Source of the DNA: Spirochaetales bacterium
Lineage (GTDB): Bacteria > Spirochaetota > Leptospiria > Leptospirales > Leptonemataceae
Assembly: GCA_015075425.1 (NCBI GenBank)
Contig: JABTUL010000002.1
Coordinates: forward strand, 868,001-932,000
DNA length: 64,000 nucleotides
Direction: 5' to 3'
In this document: piece by piece, positions 1 to 64,000 of the stretch
Position numbering within the stretch: the stretch's first letter is position 1
Layout: each line of letters opens with the position of its first letter
Notes under the pieces: generated by a model
Seen by the model: the letters and a program-made list of their open reading frames with translations, nothing else
What the model was told of the DNA's origin: nothing
Databases searched by the model: none
Translations under genes and position numbers: made by a program

Positions 1-1
1 C

Positions 2-616
2 AATCCCGGTCGCCGGCCTCTGAATCACGATCCATCCGGACTCAAGGAAGGAGAATGGGGCCTGTTTATCAATAGCATTCAGGACCGCGAACTTCTGCGC
101 GTGGAAGTACCCGTTGAAGCCTATTCCAGCCATTTTGGCCTGGGCGATTCCATTCGGCCGGCACAGACTCTGGCACCCGATCTTGAATCCCGTCCCGTGC
201 ATGCCCTGGCAGAAAGTGAACGCTGGCTGCTTTTTAAGAGAGGACTGGAACCAACAGATGCCGGAAACAAGATCGAGCGTGAATTATTTGGATTTCAAGT
301 CCACTACGCCAAATACAAAGCTGCGGTTCGCGAGGAAACTGTAGTTCTCAATCCGCGCAAACTCAAGCAGAATGTGGGTCAAATGATTCGCGATATCTAT
401 CCATACAATGTGCGTGTGATTTTACGCCGGGATTTTCCGCTCGAGCACGCCCAGAAAATCAAAGATATGGAAACTGCGCTAAAATCCCTGATCTCAGAAG
501 TTCGCAACCGTATCAACAACGTTACCGATGAGGAGTATCGCTCAGCTTTACAGGAAGCCGTTGCTTTCATGGATAAGATTCTGGAATCGGATCCGGAATT
601 TGCCTCTTTTCTTTAG
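2..616 (+). CDS. Unknown protein, C-terminal part (5' end off window)
   Basis: The reading frame is open from the first bases of the window to a TAG at 614-616, so the start lies upstream and 204 residues are visible. A GTG at 101 could be read as a start, but the frame before it is equally protein-like (a GEWGLFIN stretch), so I treat the gene as truncated. The visible part is soluble, without membrane segments. The last 70 residues are charged and probably helical. I recognise no family. Its stop lies inside the signal-peptide region of the next gene, an overlap of 17 bases that suggests translational coupling. Confidence 0.6.
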   Translation, partial: NPGRRPLNHDPSGLKEGEWGLFINSIQDRELLRVEVPVEAYSSHFGLGDSIRPAQTLAPDLESRPVHALAESERWLLFKRGLEPTDAGNKIERELFGFQVHYAKYKAAVREETVVLNPRKLKQNVGQMIRDIYPYNVRVILRRDFPLEHAQKIKDMETALKSLISEVRNRINNVTDEEYRSALQEAVAFMDKILESDPEFASFL

Positions 617-1520
617 CATTTTCTCTTTGGTTCTTCTAACGACGGGCTGCCAGGCGCAAAGCGGTGCATTTCAAAAAATGATCTATGTTGTTCCGGATAG
701 TTTGCGGGTTGCGAATTTCAAAGGGCGATTGAGTGAATATTCCGTTGTTCTGCCCGGTATTTATCGCTTGAATGCACGGGGCGATTTTGCCCTTCGGATG
801 CCCTATTCACGGGAAACTTTGACGCTCCTGGGCAGCGGACGGGCGGTGCATCCGCTTATTTCTCTGACCGGAGCTCGCGATGGTGCTCTCATGCTTTCGC
901 GCCAAGAAAGCCGGCAAAGGGCTATCGAGAACATAGTTAAGGATTGGAATCGGAATTCTTTTGATGGCGTACACATCGACTTTGAGTTTCTTCCAGGCAA
1001 ATCCGGCTCCGATTTTCGTTTATTTCTTTCTGAACTGCGCGAGAGGAAAGAACTCTCCGGTAAGTCGATCAGTGTGGCTGCTTTTCCGCCACTATGGGGC
1101 ACGGCAGATGAAGCCGCTTTCTTTGAACCGCGGACCCTGCATCCATTGGTAGATTTCGTAGTTTATATGATGTATGATTACCACTTACATACTCCGGGGC
1201 CGGTTACGGATATACAGTGGGTTCAAAAGAATCTGGTTTTGATCCGTGAAGAGGTGCCCGCAGGAAAAATTGTCCTTGGAATGCCTGCCTACGGCTATCA
1301 ATGGGAACGGGGAAAACGTCGCACGCTAACAGAAAAACAGGGTCAGGATTTGTGTCAGCGCTATAGGTGTAAGAGGGATGCTTCGGGGATGTTAAAACTG
1401 ATTCGCAGCCAGAGCATCGCGTACATTGCGGACGCCCGTTTGCGCGGGGAGTTGTCCCGCCTGGCAAAAGAGCATAACCTGGCCGGGACAGCCATCTGGC
1501 GGCTGGGCTTTGAAAATTAA
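600..1520 (+). CDS. GH18-like (YaaH/chitinase-type) lipoprotein
   Basis: 306 aa from a TTG at 600. The frame extends to an ATG at 528, but the TTG puts a compact lipoprotein signal peptide (LPLFFSIF, then LLTTGC) directly at the N-terminus, so I prefer it. The core carries DGVHIDFEF at residues 122-130, matching the glycoside hydrolase 18 DxxDxDxE motif with Glu129 as likely acid. YMMYDYH and LGMPAYGY further on also fit GH18. Families of this type bind or cleave GlcNAc polymers such as peptidoglycan; the substrate here is unknown. It probably sits lipid-anchored in the periplasm. Its last four bases overlap the convergent dehydrogenase gene. Confidence 0.8.
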
Positions 1521-2824
1521 CCGGCGCGGAAAAGCTGTCTTGGATCCAGCCGGGCCCGTAACTGGTAAAAGGGACTTCCCTTTGCACTGGCAAGAAAGGG
1601 TGGCACCGCCAGTCCTGCTTTTTCAATGAACTTGCGGGCTTCTTCTACGCCGCCCAGATAATCGACCCAGGCAGATGCCGGAAGCCAGCTGAATCCAAAA
1701 CCCATGGCGCCATCCACACCATTCTGATCTGTGACTTCCGGTATCAACGAAAGGGAATAGCTGATGTAGCGCGCAATGAAATAACGCAACAGGTCCGCTT
1801 CAAAGCCGGTCGCTGTTTTGAGGATGTCCATTGCCTGAGCATAGCGAGAATCGCGGATGGCATTTTGCATATCCTTTTTAAAGGGAATGCTCACGGCCGG
1901 CAGGGGTCCGTAGTCGCCGCGACCTATATCAAAGACCAGTTTTTCGCGGCTGCCGTCCGGGTTTTTTTTGCGCTGGTACAGACCTTTGCCTGATTTATTG
2001 CCCAGGTTGCCCTGATCGATTAGCTTTTGCATGTAGCCCGGCAGACGGAATGTTTCATGCGCATGGTCGTGGGTACTCGTATAGATGTTATCTACGATAG
2101 CCTTGTGCACATCCAGACCGACCAGATCCGCCGTGGCCAGCGGGCTCATTGCCCGACCTGTATAGCCACTCAGAAGGGAATCCATCAGATGGATTCCCCC
2201 CCGGTCCTGGTATTTTTCCGCATATTGAGCCACCTCATTCATCAGTTGAAAACCGATGCGATTACCGGCAAAACCAGGAGTGTCATTGGTAACAACCACC
2301 TGGCGGACGAGCGTTCCACTCAGATAGTCGCTGAGCTTGCGGGTAACTTCCGGATCATTGCCTGCATGGGTGATGAGTTCACACAAAGTCAGCTTGTAAG
2401 GCGGGTTGAAAAAATGGGTTCCATAATAGAACTTCTGGCCGTCCGCATCAAAGTGTCCTGCCAGTCGAGCAATGGAAAGTCCAGAACTTACCGTGGAGAC
2501 GAGCGTTCCCGGTTTTCGGGAAGCGGAGATTCTTTTGTTGATGGGTTCCTTAACTTCATAGGATTCAGCCACGCATTCAAAGACCCAGTCGCTTTCACTG
2601 ACAGCCTTTTCCAGGTCCGCATCGTAGGTCCCCGGGATGAGTCGATCCCTGAGAGTGCCGGAACGAACGCTGGAGAGAGCTTTTTCCACGCCATCCCTGG
2701 CTTTATCGAGCTCCCGGGCCAGCATGTACACTCTGGCACCTCCAAAAGCAGCGATGACTCCACCGGATCCGGAACCCATCGTTCCGTTGGCTCCGAGCAG
2801 TGTTACGGTCTTGATCTCTCTCAT
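1517..2824 (-). CDS. 3-hydroxyacyl-CoA dehydrogenase, FadB-type
   Basis: 435 aa, oxidising 3-hydroxyacyl-CoA to 3-ketoacyl-CoA with NAD+ in fatty acid beta-oxidation. The N-terminal Rossmann motif is [14 protein letters not shown], close to the FadB GAGTMGxG signature. Catalytic-region motifs follow: THFFNPP with the active-site His, ELI with its partner Glu, and [11 protein letters not shown] at the domain junction. The protein has a second C-terminal helical domain but no enoyl-CoA hydratase domain, so it is a stand-alone dehydrogenase. Leptospiraceae are known to live on long-chain fatty acids through beta-oxidation, which fits. Confidence 0.9.
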
Positions 2825-2854
2825 GGTGCGAGAAATTTCATTTTAGGCTTCAGG

Positions 2855-3445
2855 TCAAGCCAAAAGGGAGTCAGTGCCTGGCTTGTTCGCTTGCAGCAGC
2901 CGCTGGTTCACCTTAGCCCAATCCACCAGTTTGAGCAGGAGTGCTTGCAAATAATCCATACGACGGTGTTGATAATCCAGGTAGTAAGCATGTTCCCAGC
3001 CGTCGATGCACAAGAGCATGGTTTCACCAGACAGCAGCGGATGGTCCGCGAAACCGATGCGCAAATGCTCTCCATGGGATAAATAAAGCCAACCTGGGTT
3101 CATGGCTTCGAACTGCTGCCGCAGTCCTTCCAGCAGGAGTTCAAAAGAACCAAAACTCTTTTCTGCTTCTTGCAACAATGCCTGCCCGGCGGGACCAGGC
3201 CGAAGCGACAGCGACTCCCAGTAGTGCTGGTGGTTGAATAATTCCATGCTCAGATTTTGCACAGGCCCCGGTTCTGACTTTGTAATAAGGCGGGCAAGCT
3301 CGTACGCATTTTCCGGAATGGGCGTGTTGCTCAATCGCTCCAGACGTGTGCGCAAACCTCCCTGGATCTTATGAATATGATAATCCAGGTTTCTCTCTGA
3401 CAAAAAAGGTTCCAGTCTGTCCAACGGACCGCTCTGAGGAGTCAT
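2855..3445 (-). CDS. Divergent Fe/Mn-type superoxide dismutase homologue
   Basis: 196 aa with the Fe/Mn-SOD fold. All four metal ligands are visible: His23 (DYH), His72 (FNHQHYW), Asp148 and His152 (DGWEHAYYLDYQ). By my alignment to E. coli SodB, several second-shell residues differ: the substrate-gate Tyr34 is Leu31, His30 is Ile27 and the outer-sphere Gln69 is Glu68. The position that holds Gln in Mn enzymes is Ala133, as in Fe enzymes. Metal binding looks intact, but catalysis may be altered. Its ATG overlaps the stop of the membrane protein upstream by four bases (3442-3445), so the two are probably co-translated. Confidence 0.85.
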   Translation of the reverse strand: MTPQSGPLDRLEPFLSERNLDYHIHKIQGGLRTRLERLSNTPIPENAYELARLITKSEPGPVQNLSMELFNHQHYWESLSLRPGPAGQALLQEAEKSFGSFELLLEGLRQQFEAMNPGWLYLSHGEHLRIGFADHPLLSGETMLLCIDGWEHAYYLDYQHRRMDYLQALLLKLVDWAKVNQRLLQANKPGTDSLLA

Positions 3446-4281
3446 GACTCTCCTTCTGCGATGGTGGCTGCGCGATGCAGTTCAATCTCCTGACCGGTGA
3501 GCCTTTCCACATCAAGCAACCGGACGCGCTCGGACATCTCAAGAAGCACTTGCTGAACAATTCCCTTGAAGATGGCGCCGACGGCTTCCGTTTCCATTAC
3601 TTCTACGATGACGGCCGTAACATCTTTTCCCAGACGGGCGGTGAAGCCACCCATCATAGGAATGCGCGAAAGTTCCCCGACCATCGATTTTTGCATCAAG
3701 CTGCGGCTGACAATCTCTTCCAGCTCTGCCTTACGACTTTCAAATACACTGGCAGCAACACGTCCGTAGTCCAGCCGGGACATGACTTCTTCGACGCGGT
3801 CCAGGCTCTGCAGAAAAACAGCATCGGCAATGGTATCAACGATGATGTCCCGGAACCGAAATGTTATGTCCCGGGTTATGAGCCGGCTGATTTTCTGCTC
3901 GGATCGACCCAGCTTGTAAAAGGCAATCACCAGTTTGGCGGCCCGGAGCAGGAGGAACAGGCGCAGTCCGGCCACGGGGACGAGACCAACGAGTTCGTAC
4001 CAATGCGCCCGCATGAAGTAGGACCGATCTTTAGACCTCTTGAGGCGGACCAGGTAGTCAATGAGCCAGATACCAATGGTCAAAAAGTCAAAGATGATGA
4101 TGGCAGTGACCACCTGTCGGCCCAGAAAATCCCTGTAGGTGCTCATTACAACCAGCAAGAGATTGTCCAGTGCAACCAGGCAGAGCAGCAGGTATTCCTG
4201 TTTGGTTCCCGGAAGGGCCCGGAAGGTTTGCAACCAGCGGGTGTATCGAGATGGGCTTTCCATCGGCGTCCCTTCTTCCAT
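3442..4281 (-). CDS. Voltage-sensor-like (Ion_trans-type) membrane protein without a pore
   Basis: 279 aa from ATG 4281. A second ATG at 4263 has a better Shine-Dalgarno (AAGGG six bases upstream) and may be the real start. The first ~135 residues hold four hydrophobic segments. The fourth, GLRLFLLLRAAKLVIAFYKL, carries regularly spaced basic residues like an S4 voltage sensor. No selectivity-filter sequence such as TVGYGD follows. The C-terminal half is a long charged helical cytosolic region. It could be a voltage-sensor-only or proton-channel-like protein, or simply a distant Ion_trans homologue. It is transcribed just ahead of the SOD homologue. Confidence 0.65.
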   Translation of the reverse strand: MEEGTPMESPSRYTRWLQTFRALPGTKQEYLLLCLVALDNLLLVVMSTYRDFLGRQVVTAIIIFDFLTIGIWLIDYLVRLKRSKDRSYFMRAHWYELVGLVPVAGLRLFLLLRAAKLVIAFYKLGRSEQKISRLITRDITFRFRDIIVDTIADAVFLQSLDRVEEVMSRLDYGRVAASVFESRKAELEEIVSRSLMQKSMVGELSRIPMMGGFTARLGKDVTAVIVEVMETEAVGAIFKGIVQQVLLEMSERVRLLDVERLTGQEIELHRAATIAEGES

Positions 4282-4359
4282 CGGCAGTTCGTTCCCTTTT
4301 TTTCGGGATTTTCTAAATTGGATTTGACCGTTTGGCGCGCCAGGTCTCCTTTTGCCCCC

Positions 4360-4959
4360 ATGCGAATTTTGAGCCTGTGCCTCCTCATCAGTTTTTTAGC
4401 CTATTGCCGCTACGGTGATGAAGACCCGCAAACCAACCATTTCCTTTTACCCGATAAAGACATCCATCTCACCAACGGCTATTACTTTGAAGGGAATGCC
4501 GTCCATCATACCTGCGTAAGCAGTAAGCTTGTGGAAGATAATCTGGATTTTACCAGCCGCTGCGCTTTTCTGGACCTACGAGAGGAAGATGCGACCAGTC
4601 TTTTGCCCAACAATCTGCGCATAACCCTCAAGATGCAGGATGATCTCAAGAGACTTACCGGAGACATGCGCGTTTACGTGACTCACCTGGATGGTGTTGC
4701 TTACGACTTCTGGCTCAAAACGGTGGGAACTACGGAAATAGGATCAACCCTGCAACAGCCGGTGATCCGGATCAGCCAGGAAAGCACCTCCGCCATCGCT
4801 GCTGAACTGGCCCCGGATTTTTTCATTCGTCTTACCGACTTCAGCCTGGAACAGGCAGACTACAGCATGAACGGTCGTATGCATCTTCTGCTCACCAAAA
4901 CCGGGGAAAATGAAGTTGTGGACATGGAATACGCAGTCTTTCTGCGGAAGGTTTATTGA
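4360..4959 (+). CDS. Hypothetical lipoprotein
   Basis: 199 aa from ATG 4360. The open frame runs much further upstream, but that part is antisense to the membrane-protein gene. The start gives a short signal peptide ending in a spirochaete-style lipobox (LAYC), followed by RYGDEDPQ. The mature protein is acidic with alternating hydrophobic residues suggesting beta structure. I recognise no domain. It ends 16 bases before the start of the Omp85-type barrel gene, so the two are likely co-transcribed and may act together at the outer membrane. Confidence 0.7.
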   Translation: MRILSLCLLISFLAYCRYGDEDPQTNHFLLPDKDIHLTNGYYFEGNAVHHTCVSSKLVEDNLDFTSRCAFLDLREEDATSLLPNNLRITLKMQDDLKRLTGDMRVYVTHLDGVAYDFWLKTVGTTEIGSTLQQPVIRISQESTSAIAAELAPDFFIRLTDFSLEQADYSMNGRMHLLLTKTGENEVVDMEYAVFLRKVY

Positions 4960-4975
4960 GGTCAGGGAGAAAGAC

Positions 4976-6418
4976 ATGCTTAAACAAATACATCAAATGA
5001 TAAAAAATATTCACGGTCTGGTTCTTGTTCTCCTGCTTCTGGGGGGCTTTTCCGCCGCTCATGCCCAGGAGAATACGGGGTTCAAGCTGGGCGGTCTGCC
5101 TCTGGTAAGCTACAACTCTGATGATGGCTTTGGTTACGGACTCCGGGCTTACGGCACCTACAAGGAAGAGGGTTACGATCCATACAAGTATCAGGTTTAT
5201 GTGCAGTACTATAAAACCACCCTGGGCTTTGAATACCATGAAATCAATTTAGACTATTTGAAGTTTTTAGGATCCCCCCTGCGCTGGAAGTTCTCGGCTG
5301 GATTCAGCCGGACGTTGAATGCACAATGGTATGGTCAGGGAAACTTCCATGATATACGCCGGGAGCAGGGCATTCGCGAGGGCCGCATCCCCATCAATGA
5401 AAATATACCCGCATCCCCGGATCTTGTGCAGACGCGCTTCAACGGGCAGGATATCACTTTCAATCGCAAAGCTCTGGATGCCATCAACGACCCTGGAAAA
5501 CATGAATGCTCGTTTGAGGCCAAAAATTGTACCATCATCAACAACCAGAGCCGCGAAGTTCTGCGCCAGAAACAGAATAAGTACTATAACTATGACCTGA
5601 TCAAGCCCTTCTTCAATGCCTCAACGGAAGACTGGTTCGGGGACTCCAATTTCAAATGGTTCTTTGGTTTACGGGGACAGCGCTATAAGGTGCAGTCTTA
5701 CCAGAACGACATTGATTCCGGTGATCGGTTGCCCAATGACCGCACGTTGATAGACATTGAAAAACCCTACGGGTACGATGCCACAGAGGGTCGCCGCTAC
5801 GTCAATGGTGTCCGTGTTGCTCTATCCTACGACTCCAGGCCCCGGGATCGGGAGAAAAATCCCAACACAGGTATCTTTGCTGATTTGCATTACTGGGGCA
5901 CGGGAAGCAGCACGGGGAGTCACTACACCTTTCATCGGGTAACAGCAACATACCGACAGTACATCGAACTGTTTCCATCTATGTTCAATGATGCCGGCCA
6001 GGAACTTGTTTTCGCGTACCGCGTCCAGGGCCAGGAGACTTTTGGTAAAGCCCCCTTTTATGAACTGGGAACCATCACCACCATGAATGAGTCAAGCGAT
6101 GGACTGGGTGGCAAACGAGGATTGCGCGGCTATGCAGCCAATCAGTTTGTCGATAACGTGATGGCGCAACTCAACACGGAAGTTCGCTGGACCTTTGGTC
6201 GAGCTAAAGCCCTGGGCGGTCTGGACTTTATTTTGCTGGGATACTATGACGTTGGACGTGTGGGAGAAACCTGGAAGGAAATTGAAAACCGCGGCTTGCA
6301 CTACGCGGCCGGTGGTGGTATCCGCCTGGTCCAGCAGGGAAGTATAGTTGTCAATATCAGTGCGGGTCGTTCCAAGTATGATTCGCATGTGAACTTTGAT
6401 TTCAATCACATGTTCTGA
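4976..6418 (+). CDS. Omp85/BamA-superfamily outer-membrane beta-barrel protein
   Basis: 480 aa from ATG 4976, preceded by GGGAGAAAGAC. A signal peptide (LVLVLLLLGGFSAAHAQ) leads straight into a barrel-like sequence rich in Tyr, Gly and alternating hydrophobics. There is no room for POTRA domains. GKRGLRGYAANQF in the C-terminal third matches the RGF/RGY tip motif of Omp85 loop 6, and the protein ends in Phe, as outer-membrane barrels usually do. It is best described as a POTRA-less D15/surface-antigen-like barrel. Its cargo is unknown. Confidence 0.8.
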   Translation: MLKQIHQMIKNIHGLVLVLLLLGGFSAAHAQENTGFKLGGLPLVSYNSDDGFGYGLRAYGTYKEEGYDPYKYQVYVQYYKTTLGFEYHEINLDYLKFLGSPLRWKFSAGFSRTLNAQWYGQGNFHDIRREQGIREGRIPINENIPASPDLVQTRFNGQDITFNRKALDAINDPGKHECSFEAKNCTIINNQSREVLRQKQNKYYNYDLIKPFFNASTEDWFGDSNFKWFFGLRGQRYKVQSYQNDIDSGDRLPNDRTLIDIEKPYGYDATEGRRYVNGVRVALSYDSRPRDREKNPNTGIFADLHYWGTGSSTGSHYTFHRVTATYRQYIELFPSMFNDAGQELVFAYRVQGQETFGKAPFYELGTITTMNESSDGLGGKRGLRGYAANQFVDNVMAQLNTEVRWTFGRAKALGGLDFILLGYYDVGRVGETWKEIENRGLHYAAGGGIRLVQQGSIVVNISAGRSKYDSHVNFDFNHMF

Positions 6419-6427
6419 ACATTTCAC

Positions 6428-6904
6428 TCATGCCTGGCCTGCGTAGAGCAGGCCACGAATTTCTTCCATTTCGCGTAGCAGAGCAAATGCAGAATTCTCC
6501 GGAGAGCGGATGAGCTCCAGCATTCGCGCCAGTTTTTGATCAAGGATCCGAACAACGGTCAATTCCTTCTCGTCATGGCCCGGACGCTGCCTTTTGATTT
6601 TGGCCACTCGTAGATTGCGCTCCAGCGTTTGCCGTGCAATGGCCACCACCAGATCTTTATAAGCGGCGAGTTTCTCTTCCGTGCGGTGTTCCAGAAACTC
6701 TTTCTCTGTTTGTGGTAGAATACTCCAGAGTTCCTGTAAACTGTGGTTGGCCGGCTCTTTCGAGGGCAACACTTCCTCCAGGACGCTCAGAAAGGAGGAA
6801 GAACCATCAGTTGCTGGCGGTGAGGATTTACTACTTTTCCGGGAAGCGTCTGCGCGTACGGATTTGCCTTTGAAAGGGAGATCAGGTTGAATCTTGATTT
6901 GCAT
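6428..6904 (-). CDS. YaaR (DUF327) family protein
   Basis: 158 aa. The N-terminus is a basic, Ser-rich disordered stretch. The rest is a helical domain with a KLAAYKDLVVAI segment and a later ELTVVRILDQKL segment, which resembles the YaaR/DUF327 family of small soluble proteins with unknown function. Members occur in Firmicutes and spirochaetes. It is convergent with the Omp85-type gene (nine bases between stops) and divergent from the cyclase gene, with only 44 bases between starts. The family call is moderate. Confidence 0.65.
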   Translation of the reverse strand: MQIKIQPDLPFKGKSVRADASRKSSKSSPPATDGSSSFLSVLEEVLPSKEPANHSLQELWSILPQTEKEFLEHRTEEKLAAYKDLVVAIARQTLERNLRVAKIKRQRPGHDEKELTVVRILDQKLARMLELIRSPENSAFALLREMEEIRGLLYAGQA

Positions 6905-6948
6905 GAAAATAGATTTGCAGGGGTTCTTGCCTTTTCCTTAAAAGTACC

Positions 6949-9027
6949 ATGCGATCAGGCGCCGCCGATTTCCAGCGTTTTTCCTGGCCGTTCAGGAATT
7001 TCCTCTCTCGCGCCTGGCTCCTGCTGGTAGTTTTTTTCGTGTACTGTGGCCAGGAAGAGAACTGCCCGGCTCCCCGGGCCGGGGTTCTGGATTTACGGAG
7101 TCACGAAACTTGCCTGAACCGACTGGACCTTTCCGGTGAGTGGTTGGTTGGCACCGGACTGAACCCGGAGGGCTGGCTGGCGCATAAAGTGCCGGCGGCC
7201 TGGACAGACCCACTGCCGCCACAGGGCGTGGCAACGTATCGCTTGCGTATCCTGCTGCCGCAGAATCTGGCGAAAACTATCTATGGCCTGCAACTGCATT
7301 ATATAACCAGCGCCTACGAACTTCGGGTGAATGGAATTCCTGCTGGGGGCAAGGGGCAGCCGGCAGCGGAACCTGAGTATTACCGCCCTGAGGCGGCGAG
7401 TCAACTCCTTCCCTTCGCCATTCCCGGCCCCGATGTCTTGCTGGAAATCACCGTGGCCAATTTTACCCATGCCAAAGGAGGGATTCGCACACGGATCTTC
7501 TTTGGCCGATTCTCGGAACTTCGGAAATACTATGACCGCGCCATGATGCTCGATGGCTTCCTGGCCGGTGGCTTGATTCTGATTGGTCTGTATCATTTCG
7601 GGCTGTACTACAGCCGGCGCGAAATGCTATCGACCATCTACTTTGGTATCTTCGCTCTGTCTGTGGCAGTGTATTCGCTCTGTACGGGGCAGCATTTGAT
7701 CCGCGTACTGCTTCCAATGACCGGAAATGTCTCGCAGCTCCGTATTGAATACCTCTCTATTGCTCTGGGTATTGTCACTTTTTTCGCTTACCACAAAGGA
7801 GTGTTTCCGCGGCAGAACTGGAAAGTAGCACTCTATGCCATATTCGGGTTTGAAATTATCTACATGCTGCTCGTCATCCTTACACCGTCGCTTTTTTTTA
7901 CGCAGCTGGTGGGTTTGCAACAGGGGATGCTGATTGTTTCTGTGGGTTATGGTTTGATCAGCGTTATCGTTGCTGTTTTCCAGCGGGAACCTGGCGCCCG
8001 GATGGTTCTGGCCGGATTCCTGGTATTTGGATTCACATTGATTCACGATATATTAAACAACAGAAATATTATACTATCGACTCCGCTCTCTGCGTACGGT
8101 TTTCTGGCGTTTTTGCTGGCCCAGGCCTACTTGATTGTGCGAATTTTTAGCCATGCTTTTGATGCTATTTCAGAATTAACAGAGCAGGCCATCGCAACCA
8201 GTCGCGCTTACGGAAGATTTGTTCCCCGCGAATTTCTCAAACATCTCAACAAAAAGGACATCAAAGAAATAAAACTCGGTGACCAGATCCAGGAGGAGAT
8301 GACCGTTCTTTTTGCTGACATTGTAAACTTCACGGCAATGTCAGAAAAGATGACTCCATCGCAGAACTTCAATTTTCTAAATTCTTATCTGGGCCGAATG
8401 GTGCCGCTCATTGAAAAGCACGGGGGCTTCATTGATAAATTTGTGGGGGATGGAATCATGGCCCTGTTCCCGCGCAGCGGAGAAGATGCTGTCCGGGCGG
8501 CGCTGGCGATGTTTGTGGAACTGCAGCGTTATAATGTACGTCGCCGGCTACAGGGATTTGACAGCGTTGCCATCGGGGTGGGAATCCACAAAGGACCACT
8601 GATGCTCGGAACGATCGGTTCTGAAAGCCGGATGGACAGTACAGTCATTTCAGACACAGTGAACATTGCCGCCCGGCTGGAAAAACTGACCCGCCCCTGG
8701 AAGACTGCCATCCTCACTACGGAAGCGGTTGTGCAGGATCTCAGCGGAGATGATTTTCTCATTCGCCTGGCCGGGGAGCTCGCTGTTAGGGGCAAGCTCC
8801 AGGAAGTTTTGATTTATGAAATCGGTTTAAGCAAAGAGCTGGAGGAGGTCGAGAAATGGAAAGCCACTCAGGGCGCCATGGAAGCGGGGGCATTATTGTA
8901 CTCTCAAGCGCAATGGACTGCTGCCCGGGAACGGTTTGAAACCGTACTGGCCATCAATCCGGATGATGGTGTGGCCCGATGGTATGTCGATCGACTGGAG
9001 GAAAGCCGGATCCCGACAGTTGTTTGA
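6949..9027 (+). CDS. 7TMR-DISM receptor adenylate cyclase with C-terminal TPR
   Basis: 692 aa. Order of domains: N-terminal hydrophobic signal/anchor (~20-35), a beta-sandwich extracytoplasmic domain (~50-185, LDLSGEW then YELRVNGIP, a sugar-binding-like DISM fold), seven transmembrane helices (~200-400), and a class III cyclase domain (~440-610). FADIVNFT (near 453) and VGDGIMALF (near 500) supply the metal aspartates. KFVGDG and SDTVNIAARLE supply the Lys/Asp pair typical of ATP specificity plus the transition-state Asn/Arg. The last 60 residues look like one or two TPR units. It likely makes cAMP in response to an external ligand. Confidence 0.88.
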   Translation: MRSGAADFQRFSWPFRNFLSRAWLLLVVFFVYCGQEENCPAPRAGVLDLRSHETCLNRLDLSGEWLVGTGLNPEGWLAHKVPAAWTDPLPPQGVATYRLRILLPQNLAKTIYGLQLHYITSAYELRVNGIPAGGKGQPAAEPEYYRPEAASQLLPFAIPGPDVLLEITVANFTHAKGGIRTRIFFGRFSELRKYYDRAMMLDGFLAGGLILIGLYHFGLYYSRREMLSTIYFGIFALSVAVYSLCTGQHLIRVLLPMTGNVSQLRIEYLSIALGIVTFFAYHKGVFPRQNWKVALYAIFGFEIIYMLLVILTPSLFFTQLVGLQQGMLIVSVGYGLISVIVAVFQREPGARMVLAGFLVFGFTLIHDILNNRNIILSTPLSAYGFLAFLLAQAYLIVRIFSHAFDAISELTEQAIATSRAYGRFVPREFLKHLNKKDIKEIKLGDQIQEEMTVLFADIVNFTAMSEKMTPSQNFNFLNSYLGRMVPLIEKHGGFIDKFVGDGIMALFPRSGEDAVRAALAMFVELQRYNVRRRLQGFDSVAIGVGIHKGPLMLGTIGSESRMDSTVISDTVNIAARLEKLTRPWKTAILTTEAVVQDLSGDDFLIRLAGELAVRGKLQEVLIYEIGLSKELEEVEKWKATQGAMEAGALLYSQAQWTAARERFETVLAINPDDGVARWYVDRLEESRIPTVV

Positions 9028-9068
9028 AAATTCGGTTTACCGGGTAGAGCTACAGGTTACGGTCAGAT

Positions 9069-10754
9069 ATGGAAGCATCAATTTACGATTACGTTATTGT
9101 GGGGTCTGGCTTTGGCGGTAGCGTCTCTGCCCTGCGACTGGCCCAGAAAGGTTACTCGGTTGCCGTAATCGAATCAGGGAAGCGATTTGCCGATGAAGAC
9201 TTTCCGCGCACCAACTGGAATATGCGCAAATTCTTCTGGTTTCCAAAGCTTTTTTGTTATGGAATTCAGCGCATCAATCTCATCCGCGACGTAATGATTC
9301 TCAGTGGTGCCGGTGTGGGTGGAGGCAGTCTGGTTTATGCGAATACCCTGTACGTACCGCCAGAACGCTTTTTCCAGAGTGATATTATGAAACGTCTGGG
9401 AGGCTCCCGGGCTATGAAGCCTTTCTATGAGCTGGCCCAGAAAATGCTTGGAGTTACCACTAACATTCACATTTCGCAGATTGATCATGAAATGCGGGCT
9501 ACAGCGGAAACATTCGGTCGCGGGCATACCTTTGCACCCACTCCGGTAGGCGTATATTTTGGAAAGAACGGCAAGACGGAGGCCGATCCCTATTTCTCCG
9601 GCGAAGGTCCAGAGCGCACGGGCTGCAATTTTTGTGGCGGTTGCATGGTTGGGTGCCGCCACAACGCCAAAAACACTCTGGTAAAGAATTACCTCTATTT
9701 TGCAGAGAAATTGGGGGCTACCATTTTGCCGGAGCGGAAGGTGGTGGATGTCATCCCTGTCGATGAAAGCGGAGCCGGAGGATACCGGATTAAAACCATG
9801 AAAACGACAGGCTTTCTGGGTAAACCGGGCCTTACTCTACAGGCTCGCAATCTGGTGGTGTCCGCCGGTGTGCTGGGTAGCCTGAGTTTGCTCATGAAAC
9901 TCAAATCCAGCGGTCGTCTGCCGCGCCTCAGTGATGCACTGGGGAGTTTTGTCCGGACCAACAGCGAAGCGATTCTTGGCGTTACGGTTAAAAGTAAAGA
10001 AGCTGATTTTTCCCAGGGCATAGCCATTACCTCCAGCGTATTTCCAGAAGAGCATACCCATATTGAACCGGTTCGCTATTCACGGGGTAGCGATGCTATG
10101 GGGACCCTGGCCACCATTTTAACCGACGGTGGTGGAAAGATCCCCCGGCAGCTTCGTTTTCTCTGGAACATTCTGAAAAACCCGCTCAACTTTCTACGGA
10201 CCCTGAGTCCCGTCGGATTTGCCCGACAAACGATTATCCTGCTGGTGATGCAAACCCTGGACAATAGCCTGAAATTGGTCCGCAAGCGACGACTTATCTG
10301 GCCTTTTTCTCCGTCTCTTACTTCTGTGGGCGGAGGTGGTGTACCAACCTATATCCCCGTGGCTCAGGAATTTGCCCGCAGACTGGCCGCTCGATTGGGC
10401 GGGATTCCGCGTTCAGCCTACAATGAGGTCCTGCTCGATGTGCCCACTACGGCCCATATTCTGGGTGGGTGCATCATGAGTGAATCACCCGATCAGGGTG
10501 TAATCGACCTGCAGAACCGCGTCCATGGCTACCCCAATATTTTAGTGTGCGACGGCTCCATGATACCCGGAAATCTGGGCGTAAACCCGAGCCTTTCCAT
10601 CACGGCTTTTACGGAGCGAGCCATGTCGCTCATTCCGCCCAGGAAAGGGGCAGAGTTGAAACCGTTTAACTTCGAGAAGAAATGGAAAGTGACCGGGCTT
10701 ATCAGCGGTTCAACTAAAGAATCTCGAGTAAAACAGCCATCACGTCGTCGTTGA
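9069..10754 (+). CDS. FAD-dependent GMC oxidoreductase, cholesterol-oxidase-like
   Basis: 561 aa. The N-terminal FAD motif is [19 protein letters not shown], followed by the GMC signature [14 protein letters not shown] cysteine-rich stretch, [17 protein letters not shown], resembles that of bacterial sterol/alcohol oxidases of this branch. The C-terminal GMC block ([20 protein letters not shown]) is intact. Substrate is probably a sterol-like or long-chain alcohol, but I cannot tell which. The last 41 bases overlap the convergent phosphatase gene. Confidence 0.85.
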
Positions 10755-12030
10755 AATGACTGAAATCGGGGAGGGCCCGAATTTCCGCGACAACATGGTC
10801 GATCAGATGTTCCGATGGGCGCTGAGCGTGTCGGTTCACCAGGCCCTGTAAATCTTCCATGCTGGCCACGCCCTGGTTCAATGTCTGATACTCCAGAAGA
10901 CCATCGGTGTAAAAGAAAAAGCGATCCCCTGGCCGATAAGGGAGCTCCACCGTATCGGCAATCGGTTTACGGATACCGTAACCCATGAGAGATCCGGCTG
11001 TTTGCACTGTCGTAAAATCCGATCCTTTACTGGCGTGCAAAATGGGAGGGTGGCCGGCATTCGCCAGGCGCAACTCCCGGGTCAGAAAGTCCATGAAGAG
11101 GTAGGCCGCTGAGGCGTGGTGGCTTTCAAACTCCTTGGTTACGATTTCATCAATGTGGCTCAGAAACTGTTCGGGATGCAGGCGGTTGCGGTAAGGCATC
11201 TGTGAAATGATAACTTTGATCGCAGCACTCATCATAGCTGCGGAAAGACCGTGCCCGGAAATATCCGTGATAAAAAACCCCAGGTTTCCTTCACGCAAAC
11301 GAATCAGATCAAAAAAATCGCCTCCCAGAGTACGTTGCGGCTGAATATACGTATGCAGGGCGATCTTCTCAAGTCCGGCCAGTGGCGGGAACAGGTTCTT
11401 ATGCACCTGCCGGGCAAGTTGCAGATCTGTTTCTTCTTCCTTTTGTTTCTGGTAGAGATTCAGGTATTGCTCCACAAATCGGCGTAGAACACTTTCGCAT
11501 AACAGGACGATCAAAGCAAGCCAGGTAAAAAAGGTCAGGCGCAGACCGGCCCCGGCCTCCAGATCAAAATTCAGTCTCCAGTAAGCAAAGAGCGTATGCA
11601 GACTGAGGAGCGTAATGACCGTTGCCCCGGCTCTTAAGTCCGGCCGCAGAATCTGGGAGAGGAGAAGCGCTACGTGAAGCAAAAAATCTTCGTCGCGACT
11701 CCGTTCGGGTTGTCCCCCGAGCCAGGGCAACAGGTAGTAAACCAGCAGAAAAACCACCACATAGTAGGATGTGTAAAAAAGCCAATGCCAGTGTCGGGGT
11801 GCCCGTATCAGCAGATAAAAAACAGATAGCAGAAGAAGCAGGGCGATTTCAAAGAAAAGAAAAGTTAAACTCTTATGATCGCTGGCGAAGGCGGCAAAGA
11901 CCTGCAGCAGTAAAAATCCGATGGAGGTTAAACATATAGCAAAGATCTCCAGTCGCCGGTACTGTTCCGCGAGCAGTTGTTTGACCGGAACATCTTTTTG
12001 ACTCATCCAGTATGTAAAGCGCTCGATCAA
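10714..12030 (-). CDS. Membrane-bound SpoIIE-type (PP2C) serine phosphatase
   Basis: 438 aa. Six or so hydrophobic helices (~25-185), then a short linker beginning [20 protein letters not shown], typical of RsbU-like phosphatases, then the PP2C/SpoIIE domain to the end. GGDFFDL and [16 protein letters not shown] give metal-binding aspartates, with a final [11 protein letters not shown]. Such enzymes usually dephosphorylate an anti-sigma-factor antagonist. It is the last gene of the flagellar/csrA run: its ATG overlaps the stop of the 105-aa gene by four bases. Confidence 0.88.
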
Positions 12031-12344
12031 AGTTCCGTCAGATACCTGATCCTGAGTATCTGCGAACCTCGCAATGTCAAATGAATATTATGCCCGGATC
12101 GCAGATGTTGATTTAATCTGCTCAATTCGTTCAAGCACAGTTCTGCGGTTTGACAATGGTAGTGCAGTCTGTGCGAATCACTTTTGAAGGCATCCTGTCG
12201 AGGATGAGTGGTGAGGATACTGAGCGCCGGCAGTCCTTCCCGTGGTTCATAAAGAATGTGCGATATATAACGGCGGTTGGTGATGCGTTCCGTCCAGCTG
12301 GAAAAGGGGTGAAGGTGCAATAATAGGAGAAATACGGCGGTCAC
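12027..12344 (-). CDS. Unknown small protein between csrA and the phosphatase
   Basis: 105 aa, no recognised domain. The case for a real gene is positional: its ATG overlaps the csrA stop by four bases (12341-12344) and its stop overlaps the phosphatase ATG by four bases (12027-12030). The sequence starts with a short hydrophobic run ([12 protein letters not shown]), is rich in His, Arg and Leu, and has a probable helix around [14 protein letters not shown]. It may be a partner of CsrA or of the phosphatase, but nothing in the sequence proves it. Confidence 0.65.
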
Positions 12345-12580
12345 TTTTTGGTTTTTCGAGCCATTAAGTCCTTAAGACCGGCAAGGGCATCCGGTTGCGT
12401 GGCGGCGGCTTGTCGGTTTTGCTCCTGGATTTCTTTATGCACCTCAGAACGGTGAACGGAAACATTGCGCGGGGCGCGTATTCCCAGTTTAATTTGATCA
12501 CCTTTGATATCTACCACGACGACTTCGATTTCGTCGCCGATCATGATTGATTGATTCACTCTGCGTGCGAGGACCAGCAC
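12341..12580 (-). CDS. csrA: Carbon storage regulator CsrA
   Basis: 79 aa from a GTG directly after the fliW stop codon. [18 protein letters not shown] is the classic CsrA N-terminus. [18 protein letters not shown] contains the RNA-binding Arg and the conserved IRAP element. A Lys-rich tail of about 20 residues extends beyond the usual ~61-residue core. CsrA binds GGA motifs in mRNA leaders. Next to fliW it would be the translational repressor of flagellin in the FliW-CsrA switch known from B. subtilis. Confidence 0.95.
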
Positions 12581-13024
12581 TCAAGTGTCCAGATTTTCGA
12601 TAATAAGATGGCGCACGGAATGATCGTCGTTATTGGATATGACCTGTCTGCCAATTTTTCTTTTAAGATTCAAAAGAATCGGACCTTGCAGGTTGGCGGT
12701 CATGGCCTCCGGATTATCTGTGGGAATGGTGATGATGGCATACACGTGGCATTCTTCAATTGAGCTTACCTCAAGGCGTTCGAGTTCCGAGGCGGCCACG
12801 GCCGGCCGGTAGGCAGTCTTCAGGAACAGTTCCGGCTGCATGAGTACGAAGGCGAGGCCAGGTGAACTTGCGCTCTGCAACCACTTGAAGGGTGAATCCT
12901 CGCCATCGCTTAAAAGGGCGAAGCGCCGGTCGGAAATGCCAATGAGCCCGTCAGGGAAATCAATCAAATCAGTGGCATCCACGTCAATGGTGCCAAACGC
13001 CTTGGTCTGAAGACTTCCCATCAT
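12581..13024 (-). CDS. fliW: Flagellar assembly factor FliW
   Basis: 147 aa from ATG 13024, which overlaps the flgL stop as ATGA. The frame extends further upstream, but only inside flgL. The core has FGTIDVDATDLIDFPDGLIG, the characteristic FliW opening, then ALLSDGEDSPFKWLQS and a later TANLQGPILLN block. FliW binds flagellin and, when flagellin is low, CsrA instead, relieving repression. It sits between flgL and csrA, the standard arrangement for this switch. Confidence 0.93.
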   Translation of the reverse strand: MMGSLQTKAFGTIDVDATDLIDFPDGLIGISDRRFALLSDGEDSPFKWLQSASSPGLAFVLMQPELFLKTAYRPAVAASELERLEVSSIEECHVYAIITIPTDNPEAMTANLQGPILLNLKRKIGRQVISNNDDHSVRHLIIENLDT

Positions 13025-14289
13025 CTCAGGAAATCCATCAGTGTGGGCCGAATTACCCGCGCGCCCACTCCGAGAGCGTACTGATGCACCGTCTCCAGCC
13101 ATTTCAGATTCATGATGCTTTCCGGAATATCAATGCCTTCACTCTTTGCAAGCAGTTCCGTCATAAACATTTTATCCCAGCTGGTTCTCTTTTCATGTTC
13201 CTCCAGCCGATTTTGCCGGGCTCCCACTTGAGCACGATGGCGCAGCACATTGTTCAGGGCCTCATCCAGGTTGGCCAGATCCCGGCCGGAAATTTCCAGC
13301 TGGTCTGCGGCCAGGAGATCGTTGCGCAATTTGATCAGGACATCAAAAACGCTGAGACCGGAAACGCGGGCCGTATCAGAAAAATTATTGGGCGGTTGGG
13401 CCTTATCCGGGTTGATCAAACCAATGTCGCGCAGCACGGTTCCTCCGCCGGCATCTTCCAGCCAGATCTCGTGGGGAGCGGTGGTATGCAATGAAATGTA
13501 ATCCTGTCCGATTTTGCTGGCCTTAACCTGGATGTTAGAATTGTTTATTTTATCAATAATCTCATTGATTGTATCACCCGCTGCTACACGGATTTCAACA
13601 CCGTCAATTTTGAAGGCCTGGTCGGTTCCGGCCACGTATCCAGAGTTGTCCACGCTTCCGGTAATGGTCATATTTGTACCCCAGAAGACATGGTTGCCCG
13701 GTAGATTCACGCCAATGTACTGGTCCCTTTCGACTTCGCGCAGCTGAGAGCCAATGTCACCGCGATATTCCACGTTGATGATCTGTCCTTCCAGCTGCAA
13801 ACCTTCAAGGCCTCGTATGTTACTGGCAATCGGCTCAAAGGGAGGACGATCGACCACATGACCCCCAAAAAGTGGCTTCCCTGTTCCATCGCGACCATTG
13901 GCGATGTCAATCATGGCCCTCAAGTGCTGGTCTATTTCTTCGGCAATGGCGTGTTTGAGCTCAAAACCGTTGTCCCCCTGGTAGATACCGTTGGATGCTT
14001 GCACGGCAAGTTGACGCACGCGCTGGAAGATACTGCCCACCCGATCAAGTTCTCCATCCATGAGGTTGAGCCGGGCCATAGCTTCGCCTATGTTCTGTTC
14101 AAACTGTCCCAGTTCCTCAACCCGTGTCCGGAAAAACATCTGGTTGGTTGCGTTCCCCGGATCATCTCCCGGTCGGTTGATTTTCTTTTGCGTGGAAAGC
14201 TGGTTTTGAACCTGGTCCATTTCATACTGGTGTCGCTGGATATTGCGAACCAGAGAATTATTCTGAATCTGTCCGGTGATACGAATCAT
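13021..14289 (-). CDS. flgL: Flagellar hook-filament junction protein FlgL
   Basis: 422 aa. The flagellin-like N-terminus (NSLVRNIQRHQYEMDQVQNQ, then KKINRPGDDPGNA) and helical C-terminus (RAQVGARQNRLEEHEKR) are typical of HAP3/FlgL. The middle is a variable domain with GDTINEIIDKINNSN. It is exported by the flagellar type III apparatus to join the hook cap ring to the periplasmic filament. It follows flgK by 26 bases and shares ATGA with fliW. Confidence 0.93.
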   Translation of the reverse strand: MIRITGQIQNNSLVRNIQRHQYEMDQVQNQLSTQKKINRPGDDPGNATNQMFFRTRVEELGQFEQNIGEAMARLNLMDGELDRVGSIFQRVRQLAVQASNGIYQGDNGFELKHAIAEEIDQHLRAMIDIANGRDGTGKPLFGGHVVDRPPFEPIASNIRGLEGLQLEGQIINVEYRGDIGSQLREVERDQYIGVNLPGNHVFWGTNMTITGSVDNSGYVAGTDQAFKIDGVEIRVAAGDTINEIIDKINNSNIQVKASKIGQDYISLHTTAPHEIWLEDAGGGTVLRDIGLINPDKAQPPNNFSDTARVSGLSVFDVLIKLRNDLLAADQLEISGRDLANLDEALNNVLRHRAQVGARQNRLEEHEKRTSWDKMFMTELLAKSEGIDIPESIMNLKWLETVHQYALGVGARVIRPTLMDFLR

Positions 14290-14315
14290 GCACTACCTCC
14301 TTGTAGTGTTATCTG

Positions 14316-16253
14316 TCAGGTGCCCATACGATTGATGATCGTATGTAAGTTCTCATTTAATGTATTGATGACCCGGGCGGCAGCATTGTAGGCATGCTGA
14401 AACTGGATCATATTGGCCATTTCCTCATCCAGGTTGACCCCCATGATGCTCTGTCTGGAATTTTCCAGAGACAGCAGGTTGTCTTTGCTGCGCTCGACAG
14501 CATCCTGGGCCGTGCGGGACTCTGTGCCCAGCCGGGATACCAGAGCGTTGTAGTATTCCTCGGGATTTCGCGTATGCCCGATCATCCGACTGCCCTGTTT
14601 TAGTGCAGCAGCCATGAGCAACGCATTGCTGCCATCCCCGGTTCCACCGGCCTGGTTATAATCTCCCGTGCCTCCGATGTCCTTGCCCCGCCCGGCGGCA
14701 ATGGATGCCGGGTCGCGAAGAACATCGTTCGCCAGCCCCAGATACGCCGCAGGCCTGAATATGGGTGTAAAGGCCATGTCTTGTAATGATGAGCGCAGTT
14801 TGGATATTTCATTGAGTCGGCGGAAGTCAAAAGCCCCGGCTGATCCCGAAGTGTTGAGAATGCCTGCATAGCCCACCAGAAGCTCGCCGGAATCCTCAAT
14901 GTGGCGAATCATAAAGTTGGTACGGCGATCATCGTCCGCAGTGGTAGACTTGAGGGCCAGCTGGTTATCATGGCTCATATAGGCGACGATCCCGGACTTG
15001 CTATCGTTGATCCGTTTGATTACCTGTTCCAGAGTTTCATCGCGTGAGTAGTCGATGCGCACCGCAGTATTCTCAGAATCGTTCTTAAAGAAAGTCATGG
15101 TTCCATCTATACCGATTTTACGGGCTGGATCCACGGTATTGCTGCCGGTGACGCGAAAGAGGGCTGTGATTTCCGCCGTGCCATCCTGATTCAAATCGTA
15201 ATTTGCCCGCGCATTCTGCATCTGAAAGCCGGCATCAGAAGAACTGCTCAAATTGCGAATCTGGAAAAAGTCTTTATTGGTCGTGCCATTGAGTCCAAAT
15301 CCGTCCCGATGGATTTCGTTGACAATATCGCTCAAATTGACGGCAAAAAGATCCACCTGATCCAGCCTTTCCGTGATGGCTTTGTCGCGCATGTCCAGAG
15401 TTCCCAGCAATTTCCCGCTGCCCAGCACAAGGTCCTTACCCGAGTGTTCCCAGGTGACTTTGGCCATGCCATCGTTTAACGGGTCTGCCGTAGTTTTGAG
15501 CTTGCGATGCACCTTTCCCTGGACCAGAGCCTGCTCACCGATGAAAACAAAAAGTTCGTCCTGATCGCCGCGACCGATTTGAATATTCACCATCCCGGAA
15601 AGCTCTTCCACCAGTTTGTCACGCCGGTCCATGAGATCATTGGGATGATCCCCCAACGCTTGCAGCTTGAGGATCTGTTCATTTAATTCCCTTATGGATG
15701 AGCCGATGGAGTTGATGCGACTGACATCGGCGATGACTTCCTGATTGGCCCTCGAGCGCAGCTGGGTTAGCTTGTCATAGATGTCTTTGATTCGTGTGAC
15801 CAGACCGGAAGCCCGCTCTGTCACAACTTCTCGATGGGCAAAGTCAGCCGGAAAAGCTCCGAGTTCTTCCCAGCTGGCCCAGAATTTATCGGACAGACTG
15901 CGCAGACTGTTCTCTGAAGGTTCGGCAAAGATTTTTTCCATCTGGTAGAGATAGTTATAAGAAGCTTCCCAGAATTGTTTGGTGCCCGACGCATGGGAGA
16001 TCTGGTCATCATAAAAGGTATCGCGAATGCGTTCGATGGCTGCAACAGTCATGCCCTGGCCCAACTGTCCTGGACCGTTGGCCCGATTGAGCGAGGGTTC
16101 ATAAAGCGGGCTCATCGTCTGCATCGTGATGCGCTGCCTGGCGTAGGCCGGATTGTCAGCATTGCTGATGTTGTGCCCCGTAGTGTTTAGAGCGGTTTGA
16201 TGAGCGGAGAGTCCGCGTTTACCAATTTCCAGTCCACCAAAAGTTGATCCCAT
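14316..16253 (-). CDS. flgK: Flagellar hook-associated protein FlgK
   Basis: 645 aa. N-terminal rod/hook motif [20 protein letters not shown] and C-terminal [20 protein letters not shown]-type block (visible as [20 protein letters not shown]) are diagnostic of HAP1. The long central region includes a low-complexity LSSSSDAGF patch. The substrate is exported by the flagellar type III system. It starts four bases after the flgN stop. Confidence 0.94.
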
Positions 16254-16257
16254 AGTT

Positions 16258-16695
16258 TTACCCTGTTGCGTTCAGTAGCAGCCCGCCACGTTCCGCCGTT
16301 TTGCTTTTGCCATGAGAGTAAGTGCCGCTTTCCGGTGTTGCCAGTGTGCCCAGTAGATTATGGATGGTCCGGTGCGTATGCTTGAGCAGTTCCTCATTGG
16401 CCAGAAGTTCATCGCGCAACTTTTCCACGCGAAGCTTGAATTCCTGGCTCAGTTGCCGGCGCAGGTCCGACTCCGGGCTTTCTCTCATGATGTCCTCAAA
16501 GGAAAGATCCGACTTTCGCAGCCGCTTTTGCTCCAATTTTTGGGCTTCGCGCAGCAACTCTTCTGTTTTACGGCTGAGGACTTCCAGGTCCTGCCCGCGT
16601 GCCCGCAGAATGGCCTGTCTCTTTTGTCTTTCGTTGTCCAGAAGGGCGGCGTGGAGCTGGTGTTCCTGAGCCAGGAGCCTCAATAGATCTTCCAT
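16258..16695 (-). CDS. flgN: FlgN-type flagellar export chaperone
   Basis: 145 aa, almost wholly helical and charged, with an N-terminal [19 protein letters not shown] and a long coiled-coil through residue ~115. This length, composition and position directly before flgK fit FlgN, the chaperone that keeps FlgK and FlgL unfolded before export. The sequence alone is weak, so the name relies partly on context. It is the first gene of the minus-strand operon that reaches to 10714. Confidence 0.78.
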
Positions 16696-16806
16696 ACTCT
16701 TTTGTTCGGTTCAAAATAGAAAATATTAACGGAAATTTCTCTTGAGTCCCGATTGGCCGAAGCATTTCGGACAGAACTCCCTTTTTGGTTGCTCGTCTAA
16801 GCTGAC

Positions 16807-18129
16807 ATGGCATTCTTGATTCCTATGAAAAAACTCTGGCTCCTTCCCGTACTGGTTCCGTTTCTTTTGATTTATGTCTCTTGCGGAGATCCGCGCCGGG
16901 GAGGCCTTTCGACCGGTGGTTGCAAAGGCGGAGAGATTGTTGTCGAAGGAGAAGCGCCGGTCTACGGCGATATGGCAACTTCGCGCAGTCGGGCCAAAGA
17001 GGATGCCTGCCGGATTGCGGTGGAACGGTGCATTGGCGTGCAGGTGGCCGGCTACTCGGCTGTGCAGGATGCAGAATCTGTTGCCAGCGAAATTTACACC
17101 CAGGCAAGCGCGATATGCTCGGATGATGAACTGCTTTCTGAAAGCACCTATCCACTGGAATCGATTCAGATGCTCAAGACTCGCTGGAAATTCCGGGTTT
17201 CTGAAGTTTCTTTACAGAGTAAAATTGATACAATGCTCAAGATTGTGGGCAATCCCCGGATCATGATTCTGGCCCGCGAAGAATACAATATTCCGGGGGC
17301 ACAGAAAGTGGTCGGCTTTGCCAGTAGAAACAGTGTCTCTGCCGGTATTTTACAGGACTACCTGATCCAGAATGGCTACACGGTAGTAGATCCCGCCCGG
17401 GCCAATCCGGGTGGACTTAATGAAAGTGCCTTGATTGAACAGCTGAGCGAACAAAAATTTGGCGAAACGGACTCCATTGGCGGTGCCTTCAATGATTTCA
17501 AGGATCGCGCTGCTGCCTCCGGAGCCGATGTGCTGATCATAGGCAAGGTGACGGCCACCAAACAGAATTTGCGCAAGCTGGATCGCGATGCCTTTGATGT
17601 GGGCCTGCATTCCTACCAGGCGAATGGTAACTTTACCATTGTTGCACTCTGGGGGCGGGGAGAACTGATGGGTCAGCTTTTTGCCCGGCCCACAGGCGGC
17701 GCACATACAACTGACCAGGGCGCGGCTTCGGAAGCGATTCGCCGGTTTACCATTGGTTCAGACAGAGATCCTTTCAAACGCCCTGCCAACATTGCCAGAG
17801 ATTTGAAATTCCGGCTTTCCGAAAAGTGGTCGGAATTGTCCAGAAATAATAAGATTTATATGATTGTAAGCGGCCTGGACCAGAGACACATGGCCATCTT
17901 TCGTGAAGATTTAACGGAGAGAACAGCTGCGCGCAAAGTAGATGAGATTGAATTTTCCGGGAATCGGGCCCGTTGGGAAGTTACCTATCCAGGCCGCTCT
18001 TTTGCCCTGGCAGATAAACTCAGTTTTTACGCAAACGATCCGCGAATGTTTGTCGTTGTTGGCCGCAGTGGCAAACAAATCCATGTGGATCAGGTCCGAC
18101 GCGGCGAGATACACGTTAGTTTCCGCTGA
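16807..18129 (+). CDS. Lipoprotein with FlgT-N/LPP20-like domain
   Basis: 440 aa from ATG 16807; ATG 16825 (MKKLWLLP) is an equally good start. A signal peptide ends in a lipobox (IYVSC). EGEAPVYG followed by SRAKEDACRIAVERCIGVQV resembles the N-terminal domain of FlgT and LPP20-type proteins (GxAxxxxxxxARxxAxxxA). A middle part, ADVLIIGKVTATKQ, resembles curli-assembly/TolB-N-like domains. The C-terminal part is also similar to FlgT-like repeats (FSGNRARWEV). It diverges from the flagellar operon with 111 bases between, so an envelope or motor-related role is possible but unproven. Confidence 0.65.
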   Translation: MAFLIPMKKLWLLPVLVPFLLIYVSCGDPRRGGLSTGGCKGGEIVVEGEAPVYGDMATSRSRAKEDACRIAVERCIGVQVAGYSAVQDAESVASEIYTQASAICSDDELLSESTYPLESIQMLKTRWKFRVSEVSLQSKIDTMLKIVGNPRIMILAREEYNIPGAQKVVGFASRNSVSAGILQDYLIQNGYTVVDPARANPGGLNESALIEQLSEQKFGETDSIGGAFNDFKDRAAASGADVLIIGKVTATKQNLRKLDRDAFDVGLHSYQANGNFTIVALWGRGELMGQLFARPTGGAHTTDQGAASEAIRRFTIGSDRDPFKRPANIARDLKFRLSEKWSELSRNNKIYMIVSGLDQRHMAIFREDLTERTAARKVDEIEFSGNRARWEVTYPGRSFALADKLSFYANDPRMFVVVGRSGKQIHVDQVRRGEIHVSFR

Positions 18130-18150
18130 AGGCCGGCCGGGGAGCATCGG

Positions 18151-19137
18151 ATGGCATCGGCAAAAGCAATCATAGTTGAAAGGGTCGGCGGTCCGGAGGT
18201 TTTAGAATATAAGCAGATCGACCTTCCTGAACCCGGACCGGGCGAAGTGCTGATCCGACAAACCGCGATTGGGCTGAATTTCGTTGATGTTTATATGCGC
18301 AGCGGCCTTTACCCCATGCCACTCCCCTTCACTCCGGGAGTGGAAGCGGCGGGAGTCGTGGAAGCCGCAGGCAGTGACGTAAGGGATCTACAAATCGGAG
18401 ATCGAGTAGCCTATGCGGCCACTTCCCCGGTCGGTTCCTATGCCTCCAGCCGGGTGATTTCTGCTGAGCTACTGACCCGGCTACCGGAGTCCATCAGCGA
18501 TGAAGTTGCGGCCGCAGTGATGCTCAAGGGATGCACGGTGGAATACCTGGTCATGAGAACCTATCCGGTTCAGTCGGGCGATTGGGTACTGTGGCATGCT
18601 GCGGCCGGTGGCGTGGGACTTCTGGCCTGTCAGTGGCTCCGGTCTCTGGGAGCGAATTTGATCGGAACGGTGGGCAGTCCAGAAAAGGTGGCCCTGGCAC
18701 GCGAAGCCGGCTGCAATTTCGTGATCGACTACAAAAAGGAAGATGTGGTCCAGCAGGTTCGTGAATGCACCCGAGGCCAGGGCGTTGATGTCGTTTATGA
18801 TTCTGTTGGCCGGGATACTTTTGAAATCTCTCTGAATTGTTTACGGCCGCGCGGCATGCTGGTGAGCTTTGGCAACGCATCGGGTCCGGTGCCACCTTTT
18901 GCTCCGCTTCTGCTCAGCCAGAAGGGATCGCTTTATCTCACAAGGGCCGGTTTCAAAGATTACTATGCAAAAAAGGAGGAGCGACGCGCAGGCACGCGCG
19001 CTCTTTTGAAAAAGATAGAACACGGAATTCTCAAGGTAGCGATCCACCAGAAGTTCAGTTTGAAAGATGCCGGGCAGGCCCATAGCAGCCTGGAAAATCG
19101 GCAGACGACGGGTGCCACGGTTCTCTTTCCGGAATAG
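18151..19137 (+). CDS. NADPH:quinone oxidoreductase, zeta-crystallin type
   Basis: 328 aa, close to E. coli QorA in length. GLNFVDVYMRSGLYPMPLPF and TPGVEAAGVVEAAG are the QorA N-terminal blocks. HAAAGGVGLLACQW is the nucleotide-binding AAxGGVG motif. No zinc ligands are seen, as expected for this branch of medium-chain dehydrogenases. It catalyses one-electron or hydride reduction of quinones with NADPH. It starts 22 bases after the preceding lipoprotein gene. Confidence 0.9.
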   Translation: MASAKAIIVERVGGPEVLEYKQIDLPEPGPGEVLIRQTAIGLNFVDVYMRSGLYPMPLPFTPGVEAAGVVEAAGSDVRDLQIGDRVAYAATSPVGSYASSRVISAELLTRLPESISDEVAAAVMLKGCTVEYLVMRTYPVQSGDWVLWHAAAGGVGLLACQWLRSLGANLIGTVGSPEKVALAREAGCNFVIDYKKEDVVQQVRECTRGQGVDVVYDSVGRDTFEISLNCLRPRGMLVSFGNASGPVPPFAPLLLSQKGSLYLTRAGFKDYYAKKEERRAGTRALLKKIEHGILKVAIHQKFSLKDAGQAHSSLENRQTTGATVLFPE

Positions 19138-19172
19138 ACTTACTTTTTTTCTGTCCTGAATTTACTGCCGCC

Positions 19173-19370
19173 ATGCAGGACTATCAGGGCAACTTCAACG
19201 TCATTCGCTCCATGCTGGAACGTGAGGCAGATGCCTACGGAGTCCTGTCCTTTTTGCAGGAGACGATCGACGCCATGCGAACTGATTTTCATCGGCGTGA
19301 GGCCCCGGCGGGCTTCTATCCTGCCATGCAGGCCGTTCTGGATGCGCTGGAGAAAGTGCCCCTCAAGTGA
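19173..19370 (+). CDS. Small hypothetical protein
   Basis: 65 aa, soluble and helical, with no known motif. It begins 36 bases after the quinone reductase stop and its TGA overlaps a GTG that could start the next small gene. The coding case rests on position and amino-acid composition only. Confidence 0.45.
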   Translation: MQDYQGNFNVIRSMLEREADAYGVLSFLQETIDAMRTDFHRREAPAGFYPAMQAVLDALEKVPLK

Positions 19371-19414
19371 GATTTTTTGCTTGCCGGAAGGTTTGTGCCA
19401 ATGTACCGTTCCTC

Positions 19415-19678
19415 ATGAGAAAAGGTCTTTCCCTGCTGCTCCTGATTTCTTTGGCCCTTGGTTCAGGCCTCCTGTGGGCGAATGAGGAAGAGCCCTATGA
19501 TTCCTACGACCATCTAAGCGGGCCAGATATCTGCCTGATACGCCTTAAGGAATGTGAGGCGGAGGCTGATAATTCCGGCATGAAGGCACGTTGCAGCGAT
19601 GTCTATGACCGCTGCCAGGAGGATCAAGCACAGAGACAGAAAGACCTGGAGGATGAAAGGGCTCAGAATCAGGAATGA
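19415..19678 (+). CDS. Small exported protein with twin CX6C motifs
   Basis: 87 aa from ATG 19415; a GTG at 19367, overlapping the previous stop as GTGA, would add 16 residues. A clear signal peptide (GLSLLLLISLALGSGLLWA) is followed by an acidic mature region of about 64 residues. It contains CLIRLKEC and CSDVYDRC, two CX6C elements 12 residues apart in a strongly helical context. This resembles a disulphide-stapled helical hairpin. No family recognised. It converges on another small Cys-rich lipoprotein, with a one-base gap. Confidence 0.6.
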   Translation: MRKGLSLLLLISLALGSGLLWANEEEPYDSYDHLSGPDICLIRLKECEAEADNSGMKARCSDVYDRCQEDQAQRQKDLEDERAQNQE

Positions 19679-19679
19679 T

Positions 19680-19952
19680 TCAAAGGCGGCAGGACACCTG
19701 CTTGTATTTGTATCCCGGAATTTCCACTTCTGCTCTTTTGTAAGACCGATTATCGCAGACGCAACTGCGATCCCGAGTAAAGCCAGGATTTAAGAACAGA
19801 TCCCGGCACTCGGATTCTGGCATGCCCACCAGACAGACATGAACCTGGCGCATAGCCCAGTAGAGATTGCAACTCGACGATTTCCGGAGCACGGGTGTAG
19901 AGCAGCCCACGCAGAGCATAAGTCCCATCAGTGCTGGCCACAAGCTTTTCAT
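19680..19952 (-). CDS. Small cysteine-rich lipoprotein downstream of hisD
   Basis: 90 aa. Signal peptide with lipobox CVGC, then a mature region with six more cysteines. A WAMRQVHVCLVGMPESECR stretch and SCVCDN are the most distinctive parts. Its ATG overlaps the hisD stop as ATGA (19949-19952), so it is translated from the his message. I recognise no family. The cysteines suggest a disulphide-rich periplasmic or surface protein. Confidence 0.6.
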   Translation of the reverse strand: MKSLWPALMGLMLCVGCSTPVLRKSSSCNLYWAMRQVHVCLVGMPESECRDLFLNPGFTRDRSCVCDNRSYKRAEVEIPGYKYKQVSCRL

Positions 19953-21244
19953 TTCTGTCTCACCCGAACCGCTACGGAGTTGCCATGCTCCTGTTCGAGT
20001 CCTTCCAGTTTACTCATAAGCAAAATAGGATCAAGAGCTTTTTGTAGCGATTGCTCGGTTGGATACTGGTAGGTGATGCGCTTGAGGAAAGTGTCCACGC
20101 CCACGCCAGAAGTAGATCTTGCCGCGCCGCCGGTGGGCAGTATATGATTGGTTCCGCTGAAGTAATCTCCCAGAGCCACCGGTGCGTAGTGACCCAGAAA
20201 GACACTGCCCGCGGCGGTAATCGTCTGGAAATGCTCTTCTGGCGTGCGGGTACAGATTTCCAGGTGTTCTGGTGCGTATTCGTTGCTGAATGCAATGGCC
20301 TCTTCAATGGAGCGGAAAATCAGAGCGATGGAATGTTCGCGGATGCTGGTTTCTTTCAGATCGCGTCGATCCGGCCTTAGAGTCAGGCCGCGCTCAATCG
20401 CTTCAGCAGTCCTGCGGGCCAGACTGGCGCTCGTTGTGAGAAGCAGCGCCGGACTGTCGCTTCCGTGCTCAGCCTGAGAAAGCATGTCTGCGGCAACAAA
20501 CTCCGGATCAGCGGAGTCATCTGCAAGGACTACCACTTCACTGGGGCCGGCCGGTTGGTCCTGGCGTATCAGGCCGCGTGCGGAGAGAATCTGCTTCGCT
20601 GCTGTTGCATACCGATTCCCCGGTCCAATGATAAGGCTGGCTGACGGAAAGGCCAGACCCAGAGCTGCTGCCGCCAATCCCTGGGCCCCGCCATGTTTGA
20701 TTATTTGCCGGCAGCCCAGGAGTCGGGCGCAGTAAAGCACGGAATCGTCCACACTTCCCTGAGGATTGGCCGGAGTAACGATAGTCATTTGCGGCACTCC
20801 AGCCAGGGCAGCGGGGATGAGTCCCATAAGAACTGTGGATGGGTAGCGGGCTTTGCCCCCGGGCACATACAGCGCAGCGTGTTCGACCGGACTGTAGCGA
20901 TAGCCAAGTTTGGTACCGGCAATGGTGGTTTCTGCCGCTGGAAGATTATCTTTCTGTAATTGATGGAATTTTGTTATGTTTTCCTTTGCCTGTTCAAAGG
21001 CGGCTTTTTCTTCAGCTGATAAGGATGAAGGCCGCTCCCATTCCCGAGCACTCACCAGTAGATCAGTTCGGATGTTGTCGATCCGTTCTGTAATATCGAT
21101 GACGGCAGCGCTTCCGCCCCGGGAAACTTCATCAATGATTTCCTGAGCGATCTTTGTGGCCTGCATGTCCTGGGAGGAAGTCCGTATCAGGAGCTGCTTA
21201 CGTTCCTCCGGGCTGAGCGCTTCGTAGTGGGCTATGCGGAGCAT
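19949..21244 (-). CDS. hisD: Histidinol dehydrogenase HisD
   Basis: 431 aa, standard length. It catalyses the last two steps of histidine synthesis, oxidising L-histidinol to histidine with two NAD+. Visible motifs: [30 protein letters not shown], and [10 protein letters not shown] with the catalytic Glu-His pair, plus HGGAQG. No other his genes are in the window. The next gene downstream is a small lipoprotein in an ATGA overlap. Confidence 0.96.
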
Positions 21245-21303
21245 AGGGCAGGAACTTTGCTGGGGCCCTTGGCTTCAACCACTATGTATTTAGAAGATTG
21301 CTA

Positions 21304-21376
<73 letters not shown>

Positions 21377-21377
21377 T

Positions 21378-21653
21378 TTATGATTTCGTGTTTCCGGCTT
21401 TGTGTATCAATTTTGCCAGTCGGCTCTTTTTCCGATCCGCCTGACGATGATGGATCAGACCCGTTTTGCCAGCCCGGTCCAGGAGGGAACTCATGGTCTG
21501 GTAAGCGGTCCGGGCTTCATCCAGTTTCCCGGCTGCCACAAGGCTCAGCACTTTCTTATTGAAAGTTCGCAGCCGCGTACGCTGGCTGCTATTGCGTTCA
21601 TTGCGCCGGGCCGTGCGCCGAATATCTTTTTCTGCCGATTTAATGTTTGCCAT
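21378..21653 (-). CDS. rpsT: 30S ribosomal protein S20
   Basis: 91 aa from ATG 21653, the start giving the canonical MANIKSAEKDIRR N-terminus; GGAAG lies just upstream. The frame extends eight codons further, but those are unlike S20. Very basic and helical, with the RRNERNSSQRTRLRTFNKK segment. It binds 16S rRNA early in 30S assembly. The tRNA-Val gene follows after one base. Confidence 0.96.
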   Translation of the reverse strand: MANIKSAEKDIRRTARRNERNSSQRTRLRTFNKKVLSLVAAGKLDEARTAYQTMSSLLDRAGKTGLIHHRQADRKKSRLAKLIHKAGNTKS

Positions 21654-21753
21654 GACTTCCGGGGCAACCTCCCCCATTGCCTCAGACTGTCAATTCCAAT
21701 AACCCCGTTCCTGCCCGCGCTCGCTCTTTTTTGTCTGCCGTAGCAAAAAAAGA

Positions 21754-21793
21754 TTGACTCACGCTATTGATTAACTAATCGGTTAATTAACCG
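21754..21793 (+). promoter_or_regulatory. Putative promoter and palindromic operator of the arsR-like gene
   Basis: TTGACT at 21754-21759 and TAATCG at 21776-21781, 16 bases apart, could be -35 and -10 elements. A perfect 14-base palindrome, CGGTTAATTAACCG (21780-21793), lies over the likely transcription start, 12 bases before the GTG start codon. A related ATTAACTAATCGG stretch sits just before it. ArsR-family repressors commonly bind such AT-rich inverted repeats in their own promoter. Confidence 0.5.
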
Positions 21794-21805
21794 AATGGTG
21801 TAATT

Positions 21806-22201
21806 GTGGTCCAGGATGAAATCAGTCGAACTTTTGCAGCCCTTGCCGACCCCACACGCCGCGCTATGCTACAGCGGCTGGCAGCCGGGGAGGCTATCAT
21901 TTCTGATATTGCCGGGCCTTTTTTAACCGAAATGAGCCTGCCGGCCGTTACCAAACACCTCAAAGTCCTCGAAAAGGCCGGCCTTGTTACTAAAACCCGG
22001 GAAGCCCAGTGCCGCCGTTGCCGTCTCAACCCTCAGGCCTTAAAACAGGCCGCAGACTGGATTGAAGAGTACCGGCAGTTCTGGGAAGAAAGTCTGGATC
22101 GGCTGGATGAATACCTAAAAGAATTGAAAGTAGAAAATAATAAGCAAAAAAGCGAAAAAGAAAATGAAAGAAAAAAGGAGAAAATAGATGGCAAAGAATA
22201 A
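21806..22201 (+). CDS. ArsR-family transcriptional repressor
   Basis: 131 aa from GTG 21806. FAALADPTRRAMLQRLAAGEA opens a winged helix-turn-helix, and LPAVTKHLKVLEKAGLV is the recognition helix. No metal-binding ELCVCDL motif is present, so it belongs to the non-metal subgroup usually paired with AHSA1/SRPBCC proteins. The Lys/Glu-rich tail is encoded by the purine-rich DNA that also forms the ribosome-binding site (AAAAAAGGAG) of the next gene, which it overlaps by 14 bases. Confidence 0.9.
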   Translation: MVQDEISRTFAALADPTRRAMLQRLAAGEAIISDIAGPFLTEMSLPAVTKHLKVLEKAGLVTKTREAQCRRCRLNPQALKQAADWIEEYRQFWEESLDRLDEYLKELKVENNKQKSEKENERKKEKIDGKE

Positions 22202-23153
22202 CGCCAATGAGATTCGCATTTCAAGGCTTCTTGATGCGCCGGTTGAGGTTGTCTGGGATGCCTGGACGGATCCGGAAAAAACCGCCCGCTGGTGGGGGCC
22301 GCGTGGATTCACCCTGACTCACCATTCCAAAGATCTGCGTCCCGGAGGTAGCTGGGTTTATACCATGCACGGCCCGGATGGAACGGACTATCCCAATAAA
22401 ACCACTTACTTTGAAGTAGAAAAGTATGCGCGTCTGGTGTACGATCATGGAGCCAATGACGAACAGGGTCCTCTGTTTCGGGTGACGGTGGATTTTCAGC
22501 GCAAGGGTGAGCAGACACAGATGGAAATGACCATGACTCTGCCCACGGAAGAGGCTGCCAGAGAGGCTCGTGCTTTCATCAAGAAAGCAAACGGGGATTC
22601 GACCTGGGATCGTCTTGCTGAGTTCCTGGCCTTCGAACGTGAACAGAAAGAAATCTTCGTCATCAACCGTACCTTTGAAACAGATATTGAAACGATGTTT
22701 GCAATGTGGACCAAACCGGAGCACCTCACCAAATGGTCGGGACCGACAAGTTCCAGCCTGCAATACATTGAGGCCGATATCCGTCCAGGTGGGAGCGCTT
22801 TCTACCGCATGACGATGGGAGATCTGACCATGTACGGGAAGGTGCGCTACGAGGACTGGGAAAAACCGCATCGGCTGGTTTACGTGCAGAACTTCTGTGA
22901 TGAGCAGGGCGGCCCGGCCCGTCATCCGCTGGCGCCAACCTGGCCGGAGTTCATGCGAACAACAGTCGTATTTACCGCAGAGGGTCCGGAGGAAACACGG
23001 GTGACACTGCATTGGTCCATCCACGGCCAGGCCACCAGGGAAGAAATCCAGACCTTTATCGACGGACGTGCAGGCATGATGGGTGGCTGGACGGGTTCCT
23101 TCGACAGGCTGGAAGGTGTCCTGGGTGAACGATTACCTGCCGGGCGGGTCTGA
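22188..23153 (+). CDS. Tandem AHSA1/SRPBCC-domain protein
   Basis: 321 aa made of two AHSA1 (START-like) domains in a row. The first (~8-150) has DAWTDPEKTARWWGPRGF and the second (~158-315) has MWTKPEHLTKWSGP and later DIRPGGSAFYRM. Each has the hydrophobic-pocket fold pattern; the usual family member has one. Such ArsR-linked proteins are thought to bind small hydrophobic ligands; the ligand here is unknown. It is co-transcribed with the repressor upstream. Confidence 0.9.
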   Translation: MAKNNANEIRISRLLDAPVEVVWDAWTDPEKTARWWGPRGFTLTHHSKDLRPGGSWVYTMHGPDGTDYPNKTTYFEVEKYARLVYDHGANDEQGPLFRVTVDFQRKGEQTQMEMTMTLPTEEAAREARAFIKKANGDSTWDRLAEFLAFEREQKEIFVINRTFETDIETMFAMWTKPEHLTKWSGPTSSSLQYIEADIRPGGSAFYRMTMGDLTMYGKVRYEDWEKPHRLVYVQNFCDEQGGPARHPLAPTWPEFMRTTVVFTAEGPEETRVTLHWSIHGQATREEIQTFIDGRAGMMGGWTGSFDRLEGVLGERLPAGRV

Positions 23154-23157
23154 TCCT

Positions 23158-23185
23158 TTTAGCCGGGGTCCTGGCCCCGGCTAAA
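23158..23185. terminator. Strong hairpin between convergent genes, likely bidirectional terminator
   Basis: TTTAGCCGGGG (23158-23168) pairs perfectly with CCCCGGCTAAA (23175-23185) around the six-base loop TCCTGG. It lies between the AHSA1 gene (stop 23153) and the GNAT gene, whose stop codon is inside the stem. A classical T tail outside the stem is missing on both strands. Confidence 0.6.
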
Positions 23186-23716
23186 TGCTGGAGCGGCAGT
23201 ATCGCGTCATATGCAGGAGGTCCAGGTAGGACCCATCGGCAAGGCGGTAAGCCCGCTCTTCCCGATAAGCGCTTTCAAAGCCCGAGCGTGCATACAAAGT
23301 GGAAGCGGTTTCATTGCCCTGAACCACAACCAGCTTTACCTGTTCCATCCCTGGCAGTCCATCAATTCTTTCCAGTGCTGTTTCAAGCAGAGTGCGTCCC
23401 ATGCCCTCGCCGCGCCATGGCCGGCTAACGTAGAAGCCCCAGATGTTTCCCCGGTGGCGGGTGCGGCGCCGCCGCTCCCGGTTAAAGCAAAGTTTTCCGG
23501 CCAGCTGCCCTTCGGCAAAAAAGCCCAGACAAAAATCGTCCTTGTTACGCATAAGAATATCAAAGCGGTGATTGGCGTAGGCAGGCTCTTCATCGGCTTC
23601 CGTGCCAAAGGCCAGCGGATCCGCCTGAAGAGACTCCAGGCGAAGGGCAACAAAATCCGCTTTGTCCGCAGGACTGAGGTAGCGAATCGAAGTGCGGGTC
23701 AGGGTAGGGGTCTCAT
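23181..23716 (-). CDS. GNAT-family acetyltransferase, start region frameshifted
   Basis: The acetyl-CoA motif (WRGEGMGRTLLETALERI) and LYARSGFESAYREE are clear. An intact in-frame ATG gives only 123 aa (23181-23552), but the same frame upstream encodes a convincing GNAT N-terminus, RTSIRYLSPADKADFVALRL, back to a TAG near 23717. That stretch has no ATG, GTG or TTG. An ATG at 23716, overlapping the preceding stop as ATGA, enters the right frame if one C is added in the run CCCC (minus strand, near 23707-23710). Either a one-base deletion or error has occurred, or a CTG (23702) is used. Full length would be 178 aa. Confidence 0.6.
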
Positions 23717-24945
23717 GCGATAGCTACTTGTGGTTTTAAGTTCTGCTGCTCCCGCCAGAAGTAGTAAACCAGAGCGGCCGTTCCGATAGCAATACCGATG
23801 GCCAGAGCGGGCGCGGATAGTTTTCCGTAGAAAGCGAGGTAGAAGAATATAGCCTGGAAAGCCAGTCGCAGCAACTCCAGAGGCGCGGCCCAGCTGTGCT
23901 TCTCAAAAAGAATTCCCGTGCAGAAGAGCGTACTGACAATAAAGGTAGCATACAAAACCTTTTGTGAAGCAGGCATGCTGGCGTTGAAGAGGAGCAGCAC
24001 GGTGGCCGCCAGAGCCAGCACAAACTGGATGGCGATGTAGATTTGAAGACTGACAGGCTGGGTAGCATCGTATTTTTTATAGGAGGCGGCATCCACCTGG
24101 GGAATGGGTCCGCTCTGTGGCAGGTCACGCGGCTTCCATCCGGGCGGCTTGACCCAGACCAGAAGTTTATCTTTCCAGAATTTCGTGGCTCGCGAGATCC
24201 GCCAGAGGTAAGCCCAGTACTGGATCTGCGTGTAGAATGGATTCCAGGAAGCCAGAGGTTTGACCGTTCCATACACCGGCTCCTGTTCCTCTTTCTGAAA
24301 AGATCCGAATAGTTTGTCCCATACAATCAATGTTCCGCCGTGGTTCTTATCGATGTACTCTGGATTGATGCCATGATGCACGCGATGATGCGAAGGTGTG
24401 TTGAAAAGAATTTCAAACCAGCCCATGCGTCCGATCAATCGTGTGTGAATCCAGAACTGGTAGAGGGTATTAAAAGACGACATGGCTGCCATCATAGGCC
24501 AGGGAAAACCGAACAATGCCAGTGGCAAATAGTAGGGCCAGCTAAAAACTCCCTGAAAAGCTCCCTGACGTAAAGCCACGCTCAAATTGTATTCTTCTGA
24601 ACTGTGATGCGGCTCGTGGCAACCCCAGAGAAAACTGATGGAATGGGTGTGGCGGTGAAACCAGTAGTAGAAAAAATCGACTCCCAGAAAACAGAGGATC
24701 CAGGCGAGAACACTTTCCATGCTCCACTCCATCAGCCTGTAGTTGCGGTAGATCCAGTCGTAAACAAATACAAAAAGTCCAAAGTAAATCAGGGGAGTGA
24801 GCCGACTGTAGATGCCAGCCGTTAAATCGCTGATGGTATCATTGAGCCGATAGAGATTCTTTCCCTTGAGACGGGCTATCAGGTATTCCACGCCCATAAG
24901 AATGAAGAAAGCCGGGATCGCCAGAGCGATGTAGTCAACGCGCAT
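23713..24945 (-). CDS. Alkylglycerol monooxygenase-like fatty acid hydroxylase
   Basis: 410 aa from ATG 24945; a TTG at 24969 is an alternative. A multi-pass membrane protein with the histidine clusters of the fatty-acid hydroxylase superfamily: WFHRHTH, CHEPHHSSEEYNLSVALRQ and SHHRVHHG. WFHRxxH..CHxxHHSSExYNLSxALRQ is the pattern of alkylglycerol monooxygenase (AGMO/TMEM195), so I prefer this to sterol desaturase. Such di-iron enzymes cleave ether lipids. Four or five further hydrophobic helices follow the catalytic part. The GNAT gene overlaps its stop. Confidence 0.82.
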   Translation of the reverse strand: MRVDYIALAIPAFFILMGVEYLIARLKGKNLYRLNDTISDLTAGIYSRLTPLIYFGLFVFVYDWIYRNYRLMEWSMESVLAWILCFLGVDFFYYWFHRHTHSISFLWGCHEPHHSSEEYNLSVALRQGAFQGVFSWPYYLPLALFGFPWPMMAAMSSFNTLYQFWIHTRLIGRMGWFEILFNTPSHHRVHHGINPEYIDKNHGGTLIVWDKLFGSFQKEEQEPVYGTVKPLASWNPFYTQIQYWAYLWRISRATKFWKDKLLVWVKPPGWKPRDLPQSGPIPQVDAASYKKYDATQPVSLQIYIAIQFVLALAATVLLLFNASMPASQKVLYATFIVSTLFCTGILFEKHSWAAPLELLRLAFQAIFFYLAFYGKLSAPALAIGIAIGTAALVYYFWREQQNLKPQVAIA

Positions 24946-25022
24946 ACTCGAAAACTGACGCCCTGTCAATTTGCGGCAAGCATTTTAATTGCTAAGGTGC
25001 GGAATGATGGCCGTTTGCCTTT

Positions 25023-25847
25023 GTGTGCCGCTGGCTTCTTGGTTTGCTCATCCCGGTGGTGCTGTTTGCCGGGGATCCCGGCCACCCGGAATCGGAACCG
25101 GATATGGAAATGGATGCCGATCATTCCAAAGCGCGGGTTTTTTATCCGTACCCCGACATGCCGCTCCTGCACAGCCCCATGCAGGCAGCGCGGCGAATCG
25201 GTGTTGAACTCTCCTACTTTGACTATATTCGTAAGTCAGCCACGCGCAAAGAATCGGCGGCCACGATCTACGGAGAGTATCAGTGGGAATCGCTTTCCCT
25301 GTTTATGAGTGCTCCCTACAGACGACTCAGCGAAAGCGGGGTGCAGCCCCGGATCCATTTTGACAATGTCCGGCTGGGTCTTCTTCTCTCTCCCACGGCG
25401 GGCCGATTTCTGGGTCACTATTGCCTGGTGGCAGCTTTCACAACGGGTCGGGAGGCGCGCGGTATTGGCAGTGAGTTTCTGGGAAATGTGGAGGCCTGCA
25501 CCGGTTTTGCCATCCAGGCAGGGCTCTTCCGTTTTCGCGCTCGAATCCGTTACAATAGCCAGACCAATCTGGAATTTGCCGAAACAAAAAAGCGTAAATT
25601 CCAGCGCACCTGGTATGGGGAGCTGGGCTTTGAGCTGCACTTTGAACGAGTGATTTTCAGTCTGGAGCTGACCCGCGTGGCCCGGGTGGCCCAGAAAAAG
25701 GACCGCTTTCATACGACGCTGGTAGCGCCGGGGCTTGTCTGGAGGGTCCTGCCGGAGTGGTCCATGGGTCTTGCTGTCCCGCTTACAACATCACGGGAAA
25801 GGCGCTATGACCGGGGACTGATATTTAAAAGCACTTACTATTTTTGA
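25023..25847 (+). CDS. Putative outer-membrane beta-barrel protein
   Basis: 274 aa from GTG 25023 (a stop lies in frame at 25005). A short signal peptide (LLGLLIPVVLFA) is followed by strand-like sequence with alternating residues and many aromatic girdles, ending in STYYF, a typical C-terminal outer-membrane signature. No named family recognised. It is divergent from the AGMO-like gene. Confidence 0.6.
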   Translation: MCRWLLGLLIPVVLFAGDPGHPESEPDMEMDADHSKARVFYPYPDMPLLHSPMQAARRIGVELSYFDYIRKSATRKESAATIYGEYQWESLSLFMSAPYRRLSESGVQPRIHFDNVRLGLLLSPTAGRFLGHYCLVAAFTTGREARGIGSEFLGNVEACTGFAIQAGLFRFRARIRYNSQTNLEFAETKKRKFQRTWYGELGFELHFERVIFSLELTRVARVAQKKDRFHTTLVAPGLVWRVLPEWSMGLAVPLTTSRERRYDRGLIFKSTYYF

Positions 25848-26149
25848 CTTTCGCGCCGGCCGCGCCCAAGATTTTAAGAAGATCAGCCAGAGGATTTGCG
25901 GGAGGGTATTATGCCAACAGCCATGGAACGACCTCAGTCCAATTTTTGTAGCGGCCCCGGCGCCCCTTAGCGAAAATTGCTAATGTATCACCGCAATTCG
26001 GCTGGAGATTTCAACTTCTTTCTGAAAAGATCCGAATATTGGGAGTTGCCAATGCCGGTTTTTTGCTGGCCGCCAGATAATTCCCTGGTTTCCTTGCCGC
26101 CGACTGGTTGCCGGAAAGAATTGGGCTGCCGGGAACACTGAGGTAATAC
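25848..26149. other. 302-base intergenic region before htpX
   Basis: No long gene. It contains a short ORF with a strong ribosome-binding site (25911-25970, listed separately), a GC-rich patch GCGGCCCCGGCGCCCC, and an imperfect inverted repeat (CAATTCGG about 26000 with CCGAATATTG about 26032) that could fold in a leader RNA ahead of htpX. I see no clear sigma-factor motif. Confidence 0.4.
25911..25970 (+). CDS. Possible 19-aa leader peptide upstream of htpX
   Basis: ATG at 25911 is preceded by GGGAGGG five bases upstream, a stronger Shine-Dalgarno than most genes in this window have. The 19 codons end in TAG at 25968-25970, about 180 bases before the htpX start. No similarity recognised. 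It could be a leader peptide or chance. Confidence 0.25.
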   Translation: MPTAMERPQSNFCSGPGAP

Positions 26150-27037
26150 ATGATCAAGAGAATTTTTCTCTTTCTTCTCGTGAACTTTCTGGTAGTGCTG
26201 ACAGTTAGCCTGCTAACGTCCGTCCTTTCGGCGGCTTTTGGTATCCAGCTTGGCTCTGGAATGGTTAGCCTGGCCATCTTCTGTGGCATTTTCGGCATGA
26301 GCGGGGCCTTTATTTCTCTGGCTATAAGCCGCTGGATGGCCAAACGCTTGTATGGCATCCAGCTCATTGAAGCGGGGGAAAGGGACCCACGCTTGCAGTC
26401 CCTCTACCAGACGGTATCGCGTCTTGCAACTCAGGCCAGGATCCCGGTTCCCGAGGTGGGCATCTACGAGTCGCCAGAACCGAACGCTTTCGCGACAGGC
26501 CCCTCGCGAAGCAGCTCTCTGGTCGCTTTTTCTTCCGGCCTTCTCAACCAGATGGATCAACGCCAGGTGGAGGCCGTGGCTGCGCATGAAGTTTCGCATA
26601 TCGCTAATGGTGACATGGTAACCATGACCCTTCTCACTGGTGTGGCCAATGCTCTGGTCATGTTTTTGGCTCGCATTGTTGCCGGCGCCATTGATACTTT
26701 TTTGCGCGGCGATGACGAAGATGAAGGCGGCCTGGGATTCTTCGCCCATATTGTCGTTGTGATGGTTCTGGAATCTATCCTTATGATGCTGGCCTACATT
26801 CCCATCGCTTATTTCTCACGGCAGCGGGAGTACAGAGCTGATGCCGGTGCCGCTAAACTTACATCAGCCCAATCCATGGCTTCTGCACTTACGCGCCTGG
26901 GGCAGCTTGTGACCGGCGCTGAGCCCAGAGATAGCCTGGCGGTGGCCAAGATCAGCTCAGGGCGTCGCCTGTCATTGTGGGCCACGCATCCTTCCATTGA
27001 AGAGCGCGTGGCGCGCCTCCAATCGTTTCGCGGTTGA
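26150..27037 (+). CDS. htpX: Membrane zinc protease HtpX
   Basis: 295 aa, normal family length. Two N-terminal membrane helices (~5-25 and ~37-58), then the M48 peptidase core. AAHEVSHIANGD gives the HEXXH zinc site with His146, Glu147 and His150. Two more helices surround MVLESILMMLAYIPIAYF, and REYRADAGAA carries the third zinc ligand (Glu). It degrades misfolded inner-membrane proteins and is usually stress induced. RBS GAGGTAA is seven bases from the ATG. Confidence 0.95.
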   Translation: MIKRIFLFLLVNFLVVLTVSLLTSVLSAAFGIQLGSGMVSLAIFCGIFGMSGAFISLAISRWMAKRLYGIQLIEAGERDPRLQSLYQTVSRLATQARIPVPEVGIYESPEPNAFATGPSRSSSLVAFSSGLLNQMDQRQVEAVAAHEVSHIANGDMVTMTLLTGVANALVMFLARIVAGAIDTFLRGDDEDEGGLGFFAHIVVVMVLESILMMLAYIPIAYFSRQREYRADAGAAKLTSAQSMASALTRLGQLVTGAEPRDSLAVAKISSGRRLSLWATHPSIEERVARLQSFRG

Positions 27038-27078
27038 AGGTTAGAAGATTAAGGATAGCAAGCCATTTTAATACGGTT

Positions 27079-27933
27079 ATGACCCGATCATTTCGCCCAT
27101 TATGGTCATTGCTTGTTGTCTGCGCGGGACTCTGTTGTTCCGCTCCAGAGACGGATTACCGCAAAGCCCCTCAGGCCACCGCACTGGAACCGGGACGCAA
27201 AAAGCAGATCGTGCATCTTTCGATCCATGCCCAGAGCTTTCCGGAAGCCCTGAAAGGTTATTCCCGGCTGCGCATCCTGAATATTAAAGGTCTGAAAGAG
27301 AATCCTCCAGAATTTTTGCGGGACATGCAATCGCTGCGTATCCTTGGTTTTTACGAGAGCGATTTGCCCCGATTTCCCACCCCGGTGTTGGGCCTGCACG
27401 GCCTTGAAGAGCTGTACCTTATGGGTGTAGATGTTTCCGTTATGCCCGCAGAAATCGATTCTTTACGTTCATTGAAAATCCTTAGTATTTCCAGTAAAAC
27501 ACTGACTTCTCTGGGCGATGGAATCCCGAGGCTTTCGCGGCTCGAGCGTCTCGAGGTCAGAACACCTGCCCTGCAAAGTCTGCCCCAAACTCTGGCGCGG
27601 ATGAGTTCGTTAAAAAGTGTTGAGATTTGGGATAGTCAATTAACGGAATTGGATCCGGAGCTTTTTCGCCAGGGAAGAAAAGTCGAGCTGTACCGGGGCC
27701 GATTCTCGACCGGTGCTGTGAAAGTTGGCCTGCTGCCGGTCCGCGAAAGCCCGGAGATCACAGCCCGCGGTGTTGCAACCTTGCGTCAGGGCCAGGAGGT
27801 GCGAATTCTCAAGCGCACCGGGAAAACCATGACGCTGCAGGGACAGTCGGGTGAATGGCTTTTCATCTGGCCTGGCAGTTGCGGAAGTCCTTGCCGGCAG
27901 GTGGGTTACGTGTTCTCCGGCTTTTTACAATAG
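27079..27933 (+). CDS. Leucine-rich-repeat lipoprotein with C-terminal SH3b domain
   Basis: 284 aa from ATG 27079 (the frame runs up to a TTG at 27034 that overlaps the htpX stop). Signal peptide and lipobox end at GLCC. Residues ~50-200 are about six leucine-rich repeats with spacings such as LRILNIKGLKENPPEFL and LEELYLMGVDVSVMPAEI. The last 60 residues look like an SH3b domain (VRESPEITARGVATLRQGQE, then GEWLFIW). LRR lipoproteins in Leptospiraceae are often surface-exposed. Function unknown. Confidence 0.78.
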   Translation: MTRSFRPLWSLLVVCAGLCCSAPETDYRKAPQATALEPGRKKQIVHLSIHAQSFPEALKGYSRLRILNIKGLKENPPEFLRDMQSLRILGFYESDLPRFPTPVLGLHGLEELYLMGVDVSVMPAEIDSLRSLKILSISSKTLTSLGDGIPRLSRLERLEVRTPALQSLPQTLARMSSLKSVEIWDSQLTELDPELFRQGRKVELYRGRFSTGAVKVGLLPVRESPEITARGVATLRQGQEVRILKRTGKTMTLQGQSGEWLFIWPGSCGSPCRQVGYVFSGFLQ

Positions 27934-27938
27934 TCGTT

Positions 27939-29597
27939 CTACCTGGCCACAGCCGTAAAGAAAGCGGTGCAGAGCTCCGGATCGGCTCCTTCCGTACCTG
28001 AGACGAGCGCCTTGATCTGTAGCTCGGGCTGGTCGTGCAAAATTTGCTCGGGTTGAAAGCTGATTTCTGCAATCGCAGAATCTGTGTAGGCGCAGGTGAC
28101 TTCTTTGAAGTCCTTATCGCATTCCTTTCCGGATGATGCTTGATCTGAGTGGTAGCATACCAGGAAACGGAGATTCAGATAACCCTTGGGTTGGACCCAA
28201 CTGCACTGGTCATGCATATCCCGACCGGGTACATAGCAGTCGAATCCGTCAACCGTTCCGGTATAGCCCTGACCGGTCTTTTGCACGTGAGGGCTTTTCC
28301 GGAAGAGCTCAAAGAAGGGCCAGTACATGGATTTGGGTATTGTGTACTTCATCAGCCCGGACTCTGCGTCGTAGCCGCCCTCGCCAAATTTCATGGCAAA
28401 TTCCAGCGCGGGCCGTTTGAAGCCTTCGTAACGAGCCAGTAGATCCTGCCACTTCCCGGGAATCTGGGCAACGCGATTGCGCAGTCCCGGCCCGCCAATC
28501 GACAGATACACGGGCGTTTCTACCGGCTCAAAGCGGATCTCACCGTCTGCTGTTTTGAGTTTGAAGATCAGGCCCTCTGTTCCGGCCTCCGCCGCTATGG
28601 ACTGGATTTCGACCGTCTGGCCGGACTTTTGCAGAGAGACTCCATACAGCGGTTGCATGGCGATTTGAAAACTTTGAGATTGCAAGCAATCCCCCGGACA
28701 GTTACCTTCCACTGCAAAGTTTGCCCGCTCCAGAGATTTCTGAAAAATCTTCTCCCGGATATACGGAGTATTTTCTTTATTAAATTCCTGCGCCAGACCC
28801 TTCCAGGAAGTGGAGCGCAAAGGAAAGCCGGACAGAAGATTTTTCTCATATTCGGCCATAGCTTTCTCAAGCGGCGGTAGCATCTGTGTGGGAACTTTCC
28901 ACTGAAACAGGGGCGATACTTCCCAGCTGCGGCCTTCCTGATCCACAAAAATCTTTTTTAATTCCGCAAGGGAGCGATACTTCTTGAGCAATGGTGCGAG
29001 TCGGGGATCCTTGAAAGCATGCCGATCCGGAGAGTCGAAGGCTTTCAAAAAAAGGTACACTTCATAAAGCAATCCCATACGTGCCGGCTGTTCCTTGATC
29101 GACAAATAAGTTGCAACAACGAATCTGGTTTCCAGCGCCGGTTGCGTGTTGCTCGGCTTAAGCAACCAGTCGCGGACCTTCAGGGCCGCCTCGGCATCGG
29201 CGGCAGGAAGAATTACCATCATTTGGGCGAGTCCCTCCCCTATGTCTATGGGGAATTCCTCGGGTAATGGGGCCTGGCTGAACCGCTCAGGAGGTAAATA
29301 GCCAACACCGTCTTCGCACTTGATTTCTGCCGGGCATTCGATCTTGAGATACGATTGCTCCCTGCCATCGATTTTCTTGCGTGCCAGCCCCAGCGCTTTG
29401 ACGGCTGCCTTGCCTTTCATTTTTCCGACCACCTCGGGTTTGGCATCCACATCGGCCAGTATTTCAAATTCTGCATCCGGAGCAAAGGCTACGGCCATCA
29501 TGGGATTGGCAAAAGGCTCAAATTTGGGTCCGCAGGCGACAAGGGCAACGGCCGTACTGAGAATGATGGCCCGGATTTCAGACAGAGGTGTTCGCAT
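27939..29597 (-). CDS. Large hypothetical lipoprotein
   Basis: 552 aa from ATG 29597; the open frame extends to 29873 but overlaps the phosphatase gene in another frame. Signal peptide and lipobox end LVAC. An early segment (DVDAKPEVVGKMKGKAAVKALG) looks like an SH3b domain. The middle is helical, and the C-terminal third has cysteines that could form disulphides (CPGDC, and a later CYVPGRDMHDQC). No family recognised for most of it. It sits 88 bases downstream of the sensor phosphatase on the same strand. Confidence 0.65.
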   Translation of the reverse strand: MRTPLSEIRAIILSTAVALVACGPKFEPFANPMMAVAFAPDAEFEILADVDAKPEVVGKMKGKAAVKALGLARKKIDGREQSYLKIECPAEIKCEDGVGYLPPERFSQAPLPEEFPIDIGEGLAQMMVILPAADAEAALKVRDWLLKPSNTQPALETRFVVATYLSIKEQPARMGLLYEVYLFLKAFDSPDRHAFKDPRLAPLLKKYRSLAELKKIFVDQEGRSWEVSPLFQWKVPTQMLPPLEKAMAEYEKNLLSGFPLRSTSWKGLAQEFNKENTPYIREKIFQKSLERANFAVEGNCPGDCLQSQSFQIAMQPLYGVSLQKSGQTVEIQSIAAEAGTEGLIFKLKTADGEIRFEPVETPVYLSIGGPGLRNRVAQIPGKWQDLLARYEGFKRPALEFAMKFGEGGYDAESGLMKYTIPKSMYWPFFELFRKSPHVQKTGQGYTGTVDGFDCYVPGRDMHDQCSWVQPKGYLNLRFLVCYHSDQASSGKECDKDFKEVTCAYTDSAIAEISFQPEQILHDQPELQIKALVSGTEGADPELCTAFFTAVAR

Positions 29598-29685
29598 GGA
29601 GCAAATCCCCGGTAGCGGAGCATGCCGGCAAGTCGGAAAAAGATGGAGCTGCGCATTCCAGCCTTTCCGCATCCGGTGACCCTTT

Positions 29686-31920
29686 CTACTTCTGCAGTCG
29701 GGCCAGTGCTTTCTGCACTTTGGAATTGTGCGGATCAAGCCGGTAAGCCTCTTCCATATAGCGACGGGCTTCCTCTTTGCGGTTGAGTTTGCTGTAAGCA
29801 AAGGCCAGTAGCTCGGGAACTGCGGCCTGATCCGTACGCATGGCCCGGGCCCGCTCCAGAGAGTCAATGGCATCCTCGTGACGACCCAATCGGGCCAGAC
29901 AGAGTCCTTTATAATAATTATATAAAAAAGTGCCCTGTGCTGAAGATGTTTCCAGTTTTGCCATGGCTTCTTGATAAGCTTTATGACGGATCAGGGTGAA
30001 GATTTGATTCATGGTGTAGGTCTGTTCCGATCGCTCCGGCATGACCCGCCCGCTGGCAAAATCGACCCGGATCAGGGAGAGGTCATCGGTCAGTTCTCCC
30101 GAACGCTCAAGGAGGCCCACCAGTTTGCCCAGATCAGCCCGGGATTGCTCTACCAGCCGCAAAAACAAAGTATCATCTTCATTCATGACCGGTTCGCCGT
30201 GCGGATTCTTCAGGCGAATATCATCGCGACCATCCGAACCGCAGATCAATATGTCTGCAGGCTCCAGTTGAAAATGCCTGATATCGATGTCGGATTTGAG
30301 TTGCAGCATACCAATTTTATTCAGGTGCATCTCTTCCTGAAAGAATACAGCCTGCCCGTTGCGATAGAGAACCGGGAGAGGATGTTCAGCGTTGAAGTAG
30401 TAAAGAACTCCGCTTTCGTCATCGATCACACCCAAAAAGCAGCTGATGGCCATGAGACCGTCGAAAGTTAAAAAGACATCCTGCAATTCTTCGAACGTTT
30501 CCAGCAGCCATTCCTGCGGCGTTATTTCCAGAACCTTGTCGTTGGCTGCGGAGCGGCGCATGAGGCTATTGATCACGGTACCCATAACCAGCGCGCCGCC
30601 CGCGCCCTGCATGGATTTTCCCATGGCATCGGCATTCAGGAACATAGTATGGCGGCGGCCACCGGTGAAGCGGAGATTGCCGGAAACGCAAAGGTCGCCG
30701 CCGAGTTCTCCAGGCCGGTCGCGAAAGGAGAAAGATTTCTTCTGTCTGATAAAAAATTCCGTGGATACGGTCTGGCTTTTATTCCAGTTCTTAAACAGAG
30801 GATCGGCCAGAAGATTGGTCAGGTAGTAATCGCCATCCTGTTGGTTCTTTAATGTCTGCACCCGTTCCAGAGTTTCGTTCAGTTCTGCAGTGCGATCGCG
30901 CACCTTTTGTTCCAGATTGCCCGCATAGTCGCGCAGTTCCGCAACCATCTGGTTGAAGGTCTCAGCCAGCGTCCCCAGTTCATCTTTGCTTTTCACGTCG
31001 ATGTAGACATCGAAATCGCGCTGTCGCAATCGCTCTGCTCCGGCATGCAACCTGGAGATGGGCTTTTTGAAAAGCATGGCCAGCAGAAAAGAAACGATGA
31101 TTGAAAGTGCTAAACAGAATACAACAATAGCCTGGTAACTCCGCCGCAGTTCGTGCAAGCGATTGGCCTCACCGGTAACGTCCAGATCCAGGCTCAGCAC
31201 GGCTAACACTCCGCCGTCTTCATCCAGAATCGGGGCCGACCCGGTGAGCCAAGTGCCCCAGCGATCCGTATAAAAATCACCGGCCGATATAGACCGTGAG
31301 GCGAATGCCGCGATCATGGTGCGATCATCAACATGGTACACGCTGCCAATGGGATTTGCTTCTTCGTCGTCATCGATCTGCCCGTTGCCATTTTCATCGA
31401 TAGCCTCATAATCCGAATCGGCCAGAAAGATGATCCGCGAAAAATCGTCATAGCCGGGGCAGGGCACGGTCAAATAGGCAAAGCGAATACGGCTCTGTAA
31501 CGCTGGTTCCAGAGAAACCTGTTCGAAGTTCCGCCAGGGATACGCTTGCGGCATGCTGCCCGCTTTGATTTTCCGCAAAATTTGCACGATGTTCTGGAAA
31601 GAGGAACTTGCCTGCAGCTCTGCGGAGACCTGCGGGTCGAGAGATTCCCAGGAGTCGCCCACCGCAAGATCTTCGATATGCTCATGGGCGGGAAGAGCGG
31701 CTGCGCGCACGGACCGACTCAGCGTCTTGATCTCGCGGCGCTCTTCCGGGCGAAATAAAAAGGTTCCGGTGAGGGCCAGATCCCGCATGCGGTTCTGCAT
31801 CTGGCTGAGCACGATTTCCTGACTCTGTGAATAAAAATAGTAAACCCCGAGAGTTGTGGTTACGGCAGAAAGAAAAAGGATGGCCAGCCCAATTTTAACG
31901 CCAAAAGAAATTCTGAACAT
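29686..31920 (-). CDS. Sensor SpoIIE phosphatase: EF-hand sensor, HAMP, PP2C, TPR
   Basis: 744 aa. TM helix at ~9-30, extracytoplasmic sensor (~35-265), TM (~266-290), HAMP (~290-345) with KSKDELGTLAETFNQMVAEL, a coiled coil, then a SpoIIE/PP2C domain (~395-620: GGDLCV, LNADAMGKSMQGAGGALVMG, ELTDDLSLIRV), and three TPR units to the end. The sensor contains a textbook EF-hand loop at residues 175-186 (DENGNGQIDDDE), with acidic/Asn residues at all ligand positions, so calcium sensing is likely. Output is presumably dephosphorylation of an anti-sigma antagonist. Confidence 0.88.
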   Translation of the reverse strand: MFRISFGVKIGLAILFLSAVTTTLGVYYFYSQSQEIVLSQMQNRMRDLALTGTFLFRPEERREIKTLSRSVRAAALPAHEHIEDLAVGDSWESLDPQVSAELQASSSFQNIVQILRKIKAGSMPQAYPWRNFEQVSLEPALQSRIRFAYLTVPCPGYDDFSRIIFLADSDYEAIDENGNGQIDDDEEANPIGSVYHVDDRTMIAAFASRSISAGDFYTDRWGTWLTGSAPILDEDGGVLAVLSLDLDVTGEANRLHELRRSYQAIVVFCLALSIIVSFLLAMLFKKPISRLHAGAERLRQRDFDVYIDVKSKDELGTLAETFNQMVAELRDYAGNLEQKVRDRTAELNETLERVQTLKNQQDGDYYLTNLLADPLFKNWNKSQTVSTEFFIRQKKSFSFRDRPGELGGDLCVSGNLRFTGGRRHTMFLNADAMGKSMQGAGGALVMGTVINSLMRRSAANDKVLEITPQEWLLETFEELQDVFLTFDGLMAISCFLGVIDDESGVLYYFNAEHPLPVLYRNGQAVFFQEEMHLNKIGMLQLKSDIDIRHFQLEPADILICGSDGRDDIRLKNPHGEPVMNEDDTLFLRLVEQSRADLGKLVGLLERSGELTDDLSLIRVDFASGRVMPERSEQTYTMNQIFTLIRHKAYQEAMAKLETSSAQGTFLYNYYKGLCLARLGRHEDAIDSLERARAMRTDQAAVPELLAFAYSKLNRKEEARRYMEEAYRLDPHNSKVQKALARLQK

Positions 31921-31965
31921 CCAGCATCAGATTCCCCCGCCTTCCAGACGACTGGCAACTAAAAT

Positions 31966-32901
31966 TCAGGGTTGAGCGGCCGGTGCGGTCATGGTTTGCA
32001 ACGCGGCGAAAACAGAGCTGTAATCGCCTTTTGCATTCCAGGCCATCCAGCCGATCGCCTCGCTTTTCTCAATCGCTTCTACCTGCAGGCGTACGTACTC
32101 TGGCAAAGAGACCCGGGCATAGCCAATATTGTAACCAAATGCCTGGACAAAAGGTGCCACCCCCGTGGAAAGCCCCGCTGCTTTGATGCGCGTCACCGAT
32201 TTTTCGATCCCTTCTGTGAGCGTGCCTCCCGGATCAGACATCCGTTTGCGGTCCCCCGTAAAATGGCTGGGATAAAGCATGGGATAGAGGACATGGGTGT
32301 GTCTGGCAAAGAGTTCCAGTTGCTGTCCGATGGCATCATTTTTATTGTAGGGAATGCGGCCAAAAATATCGGCAGAAAGCCGAATTTTGTAGCGGTCCGT
32401 GATGGCCCGCGCTTCCATGAGCAATCCCTCAATAAAATCGTATTTTTTCTGTAGAGAATAGCCCACTCCGCCGTCTGCGAAACGAATGTAGTCCAGCTGG
32501 ATCTCGTCATAGCCGGCCTGGGCCACGGTTTCAATCAAGGCCATGAGCTCTGCACGCCGGGAATCGGCCAGAGGCAGTTTGTTCAGCCCGTCTTGAAAAC
32601 AGACCACCCGCGAAACAGTATAGATGCCGTTGGCTTTCAGGTAAGGGACAACTTCAGGATTCAGGATGGCTTTACGGCCGTTGTATTTCTGCGCATCGAG
32701 GACCAGCGCATTGATCCCCAGAGGCTTGCCTTCCCCGATCAGTTTTTCTATGTGTTCTTTTCGTAAGGAGAGGTGGTTGGGCAAATAAAGCCCCCGCATT
32801 TTGGCGCCGGAAAAAAGCTTTTTCTCCACGGCCGGTGCAGCACAACCCCAGATGCTAAGAACGATGAAAAAAATTGCGGTCCTGAATGTGCGCCCAGTCA
32901 T
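31966..32901 (-). CDS. DUF4015 putative glycoside hydrolase, lipoprotein
   Basis: 311 aa. Lipobox IWGC. The body matches the DUF4015 (GH-like TIM barrel) family: MRGLYLPNHLS, then GINALVLDAQKYNG, GYDEIQLDYIRFADGG, and ADIFGRI. Asp in QLDYIRF and the later HVLYPMLYPSHF belong to the presumed active site. Substrate unknown; these enzymes are thought to act on exopolysaccharide or peptidoglycan. It is expressed toward the sensor phosphatase, 45 bases upstream of it. Confidence 0.82.
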   Translation of the reverse strand: MTGRTFRTAIFFIVLSIWGCAAPAVEKKLFSGAKMRGLYLPNHLSLRKEHIEKLIGEGKPLGINALVLDAQKYNGRKAILNPEVVPYLKANGIYTVSRVVCFQDGLNKLPLADSRRAELMALIETVAQAGYDEIQLDYIRFADGGVGYSLQKKYDFIEGLLMEARAITDRYKIRLSADIFGRIPYNKNDAIGQQLELFARHTHVLYPMLYPSHFTGDRKRMSDPGGTLTEGIEKSVTRIKAAGLSTGVAPFVQAFGYNIGYARVSLPEYVRLQVEAIEKSEAIGWMAWNAKGDYSSVFAALQTMTAPAAQP

Positions 32902-32973
32902 AAATCCTCCAGAGAAGCCCGGTCAGATTCTGCTCAGGACGCCATCTGTAAATGAAAATCGGCGGTTTTCTGT

Positions 32974-34053
32974 TCAATACGCATAGGTAGCTTGCGTGAT
33001 CACGTTGCTAAGTCCGGCAGCAAGGCCATAGTTGGTGAAAGTATTTCCTCCATCCGTGGAAATAGACATCCCGCCCTGCGTCCCTGCGAAAACGTACTGG
33101 CCAACGACGAGGATATCATTTACAAGATTGTGGCCTAGGCCATCAGTGGTGGTTTTGTTGGTAAAGGTGTTTCCGCCGTCCGTTGATGTGCTCAATCCAC
33201 CGCTTGTTCCTGCATACAAAACTCCGTTGGAATAATAAACGGACCGGACAATATTGGCACCCATCCCGTTTGCAGTAGTGCGATTAGTAAAATTCAAACC
33301 ATTATCCGTAGAAATGGAAAGTCCGCCATCCGTTCCGACAAAGATCGTCGTTCCGTTTTTTACTGTCCCTCCACGCACAGTGTTGCTACCAAGGCCCTGC
33401 GCCGTAGTTGCATTTGTAAAACTAACTCCTCCATCTGTGGAGGCCGAGTGGCCAGCAGATGTACCAGCATACACATTCGCGCCGTCGACCAGAACGCTGT
33501 AAACCACATTGCTACCCAGGCCCTGAGCCGTCGTCCGGTTTGTGGGGAAGCTTGCTCCCCCGTCCGTAGAAATGGCCAGCGACGAATTATTGGCCACATA
33601 GACTTCGCTTCCCACCGCAAAGGTATCCCAGGTTGAATTGCTGGCAATCCCATTGCCATTGTTGCGGGTTGAGTAGCTCGCAAAGTCCGTTGTGATGGAG
33701 ACGCCCAGGTCTGTGGTCACAAAAGCGGTGGAATTCAGCCGGAAGATTTCCTGAATATTATTCCCGGCAAGGCCCTGAACTGTCGTGTGGTTGTTATAGG
33801 TGATTCCACCGTCCGTAGAAATGGCAAGGCCGGACTGGGTTCCCGCAAATACATTTTGAGGCCGGGTGATTCCGCCAGAAGTTCCGCTTCCGCTCCCCAG
33901 CAAAGTCCCGTTCAGGAAAGCCACATTAGCCAGCGGACTGCACTGCGGGTCCCCGGTGTGGCAGAAGTCCCCCTGGACAACCCGGCAGGATAAGCTTATA
34001 GAAAGAACTGCCAGCACGGCAGCGCGCAAAAGGGTTCCATTAGTGCAATCCAT
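32974..34053 (-). CDS. Seven-repeat Asp-box (BNR) beta-propeller lipoprotein
   Basis: 359 aa. Signal peptide with lipobox at Cys23 (ISLSC), then a short Cys-containing module (FCHTGDPQCSPLANVAFLNG) and a Gly/Ser linker. From residue 67 to the end there are seven repeats of about 42 residues, each with a VYAGTxxGLSxSTDGGxxF core (Asp box S-x-D-x-G-x-x-F); the second repeat is degenerate. Seven blades would close a propeller. Such proteins resemble sialidase/BNR surface adhesins; no catalytic residues are evident. Adjacent DNA repeats are a consequence of the protein repeats. Confidence 0.85.
   Translation of the reverse strand: MDCTNGTLLRAAVLAVLSISLSCRVVQGDFCHTGDPQCSPLANVAFLNGTLLGSGSGTSGGITRPQNVFAGTQSGLAISTDGGITYNNHTTVQGLAGNNIQEIFRLNSTAFVTTDLGVSITTDFASYSTRNNGNGIASNSTWDTFAVGSEVYVANNSSLAISTDGGASFPTNRTTAQGLGSNVVYSVLVDGANVYAGTSAGHSASTDGGVSFTNATTAQGLGSNTVRGGTVKNGTTIFVGTDGGLSISTDNGLNFTNRTTANGMGANIVRSVYYSNGVLYAGTSGGLSTSTDGGNTFTNKTTTDGLGHNLVNDILVVGQYVFAGTQGGMSISTDGGNTFTNYGLAAGLSNVITQATYAY
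32977..33855 (-). repeat. Seven in-frame ~126-base coding repeats
   Basis: Seven imperfect tandem units encode the propeller blades of the Asp-box lipoprotein. Units 3 to 7 are most alike, each containing an ACxGACGGxGGxxxxTTT-like Asp-box core and a following ACTACTGC-like stretch (read on the minus strand). They are diverged enough that recombination between them is not obvious. Confidence 0.8.
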
Positions 34054-34158
34054 AACATCAATGTGCGCCCATCGAAAAAAAGGGCAATCAAAAAATAGCT
34101 AAAATTCATTGACCGGCGCATACTCCGGAAGGTTCAGGTCGAAGCAGAAGGCTAAGAA

Positions 34159-34932
34159 ATGTATAAAAATTCCCGTCAGGTTGTCCAGAGGAGCGCAATG
34201 ATCGTTTCCTGCGTTCTCTTTGCCGGCTGCTCCACTTTTGGGCAGAAGCAAAACGCTGGTTTTCCGCTGCCGCTGCAAAGAGCTGAGATCCTGTTTGTTA
34301 CAGCGGAGGGCGGCCTGCGACTGCGGTCCCGGCCTGACCTGAACAGCCAGAGAATCATCACCATACCTGATAAAGCGGAAATCAGAAAGCTCAATGAAAT
34401 TGGAGAGGTGATCGTTATTGCCGATAAAGCCGGAAAATGGGTAGAGATTGAATACAACAAATACAAGGGCTGGGTTTTTAGTGGCTATCTGAGAAAGCCG
34501 GAGAAGCCCTCCGTTAAGACACCCATCGTGTGTGCGGACACCGTAGCTCTTCCTCCGGAATGTATAAGACGCAAATCCATCGAGAGATTACAGAGCGCAG
34601 AAATTAAGCCCGACGAAGCAGAGCCAGAAAGGATCATCCTCGCCGGGCCTTTTCAATTTCAGGACAACTGGATCCAAAGGCAGTATGGAAAAATCCCGAC
34701 GGAAAAAGTCAGCGGATCTCTGCACGTGGTGGTTCACAATATGCCCAGGGATCTGGGACCGGTGCAGATTGAAGAGATTAAGGGAACATTGACCTGGAAG
34801 AAAACCCTGCACATTCAGAAATTGTTGTCGGAGGAGATAGCTGCGTTGCATGAGTCCAAATATTTAATAAGACTAAATATCAACGGCTATATTGTGGACG
34901 TGAAGCGTCCGGATAAAAGGGACGGGCGGTGA
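34159..34932 (+). CDS. SH3b-domain lipoprotein
   Basis: 257 aa from ATG 34159; ATG 34198 (MIVSCVLFAGC) would give a tighter signal peptide. Lipobox FAGC. An SH3b domain at ~45-110 contains GLRLRSRPDLNSQRIITIPD and WVEIEYNKYKGWVFSGYL. The C-terminal half (AGPFQFQDNWIQRQYG, then GTLTWKKTLHIQKLL) is unassigned. SH3b domains usually bind cell wall peptides. It is divergent from the propeller lipoprotein. Confidence 0.78.
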   Translation: MYKNSRQVVQRSAMIVSCVLFAGCSTFGQKQNAGFPLPLQRAEILFVTAEGGLRLRSRPDLNSQRIITIPDKAEIRKLNEIGEVIVIADKAGKWVEIEYNKYKGWVFSGYLRKPEKPSVKTPIVCADTVALPPECIRRKSIERLQSAEIKPDEAEPERIILAGPFQFQDNWIQRQYGKIPTEKVSGSLHVVVHNMPRDLGPVQIEEIKGTLTWKKTLHIQKLLSEEIAALHESKYLIRLNINGYIVDVKRPDKRDGR

Positions 34933-35016
34933 ATCGTTCCCTCTATCCTCATTTTTGATCCCGGTTGCTTTTTTCCTTGCACGGCTTATCGTCCTATAGG
35001 GGAAAGAGGCACAGCC

Positions 35017-35703
35017 ATGCAGCCATCCAATATTCAGTCCGGCCCCCTTCGCCTTCTCTTGCCAGGATTCCTGTCCTTGGCCCTTTTATCCGATTGTAAA
35101 GTGGTGGAAGCAGAATGCCTCCCCTATGATGCGGCCTGCCAGCCACTGGCCGTTTCCATTCTATTTGCGAAGCGCGCAGATAGCGATCAGCCCTGCAACC
35201 CGTGCAAGGTTTTTGCCACCCAGGCCACTTATGATGGAGGTCTTGGTGGAATCAGCGGAGCCGACTCCCATTGCAATGCCGATACCCTCCGGCCCGCCGG
35301 GGGAACCTATAAGGCATTACTTGTCGACTCTGGCAACCGTGTGGCCTGCACTACAGCAAACTGTGTTACAGGGGGCAGTTCGGAGCACATCGACTGGGTA
35401 CTGCAACGCAACATGCAGTACAACCGGATCGATGGGACTCCCATTACCCTGACCAATGAACTGGCCCTTTTTGTTTTCCCGATGACCAATGCAATCGACA
35501 CTGCGAGCCGACCTGTTTGGACGGGCTTTGACATGGCGACGCCTTGGTCGGCCACAGCTGGTTCCCTGTGTACTGATTGGACAGATCCGCTTGGACCCGG
35601 TGGCCGTAGCGCAACCTCTGACAATACGGGCTACAGCACAGGCATGAGCAACACTACTTCCGGTTGTGGTACGACGGCGGCCCTCTATTGCGTGGAGCAA
35701 TAG
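35017..35703 (+). CDS. DUF1554-family lipoprotein
   Basis: 228 aa. Signal peptide with a loose lipobox at Cys27 (LLSDC), then CKVVEAEC and CQPLAVSI, much like the start of the propeller lipoprotein 1 kb away. Residues ~60-228 match DUF1554: KVFATQATYDGGLGGISGAD, GTYKALLVD, CTTANCVTGGSSEHIDWVLQ, and a final Cys. DUF1554 proteins form a paralogous family in Leptospira and are suspected to be surface exposed. The ligand is unknown. Confidence 0.88.
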   Translation: MQPSNIQSGPLRLLLPGFLSLALLSDCKVVEAECLPYDAACQPLAVSILFAKRADSDQPCNPCKVFATQATYDGGLGGISGADSHCNADTLRPAGGTYKALLVDSGNRVACTTANCVTGGSSEHIDWVLQRNMQYNRIDGTPITLTNELALFVFPMTNAIDTASRPVWTGFDMATPWSATAGSLCTDWTDPLGPGGRSATSDNTGYSTGMSNTTSGCGTTAALYCVEQ

Positions 35704-35719
35704 ATGCACTTATCACGCA

Positions 35720-36541
35720 TCACCTCCCCCGTCTGAAAACCGGATAATTTTCCAGCGCAGCCAGTGGCGTTCCCGTAGCCAGAGCCGGCGGGTAGTAGGC
35801 TTGCAAGAGACAGAGCCCGTGTGGTCTGGCAGTGGGCCCGGCAACATTGCGGTCTGCTGATTGAAGCAGGCGCTCCATATCCACCGGGATCTTGTTTTGC
35901 GCCATAGCAACTACCGTACCCACCAGAATGCGAATCATGTTATGCAAAAATGCGTTGCCCCGGATCTGGAAACGCAAGAGCTCCCCTTCACGATCATCAC
36001 GGACGAGAGCGATTTTGTCCAGGTAGCGCATGGTATTTTCTTCACGGTATTCGGCGCGGGTGAAGCTGGCAAAATCATGTTCGCCGCATAGTGCCTGCAA
36101 TGCCTGATGGATTTCTGGAACCGGCAGGGGTTGCCGTACCCACAAAGAGCGATCCGCATACAGCACGCTACGAACTTCCGAATTCCAGATAAGATATTCG
36201 TACTCACGCGCCAGGCAGGAAAATCGCGGGTGAAAATCGTCCCGGGTGGCAAAGAGACTGCGCATCGCTATTTGTGGCGGCAGGATAGAATTCAGACTGC
36301 GCAAGGCGCCCGCTGTTAACAATCTCTCCAATCGATCGCTACGGATGTTCGCTGTGCTGAAACTGCAAACCTGGCCTCTGGCATGGACCCCGGCATCGGT
36401 GCGGCCGGCGCACTGGATGCGGATGGTTGACCCGGAAAAGACGGACAGCGCTTTTTCCAGTTCGGACTGGACGGTGGGCAGATCCGGTTGCCACTGAAAG
36501 CCGGCAAAAGTCTTACCGTCGTATTCGCAGATAAAGGCCAG
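35720..36541 (-). CDS. truA: tRNA pseudouridine synthase A, apparent CTG start
   Basis: About 273 aa if it starts at the CTG 36541-36539. The frame continues unbroken above the first orthodox start (a TTG at 36331): it encodes AFICEYDGKTFAGFQWQPDL and the catalytic AGRTDAGVHA with Asp49. No ATG, GTG or TTG exists between this N-terminus and the stop in the frame (at 36566-36568), so TruA must use CTG, or another weak codon. The rest (FHPRFSCLAREYEYLIWN, GNAFLHNMIRILVG) is typical. It modifies U38-U40 in tRNA. Start is one base after the preceding gene's stop. Confidence 0.88.
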   Translation of the reverse strand: MAFICEYDGKTFAGFQWQPDLPTVQSELEKALSVFSGSTIRIQCAGRTDAGVHARGQVCSFSTANIRSDRLERLLTAGALRSLNSILPPQIAMRSLFATRDDFHPRFSCLAREYEYLIWNSEVRSVLYADRSLWVRQPLPVPEIHQALQALCGEHDFASFTRAEYREENTMRYLDKIALVRDDREGELLRFQIRGNAFLHNMIRILVGTVVAMAQNKIPVDMERLLQSADRNVAGPTARPHGLCLLQAYYPPALATGTPLAALENYPVFRRGR

Positions 36542-36542
36542 G

Positions 36543-37430
36543 TTAGCCGGCGGGGACGGTTCCAGTCATTTCTTCCATGAGCTTCTGGATGGATTCGTAC
36601 AGTTCCTTGGACATATCAATGATCACCGAGGGCTTACTTTTGGAGGCGCGGCCCATACCATAAAGTTTTCCTAAAAACCGCTTGTTGCGCTCCAGCAGTT
36701 CCAGCTGCGCTTCTTTGGTGTCGGCCAGCATTTTTAAGTATTTCAAAGTCAAATACCCGTTGAGATAGATGACACCGTCAAAACCCCAGTTGTTGTCCAC
36801 ATCCGGTCCAAGCAGCATGGTGAATTGCTCATGCGGTTCCCGACCGGTGGACATAATATCCAGCGTGGGGTCGTAGTATTCCACTGCCTTGGTATACATG
36901 AAATCCCGCACCTTATCAAAGCCCAGAGTGGGGAAATCCTCCGCCAGATCCCCGAAAAGCCAGGCCGCCCGGATAGAGCAGATGGCTTTTTTGGGGGTTG
37001 GTGCAACGTTCTGGCCGCGTAACTGATAGCAATCAATGGCCAGCACATACGAGGCCGCGCCGTGGACCAGATTGCGATCCTCATGGAAGTCCACCGGCCC
37101 TACAATCTTTTCAATGCCGGTACGCCGCTGCACGGTCCGTTTCTGAAGATTTTCCACTTCCGATGGATCGACGAGCCGGTAATCCTTGGAAAAGCCAGCA
37201 TACAGACACTGCGGGCAGACAACCATGCTATAGGCCAGCGGGAATACTCGGCCGAACTTCTTGTTGGGTTCGTAAAGGCGGCGCAATTCCTGGGTCAATT
37301 TGCCGGCAATCAGGCGGCCACCACCGGAATGAAGGAGCTCCTGCTGGAACTCAAAGTCGCAAATCGGGCATACGGTGTTTTCTTTGGCCCGGTAGCTGAT
37401 GCTCTTCTGTTTGTTGATGGGAGGGGCCAT
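36543..37430 (-). CDS. DUF2225 family protein
   Basis: 295 aa from ATG 37430; the longer frame to 37619 would overlap the divergent gene and looks non-coding. The N-terminus has CPICDFEF and the later VVCPQCLYAGFSKDY, two CxxC pairs suggesting a zinc ribbon. The remainder is helical (TPR-like). This matches DUF2225, found in spirochaetes and Firmicutes, function unknown. truA follows after one base on the same strand. Confidence 0.75.
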   Translation of the reverse strand: MAPPINKQKSISYRAKENTVCPICDFEFQQELLHSGGGRLIAGKLTQELRRLYEPNKKFGRVFPLAYSMVVCPQCLYAGFSKDYRLVDPSEVENLQKRTVQRRTGIEKIVGPVDFHEDRNLVHGAASYVLAIDCYQLRGQNVAPTPKKAICSIRAAWLFGDLAEDFPTLGFDKVRDFMYTKAVEYYDPTLDIMSTGREPHEQFTMLLGPDVDNNWGFDGVIYLNGYLTLKYLKMLADTKEAQLELLERNKRFLGKLYGMGRASKSKPSVIIDMSKELYESIQKLMEEMTGTVPAG

Positions 37431-37564
37431 GAGCGTCTGATCCCGGTAGCTTTTGCTCTCCTGACAAGAATAAAAAAGGCTGGCGGCTCCCAATTTTTTG
37501 CCTTGCGGTCGGTCAGGTTCAGCCCCGGTATATCCGATACGGTAGGCAAGAAGGCTTCCACCCC

Positions 37565-38602
37565 ATGAAAAAAGCAGCTTTATGTACTCTTTTTCTCCTG
37601 CCAGGCTTTCTCCTGGCACAGTCGCACGCAGAACTGGCCAGCGACAAAAGAAAAGAAATGATCCGCTATCTGCGGCACGTCAGACCAATGGTATTTAACT
37701 TTCCCTGCGAACCTTTTCCGGTTTGCCAGGAAGAAGCCGCAGCCGATCCGGCCAAAATGAAGGATCTGGAGCGGATCAAACTGTACGATGAAATCAAGCG
37801 AATCTACCAGGAAGGACTTGTTTTCTTTTTTGAGAAAAACTATGTAAATGCTTACAGCCGCTTTCTGGATTCTCAGAAACGGATGGAAGGCCTGCTGGAA
37901 GGAATCAGCCAGAGCTACCTGGACCGGACCAGTGCCATGGTTCGTGATGCCATTGAGCGCAAAGACGAGAATGCACCGGATGATCTTGCTCTGGTGGATA
38001 TTTCCATTGAATACGGCCCCAATTCACGGAAGAGGCGCGATTTTCAGGAAGATCGGGCCGCGCCCAATGAGGCTCGCCGCTACGATCCGCGAACTTTCCG
38101 TTACGCAAAAAATAAGTATCATATAGAAAAAAACATGGAGAAAGGGTATGAGCACCTGGGTCTCGCTCGCGAAGCCCGCACCCGGGCCTTAACGGTCGAT
38201 AGCAATTTGACCCGGGAACAGAAGCTTCTACCTGTCCATCGTAAGAACCGCATTGAGATGTACATGGCCTCCGTTCATTTTTCGCGACTGGCCAAGCAGA
38301 ATGCGGAGTTTCTATATCAATTGAAATATCCTTTTGACAATTATGCTTTACACAATCCCACGGCCAAATCGGAAAATCGTCCGGAAAAACCCGGCGAAGT
38401 TGCAAGCATTGCCGGACAAAAGATGGTCTGGACGGACAACACCTATATGTTGCCCAAAAATCTGAACCCTGTTTTTGATTTACGGGTTCCGGAGCGGTAT
38501 CGCAAGGATGCTGCTGATGCGCGCAATATGATCTACAGCGATGAAGTCGATGTAAATATATTGTTCAAATACAGTAAGGTTAAACCCAATCTGATTCAGT
38601 AG
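37565..38602 (+). CDS. Hypothetical exported helical protein
   Basis: 345 aa. A signal peptide (ALCTLFLLPGFLLAQSHA) is followed by a long, charged, mostly helical sequence with a TPR-like stretch (IYQEGLVFFFEKNYVNAYSRFLDSQ). It has two nearby cysteines (FPCEPFPVCQ). No named family recognised. It is divergent from DUF2225 (134 bases apart) and 18 bases before the mgtC-like gene, possibly one operon. Confidence 0.7.
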   Translation: MKKAALCTLFLLPGFLLAQSHAELASDKRKEMIRYLRHVRPMVFNFPCEPFPVCQEEAAADPAKMKDLERIKLYDEIKRIYQEGLVFFFEKNYVNAYSRFLDSQKRMEGLLEGISQSYLDRTSAMVRDAIERKDENAPDDLALVDISIEYGPNSRKRRDFQEDRAAPNEARRYDPRTFRYAKNKYHIEKNMEKGYEHLGLAREARTRALTVDSNLTREQKLLPVHRKNRIEMYMASVHFSRLAKQNAEFLYQLKYPFDNYALHNPTAKSENRPEKPGEVASIAGQKMVWTDNTYMLPKNLNPVFDLRVPERYRKDAADARNMIYSDEVDVNILFKYSKVKPNLIQ

Positions 38603-38620
38603 CCTGCTGCGGCGATCGCG

Positions 38621-39328
38621 ATGCAAGTGTTAGCGGACCTTCTGCTTCCCGATGCTTTCACGATTGCCGCAACAATCAAGCTTTCTATCGCCATGCTCTG
38701 CGGTATGATCGTGGGGCTTGAGCGCTCCTATCGCGGCAAACCCGCTGGAATCCGTACCAACATTCTGATTTCTATGGGATCCTGTCTCTTCATGATCGTC
38801 TCCGAGTATGTAGCCGAAGAATCCCGCAAGCAGGGTTTTCCCACCGCCGATCCGGCAAGGATTGCTGCTCAGGTTGTGACCGGCATTGGATTTCTGGGGG
38901 CTGGAACCATCCTGCGCAACCGCGGTCTGATTACCGGTCTTACATCTGCTGCCAGCGTCTGGGTTGTAGCTGCCATCGGTCTGGCTGTGGGTGCCGGGCT
39001 GGTAAAAGTGGGCATCTTTTTAGCCGTATTCATCGTGATCATTATGGAAATCTTCCGACTGGTGGTTCGCCGGATCCGACTGGAGCGATTTCGCTACAGC
39101 AGTCTGGAAATCGTAATGAAAAAGAAAGGTATTGTTCAAGATGTGCGCAAGCTATTTCGACAGCAAAAAATCACTTACACCAATGAATCCACGGAAGATG
39201 TTCTGGGAGAATTTCACTACCGGGCTACGCTCTACTTCCGCGGTGATCGCGAAAAATGGATTGAAGATTCCATCGGCAAAATTGATGGGGTGCGGTCGGT
39301 GATACTTCAGGCTCAGGGCGTTGAGTAG
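38621..39328 (+). CDS. MgtC/SapB family membrane protein
   Basis: 235 aa. Four or five membrane helices with hallmarks CGMIVGLERSYRGKPAGIRTN, VVTGIGFLGAGTILRN and GLTSAASVWVVAAIGLAVGAG. A cytosolic ACT-like C-terminal domain (~150-235) follows. MgtC proteins modulate ATP synthase or magnesium/phosphate homeostasis and support survival at low Mg2+. The stop is one base from the convergent lipase stop. Confidence 0.92.
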   Translation: MQVLADLLLPDAFTIAATIKLSIAMLCGMIVGLERSYRGKPAGIRTNILISMGSCLFMIVSEYVAEESRKQGFPTADPARIAAQVVTGIGFLGAGTILRNRGLITGLTSAASVWVVAAIGLAVGAGLVKVGIFLAVFIVIIMEIFRLVVRRIRLERFRYSSLEIVMKKKGIVQDVRKLFRQQKITYTNESTEDVLGEFHYRATLYFRGDREKWIEDSIGKIDGVRSVILQAQGVE

Positions 39329-39329
39329 C

Positions 39330-40250
39330 TCAAAAAGGCCACAAACAACTCCCTTTGCGTAGGGGATTTTTATCGATATTCCTCTGTGCATTTTCCTGGT
39401 AACGCTTCATCTGATGGAAAGAAACGCAACGATGCATTTGTAACAATGAGCAGCGCAGTTCCGATTCACCGTTTCCAGCGCGGACTCTTGAGGATTCATC
39501 GTAGTAAACAAGCTGTCCCACATGGGTGAAATCGAGCAGTTCGGGTGGAGTATCCGGAACTGGATCCTTATAGTTACGAATTCGATAGCTGATTACCGCA
39601 TAACGGGAGTCGAAATTTTCTTTGAATACGCGGTTTCCCACGCGGGGAGCACCATAGGTATACAGTCCGGTAACACTATCGGGCGGCGCCACGGCACGAG
39701 CTACGGCCAGGGTAGCCAGAGCGCCGCCCAGGCTGTGGCCGGTGAAGAGAACCGGTTGATCGCGATCGCGCAATTGTTCTATGGATCTGGAAAGGCGAGT
39801 CGCCACTTTATCAAGCGCCTGATGAAATCCCGAATGGACCCGGCCCATACCCTGACCGCGCAAAGAAGTAAGCTCGTCCTGAGTTGCTTGCAGGTCAGAA
39901 AGCGCATTCTGCACGGAATCTGTGCCGCGAAAAACGACGATCAGGACGCTGCGGTTGCCGGCAATAAATCCGGCCGTGTCTGTGACCGGATCATGGAAAA
40001 CGATGGAACGGTCAATGGCCAGCAGCGGCCGCAATTCCTCAAAGAATACAGGCGGGACGCTGCCCCCTGACGCGCGATTGTAATCGAGTCTGTAGGCCTG
40101 ATGGGAAAGGGCTGCCAGGGCATACGCAATTTTGCCGTTGTAGCGCCCGGAGCTGTATTCCCGGCGGGTAATCTCCCGCGAGCAGGCAGAAAAAAATAGC
40201 GCTACAATTAATAAGAAAGTAATCTTATAGTAGTAGGGTTTTGCTTTCAA
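39330..40250 (-). CDS. Class 3 lipase-like lipoprotein
   Basis: 306 aa. Lipobox FFSAC. The Lipase_3 core has VVFRGTDS (oxyanion region) and the nucleophile elbow TGHSLGGALATLAV. YTYGAPRVGN and later DPVPDTPPELLDFTHVG supply the Asp and His part of the triad. It probably hydrolyses acylglycerols in the envelope. Its ATG overlaps the MaoC gene stop by four bases (40247-40250), so it belongs to the MaoC operon. Confidence 0.9.
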   Translation of the reverse strand: MKAKPYYYKITFLLIVALFFSACSREITRREYSSGRYNGKIAYALAALSHQAYRLDYNRASGGSVPPVFFEELRPLLAIDRSIVFHDPVTDTAGFIAGNRSVLIVVFRGTDSVQNALSDLQATQDELTSLRGQGMGRVHSGFHQALDKVATRLSRSIEQLRDRDQPVLFTGHSLGGALATLAVARAVAPPDSVTGLYTYGAPRVGNRVFKENFDSRYAVISYRIRNYKDPVPDTPPELLDFTHVGQLVYYDESSRVRAGNGESELRCSLLQMHRCVSFHQMKRYQENAQRNIDKNPLRKGSCLWPF

Positions 40251-40666
40251 TCGCAGTTGACGATGAGATCACCGGAAACTCTGGCCTTCTGATCCGGGCC
40301 CAGCGCTTCCAGACTTACATAGAGGCGCTTTTTGCCATCCTCTTCCTTTTTCTTTTTCACCACACCCTTGCACACGATTGTGTCCCCGGGCAGCACCATT
40401 CCTTTGAATTTCACACTCAGGTTTTCAATCTGCGCCGGGTGGGCCCAGTTGCTGGCCATGCGACCGAGCTGGGCCATGGCATACATCCCGTGGGCAATAG
40501 TCGAGGGCAGTCCCACGGATCTGGCAAACTCAGGATCTGTGTGTATGGGATTGAAGTCCCCTGAGGCTCCGGCGTAACGGACCAGATCCATCTGCTGAAC
40601 CGGTCCGAACTTTAGCTCAGGAATCTCCTGACCTTCATTGTAGGCGTCAAACTTGATGCGCTCCAT
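40247..40666 (-). CDS. MaoC-type (R)-hydroxyacyl dehydratase subunit
   Basis: 139 aa, single hot-dog domain. DLVRYAGASGDFNPIHTDPEFA carries the catalytic Asp/His of R-specific hydratases, followed by GLPSTIAHGMYAMA. The partner gene upstream encodes a related but different hot-dog protein, and the pair resembles HadA/HadB heterodimers. It acts on 3-hydroxyacyl thioesters, in either lipid synthesis or beta-oxidation. Confidence 0.88.
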   Translation of the reverse strand: MERIKFDAYNEGQEIPELKFGPVQQMDLVRYAGASGDFNPIHTDPEFARSVGLPSTIAHGMYAMAQLGRMASNWAHPAQIENLSVKFKGMVLPGDTIVCKGVVKKKKEEDGKKRLYVSLEALGPDQKARVSGDLIVNCD

Positions 40667-40667
40667 A

Positions 40668-41117
40668 CTATTTGCCCTCCGGTCGCATGACGATGGCCAT
40701 TTCCGCTTCTATGCAAGGCCCTCTGTCATCAGAGTAAACTGTTTTGAATGTGACCATGTCCATCTTTCCGGTTTTCACATCCGATATCTCGCCTTCTGCC
40801 TTGATTACGGTGCCCGGATAGATCGGTCTGAGATAAGTATATTCTTCTTTCATGTGCAGAAGGCGGCTGGTATCAATGCCCAGGCCGGAAAGATCCTTCC
40901 AGAAATTTTCAAAGCCCCAGCCCCAGAAAACAAAGGTGGTCTGGAATGTGGGCGGAACTGGAGTGTCTTCAAAACCGGCAGCCCGGGCCGCAACCGGATC
41001 CGTATAGATGGGATTTTGTTCACCGATTGCCAGGCAAAATTCCCGCACTTTACCGCGCTCGACTGTATAGCTGTAGGAAGGCAGCTTTTTTCCCGCCAGA
41101 TCTTTGGATATAGCCAT
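40668..41117 (-). CDS. MaoC-like N-terminal dehydratase partner subunit
   Basis: 149 aa. FAS1-like/MaoC_dehydrat_N type: KVREFCLAIGEQNPIYTDPVAARAAGF in the place where active subunits have the Asp/His pair, then PPTFQTTF and later LLHMKEEYTYLRPIYPGTV. It lacks the full catalytic pattern, as HadA/HadC-like partners do, and starts the operon that includes the MaoC subunit and the lipase. One base separates it from the next gene. Confidence 0.85.
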   Translation of the reverse strand: MAISKDLAGKKLPSYSYTVERGKVREFCLAIGEQNPIYTDPVAARAAGFEDTPVPPTFQTTFVFWGWGFENFWKDLSGLGIDTSRLLHMKEEYTYLRPIYPGTVIKAEGEISDVKTGKMDMVTFKTVYSDDRGPCIEAEMAIVMRPEGK

Positions 41118-41146
41118 GAGCTACGCTTGCTTTTTGCTTCTGGCAG

Positions 41147-41446
41147 TCAAGGAAGAATAGCGTAACGGATATCCACCGATGCTAAAAAAGATTGAATGGA
41201 TTGCAGGGATCCGGACATGGCCTCCACATCCTTGCGCTGGGCGGCCTCTTCCAGGGCTGCCCCCACTTCAGAAATCCGATTCAGTCCATATCCTCCTCCA
41301 GAACCCTTCCAGTTGTGAGCAATTCGGCTGACCGTCAGGAAGTCACCGTTTTCCAGTGCTGCCCGCATCTGGCCCACCTCTTCCTCCACCCGACTCAAAT
41401 AACCAGGAACGATGGGTTGCAGGTCAGCATCAATAGTAACAATCAT
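41147..41446 (-). CDS. Free-standing HPt phosphotransfer protein
   Basis: 99 aa from ATG 41446; a TTG at 41482 would add 12 residues. A four-helix HPt domain with RIAHNWKGSGGGYGL, where His44 is the phospho-acceptor, preceded by an MRAALENGD helix. It is a shuttle in multistep phosphorelays, and the nearby hybrid histidine kinase is a natural partner. Confidence 0.85.
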   Translation of the reverse strand: MIVTIDADLQPIVPGYLSRVEEEVGQMRAALENGDFLTVSRIAHNWKGSGGGYGLNRISEVGAALEEAAQRKDVEAMSGSLQSIQSFLASVDIRYAILP

Positions 41447-41529
41447 GGCAGCGGAAAGTGTATCCCGGGCTCCGGCTGGCAATCAAAAATAGAACGTTGA
41501 CGTCTGTAATTGCTCTGGCAAGCAGGTTT

Positions 41530-42246
41530 ATGCGCAACCGGGCCGTTTTTCTTTTCTTTCTGATCGCTTTGACCGTATCCCCGGCCAATCCCATTGTCAT
41601 TCAGAAAGGAGAGACGATCGATACATTTTCCCGTAAGTATCTGAGTGACCCCCGGAAATGGCGCGACGTTTTACGCGCCAATAAGCTGACGGAGAAGGAT
41701 TTTAAACCAGGAGTGCGTATTGAGATCCCCCGGGATGTTCTGCGGCGCGGGGATGCTATGGTGGTGAATATGCAAAGGCGAGCCGAGTATTCACGCTCCC
41801 ATTCTGAGGACTGGCTCTCTGCGGTAACGGGCCTCATGCTGTATGCGCAGGACCGGGTGAAGACCGATACGCAGGGAGCCCTTCAGCTTGCGTTTCGCAA
41901 CCAGGCCCAGGTCACGGTCCGGCCGGGCACAGAACTCATCCTGAATATCGAAGGTTCGGATGGCCTTTTCCTGAAGGAAGGTCGCATACGCTCCGTCCTC
42001 AAGGAGAAGGCTGCTTTCAGCGTTACCACTCCCGCCGCGATCGCTTCTGTTCGTGGTACGGATTTTGAGACCGAGGTATCGAAATCAGGTTCCACCACGG
42101 TTTCCTGCTTTGCCGGCAGCGTGGACGTTACCGCCCAGGGGAGAACGGTGAATTTGCCGGCCGGTCATACTTTGAATGTGGAACCGGGAAAACCACCGGC
42201 CGCCCCGCAAAAATTACCGCCACCACCCGCACGAAAGATCCAATGA
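41530..42246 (+). CDS. LysM-FecR exported protein
   Basis: 238 aa from ATG 41530, with AGCAGG upstream; the frame extends to 41458 but not convincingly. Signal peptide VFLFFLIALTVSPANP, then a LysM domain (IQKGETIDTFSRKYL, DPRKWRDVLRANKLTEKDF) and a FecR domain with TPAAIASVRGTDFETEVS. A Pro-rich tail ends the protein. LysM-FecR proteins bind peptidoglycan and act as envelope sensors or scaffolds. The next gene overlaps as ATGA (42243-42246). Confidence 0.88.
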   Translation: MRNRAVFLFFLIALTVSPANPIVIQKGETIDTFSRKYLSDPRKWRDVLRANKLTEKDFKPGVRIEIPRDVLRRGDAMVVNMQRRAEYSRSHSEDWLSAVTGLMLYAQDRVKTDTQGALQLAFRNQAQVTVRPGTELILNIEGSDGLFLKEGRIRSVLKEKAAFSVTTPAAIASVRGTDFETEVSKSGSTTVSCFAGSVDVTAQGRTVNLPAGHTLNVEPGKPPAAPQKLPPPPARKIQ

Positions 42247-43373
42247 AACTTCTTTTGCCCGTAGCCGTTGTTCTTACCGGACAGCTCCTGGCCGGGCCGA
42301 TTGAGTTTGAACCGGTAGCCGATGTAGATGGTTATGAAATTCAATGGTTTCATGAGAAACCGGCCAGCGACGAATTTGCAGACGGTCCCGTCGAAATGGT
42401 AAGTGAGCCCAGAGCGGAGAGCCGTGATTATCGTTTTTTTCGGGTTCGCAGTGTTCGCGGAGAGGTAAAAGGTCAGTGGTCAGCAGTGCAGCCGGTGAGC
42501 GTCGCTGCGGGCTCGGCAGTGCCTTCTTTCTCCGGAAGCCTCATCCGCGGGCGGGTAGAGTATCTGTCACTTCGCACGGCGGGGGCCCTGCATCTGCGGG
42601 TCCACTCCACGGATTCGGGTTCTGGCGTGGAAGATGTGTTCATTCGCCTTAACGATGGGCCCTTTGAGCGTAAACCCGATCCGGTTGTCACCATCACCAC
42701 AGACGGGCCGCACGACATCTACTGGTATGCAAAAGATCGAGTTGGTTTGAAAACGAAAATACAATCCCGTCACTTGATGGTGGACAGTTCCCCGCCCCTT
42801 GTTTCCTGCCGTGTACTCGGATCCCTGCAATCGAGCGATGGTGAAGTAACAGAGCAAGCACAGCTTGTCATAACGGCAAGCGATGAAGGCGTGGGCATGG
42901 GCAAACTGCTCTGGCGCAGCGCGATCAGTTCCAGCTGGTCCGACTATACCGAGCCCATCCCCTTAAAAGAGCATGTTCTGGGCACTAACGGAGCCATCTT
43001 TGTGCGTGCTTTCGATGAGCTGGGCAATGAGGCACCCATGGTTACTTTTGCTTTTCGGATCGCGACGGGAGCAGAGCCTGAATTGCCGGCCGCTCTGGCC
43101 CGCTTTGGCAAAGGCAAGCAGGAGAAGGTCCCGCGCGAAGGCATTGCCATCGATGGCTTGAAACCCGGAGAGGCCCTGCTTGTCGAGATGCCGGATGGTA
43201 AAAAAGTTCCCCTGGCCAATGGTGACCGGTTGATGGTTCCTGGTGGTAAGCAGAAATTAAAGATAAAATTTACAGATAGCCTGGGTCGGGAAACGGAGCA
43301 GGAAATTGAAGTCTTTTCCGATCGCGAGCCACCCCAGACAGAAATTCGTGTCATTCACGGAGACGAACAGTAG
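42243..43373 (+). CDS. Exported protein with OmpL47-like Ig domains
   Basis: 376 aa. A signal peptide (LLLPVAVVLTGQLLAG) is followed by Ig-like/OmpL47-type modules: SGSGVEDVFIRLNDGPFER then GPHDIYWYAKDRVGL, and a second with GVGMGKLLWRS then FVRAFDELGNE. OmpL47-type modules are frequent in Leptospira surface proteins. Translationally coupled to the LysM-FecR gene. Its last 23 bases overlap the convergent hybrid kinase gene. Confidence 0.75.
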   Translation: MKLLLPVAVVLTGQLLAGPIEFEPVADVDGYEIQWFHEKPASDEFADGPVEMVSEPRAESRDYRFFRVRSVRGEVKGQWSAVQPVSVAAGSAVPSFSGSLIRGRVEYLSLRTAGALHLRVHSTDSGSGVEDVFIRLNDGPFERKPDPVVTITTDGPHDIYWYAKDRVGLKTKIQSRHLMVDSSPPLVSCRVLGSLQSSDGEVTEQAQLVITASDEGVGMGKLLWRSAISSSWSDYTEPIPLKEHVLGTNGAIFVRAFDELGNEAPMVTFAFRIATGAEPELPAALARFGKGKQEKVPREGIAIDGLKPGEALLVEMPDGKKVPLANGDRLMVPGGKQKLKIKFTDSLGRETEQEIEVFSDREPPQTEIRVIHGDEQ

Positions 43374-45885
43374 CTTCACATTGCCGTAAAACGCTGATCA
43401 GGTCTTTCTTTTTGAATGGTTTGGCCAGGTAAGCATTGCAACCGGCGTTCAAACATTCCTGAATCTGCTCCGCACTGCTGTAGGCTGTGAGGGCCACGAT
43501 CTGCACCGGATCCGTGACAGCCGATTGCTCTTTTTCACGCAGGAGACGGGTAGCAGCCATGCCGTCGAGTTCTGGCATCTGGATATCCATAAACACCAGG
43601 TCAAAGGATCCTGGCCGGTACAGCTCCAGAGCCTCCCGTCCGTCCTTTGCCTCAGTAATTTTAACACCCGGTTCGCTCTGTAAGAGAGCCTGGAAGAGAA
43701 TCCGGTTGCTCGGGTTGTCATCTACCAGAAGAATCCGCAGCGCAGTCAGAGGTCGGACGGACTCGATCGTTTCTGTTGTTTGTCGCACCTCTGTCGTGTC
43801 AATGGCCCGGGCCACTTCCAGTTTCAGAGTCGCCCCAAAGATGGAGCCACAGCCCTCCGCACTGAATACACGAATACGCCCACCCATCAGCCCTACAAGT
43901 TTGCGAGTGATGGCCAGGCCAAGCCCCGTCCCACCGTGTCCTGGTCGATTTCCCTGCTCGAAGGGCTGGAAAATTTCTGCGGCCCGGCTGCGCGGAATTC
44001 CAGGTCCGCTGTCGCGGACGGCCACAAAGAGGCGAAGCCCATCCCTGGATTGCAGAGCGGACAGGCGTAATTCTACAATTCCCTGGGTTGTGAACTTCAG
44101 GGCATTGCCGGTGAGATTGACGCAAATCTGACGTATCTTATCCTCATCGCCATTCAACCATTCGGGGAGTCTGCGCAGGGAGTGCCGCAAACCCACCCCG
44201 GGAGCGGCCAGATTGCTCAGAAGAGCCGTTACATCCCGTGCCAGTTGTGCCGGCTGGAACGGCCGGCGGGAAAGGGAAAACTTTCCGGCCTCCATACGCG
44301 AAAGGTCAAGGATCTGATTGATAATGGAAAGGAGGCTCCTGCCTGCATTGTGAAAGATGTCCAGCATTTGCTGTTGTTTCTGGTCCAGGCGGGTCTCTGC
44401 CAGAAGGTCGGCTGTGGCCAGAACGGCATTGAGCGGGGTGCGGATTTCATGACTCATTGTGGCTAAGAAGGCTGCGCGAAACTCCGCCATGCGCAGGGCC
44501 TCTTCTCTCTGGGAGTAGAGGTTCTGAATCGTGCGCAATTCATCCGTCAGGTCGTGGAAGTATAAAATCCACCCGGCCACCAGGCCCTGGTTGTGCCAGG
44601 GCATGATGGCAATTTCAAAGGCTCGCTCTTCTCCGCTGGCGACCCGCAGACTCAGCGGAATGCTGGTTCGGGAAGATTCGGAAAGAAAAATGCCGGCCAG
44701 TTTTTTGAGCAAAAGGCCAGGGCGAGCAGCGGTGAATTCTCCCTCTCCGGTTTCAAAGGTTTGCCCAAAAGCCTGGTTGCGCAGTTGCACGGTACCTTCG
44801 GGGTCGATCAGGAGCACCGGATCTCCCAGGCTGCGCACAACGGCATTGAGCAGATGTTCCTGTTCTACAATTTCTTCAATATTTAATTGATGGTAGCGGC
44901 GCAACCGCAAGCGCAGAGCATTCAGTCCTTTGAATATCAGGCGTCTTTCGTCAAGGGCCCGGATGCGGGGAACAACGCTGTAATTGTTTTCCGCAATGGC
45001 CTGCAAAAATCCCCTGATGGTAATGAGTGGCTCGATCTGTTCGCGAGCGGTGTAGTATGAATACAGCAGGGCCAGCAGGATAATACCCAGCAAAAAAGCG
45101 CTCTGCCAGAAGATATCGGTCTGTAGCGGGCCCAGGACAACGCTGCGTGGCCGGGCAAAAAGGGCACGAAAGGGAAGGCCGGGCAGAGTCAATTGCAGAG
45201 CCAGATAATGAGTATCATTTACTTTAAGATCGTGAATGTATTGTAAAAATCCATCCCTGGACCCCACTTCAAGGTAAGCCTGCTGCCATTCAACCGGTAC
45301 CGTCTGGTCGAGCTGGACCATGTTGGAACCGGCGGCGCTATCATCGGAATTGAACAAAAAGACGATCTGGTCCGGTGGTATCATAGCATTTTTGAGTAAA
45401 AAATCACTGAGAAAGGTGCCGTCAAAAAGCCAGAAAGCATAGTTATTTTCTGTTTTTTTTAGTATATAGAGTAGCTCCGGGCCATGACTTTCCTCGAGCA
45501 GTCCCGTTTGCGAAAAAAGCAACCATTCCGGGCTGTTTTCGGCAGGCTGAATTTTGCGCTTCAAGGGAAGCCGGGCCGGGTGGTAGGTGAAGCCCTGCTG
45601 GCGCAGCAGGGGATTATTCCGGTCAAGGGCCGCCTGATCTTTGATCTGGTTCTCCAGCTCCCGGGCCAGCAAACGACCCAGCAACAATTGCTCTTCCAGG
45701 ATGCGATCCCGAAGTCCCTGAAACTGGCGCATGAGTAGAAAGACGGCAATGCCCGCCAGAGGCAGGACAAAGAGGAGAACGAGCCGCAGAAAAGTCCTGG
45801 CCTGCAAATTCAGCGAGCGGGGGAAGCCGAACGGCCAGCCGGATCTTTTCATGGCTGGACCTACCATCGGTCCATAGAATGGCAA
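43351..45885 (-). CDS. Hybrid histidine kinase with receiver domain
   Basis: 844 aa from ATG 45885; ATG 45852 is an alternative. TM helix at ~33-55, a ~200-residue extracytoplasmic sensor, TM at ~262-282, a PAS domain (~350-450), HisKA with MSHEIRTPLNAV near 475 (phospho-His), HATPase (NALKF ~600, GTGLGLAI ~650), and a C-terminal receiver (VDDN ~722, phospho-Asp in MDIQMPELDG ~765, YLAKPF). It needs an HPt partner to complete a relay; one is encoded at 41147-41446. Confidence 0.94.
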   Translation of the reverse strand: MPFYGPMVGPAMKRSGWPFGFPRSLNLQARTFLRLVLLFVLPLAGIAVFLLMRQFQGLRDRILEEQLLLGRLLARELENQIKDQAALDRNNPLLRQQGFTYHPARLPLKRKIQPAENSPEWLLFSQTGLLEESHGPELLYILKKTENNYAFWLFDGTFLSDFLLKNAMIPPDQIVFLFNSDDSAAGSNMVQLDQTVPVEWQQAYLEVGSRDGFLQYIHDLKVNDTHYLALQLTLPGLPFRALFARPRSVVLGPLQTDIFWQSAFLLGIILLALLYSYYTAREQIEPLITIRGFLQAIAENNYSVVPRIRALDERRLIFKGLNALRLRLRRYHQLNIEEIVEQEHLLNAVVRSLGDPVLLIDPEGTVQLRNQAFGQTFETGEGEFTAARPGLLLKKLAGIFLSESSRTSIPLSLRVASGEERAFEIAIMPWHNQGLVAGWILYFHDLTDELRTIQNLYSQREEALRMAEFRAAFLATMSHEIRTPLNAVLATADLLAETRLDQKQQQMLDIFHNAGRSLLSIINQILDLSRMEAGKFSLSRRPFQPAQLARDVTALLSNLAAPGVGLRHSLRRLPEWLNGDEDKIRQICVNLTGNALKFTTQGIVELRLSALQSRDGLRLFVAVRDSGPGIPRSRAAEIFQPFEQGNRPGHGGTGLGLAITRKLVGLMGGRIRVFSAEGCGSIFGATLKLEVARAIDTTEVRQTTETIESVRPLTALRILLVDDNPSNRILFQALLQSEPGVKITEAKDGREALELYRPGSFDLVFMDIQMPELDGMAATRLLREKEQSAVTDPVQIVALTAYSSAEQIQECLNAGCNAYLAKPFKKKDLISVLRQCEATVRLRE

Positions 45886-45937
45886 GTGTTAAGACATTTT
45901 GCGCTTGCCTGTATTTATGGAGATTTTAGGCGGACTC

Positions 45938-47332
45938 ATGCGTTTTTGGTTCTGTTTATGGATATTGGGGATGGCGGGGCTTGTCGCGGCGCCACCCGCC
46001 GAGGATGCTGTTAAGAAATTGCCGAATCCCCGCCAGGCAAACGGCAGCTGGGTTCTGGACCAGAGCGGCCTTCTGGACCGACACAAAGAGCAGATCAATG
46101 ACATTCTCTCCGCTCTGGAGCGTGATACCACAGCTGAGGTGGCAGTAGTTGTCCTGCCCACCATTGATGGTATCGTGCCCAAAGAGTTCGCCACAGCCCT
46201 TTTCAACCACTGGGGAATCGGTAAAAAGGGAAAGGACAACGGGCTTTTGATTCTGCACATCCTTGATGCCCGTCGCATTGAGTGGGAAACGGGTTACGGA
46301 CTGGAAGGTATCATTCCTGATGCTACCAGCAAATTCATCCAGATGGAAATCACGGTGCCGCATTTCAAGGCCGGCAGCCTGAGCGACGGACATCTGGAAA
46401 GCGTGCGGGTCGTGGATCATTTGCTCCGCAATCCAGAGACGCCGCGCGACTCACTGCTGACACTGCAGCAGATTGCTCCAGGGACCTATGTTGATGAGAT
46501 CGATGAGAGTAAATTCATCCATACCGATTTCCGGCCTACAATGGCGGAAACAACGCAGTCTTACGGCAAGTGGCTCCTTCTGGTTCCTGCTGTTGGTTTT
46601 CTTTTCATGGGCTACTGGTTGATTCGTTTTCTGATAAATCTGCGCCGCGATCCGTACGTACGCCATAACAAAGAATATATGGGGAGCTGGCCACTCTACG
46701 TGGGCGGCTTTGTGCTCCTGACCGGAATTCCCTGGTTCCTTGGCCTGTTTACCTACGTTTGGGATGGTGCCGTGGCATTCTGGTCCGGCCTGCTTGCCTA
46801 CATTCCCTATGCGGTGCTCCTTGCCTTACAGCGCAAAAAATGGCTCCAAAAATTGCGTCGCCAGGCGCGCCAGTGCAAGAGTTGCGGGACGGAAATGGGC
46901 TGGCTGCCGGAATCCCGCGAAGACCAGCACCTCGAGCCCGGACAGATTGCTGAAGAACGAATCAAGACCCGGGACTACGATGTCTGGGTCTGCCCTTCCT
47001 GCGCTGAAGTTCGAGTAGACGGATACGCTGGAGCCCTTTCCGGTGCTGGCAGCAAATGTGAAAAATGTAGCTATCAGACCTATCAGCTGGTAAATTCACA
47101 GACCGTGCGGGCCGCTACGACAAGTAATTCCGGTTTGCGGAAAGATCACTATAAATGCATCCATTGTTCACACGCCAGGACGGTTGAGGTTACTTTGCCC
47201 CAGATCAGTGAATCCTCTTCTTCGGGTAGTAGCGGTTCTTCGTATTCGTCTTCCTCATCATCGTCCTCATCTTCTTCCGGCTCCTTTGGCGGCGGCAGTT
47301 CCGGTGGCGGTGGTTCCGGGTCCTCGTATTGA
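45938..47332 (+). CDS. TPM-domain membrane protein with zinc ribbons
   Basis: 464 aa from ATG 45938, with AGGCGG upstream; the frame starts at 45899 and also has ATG 45917. Signal peptide, TPM/YgcG domain (~50-195: VLDQSGLLDRHKEQIN, TTAEVAVVVLP, NGLLILHILDARRIEWETGYG), two membrane helices (~215-240 and ~255-300). Then four CxxC pairs (CKSC, CPSC, CEKC, CIHC), possibly two zinc ribbons. The tail is Ser-rich then Gly-rich, like other TPM proteins. Confidence 0.82.
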   Translation: MRFWFCLWILGMAGLVAAPPAEDAVKKLPNPRQANGSWVLDQSGLLDRHKEQINDILSALERDTTAEVAVVVLPTIDGIVPKEFATALFNHWGIGKKGKDNGLLILHILDARRIEWETGYGLEGIIPDATSKFIQMEITVPHFKAGSLSDGHLESVRVVDHLLRNPETPRDSLLTLQQIAPGTYVDEIDESKFIHTDFRPTMAETTQSYGKWLLLVPAVGFLFMGYWLIRFLINLRRDPYVRHNKEYMGSWPLYVGGFVLLTGIPWFLGLFTYVWDGAVAFWSGLLAYIPYAVLLALQRKKWLQKLRRQARQCKSCGTEMGWLPESREDQHLEPGQIAEERIKTRDYDVWVCPSCAEVRVDGYAGALSGAGSKCEKCSYQTYQLVNSQTVRAATTSNSGLRKDHYKCIHCSHARTVEVTLPQISESSSSGSSGSSYSSSSSSSSSSSGSFGGGSSGGGGSGSSY

Positions 47333-47360
47333 AAGAGTGGAAGGAGGACCATCTCTGGCC

Positions 47361-47636
47361 ATGAAGCACCGTCTGGAAATACACTACTGCACACAGTGTC
47401 GCTGGCTCATGCGTGCAGCGTGGATGGCCCAGGAGTTTTTAACCACCTTTCAAGACGAGCTGACGGAAGTGGCTTTGTGCCCGGGACAGGGCGGGGTGTT
47501 TCAGATTAAACTGGATGGCCACCGAATTTTTGACCGGGCCAGTGAAGGCAGGTTTCCGGAAGTAAAAGAGTTAAAGCAGTTGATCCGGGACAGGATTGCA
47601 CCGAAAAAAAGCCTGGGTCACAGCGATCGATCCTGA
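47361..47636 (+). CDS. SelW/SelT-like (Rdx) thioredoxin-fold protein
   Basis: 91 aa from ATG 47361; the upstream frame is antisense/shadow of the TPM gene. IHYCTQCRWLMRA carries the CxxC (Cys10, Cys13) of the Rdx/SelW family, here with Cys rather than Sec. FQIKLDGHRIFDRASEGRFPEVKELKQ is the rest of the fold. A strong AAGGAGG lies about 13 bases upstream. It probably acts in thiol redox. It overlaps the convergent amidase by 19 bases. Confidence 0.85.
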   Translation: MKHRLEIHYCTQCRWLMRAAWMAQEFLTTFQDELTEVALCPGQGGVFQIKLDGHRIFDRASEGRFPEVKELKQLIRDRIAPKKSLGHSDRS

Positions 47637-48196
47637 CCAAGCCTTTCGCGGACCAGATTGCGAATTTCCTGCATATCCACGCGACTCCCCGGACATTCCG
47701 TTGTCCATACCTCTCGATGACCGATAATATTTTCAACAGCCACACCGTGATCCAGGGCCAGCCGGGCCAACAGCTCCACGAGTGCTTCCTTCTGCAGTCC
47801 AGGAATCGGATAGCGGGAGAAATTTCCCACCAGCGCAACGGCGATGCCAAAATAGTTCAGGGAAGTTTTTTTGGTGGAATAGTGATGGGACCGATTCTGC
47901 CAGGTGTCGCTGACTTCTATCTGGCCGGGCATCGTGTTGTAGCTGCCATTATTGATCAGAAAATGATAGGCGATGTCCGGCCAGCCCCGTTCCTTCTGGT
48001 GCAACTCACGGTAGTACTCCATATTCCCACGATCGCCTGCTGTATGGTGCACAATAATCCAGCGCCATCGTTTTTCGCGCCAGTAGTAATCGATGCTGTA
48101 GTAGCCCAGCAGTAAAAAAAGAAAGCCCAGCAGAAAATAGCGCAATCTCCATTTTCTGCCACTGCGTACGGGAGCTGAACGGGCTCTATGAGGCAT
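47618..48196 (-). CDS. N-acetylmuramoyl-L-alanine amidase (Amidase_2/PGRP)
   Basis: 192 aa with an N-terminal signal anchor (YFLLGFLFLLLGYYSIDYYW). The Amidase_2 domain follows: IIVHHTAGD (first zinc His), PDIAYHFLINNG, IGHREV (His) and TTECPGSRVD (Cys ligand). It cleaves the bond between MurNAc and L-Ala in peptidoglycan. It looks tethered to the inner membrane, facing the periplasm. Confidence 0.9.
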   Translation of the reverse strand: MPHRARSAPVRSGRKWRLRYFLLGFLFLLLGYYSIDYYWREKRWRWIIVHHTAGDRGNMEYYRELHQKERGWPDIAYHFLINNGSYNTMPGQIEVSDTWQNRSHHYSTKKTSLNYFGIAVALVGNFSRYPIPGLQKEALVELLARLALDHGVAVENIIGHREVWTTECPGSRVDMQEIRNLVRERLGQDRSL

Positions 48197-48303
48197 CCCC
48201 CTTCTTTTTCCTGCATCGCTCTTATCAAGGCAAACCTTTTGTGGTCCGGTTTAGTTCTTTACAAAATGCCCGCAGCCTGGAATTTTCGCGTGAGAGGCCC
48301 TCA

Positions 48304-49446
48304 TTGATTATTGCAGTTCCCGCTGAAGTTGAACCCGGCGAAAATCGTGTTGCCATCGTCCCGGAGACGGTTGGTAAGCTTTCCAAACTTGGCTTTCAGA
48401 TTCATGTGGAAAGTGGAGCGGGTAGTAAAGCAGGCTTTGTCGATGAAGCCTACAAGTCAGAAGGTGCCCGGCTCCTGTCCACCCAGGATCTTTACGCCAC
48501 AGCCGATGTTCTGCTGAAAATCAATCCTCCGGGTAAGCGCACTTCCAAACATGAGTTCGACCTTTTGCCTTCCGGTGCCGTAGTTATTTCCTTCTTTTAT
48601 TCGCTCTACAACTGGGAACTGGCCCGCAAGGCAGCAGAGAAAGGCATTGAGATCATCTCCATGGACGCGATTCCCCGGATTACACGCGCCCAGCGCATGG
48701 ATGCTCTGTCGTCTCAGTCCAATCTTGCCGGTTACAAAGCCGTGCTCCTGGCGGCCAACGCCATCCCGCGCCTCATGCCCTTGCTTATGACGGCCGCCGG
48801 TACCATTGCCCCCGCTCGCGTTGTCGTCATGGGTGCTGGAGTCGCCGGGCTGCAGGCCATTGCGACCGCCCGGCGTCTGGGAGCGGTAGTTGACGTCTCT
48901 GACGTTCGCCCCGCCGTAAAAGAAGAAGTGGAAAGCCTGGGGGCGCGCTTCATTGAACTGCCCGTCCAGGAAAATCTGGCCGGTGAAGGCGGTTACGCAA
49001 AGGAAGCCTCGGCTGATTTTTTGAAAAAACAAAAAGAAACTTTGATGAAGTATATTGCAGAAGCTGATGCAGTTATAACCACGGCTCTGGTTCCTGGCAA
49101 AAAAGCTCCTGTTCTCCTTTCTAAGGAAATGGTTTCTGCTATGCGACCGGGTAGCGTGGTGGTAGATATCGCTGCCGGATTTGGTGGCAACTGTGAGTTG
49201 ACCCAGGCCGGCCAGACCATTCAGAAAAATGGCGTTACGATCATCGGAGAAACGAACTTACCTTCTCTTCTGGCATACAATGCCAGTGAGCTGTATGCCC
49301 GCAACCAGCTGGCCTTAATCAAAGAATTCACCAAAGAAAAACAATTTATTATCAATCAAGACGACGAAATCATGCAGGGTGCTCTCATTGTTCATAAAGG
49401 AAGCATTGTGCACGCAGCTACCCGCAAAGCAGCAGGTCTGGAGTAA
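48304..49446 (+). CDS. pntAA: NAD(P) transhydrogenase subunit alpha, part 1
   Basis: 380 aa from a TTG at 48304 with GAGAGG six bases upstream, giving IIAVPAEVEPGENRVA at the N-terminus; a GTG at 48241 is the alternative (401 aa). It has the AlaDH/PNT N and C domains, MGAGVAGLQAIATARRLGA for NAD binding, and RAQRMDALSSQSNLAGYKAV. As in bacteria with split alpha subunits, the membrane part is a separate gene. With pntAB and pntB it couples proton flow to NADPH formation. Confidence 0.92.
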   Translation: MIIAVPAEVEPGENRVAIVPETVGKLSKLGFQIHVESGAGSKAGFVDEAYKSEGARLLSTQDLYATADVLLKINPPGKRTSKHEFDLLPSGAVVISFFYSLYNWELARKAAEKGIEIISMDAIPRITRAQRMDALSSQSNLAGYKAVLLAANAIPRLMPLLMTAAGTIAPARVVVMGAGVAGLQAIATARRLGAVVDVSDVRPAVKEEVESLGARFIELPVQENLAGEGGYAKEASADFLKKQKETLMKYIAEADAVITTALVPGKKAPVLLSKEMVSAMRPGSVVVDIAAGFGGNCELTQAGQTIQKNGVTIIGETNLPSLLAYNASELYARNQLALIKEFTKEKQFIINQDDEIMQGALIVHKGSIVHAATRKAAGLE

Positions 49447-49450
49447 AAAA

Positions 49451-49774
49451 ATGGCAGAAACAGAACTCATCGAATTACTGTGGGATACAACGATCTTTGT
49501 TCTGGCCATATTCCTGGGCTTCGAATTGATTTCCAAAGTTCCGCCCACTCTGCACACGCCACTCATGTCCGGTTCCAATGCCATTTCCGGGATAACCATT
49601 GTGGGTGCCATGCTCAGCGCCGGAACTTCCGGTACAGAACTTTTTCAGCTGGCCGGGATTCCCTTCAGTCTGAGTACGCTGCTTGGTTTTATTGGTGTGA
49701 TTTTTGCGACGATCAACGTTGTGGGAGGTTTTCTGGTCACCGATCGAATGCACCGGATGTTCAGGAAGAAGTAA
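49451..49774 (+). CDS. pntAB: NAD(P) transhydrogenase subunit alpha, part 2
   Basis: 107 aa with three membrane helices. GFELISKVPPTLHTPLMSGSNAISGI is the classic conserved stretch of the alpha membrane domain (I quote it as FELISKVPPTLHTPLMSGSN). It starts four bases after pntAA and is followed by pntB after four bases. Confidence 0.94.
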   Translation: MAETELIELLWDTTIFVLAIFLGFELISKVPPTLHTPLMSGSNAISGITIVGAMLSAGTSGTELFQLAGIPFSLSTLLGFIGVIFATINVVGGFLVTDRMHRMFRKK

Positions 49775-49778
49775 CCCC

Positions 49779-51206
49779 ATGACAGAAAAAGCTTTTGCGA
49801 TTCTTATCTATTTAATTTCATCTGTTCTCTTTATCGTAGGGATCAAGCGGCTGGCCAGTGTCAAAACGGCGCGTCAGGGCAATTTCCTGGCCGCGCTGGG
49901 TATGCTATTTGCGATTGGTATTACGCTTTTTGATCAGAAGATTCTGCGCTATGAGTTGATTTTCTTAGGCATGGGTCTGGGTGCCCTGATTGGCGCTGTT
50001 CTGGCCCTGCGCATCGCCATGACCGGTATGCCTCAGATGGTTGCTTTGCTCAACGGACTTGGCGGCGGAGCTTCCCTGCTTGTAGCTGTTGCCGAATTTG
50101 AAGGCTTGCTGGATTTGCCCGTGAATACAGGAGCCAGTATCTTCTTGAGTATTCTGATTGGGGGCGTGACTCTCACCGGGTCTCTGGTAGCATTTGGTAA
50201 ACTTCAGGGACTGGTTACAGAAAAGGCAGTGGTTTTTCCGCTCCAGCATCCCATCAACGCTCTACTTATTTTATGTGCTCTGCTTCTCAGCGTTCTGGCT
50301 CTCCTCAGTCCGGAAGCCTGGGCGGGGCTTCGTCCGGCTTCAGGCGCACTGGATCGGGAGCTAATAATGCTCATTATTGTGGGTCTATCTTTACTTCTGG
50401 GCATCCTGCTTGTGATTCCCATTGGTGGAGCAGACATGCCCGTTGTTATTTCATTGCTCAATTCTTATTCGGGAATTGCGGCGGCCACGACGGGATTTAT
50501 ATTAAAAAATAATGTTCTCATTATCACAGGATCTCTGGTGGGTGCCTCCGGGATCATTTTGACACAGATCATGTGCAAAAGTATGAATCGCTCGCTCATG
50601 AATGTTCTCCTTGGTGGATTTGGTTCTACTTCCGGCGCATCTCCGGCCAAAACGACGGCCTCCGGAAAATCGATTGTAGTGAAAGAAGTTGGTGTGGAAG
50701 AAGCGGCCATGGTTTTTGATGCGGCTACTTCCGTAATCATTGTGCCGGGATATGGAATGGCTGTTGCTCAGGCGCAGCATGTGGTTAAGGAGCTGACAGA
50801 TCTTTTGAGCAAGCGTGGTGCGACTGTGAAGTTTGCCATTCATCCGGTAGCCGGCCGTATGCCCGGTCACATGAATGTCCTGCTGGCAGATGCGTCCGTT
50901 CCTTACGAACAACTCTTTGAGATGGATGATATCAACGATGAATTTGCCAGCACGGACGTTGCTTTGATCATCGGCGCCAATGACGTAACCAATCCGGCCG
51001 CCAGGCACGATCAATCGAGCCCGATCTACGGCATGCCTATACTCAATTGCGATAAAGCGCGCACGGTAGTGGTGGTCAAGCGCAGCCTGCGGCCGGGCTA
51101 TGCTGGTATTGATAATGAGCTCTACGGTTTTGACAACACTCTAATGTATCTGGGCGATGCCAAAGAGGCGATCAGCAAATTGATTTCGGAAATCAAATCC
51201 CTGTAA
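49779..51206 (+). CDS. pntB: NAD(P) transhydrogenase subunit beta
   Basis: 475 aa from ATG 49779. About nine membrane helices (~5-275) then the NADP(H)-binding domain (~310-475: VIIVPGYGMAVAQAQHVV, FAIHPVAGRMPGHMNVLLA, DVALIIGANDVTNPAA). Membrane part has GGADMPVVISLLNSYSGIAA. It pumps protons while reducing NADP+ with NADH. The start lies four bases after pntAB. Confidence 0.95.
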   Translation: MTEKAFAILIYLISSVLFIVGIKRLASVKTARQGNFLAALGMLFAIGITLFDQKILRYELIFLGMGLGALIGAVLALRIAMTGMPQMVALLNGLGGGASLLVAVAEFEGLLDLPVNTGASIFLSILIGGVTLTGSLVAFGKLQGLVTEKAVVFPLQHPINALLILCALLLSVLALLSPEAWAGLRPASGALDRELIMLIIVGLSLLLGILLVIPIGGADMPVVISLLNSYSGIAAATTGFILKNNVLIITGSLVGASGIILTQIMCKSMNRSLMNVLLGGFGSTSGASPAKTTASGKSIVVKEVGVEEAAMVFDAATSVIIVPGYGMAVAQAQHVVKELTDLLSKRGATVKFAIHPVAGRMPGHMNVLLADASVPYEQLFEMDDINDEFASTDVALIIGANDVTNPAARHDQSSPIYGMPILNCDKARTVVVVKRSLRPGYAGIDNELYGFDNTLMYLGDAKEAISKLISEIKSL

Positions 51207-51207
51207 C

Positions 51208-52323
51208 ATGGATGCTGCGGAACTGGCCCGCTACCAGCGCCAGATCGTTCTACCGGGTATGGGAGAACGGGGCCAGCAAAAACTAAAAGAAGCGTCCGTC
51301 TTAATCGTGGGACTGGGTGGCCTGGGTTCACCACTGGCTCTGTATCTGGCGGCTGCCGGAATCGGAAAGCTCGGGCTTGTGGACGGCGATCAGGTGGAAG
51401 TGAGCAACCTCCACCGGCAGATTCTATACTCCACAGAAGATGCAGGCAAGCCCAAGGTTCAGGCGGCGGCTGCCAGACTGCAGCGATTGAATCCCCATCT
51501 GCAAATCGAGGTCCACCAGACTTTTTTCGAGACAGAGAATGGCTCAGCCCTTGTTGCACCCTACCAGTGGATCGCGGACGGTACCGACCGCCTGAGAGCG
51601 CGGCACAACATCAATCGGGTTTGCGTCCAGGAAAAAAAGAAGGCAGTTTTTGCAGCGGTGGAAGGGTTTGAAGGCACGCTCTTTGTTCATGATCCATGTG
51701 GCGCTTGCTTTGCCTGCCTCTTTCCCGAGACACACTGGCAGCCGATAGCGTGCGCGGAGGCTGGAGTACTCGGACCGGTACCCGGAGCGCTGGGGACACT
51801 GCAGGCGCAGTTGATCCTTTCGCATTTGCTCGCTGTGCCTGGTCCTCGGTTCGTGCTGATCGACCTTCGTACTTATACCATGAAGCCGATGCAAATCGAA
51901 AGAAATCCCCGCTGTTCTGTTTGCGGTCAGTCCGGTGAAAATCAAGCACATCCCGGACAAAGGAGTGGTCGGCCGGACGCCTCTGGAGATAATGCCCTGG
52001 TGCCGGACCGTATAACTGTCCACGAGCTCAAGGCCCTGCGCGAAGCGGCAGCGGATTCATTTCTTCTGCTCGATGTTCGCGAGCGCCAGGAGACAGAAAT
52101 CTCGCGGATTGAAGGCTCGCTACTCATCCCGATCAGTGAATTCACAACCCGGTTGGGCGAACTGGATCCGGAACGCACGACGATAGTCTACTGTAAGGTG
52201 GGGATCCGGTCCGCACAGGTCGTGGAATACCTGAAAGCCCGGGGTTTTAAGGATGTACGCAATTTGCTTGGTGGCATCAATGAGTGGGCCGACAGGATTG
52301 ATCCTGACATGCCGGTCTATTAA
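51208..52323 (+). CDS. MoeB/ThiF-type adenylyltransferase with C-terminal rhodanese
   Basis: 371 aa. E1-like domain: LIVGLGGLGSPLALYLAAAG (ATP), DGDQVEVSNLHRQILY, DGTDRL, and two CxxC pairs (CGACFACLF and CSVC) binding zinc. The C-terminal rhodanese domain (~265-371) has the active-site Cys in VYCKVGIRSAQV. This is the MOCS3-like arrangement for activating ThiS/MoaD-type sulphur carriers. It starts one base after pntB, an unusual neighbour. Confidence 0.9.
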   Translation: MDAAELARYQRQIVLPGMGERGQQKLKEASVLIVGLGGLGSPLALYLAAAGIGKLGLVDGDQVEVSNLHRQILYSTEDAGKPKVQAAAARLQRLNPHLQIEVHQTFFETENGSALVAPYQWIADGTDRLRARHNINRVCVQEKKKAVFAAVEGFEGTLFVHDPCGACFACLFPETHWQPIACAEAGVLGPVPGALGTLQAQLILSHLLAVPGPRFVLIDLRTYTMKPMQIERNPRCSVCGQSGENQAHPGQRSGRPDASGDNALVPDRITVHELKALREAAADSFLLLDVRERQETEISRIEGSLLIPISEFTTRLGELDPERTTIVYCKVGIRSAQVVEYLKARGFKDVRNLLGGINEWADRIDPDMPVY

Positions 52324-52328
52324 GCGGG

Positions 52329-53039
52329 TCAAACCGGTTGTGAAGGCCGGTCAGCTGCCCGGGACCAGATGATCCAGAAATAGATACTACCGGCGCTCAG
52401 GCAGCCGAGTCCTGGTAGATAGAAGGACCGGTGGGAAAAAAATTCTGCCGCGAAAGAGCCCAGCACACTGCCCCCCAGAAAACCGATCAGGATCCCGCAG
52501 AGGACAACAAATTTCCAGCGTTCAACCTGGCGGTAGCGCAGAAATTGCCCCAGCAGCACACCCAGGTCGGTCAAGATCCCGGTGACATGGGTGGTACGCA
52601 CAATCAGTCCATAGTAGCTGCTGGCCATGCCATTCTGCAGCCCGCAGGCGAAGGCGGCCACAGGGATCCCGGCACTGCTGCCTGAACCGATCAGAAGTCC
52701 CACGAGTCCCAGAGTAAGTCCTTCCAGGGATAGGGCCACGCCGTACCGTCGTGCGGGCCTCAGTTGCGTTGCCCCGATGATAAGCCCGCTGGCAGCTGCC
52801 CCCAACAGAAAAGCGCCAATCAAGGATAAGAGAAAAAGGGTGCGCGGGATTTCATTGTGAAACAATTCCGTGCCAAGATGGGTAAAAGCGCCCGACATGT
52901 GACTGATTGGCACGTGAAAGAAGGTCAGTGCCGCTGCGTTGACATAGCCGGCCACGCCTGCCAGGCAGAATCCACCCAGGACAAAAAGGGGTGAGGCATG
53001 CATGCCCGGCGAGGCTGCCGGATCCCTTGTATATGGCAC
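52329..53039 (-). CDS. YoaK/DUF1275 family membrane protein
   Basis: 236 aa, six hydrophobic helices. GFCLAGVAGYVNAAALTFF, then SHMSGAFTHLG, and CGLQNGMASSYYGLIVRTTHVTG match DUF1275 (YoaK). Function unknown, proposed transporter-like. Start could also be Met13 (53003). It converges with the MoeB-like gene and diverges from the parA-like gene. Confidence 0.87.
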   Translation of the reverse strand: MPYTRDPAASPGMHASPLFVLGGFCLAGVAGYVNAAALTFFHVPISHMSGAFTHLGTELFHNEIPRTLFLLSLIGAFLLGAAASGLIIGATQLRPARRYGVALSLEGLTLGLVGLLIGSGSSAGIPVAAFACGLQNGMASSYYGLIVRTTHVTGILTDLGVLLGQFLRYRQVERWKFVVLCGILIGFLGGSVLGSFAAEFFSHRSFYLPGLGCLSAGSIYFWIIWSRAADRPSQPV

Positions 53040-53125
53040 AACGGAGCAATTTGGGGGGCCGCTTGCCGGTCAATGGGAAATCGGGGAAGACTTGACAGTC
53101 CAGCAGATTGATTAAAATTTCAAGT

Positions 53126-54037
53126 ATGCGACCGCGCTCCATTGCCGTCATGAATTTCAAAGGCGGTGTTGGCAAAACGACTCTGTCTGTGAACCTCGCG
53201 GCGGCTCTGTCGGCCAGGGATGGTCGGCCCGGAAAAAATCGAGTGCTCCTGGTCGATGTGGATCCGCAGGCCCATGCCACGCTGTACACGCTGGGCGAAC
53301 CAGCACCGGTCTCGCAGTCCCTGGTGGGTATCATTGAGCGTCATCGGCAGGGAAAGCAGGAGTTCATTGCTTCAACCGACCTGATTGGCTACACTGCGCC
53401 CAGTCCGGTATTTTCCGGTCATTTCCCGGCGCTGCATTTGCTGGCCAGCCATCATGAATTGCGCTCCCTGGAACTGGAGATAGAACAGAAGCTGGCCAGG
53501 AAAGAATGGCCTTCGGGGCCACCGCGATCTTACAAGCTCTTCAGCTATCTTCTGGGGAAGGTCTGGCATAACTATGATTTTATTATCTTTGATTGTGCGC
53601 CCAATTTTCACTGGCTGACAGCATCGGCCATTTTTGCCTCTGATGATTTTATTGTGCCGGTCATTGCCGACTTTCTATCCATTGACGGATTGCGCGAACT
53701 TATCCATTTATTGGCGGAAGATCATGCAGCAAAGGCTTCGGGCCGGACCCGACGGATTCGCCTGATACCTGTAATGCTCTGGGCCGATGCCCGGGACACG
53801 GTGCATGCCCAGTATGTGGATAAACTCAAAAGGGAAATTGTACCGGAGCTCTGCAAGGACGGCGCGATGATCTCAGAAATGCTGAAAGCCTGCGAAGTGG
53901 TTGATGGCCTGCAGCGATTGAAGGTTGTTCAGAAGCAGGTCCAGCAAAGGCGCCCCCTGACAGATCTGGATGGATCTGAGGCTGCGCGCATCCAGCTGGA
54001 GAACCTGGTGACTCGCATAATGAAATGGAAAGATTGA
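53126..54037 (+). CDS. ParA-family ATPase
   Basis: 303 aa from ATG 53126 (a TTG at 53108 adds six residues). Deviant Walker [19 protein letters not shown], Walker A' [10 protein letters not shown], and IIFDCAPNF give a complete ParA/MinD-type site. No ParB-like gene follows; instead two unfamiliar genes follow within 16 and 2 bases. It may position or regulate the nuclease encoded downstream rather than segregate DNA. It has no N-terminal DNA-binding HTH. Confidence 0.9.
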
Positions 54038-54053
54038 GCCAAAGGAGTGCGCT

Positions 54054-54542
54054 ATGAATACAGCGAATACCGCAACGGAAGTTAAAGCTGCGTTAAAAGA
54101 CCTGGCCGCGCAGCCATTGGAGTTGCTTGATCGCAAATCACTGGAGAGCCTCGCAAAAACTCTATCCCGATTGCAGCAAAAAATTATTACCATCAGTGAC
54201 AGGGCAGCATTGCAACGTATGGAAGCAGCGGTGCCGCTTGAGGATCGGCCACTGTTTGCTGCGATTCTCAAAAGTCTGTCAAAGGGCAAAAAGACTCTGC
54301 GGCATTATGAAATGGCTGCTGCGCGCAGTCGGGAACTGTCGCGCGAAATTCGGCCCCGTTTGCAAAAACTGCGGTCCATGGATGAAACTGCAGCGCTGGC
54401 TTTTCTGGGTGCTCTGGGAGCCGAGGAGCGTCTGCACTTCAGCCTGCTTGCCAGTGTAACCGGAAGTAAGGGACAGCTCTTAAAACTCACGGCCGCCCGC
54501 AAAAACCAGTTGGAATGGTGGCGTGGCCTGCATCTGAAATAG
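54054..54542 (+). CDS. Unknown helical protein in the ParA/nuclease cassette
   Basis: 162 aa, with a strong AAAGGAG six bases before the ATG. The sequence is entirely helical and charged, with heptad-like stretches (LESLAKTLSRLQQKII and RSRELSREIRPRLQKL) and a basic C-terminus. I recognise no domain. Located 16 bases after parA-like and two bases before the nuclease gene, it could be an adaptor linking the ATPase to the nuclease or to DNA. Confidence 0.72.
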   Translation: MNTANTATEVKAALKDLAAQPLELLDRKSLESLAKTLSRLQQKIITISDRAALQRMEAAVPLEDRPLFAAILKSLSKGKKTLRHYEMAAARSRELSREIRPRLQKLRSMDETAALAFLGALGAEERLHFSLLASVTGSKGQLLKLTAARKNQLEWWRGLHLK

Positions 54543-54544
54543 TT

Positions 54545-55324
54545 ATGGACGCCGGAGCACTGCTCCTGCGCTGCGAAGCGCTGCTGGCTGAACACCGCGG
54601 GCCCCTGACGGTGGCCCGGCTGCGGCATCTGGACGCAGAATTGCGCTCTGTTTCCGAAGAGAAGCTGACTGAATTGCTCAAGCAGGCCGCTCTGTCCCCG
54701 CAGAGTCGGTTGGTCTATGTTGCCCATGGTGATTTTCTGGGCTTTACCATTTCATCTGTCAGTCTGGCGTCCGATCCCCTGCTGGACGGAGAACGTAAAC
54801 TATACATACCTTTCCAGCGCTACCTGGAGAAGCAAGGACAAAGGGCCATCGCCCTGGACCACACTCTGGCCGGTGCGGCAAAAACCGATGGCACCTGGAC
54901 CCATCCTGATCTGGTCAGTGTGAATGAAAGCGGCCTGATCACAGGCTATGAGGTGAAACTCCGGCTGAGCCGCAGCGAGTATCGCCTGGCTTTCTTTGAA
55001 TGTCTGGCGAATTCAATCTGGGCTAATGATCGTTATGTTGTGGCCCCCGATCCGGATACTGAGGCCGTAGCAGGCTTTGCCCGGCTGGCGAAGAGGATGC
55101 CGGTTGGTTTGATCGGTCTGACTGTGGATCAGCCGGATTCTTTGATGCCACTTGTTGAAAAAATGCAAATTCTGGTTCCCTGCCAGCGCCGGGAGCTGGA
55201 CCGGGAAACTCTGGAAGAATTGACGGAACGCTGGGCGCAGCTTCGGACTTTTCTGGTACAGTGCGGGCTGTCAGATGCTACCTGGACTTCGCAGCAATCT
55301 TCCCGGTCGATTTCTTCTTCGTAG
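54545..55324 (+). CDS. HrgA/COG2958-like PD-(D/E)XK nuclease
   Basis: 259 aa from ATG 54545. The N-terminal ~70 residues look like a winged helix (HARE-HTH-like). The rest follows the layout of HrgA/COG2958 restriction-associated proteins: ERKLYIPFQRYLEKQG, IALDHTLAG, THPDLVSVNESG and GYEVKLRLS, then LAFFECLANSIWANDRYVVAP. Asp122, Glu136 and Lys138 can form the PD...ExK metal site. A Ser-rich tail ends it, and 47 bases overlap the convergent TfoX-N gene. Family assignment is from memory of the pattern; no search was run. Confidence 0.75.
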   Translation: MDAGALLLRCEALLAEHRGPLTVARLRHLDAELRSVSEEKLTELLKQAALSPQSRLVYVAHGDFLGFTISSVSLASDPLLDGERKLYIPFQRYLEKQGQRAIALDHTLAGAAKTDGTWTHPDLVSVNESGLITGYEVKLRLSRSEYRLAFFECLANSIWANDRYVVAPDPDTEAVAGFARLAKRMPVGLIGLTVDQPDSLMPLVEKMQILVPCQRRELDRETLEELTERWAQLRTFLVQCGLSDATWTSQQSSRSISSS

Positions 55325-55688
55325 TTGTTTTCTTCTTACCGGTCGTTTTTTTCCTGGCTGGCTTTTTTTCCACCGTGGCCACAAAGTCCAGAGCCAACCC
55401 GGTCAGCCTTTTCAGTTCCGCATCCTCTTTGACTTTGTCCATGGAAGCATAAAGAAAACCCACCATGGGCTTTCCGGTGAAATCCATGGGGCGAATGCCT
55501 TTCTCTTTGAGGAGAAGCTCAGCGTGCTCTGGACCCACACGGAGCATCAAATCATTCTGCATCACACCACAGAACATTTTATCTGAGCTGAGCAAACATA
55601 ACCCGCCAAACATCTTCTTTTCCGTTATGTTCTTGCGGCCCTTCAGTGCTTTGCGCACGCGCTCGGCCAGTGTTTCATCGTAGGCCAT
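55278..55688 (-). CDS. TfoX N-terminal-domain protein with histone-like tail
   Basis: 136 aa from ATG 55688 (a longer frame overlaps sdhB). ERVRKALKGRKNITEKKMFGG opens a TfoX_N domain (~1-105), with CLLSSDKMFCGVMQNDLMLRVG. The last 30 residues are a Lys/Thr/Ala tail (KKTTGKKKTTTKKKSTGK) like histone H1 tails, suggesting DNA or RNA binding. TfoX_N proteins without the C-terminal TfoX domain have no settled role. Its tail is encoded antisense to the nuclease's last codons. Confidence 0.85.
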   Translation of the reverse strand: MAYDETLAERVRKALKGRKNITEKKMFGGLCLLSSDKMFCGVMQNDLMLRVGPEHAELLLKEKGIRPMDFTGKPMVGFLYASMDKVKEDAELKRLTGLALDFVATVEKKPARKKTTGKKKTTTKKKSTGKIAAKSR

Positions 55689-55699
55689 GTTTTCAGTTC

Positions 55700-56479
55700 T
55701 TATCCGCTGCCGCCCGCTCCTTGGGCCTGACCCAGAACTGGTGTAAGACTCGCGGACAGATACTCCCGGTTCATGCGAGCTATGAACTGTACACTGATCT
55801 CTTTGGGGCAGACCGCTTCGCATTCAAACTGATTGGTGCAATTACCAAAGCCTTCCTGATCCATTTGCGTAACCATCTGGTGGACCCGCTCCTTCTTCTC
55901 TACTACTCCCTGAGGAAGCAGTCCCAGGTGCGAGACTTTCGCCGCCACAAAGAGCATGGCTGAAGCATTTTTGCAGGCGGCGACACAGGCGCCGCAGCCA
56001 ATGCACTGGGCAGCATCCATGGCTACATCGGCTATTTTTTTAGGGATGGGGAGAGCATTGCCGTCCGGCGCACCACCGGTGTTTACAGAAACAAAGCCCC
56101 CGGCCTGGATGATGCGATCAAATGCGCTGCGATCCACGGCCAGGTCTTTAATGACCGGAAAGGCTCGGGCCCGCCACGGTTCGACAAAAATCGTATCACC
56201 GTCTTTGAATTTTCGCATGTGCAACTGGCATGCTGTTGTGCCGCGATCGGGTCCGTGCGGTGTGCCATTGATCACCAGAGAACACATCCCGCAGATACCT
56301 TCACGGCAATCATGGTCAAAAGAAACCGGATCCTGCTTTTCGAGGATCAGTTTTTCATTGAGAACATCTAACATTTCCAGGAAGGACATGTGCTCGCTGA
56401 CATCGTCGAGCTGGTAGTCCACCATCCGTCCCGCTTCTGTATGATTCTTTTGCCGCCAGATTTTTAGTTTGATTTTCAT
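55700..56479 (-). CDS. sdhB: Succinate dehydrogenase iron-sulphur subunit
   Basis: 259 aa. [14 protein letters not shown] and a later Cys coordinate the [2Fe-2S] cluster; [13 protein letters not shown] and [12 protein letters not shown] coordinate the [4Fe-4S] and [3Fe-4S] clusters. It transfers electrons from SdhA to the membrane anchor. Its ATG shares ATGA with the sdhA stop (56476-56479). It is the last gene of sdhCAB. Confidence 0.95.
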
Positions 56480-58389
56480 TTGTAGCTCCTTTGCGCCAGA
56501 TGGACAAACTCAAATTCCAGTTTTTCTTTGTGCAGGGTGTGCTCTTTATCCACACCTTTGAATTCCCAGGCAGCTACATAAGAAAATTTATCGTCATGGC
56601 GGAGGGCTTCTCCCTCTGGAGTCTGGTGTTCCTCGCGAAAATGTCCGCCACAGGATTCTTCGCGATGCAGAGCATCGCGCATCATGAGCTCGCCAAACTC
56701 CAGAAAATCCGCCACCCGACCGGCCTTCTCCAGTTCTTGATTGAATTCCCCGTTCTGTCCGGTTACCCGCACGTTCTTCCAGAATTCATCCCGCAATTCA
56801 CCGACGCGTTTGATGGCTTTCTTGAGTCCGCCGTCGCTGCGGGCCATACCACAGTACTCCCAGCAGAGCTGGCCCAGCTCTTTGTGGAAGGAATCCACGC
56901 TCCGTTTACCGTCTATGGAGAGGAATTGATTGATCTTTTCGGCCTGCTCCTTTTCCGCTTTCACGAATTCGGGTGACTCCGCGGAAACCGGATCATGCCC
57001 CGTTTGGGCCAGATACTGACCGATCGTGTAAGGAATGACAAAATAGCCATCAGCCAGCCCCTGCATGAGCGCACTGGCACCCAGGCGGTTGGCCCCGTGA
57101 TCGGAGAAGTTGGCCTCTCCCAGAACAAAAAGGCCGGGCAAATTGCTCATCAAATTGTAGTCCACCCAGAGGCCGCCCATTGTGTAGTGAACGGCCGGAT
57201 AGATTCGCATGGGTGTTTTGTAAGGATTGTCCCCGGTGATTTTTTCATACATGTGAAACAGGTTTCCATAACGATCGCGGACGCCCGCTTCACTCAGCCG
57301 ATGAATCGCATCCTTGAAATCCAGATAAACGCCGAGTCCTCCCGGACCAACGCCCAGGCCTTCATCACAGACCATTTTCGCGGCACGCGAAGCAATATCA
57401 CGGGGAACCAGGTTTCCAAAGCTTGGATACTTTCTTTCCAGGTAGTAATCGCGCTCAGCTTCCGGGATATCAGCCGGGTTGCGCGCGTCCCCTTTCTTTT
57501 TGGGAACCCATACCCGGCCATCGTTGCGTAGCGATTCACTCATCAAGGTCAGCTTGGACTGGTAATCTCCGCTCACCGGAATGCAGGTGGGATGGATCTG
57601 CGTATAACAGGGATTGGCAAAAAAAGCGCCTTTCTTATGGGCACGCCAGGCAGCGGTCACATTAGAACCCATCGCATTGGTAGATAGATAAAAAACATTA
57701 CCATAGCCACCGGTGGCCAGAACAACGGCATGGCCGGAATGGGCACTGACTTTACCTGTAATCAGATCTCGCACAATGATCCCGCGGGCCCGGCCATCTT
57801 CCACGACCAGATCCAGCATTTCTGTGCGGTTGTACATCTTGACGCGGCCCAGACCGATCTGTCGCGACAGAGCCTGGTAAGCACCCAGCAAGAGCTGCTG
57901 ACCGGTCTGGCCTTTGGCGTAAAAGGTGCGCGACACCTGCGCACCACCAAAAGATCGATTCGCCAGAAGTCCGCCGTATTCGCGGGCAAAAGGGACGCCC
58001 TGAGCCACACACTGGTCAATGATATTCACAGAGAGTTCGGCAAGCCGATGTACATTGGATTCACGAGCGCGGAAATCGCCTCCTTTCACCGTATCATAGA
58101 ACAACCGCTGAACGCTATCGCCATCGTTCTGGTAGTTCTTGGCGGCATTGATACCACCCTGGGCCGCAATACTGTGGGCGCGTCGCGGAGAATCCTGAAA
58201 GCAGAAACATTTAACATTGTAACCCAGTTCCGCAAGGCTGGCAGCCGCTGAAGCGCCTGCCAGACCGGAGCCCACAACAAGCACGTTGTATTTGCGTTTG
58301 TTGGCCGGGTTGACCAGTTTTAAGTCAAATTTATGTTTTTCCCAACGTTTTTCAATGGGACCGGATGGAACATTGGATTGTAGAGTCAT
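56476..58389 (-). CDS. sdhA: Succinate dehydrogenase flavoprotein subunit
   Basis: 637 aa from ATG 58389; the frame extends to 58692 inside sdhC. FAD motif [19 protein letters not shown], covalent-flavin His in [15 protein letters not shown], and the substrate block HPTCIPVSG. It oxidises succinate to fumarate. Length and the linked b558-type sdhC suggest the three-subunit enzyme found in Bacteroidetes-like and epsilonproteobacterial lineages. It begins one base after the sdhC stop. Confidence 0.95.
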
Positions 58390-58390
58390 A

Positions 58391-59071
58391 TCAATAGCCT
58401 CCCCGGCCTGGAATGAGTTGCAGCCAGATAGCGGCCGGAATGGACAAGAAGGCCAGCACCAGCAATATAGCCAGAAGCCGGCCGATTTTTTCAATGGTTG
58501 GCCAGACTGTTGATGTGGAAAGTCCCAGCGATTGAAACAGTGAAGGCACCCCATGAGTGAGGTGAAAGCCCAGAACAAGCATCGCCAGGATATAGGACCC
58601 GGCCACAAGCGGTTGGGCAAAAGCGGTCGTGACCATTGTGTAAGTGTCATGGCGACCCATGCTGTCGCGCAGGTCGGCGTAACCGGCATCAACCAGGAAA
58701 AGCGTGTAGTGAGCCAGATGAAAAACGAGGAACACGAACACCAGAATTCCGGTCTGGATCATCGTTCTTGAGGCAAGACTGGCCGCCACGGTGGCATTGG
58801 CTGCGTAGGCAACCGGCCGGGCTTTGCTATTTTCCAGTCTGAGGCTGATCCCTGTAATCACGTGAACAAGAAACGTAATACCCAGACCGATTCGCGCAAT
58901 GAGCAGGAAAGCGGGATACTGCCGCAAACCGTGACCGTAGGCATTGAAGGCATCCGGCCCGGCAAACACAAGGAGGTTGGCGGCCAGGTGAGAGATCAGA
59001 AAAAGAACCAGGCCCAGCCCGGTCAGGGCCATGAGATACTTCCGGCCCAGTGATGATTTCAGAAATTGCAT
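58391..59071 (-). CDS. sdhC: Succinate dehydrogenase cytochrome b558 subunit
   Basis: 226 aa from ATG 59071, with GGGAGC nearby. Five membrane helices; [17 protein letters not shown] and [12 protein letters not shown] and [15 protein letters not shown] hold the His residues expected for two haems, as in the single-anchor b558 family. No sdhD is present, as expected. It opens the sdhCAB operon; a 16-base palindrome lies 104 bases upstream. Confidence 0.92.
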
Positions 59072-59175
59072 GGGTGCTCCCTGAAAGGCAATCGTTGCAT
59101 GGGACGTTTTTCTGCTCCTGATCTGCCTGGTAAAGGAAAAATGCTGGACGGTTTTACGGGTATGTCTGCTATTGT

Positions 59176-59191
59176 GAACGAACGTTCGTTC
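59176..59191. promoter_or_regulatory. Perfect 16-base palindrome, likely TetR operator
   Basis: GAACGAACGTTCGTTC at 59176-59191 is a perfect inverted repeat in the 163-base gap between divergent sdhC and the TetR gene. It is 43 bases from the TTG start of the regulator. TetR/AcrR proteins usually bind 14-20 base palindromes of this form in their own promoters. Because the gap is shared, it could also affect sdh transcription. Confidence 0.7.
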
Positions 59192-59234
59192 CGTTCTTTG
59201 AGGAGAAGGCCAAACTTCCGGGAGGTGCCTTAAA

Positions 59235-59819
59235 TTGGTGAAAGAGGCCAATCAACAGCAGGCTGTGTTCCTCGCAGCGCTCGAACTGTTCAGTCTAAGG
59301 GGCTTCGATGGGGTGTCCATGCGGGATATAGCGAGGCAGGCGGACTGTAGCGTTTCGCTGATCTACAATTACTACCCTTCCAAGGCCGAGCTATTGCAGG
59401 CGATTCTGTTCGAAGCACAAGCACAGGTGGCCGCAACACTGGCTCTGCTGGCTGGTCCCGGTTCTGCCGGAGCACTGCTGGCAGCGTATCTGGATGCCGT
59501 AGTAGAGGTCCTTGAGGGCAATCGAATGCTCTGGCGGGTTGTACATTTGCTGCGTATGCAGCGCCATCTATTTCCGCTGGAAGACATCAGACATTTTCAG
59601 GAGCGAACTTTGAAAGTTTTGCAGGGCTTGCTCCATGAAGCGGGAGTTCCGGAAGCGACAGCTGCCGGCCAGGCCGTACTGCTTTTTGCAGCCATCGATG
59701 GTCTTACCGCTCAGTACCTTCTGGATGATACATTTCCCCTGCGCTCGGGAGCACGGGCCTGCACCGGTGTTTTTACAAAACAAAAAGGAGTTAAAAACGA
59801 TGAAAGATTTACTACCTGA
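59235..59819 (+). CDS. TetR-family transcriptional regulator
   Basis: 194 aa from TTG 59235 (GTG 59238 is an alternative); GGGAGG lies upstream. N-terminal HTH: ALELFSLRGFDGVSMRDIAR, then CSVSLIYNYYPSKAELLQAI. The C-terminal half is a helical ligand-binding domain. It overlaps the hydrolase gene downstream by 20 bases, so they form one unit. The ligand is unknown; it may be a substrate or product of the hydrolase or a fatty acyl compound. Confidence 0.92.
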   Translation: MVKEANQQQAVFLAALELFSLRGFDGVSMRDIARQADCSVSLIYNYYPSKAELLQAILFEAQAQVAATLALLAGPGSAGALLAAYLDAVVEVLEGNRMLWRVVHLLRMQRHLFPLEDIRHFQERTLKVLQGLLHEAGVPEATAAGQAVLLFAAIDGLTAQYLLDDTFPLRSGARACTGVFTKQKGVKNDERFTT

Positions 59820-60654
59820 CGTACGGAACGATCCACCTCTCCATTTTGCGCAGACGGGGAAGGACGCGGATGTACTATTGATCCATGGCACGCCCAGCTC
59901 CGGTTTTGAGTGGCGTAAGGTAATCCCTCATCTGAGCGGCTATAGAGTGACACTTCCCGATCATCTGGGTTTTGGGAAATCTCCGCAACCCCTGAATGCA
60001 GACTACTCGCCCGAGGCGCACGCGGCGCGCCTGATACGCTTTGTGAAAGAACAGAATCTGCGCGATGTACATCTGGTCCTGCATGACTACGGTGGGCCCA
60101 TCGGCCTGGGTATGGCCTTGCAACTTCCGGAACACATTCGTTCCATCTGTCTCATCAATACCTGGGGCTTTCCTCTGCGTGTTCTACCGGATGTGCGACG
60201 GGGCGCTGCGGTCATGAATAGTTTCCTGGGCCGCTGGCTCTACAGATACTATCATTTCAGTGTACGCTTCTTTTTAAAGAATAGTTTTTATTCTAAGGCC
60301 AATCTTCCTGAAGATGTCTATCAAACGTATCTGCAAGTTCACGATACGCCTGAAAAACGGATGATTCTGTATGCTCTGGCGAAGGCGATGACTCTGTCGG
60401 ATAGTTTTTCTCAGGCCATCTGGGAGGAACGGAGCACTTTGAAACGCTGGCCGCTCCAGATCATCTGGGGAATGGCCGATCCGTTTCTGCCGGCTAAAGA
60501 ACTGCTCCCCATCTGGAAGGAGGGTCTGCCGGAGGCAGCTGTTGTGGAGTTGCAAAAATCGGGACATTTCCCCCAGGAAGAGCAGCCGGAAGAATTGGCT
60601 CGGGCCCTGCTGCATTTTTGGGAACAAACACCAACCCGCTCCAGTTCCAAATAA
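59800..60654 (+). CDS. Haloalkane-dehalogenase-like alpha/beta hydrolase
   Basis: 284 aa from ATG 59800, preceded by AAAAAGGAG. LLIHGTPSSGFEWRKVIPHL (oxyanion HGxP), LPDHLGFGKSP, the nucleophile elbow LVLHDYGGPIGLGMAL with Asp, and GHFPQEEQPEE with the catalytic His. An Asp nucleophile separates it from esterases and fits haloalkane dehalogenases and epoxide hydrolases. A cap domain region has GRWLYRYYHFSVRFF. The natural substrate cannot be read. Confidence 0.85.
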   Translation: MKDLLPDVRNDPPLHFAQTGKDADVLLIHGTPSSGFEWRKVIPHLSGYRVTLPDHLGFGKSPQPLNADYSPEAHAARLIRFVKEQNLRDVHLVLHDYGGPIGLGMALQLPEHIRSICLINTWGFPLRVLPDVRRGAAVMNSFLGRWLYRYYHFSVRFFLKNSFYSKANLPEDVYQTYLQVHDTPEKRMILYALAKAMTLSDSFSQAIWEERSTLKRWPLQIIWGMADPFLPAKELLPIWKEGLPEAAVVELQKSGHFPQEEQPEELARALLHFWEQTPTRSSSK

Positions 60655-60663
60655 AACTCTGTG

Positions 60664-61512
60664 CTACGGATACGGAACAAATTCCGTTTCCCCGCGAACT
60701 CGCGGAAACTGTTGCTTCTGCCACAGATCAATGGCTTCTGCGATTCTTTCTTTTCTTGAGGAAACAAAATTCCAGTCGATGTGACGCACCTCAGGCAGGG
60801 GCACACCGCCAAGCACAATCAGACGTCCGGGGTTCAGGGCTTTTATCCGGGCATCTGTTTCTGTTATGAGCATCTGCCCGCTCTCTATTGTTTGTTCGCT
60901 TTCAAAGCGGCCACTGACGGCATAGAGCCCGAGCTCAAAACCAGGGTAGGATAAAGAAATTGTCGCATCCGCTTTCAGCTGGAAATCCAGCATGACCAGC
61001 TTTGAGGATACCCGGACGGGGGATACATGATCGGCATACTTTCCGGCCACCAGTCGGAGCCGACCGGAGGGCAGATTGATCTCTGGAATAGAAGCGGCGG
61101 GATAGTGGTCAAAGGACGGTTCTGTCTCTTCCTGCTCAACGGGCAGGGCCACCCATATTTGCAGCCCGTGCAGCGTACGCATGGCTGAGCGCGATTCCTG
61201 CGATGAGCGCTCGGAGTGCACTATGCCACGGCCGGCCGTCATCCAGTTCACCGCGCCAGGTTCGATTTGCTGTTCATTGCCCAGAGAATCGCGGTGGAGT
61301 ATGCTTCCTTCAAAAAGGTAAGTAAGAGTAGATAATCCGATGTGCGGATGCGGCAGTACGTCCAGTCCCTGGCCAGCATTCAGTTCCGTGGGCCCCATTT
61401 GATCGAGAAAAATAAAGGGTCCGACCATGCGCTTTTTGCGCGAAGGCAAAATTCGCTGCACTTGAAAGTGGCCAATATCGCCCGCCCGACCGGTGAGGAG
61501 AAGGGACTCCAT
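60664..61512 (-). CDS. Pirin family protein
   Basis: 282 aa from ATG 61512, one base after the cyclase stop. Bicupin: HPHIGLSTLTYLFEGSILHRDS carries the metal-binding His/His/His, with Glu expected, followed by GAVNWMTAGRGIVHSER. Pirins act as quercetinase-like dioxygenases or redox-sensing cofactors. It converges with the hydrolase gene (nine bases between stops). Confidence 0.92.
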   Translation of the reverse strand: MESLLLTGRAGDIGHFQVQRILPSRKKRMVGPFIFLDQMGPTELNAGQGLDVLPHPHIGLSTLTYLFEGSILHRDSLGNEQQIEPGAVNWMTAGRGIVHSERSSQESRSAMRTLHGLQIWVALPVEQEETEPSFDHYPAASIPEINLPSGRLRLVAGKYADHVSPVRVSSKLVMLDFQLKADATISLSYPGFELGLYAVSGRFESEQTIESGQMLITETDARIKALNPGRLIVLGGVPLPEVRHIDWNFVSSRKERIAEAIDLWQKQQFPRVRGETEFVPYP

Positions 61513-61513
61513 G

Positions 61514-62791
61514 TCAACCCTGGCTCCGAGCCTGGTAGGCGGACCAGAACGCTGCATTCGGGGCCTGGTGGTGTCCCCACTCGGGTAGCAGACCGTTTAA
61601 AAAATACATAGGAACCTTTCCTTTATTGCGGGCCTCTATCAGACCGCGCGCCTCCAGTGAAAAAAAAGGCGAAAGCAGTTTCCGGGACGACTCCGACACA
61701 TTGATGCGCCCGGGAGCACCCGAAGATTCCATGCGACTGGCTGTATTCACCGTATCACCCCAGATATCGTAGCTAAATTTTTGCTGACCGATGACACCGG
61801 CAACAACCGGACCGGAATGCAGGCCCATACGCAATTCAAAAACGGGCTGGCCTCTGGCGGCACGCTCCTTGCCCAGTCTGGCCATCGCATCACGCATTTT
61901 GAGAGCGGCCAGAGCCACATCGATAGCATGGGTGGCGCGAACTTCCGGCAGCCCACCGGCGCACATATAACTATCTCCAATGGTTTTGATTTTTTCCAGG
62001 TGGTGTTCGCCGGCAATCGCATCAAAAATAGAGAAACATTCATCGAGGGTGGCCACAAGTTCTGCGGGTGCCATCTGTTCAGCGATAAGCGTAAAACCCT
62101 TAAAATCTGTGAAGAGTACTGTTACCTGCTCCAGGTGAACCGGTTCGACCCGTGATTTCCTTTTAAGTTCGAGGGCAATGGTTGCCGGAAGGATGTTGTG
62201 CAGCAATCGGTCCGATTCATCGCGAGCCTGTTGCAAACGTTTCTCGAATACTTCGTTGACCGTTTCCTGGTATTCTTTACTTTGCTCGAAGACTATGTGC
62301 CAGGCGCGCGATGGATCCACCGGCAGGTCGGCCATGATTTCCCGAATCAGTTCCCTCATGTTGTTTTCCACACGGAGCAGGAAGGAAATGCTGAAGCCTG
62401 TTTGCGTATAATCAAACTCGCCAAAGTTCTCGAGAGTAATTTTACGGAAGCGATCCGCGCTCTCGGGGCTATTGTCCCGCAGGGCCAGCAGCCGTTCCAT
62501 GAACAGTCGGTTGTATCGTTCAAAGTGGTATTCATTGTAATCGAACGCGAAGCGATTCCGACGAGCCCACTCAGCGATCAGGTTGAAGGGGGGTGGGGGG
62601 GTTGCCGGAAGATCGGGAAATTCTTGTAAGAGTCGGCTAAGAATTGCATTGTTTACCTGTGCTGCCATTTTGCCATCGAAACTGGTCCTGGCTCTAACCT
62701 CTTCCGGCTTGGCCTCCTCAGCCAGTAGATGGTGATAGAAAAAGCGAGCCAGTTCCTGGGCAATGGCTCGCCTCAGATCAGCATCGGTCAC
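61514..62791 (-). CDS. Class III adenylate cyclase, soluble
   Basis: 425 aa. The N-terminal ~200 residues form an unassigned helical region, followed by a coiled-coil (YQETVNEVFEKRLQQARDES) and LLHNILPATIALELK, the usual lead-in to a cyclase domain. Cyclase motifs: LFTDFKGFT, EKIKTIGDSYMCAGG, and YDIWGDTVNTASRMES, with the Lys/Asp pair for ATP. No membrane segment. Its ATG overlaps the reductase stop as ATGA (62788-62791). Confidence 0.92.
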   Translation of the reverse strand: MTDADLRRAIAQELARFFYHHLLAEEAKPEEVRARTSFDGKMAAQVNNAILSRLLQEFPDLPATPPPPFNLIAEWARRNRFAFDYNEYHFERYNRLFMERLLALRDNSPESADRFRKITLENFGEFDYTQTGFSISFLLRVENNMRELIREIMADLPVDPSRAWHIVFEQSKEYQETVNEVFEKRLQQARDESDRLLHNILPATIALELKRKSRVEPVHLEQVTVLFTDFKGFTLIAEQMAPAELVATLDECFSIFDAIAGEHHLEKIKTIGDSYMCAGGLPEVRATHAIDVALAALKMRDAMARLGKERAARGQPVFELRMGLHSGPVVAGVIGQQKFSYDIWGDTVNTASRMESSGAPGRINVSESSRKLLSPFFSLEARGLIEARNKGKVPMYFLNGLLPEWGHHQAPNAAFWSAYQARSQG

Positions 62792-63432
62792 TTACGAATC
62801 AATTTGATGGCGTGATTCCAGGAATTGCCGGTCAAACCTGGAATGCACCAGAGCATGCAAAGAGGTTCAATCGCGCGAGCCGCTTCAGCCATGCCCATAT
62901 CTTCAGGATCAAAACCAAATTTTTCCAGAATCGAACTCACGGTCTTCCGGGCCTCAGCGTCATTTCCACAGAGGAACATGGTAGGCTGCGAAGGAAAATC
63001 CGGGTTCACCATGTGCGGACCGCCGATCATGCTCCAGGCCTTCACAAACTTAGCTTCTGGACAGGCGGCTTGCAGGTCTTCCATCAAAGAGCGATTGATT
63101 GTTGAGAAGAATTTTAGAACTCCGTTTTCCGGAGCGGAATCGGCGATGGGATTGGTGGGATCTATGACAATCTTGCCGGATAGATTTTGTTTCCCCGCCA
63201 GGTCGAGCGCCGCAAGTGCTGCGCTGCCTTTCACAGCAAGGACCACCAGGTCAGCCCAGGCAGCGACGTCGGCAAAGCTGCCAATACTGCTCTGTGGATG
63301 ATTCATTTGAAATTCTTTAAGCTTTTCCGGGCTGCGCGTGCCGAGCTGTACCCCGTAGCCGTGCTTGAGGAAACCGGCGGCGAGAGTCTGGGCGACGCCA
63401 CCGGATCCGAGTATACCGATTTTCTGAGTCAT
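62788..63432 (-). CDS. NADP-dependent (F420-type) oxidoreductase
   Basis: 214 aa from ATG 63432 (63465 is an alternative ATG). Rossmann motif KIGILGSGGVAQTLAAGFLKHG, LGTRSPEKL, and VIDPTNPIAD, WSMIGGPHMVNPDF fit the NADPH-dependent F420 reductase/NADP oxidoreductase family (COG2085). In organisms without F420 these reduce other substrates. It starts the operon that continues into the cyclase and pirin genes. Confidence 0.85.
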   Translation of the reverse strand: MTQKIGILGSGGVAQTLAAGFLKHGYGVQLGTRSPEKLKEFQMNHPQSSIGSFADVAAWADLVVLAVKGSAALAALDLAGKQNLSGKIVIDPTNPIADSAPENGVLKFFSTINRSLMEDLQAACPEAKFVKAWSMIGGPHMVNPDFPSQPTMFLCGNDAEARKTVSSILEKFGFDPEDMGMAEAARAIEPLCMLWCIPGLTGNSWNHAIKLIRK

Positions 63433-63465
63433 TGTAAACCTCCGGGCGCGAAAGGCCCTGAACAT

Positions 63466-64000
63466 TCAGTGATTTGTCGCTGGCTGGCGGGTCAAGCTTG
63501 TAACATACAATTGTCCGCCGGCAATGTGGGCCACAGCACGGCCGCCCGGTGCGACTGCAAAAGAATCGATCTGTCCTGCCTGAACCCGAATCCAGCGCAC
63601 CTCCTGCCCGGGGGCTTCGAGGTAGGTGTAAATGCCCGCATGCTCCTCCTCGACTGCCGAATCCCAGACGGCCAGAAAAATCTGACCTTGGCTGACCTTG
63701 AGCTCCGCTTTTTCGTAACAGGAACAACCGCACGAAAAGCATTTAAATACCTTTCGCAGCCCATGTTTGTAAACCCAGGGTCCGGCGGGGAGATCACGTT
63801 CTGCTTCGATTTTCTGGTCATCGTTCAGGGTCCAGAGTCGTAGCTTCCACTCATCCGGGTTCGCGTCAAAATGACTTATGGAATACCAAAAAGTTCGATT
63901 GAGTCCCCGGTCGCGAGTGACGCGCAGGCCCATTGAGTGCCGGCCTGGTGGCGTGCCTGGTAACTTGAGCCCAGGCGGTGTCCCTGTTCCCGGCTGATGG
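63466..64000 (-). CDS. Unknown protein, C-terminal part (5' end off window)
   Basis: Minus-strand frame open to the window edge, with stop at 63466-63468. An ATG at 63933 exists, but the frame above it has no stop and looks coding (PGLKLPGTPPGRHSMGL), so the gene is probably cut. The visible part is beta-rich, with ISHFDANPDEWKLRLWTLND, CFSCGCSCYEKAEL and a GQIDSFAVAPGGRAVAHIAGG segment like a propeller blade. No family recognised. The 33 bases to the next gene suggest one operon. Confidence 0.6.
   Translation of the reverse strand, partial: HQPGTGTPPGLKLPGTPPGRHSMGLRVTRDRGLNRTFWYSISHFDANPDEWKLRLWTLNDDQKIEAERDLPAGPWVYKHGLRKVFKCFSCGCSCYEKAELKVSQGQIFLAVWDSAVEEEHAGIYTYLEAPGQEVRWIRVQAGQIDSFAVAPGGRAVAHIAGGQLYVTSLTRQPATNH

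Follow-up and report, generated by a model that had tools for sequence, protein, structure and literature searches.

A ParA-type ATPase and a basic helical protein are joined to a predicted HrgA-type nuclease in a gene system of spirochaetes

We describe a gene system made up of a ParA/MinD-type ATPase gene (A), a gene for a basic all-helical protein (B) and a gene for a predicted nuclease (C), which recurs at unrelated sites in distant relatives. It was studied from a 64,000-nucleotide stretch of DNA, referred to here as the window. What is new is that a ParA-partner pair is joined to an HrgA-type nuclease; A and C fall into known superfamilies and B into none that is recognised. The literature searched, which was covered in part, yielded no description of the combination, and B and C have no model in PADLOC, Pfam, NCBIfam or PHROGs, in line with the suggestion of a preliminary description that the system was undescribed. 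The reading that we favour, at a probability of roughly 0.36, takes A-B-C for an accessory module whose A and B proteins may bind or patrol DNA and deliver C as a nuclease effector, probably against foreign DNA.

Organisation of the locus

In the window, A, B and C are intact open reading frames (ORFs) on one strand, with gaps of 16 bases between A and B and 2 bases between B and C. This packing, reported in the preliminary description, was reproduced from the ORF coordinates. The features of the locus are as follows.

53126-54037, + strand: gene A, ParA/MinD-type ATPase, 303 aa
54041-54047, + strand: Shine-Dalgarno-like sequence AAAGGAG upstream of B
54054-54542, + strand: gene B, basic all-helical protein, 162 aa
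54545-55324, + strand: gene C, winged-helix and predicted PD-(D/E)XK protein of a divergent HrgA-type branch, 259 aa
54545-54769, + strand: winged helix-turn-helix domain of C, residues 1-75, with VIA Z-scores of up to 9.8 to many winged-helix domains
54782-55264, + strand: predicted PD-(D/E)XK nuclease domain of C, residues 80-240, from the AlphaFold2 model and VIA
54908-54958, + strand: predicted active site of C (D122, E136, K138), invariant in 25 members, cassette and standalone
55278-55823, - strand: TfoX-like ORF convergent to C, overlapping its 3' end by 47 bases (55278-55324)

No ParB or methyltransferase gene lies beside A-B-C in the window, where the neighbours are DUF1275-like, MoeB-rhodanese, TfoX-like and sdhB genes. 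The PADLOC E1-E2 matches of the gene at 51208 were taken as generic ThiF-domain matches. The TfoX-like ORF is present in only 3 of the 22 genomes of the window genome's GTDB family, there on contigs other than that of the cassette, and on account of this rarity and separation we judged it to be flank, outside the module. In the window, C runs ~16 residues further than its relatives do, which looks as though the cassette had come to lie on the tail of the TfoX-like gene. Base composition gave no island signal, with a GC content of 0.52-0.58 across 51 to 57 kb.

The three proteins

By its deviant Walker A, A' and Walker B motifs, A is assigned to the ParA/MinD-type ATPases. The Walker A motif KGGVGKT (residues 12-18, 53159-53179) is complete, followed by the A' motif DVDPQ and the Walker B motif IIFDCAP, and the next genes, B and C, have no ParB matches, so the earlier account of a ParA-type ATPase without ParB was borne out. 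A matches the Pfam family AAA_31 (E 8.8e-34) and a ParA-like PHROG (E 4.9e-40), and its profile matches Soj in the PDB (E 4.9e-31). The protein lacks an N-terminal HTH domain and is longer than most chromosomal Soj proteins (303 aa against about 255-276 aa). Residues K12, G13, G14, K17, T18, D44 and D46 are invariant among nine cassette members, and the last glycine of KGGVGK is replaced by cysteine or alanine in genomes G026 and G027.

ParA-type ATPases move plasmids, chromosomes, carboxysomes, flagella and chemotaxis clusters. They bind their matrix as ATP dimers while a partner links the cargo, contact with the partner being mostly via its positively charged, disordered N-terminus, and in ParA/MinD systems a partner gene adjoining the ParA gene is the rule (PMC10241942). 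The ATPases of ParABS, McdAB, ParC and FlhG share with A the deviant KGGVGKT Walker A and the A' and B motifs, as well as a small partner gene directly downstream. The cassette differs from all of these in having no ParB or canonical parS, a partner whose fold is unmatched, and a nuclease gene in third place. Canonical chromosomal parS sites were absent from the window at up to 3 mismatches; plasmid-type centromeres differ and were screened only as repeats, and no repeat upstream of A was common to the loci. A remnant of a ParABS system was rejected, since there is neither a ParB gene nor a canonical parS. The only repeat seen upstream of A was a local, perfect 8-bp inverted repeat, GGTGGCCC-N4-GGGCCACC, confined to the two congeneric genomes G003 and G005 (L022:6177-6196 and L023:8365-8384) and possibly an operator or a terminator. 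In two genera, a further ParA-like subfamily that lacks B and C recurs close to an NAD-dependent epimerase-like gene (L090:5715-6746 and L092:5853-6815).

The AlphaFold2 model of B, calculated with nine homologues, is all-helical at a mean pLDDT of 90.8, with helices at residues 3-18, 27-59, 62-75, 82-107, 111-119, 123-133 and 149-161. This agrees with its first description as a purely helical protein of 162 aa, and a Foldseek check gave no fold match (best E 1.2 in the PDB and 0.32 among viral models). The best VIA score, Z 4.4, is not meaningful for helical proteins, and searches of Pfam, PADLOC, NCBIfam and PHROGs models returned no convincing family. B is basic in all nine copies, with a net charge of +12 in the window, +10 to +14 in 8 of the 9 and +4 in G027, which suggests that it may bind nucleic acid. 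Neither B nor C of the window has the kind of N-terminus described for ParA partners, disordered and positively charged (PMC10241942): residues 1-20 of B have a net charge of 0 and are helical from residue 3, and the N-terminus of C has a net charge of -1. Some other copies of C have short basic N-termini.

C is predicted to be a nuclease of the PD-(D/E)XK superfamily from the core fold of its model and its D...E-x-K residues. In the AlphaFold2 model (mean pLDDT 86.7), the nuclease domain consists of a helix (82-96), three strands (100-103, 123-126 and 132-137), a helix (146-156) and a strand (162-168), the order expected for this superfamily. D122 lies at the start of the second strand, and E136 and K138 lie at the end of the third. 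The top Foldseek match was 3dnx (E 3.0e-5), with NucS, PaqCI, NucC and EndoMS at weaker E-values, and VIA matched the PaqCI endonuclease domain (Z 9.8 over 134 residues) and EndoMS (Z 8.4). Thus the model and the structural matches agree with the winged-helix/PD-(D/E)XK reading given at the outset, and the nuclease fold on which that reading depended was recovered. The D122/E136/K138 pattern noted in the window is also retained throughout the family: P121, D122, E136, K138, F151, N156, S157, W159 and A160 are invariant in 25 proteins, cassette and standalone, and alignment to 18 standalone members has 11 invariant positions. The type IIS restriction enzyme PaqCI has D54, E73 and K75 as catalytic residues within its N-terminal endonuclease domain (PMC10201449) and so shares with C the fold and the D and E-x-K residues. 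C differs from PaqCI in carrying a winged helix instead, with no target-recognition domain or methyltransferase.

Sequence comparison places C in a divergent branch of the HrgA family. The G026 copy matches HrgA-annotated genes of Vibrio, Shewanella, Proteus, Alteromonas and Helicobacter plasmids with E-values down to 4e-11, which upholds the HrgA/COG2958 kinship proposed earlier. C and the HrgA/HARE-HTH restriction-endonuclease-like proteins have in common an N-terminal winged helix, the PD...E.K residues, a helix with the motif F..C..NS.WA and a C-terminal LD motif. The HARE-HTH profile (PF05066) matches 2 of 10 family members, and C of the window is not itself matched by it; a profile comparison gave a weak link to ASXL1. 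In a phylogenetic tree, a branch with support 99/98 separates the C proteins of the cassettes from 18 standalone relatives. Some standalone relatives of C belong to the HARE-HTH-REase proteins, which have been reported next to Dnd and BREX systems (PMC10853773, PMC12839542). The cassette branch is shorter and is tied to A and B, whereas the standalone relatives are not so tied: motif scanning of their neighbourhoods, rather than full annotation, found a KGG ATPase within ~1.5 kb of 0 of 22 checked in Spirochaetota. An NPPY-type methyltransferase motif was likewise not seen within ~1.5 kb of these 22. The absence of a methyltransferase at the locus, remarked upon in the preliminary description, therefore stands, but not as a special trait, as the standalone relatives are also without an NPPY-type motif nearby. 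An orphan restriction enzyme was rejected as an explanation of C on its linkage to A and B together with the lack of a methyltransferase, a lack that its standalone relatives share as regards the NPPY type.

Recurrence, phylogeny and selection

A, B and C co-occur in the same 5 of the 22 genomes of the GTDB family and are always adjacent (in G008, B was identified from its ORF and then verified with the profile). G026, from another family of the same order, carries a sixth complete copy. Complete A-B-C, in one order and on one strand, is thus present in six genomes of five genera, the window included, and the objection that the three genes might rarely be adjacent falls. The proteins of the complete copies are 19-44% identical to those of the window. 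A seventh copy, in G029, is broken or split: its A is shortened and lies on a different contig from C, which is directly preceded by the last part of B. The profile of B, run over 393 genomes of the phylum, found it in nine genomes only, all within the order of the window genome. A and B overlap by 4 bases in G003, G005, G026, G025 and G022, and B and C overlap by 4 bases in G026; larger B-C overlaps in G021, G003 and G005 are uncertain because they rest on TTG starts of C.

Each locus has flanks of its own; only the congeneric genomes G003 and G005 share a conserved neighbourhood. Between these two genomes synonymous sites are saturated (pS 0.79-0.82) while pN is 0.07 for A, 0.15 for B and 0.18 for C. 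Purifying selection thus acts on each of the three genes, and C evolves the fastest. The cassette A proteins, those from loci with A and B only included, form one side of a tree against 24 other ParA proteins (99/97), and the trees of A and C are both consistent with (G000,(G021,(G005,G003))); the deeper order is unsure owing to long branches on some rows. Taken together, A-B-C is a real gene system that recurs at unrelated sites in distant relatives.

We also looked for the genes more widely. A scan of genome contigs with two degenerate C motifs, which miss the G026/G029 type, returned four known cassette loci and two standalone relatives. No cassette-type A was present in a sample of 395 Bacteroidota genomes, where the best score was 117 bits against at least 179 bits for cassette loci in the class search. 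B was not found in plasmids, and C was found in plasmids solely as a remote standalone gene and not in phages. Viral contigs contained one standalone relative of C and no A.

A and B without C

Four loci have A and B without an adjoining C: one in G025, two in G022 (one of them split over contigs) and one in G027. No remnant of C was detected there by tblastn in the regions read. At two of these loci a ComFB-like ORF of 98-99 aa (PF10719, E 9.4e-6, just above Pfam's cut-off) takes the place of C, followed by a lipoprotein-like gene.

L043:6372-6668, + strand: ComFB-like ORF (PF10719) right after A and B, G025
L044:2370-2669, - strand: ComFB-like ORF right after A and B, G022, its start overlapping the stop of B by 4 bases
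L043:6694-7455 and L044:1633-2373: homologous lipoprotein-like genes downstream of the A, B and ComFB-like unit in G025 and G022, 52% identical and without a Pfam match

The flanks of G025 and G022 beyond these genes differ. Since loci with and without C are intermixed in the tree of A, C has been lost, exchanged or gained more than once. A of G025 and G022 is under purifying selection without C (dN/dS about 0.10). A and B are thus the core of the system and C is optional; the third slot seems to be exchangeable, judging from two loci. The earlier proposal of a three-gene system holds for the linkage, at sites whose flanks differ, and needs correcting in that C is optional: A and B occur without it, and another gene can take its place.

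Neighbouring defence candidates

PADLOC candidates lie near the cassette at 2 of the 7 C loci, those of G026 (PDC-S05) and G029 (PDC-M28B and PDC-S69), both from one genus and the latter with the broken copy. The other five C loci have ordinary housekeeping surroundings, and no defence-candidate neighbours were found at the locus in the window. In PADLOC-DB, neither B nor C reached a meaningful score with any model.

L047:2469-3530 and 7032-7778: RhuM (PDC-S05 candidate) and a DUF4145 protein flanking the G026 cassette, with a HigA-like antitoxin further on
L087:1236-3528: KGGVGR ATPase (PDC-M28B match) and two unknown genes near the broken G029 cassette
L087:4813-6105: PDC-S69-like gene adjoining C in G029

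A itself weakly matches PDC-M28B (E 0.00096), which comes from a candidate defence operon and is, like A, a ParA-like ATPase. It has KGGVGR instead of KGGVGK and other partners, and is a separate system that lies near C in G029 by happenstance.

What the system may do

In the favoured reading, that of nuclease delivery, A would be expected to sit on non-specific DNA as an ATP-bound dimer, and B would be the basic helical link from A to an exchangeable third protein, perhaps with a DNA contact of its own. Together they would spread over or patrol DNA while holding C. Release or activation of C would follow when the ATPase cycle or the winged helix encounters something foreign or abnormal, and cutting at that site would defend the cell against phage or plasmid DNA. 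We infer that A and B bind DNA, that the proteins form a physical complex, that C cleaves and that the system serves in defence. The linkage and order of the genes, the nuclease fold with its intact predicted active site, the purifying selection and the loss or exchange of C while A and B stay all point towards such a module. The defence part draws on the sporadic presence of the cassette, the restriction-enzyme fold of C, the Dnd and BREX neighbourhoods of HARE-HTH-REase proteins and the PADLOC candidates at G026 and G029. Against it stand the housekeeping flanks of five of the seven C loci, the survival of A and B at loci that lack C, the confinement of defence candidates to one genus and the conserved synteny of G003 and G005, which looks more like stable inheritance than rapid turnover.

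As A and B are kept without C at four loci, placing C cannot be their sole job. An unlikely reading when taken by itself, and one nearly as likely as nuclease delivery, is that A and B, paired as a ParA and its partner, position or segregate a main cargo other than C, which could be part of the chromosome, a cluster of proteins or what was once a mobile element; the third gene, whether it encodes a nuclease or a ComFB-like protein, would then be one of several accessory cargos or helpers. Besides the four loci without C, the ComFB-like third gene at two loci, one overlapping B by 4 nt, and the usual placing of a partner gene beside the ParA gene (PMC10241942) are as such a pair would have it. 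What it leaves unexplained is that ParB, a canonical parS and a common repeat upstream of A are all missing and that the N-terminus of B in the window, helical and without net positive charge, is unlike that of reported partners; the sporadic presence of A and B also speaks against a core segregation role.

The retention of A and B where C is absent could also mean that they are leftover antidotes of an addiction unit akin to toxin-antitoxin systems, in which C, as a toxic nuclease held off by A and B, would maintain the locus. The compact operon, the translational overlaps in other copies and the pairing of a basic B (+12) with a mildly acidic C (-5) in the window would suit this. We consider it improbable: antitoxins rarely comprise a complete ATPase and a second protein, standalone HrgA relatives exist without A or B, and the purifying selection on A without C in G025 and G022 suggests a use of its own. 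There is a similarly slim chance that the system serves DNA repair or genome maintenance, with A recruiting B and C, as a structure-specific nuclease, to lesions or replication intermediates. The fold of C does resemble the mismatch and repair nucleases EndoMS/NucS, but restriction enzymes have the same fold, the distribution is sporadic, and the flanks read hold no repair genes save mutS ~4 kb away in G021 (L021). Chance adjacency of a plasmid-derived ParA gene to two unrelated genes, for which the abundance of ParA genes in these genomes might be cited, is refuted by the renewed adjacency of A, B and C in five further genomes (six complete copies of the same order and strand), the monophyly of A and of C, and purifying selection.

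Returning to nuclease delivery, a doubtful but broader version of it is that A and B constitute a new ParA-based platform which places exchangeable third proteins on DNA and which, with C, would be an immune nuclease free of a methyltransferase and moved along DNA by a ParA motor, a type of defence so far undescribed. If the pairing of ParA and nuclease is conserved, DNA-cutting enzymes would join the list of ParA cargos and the HrgA family would gain a new genetic context. The exchangeable third gene would then offer a direct handle on what A and B carry.
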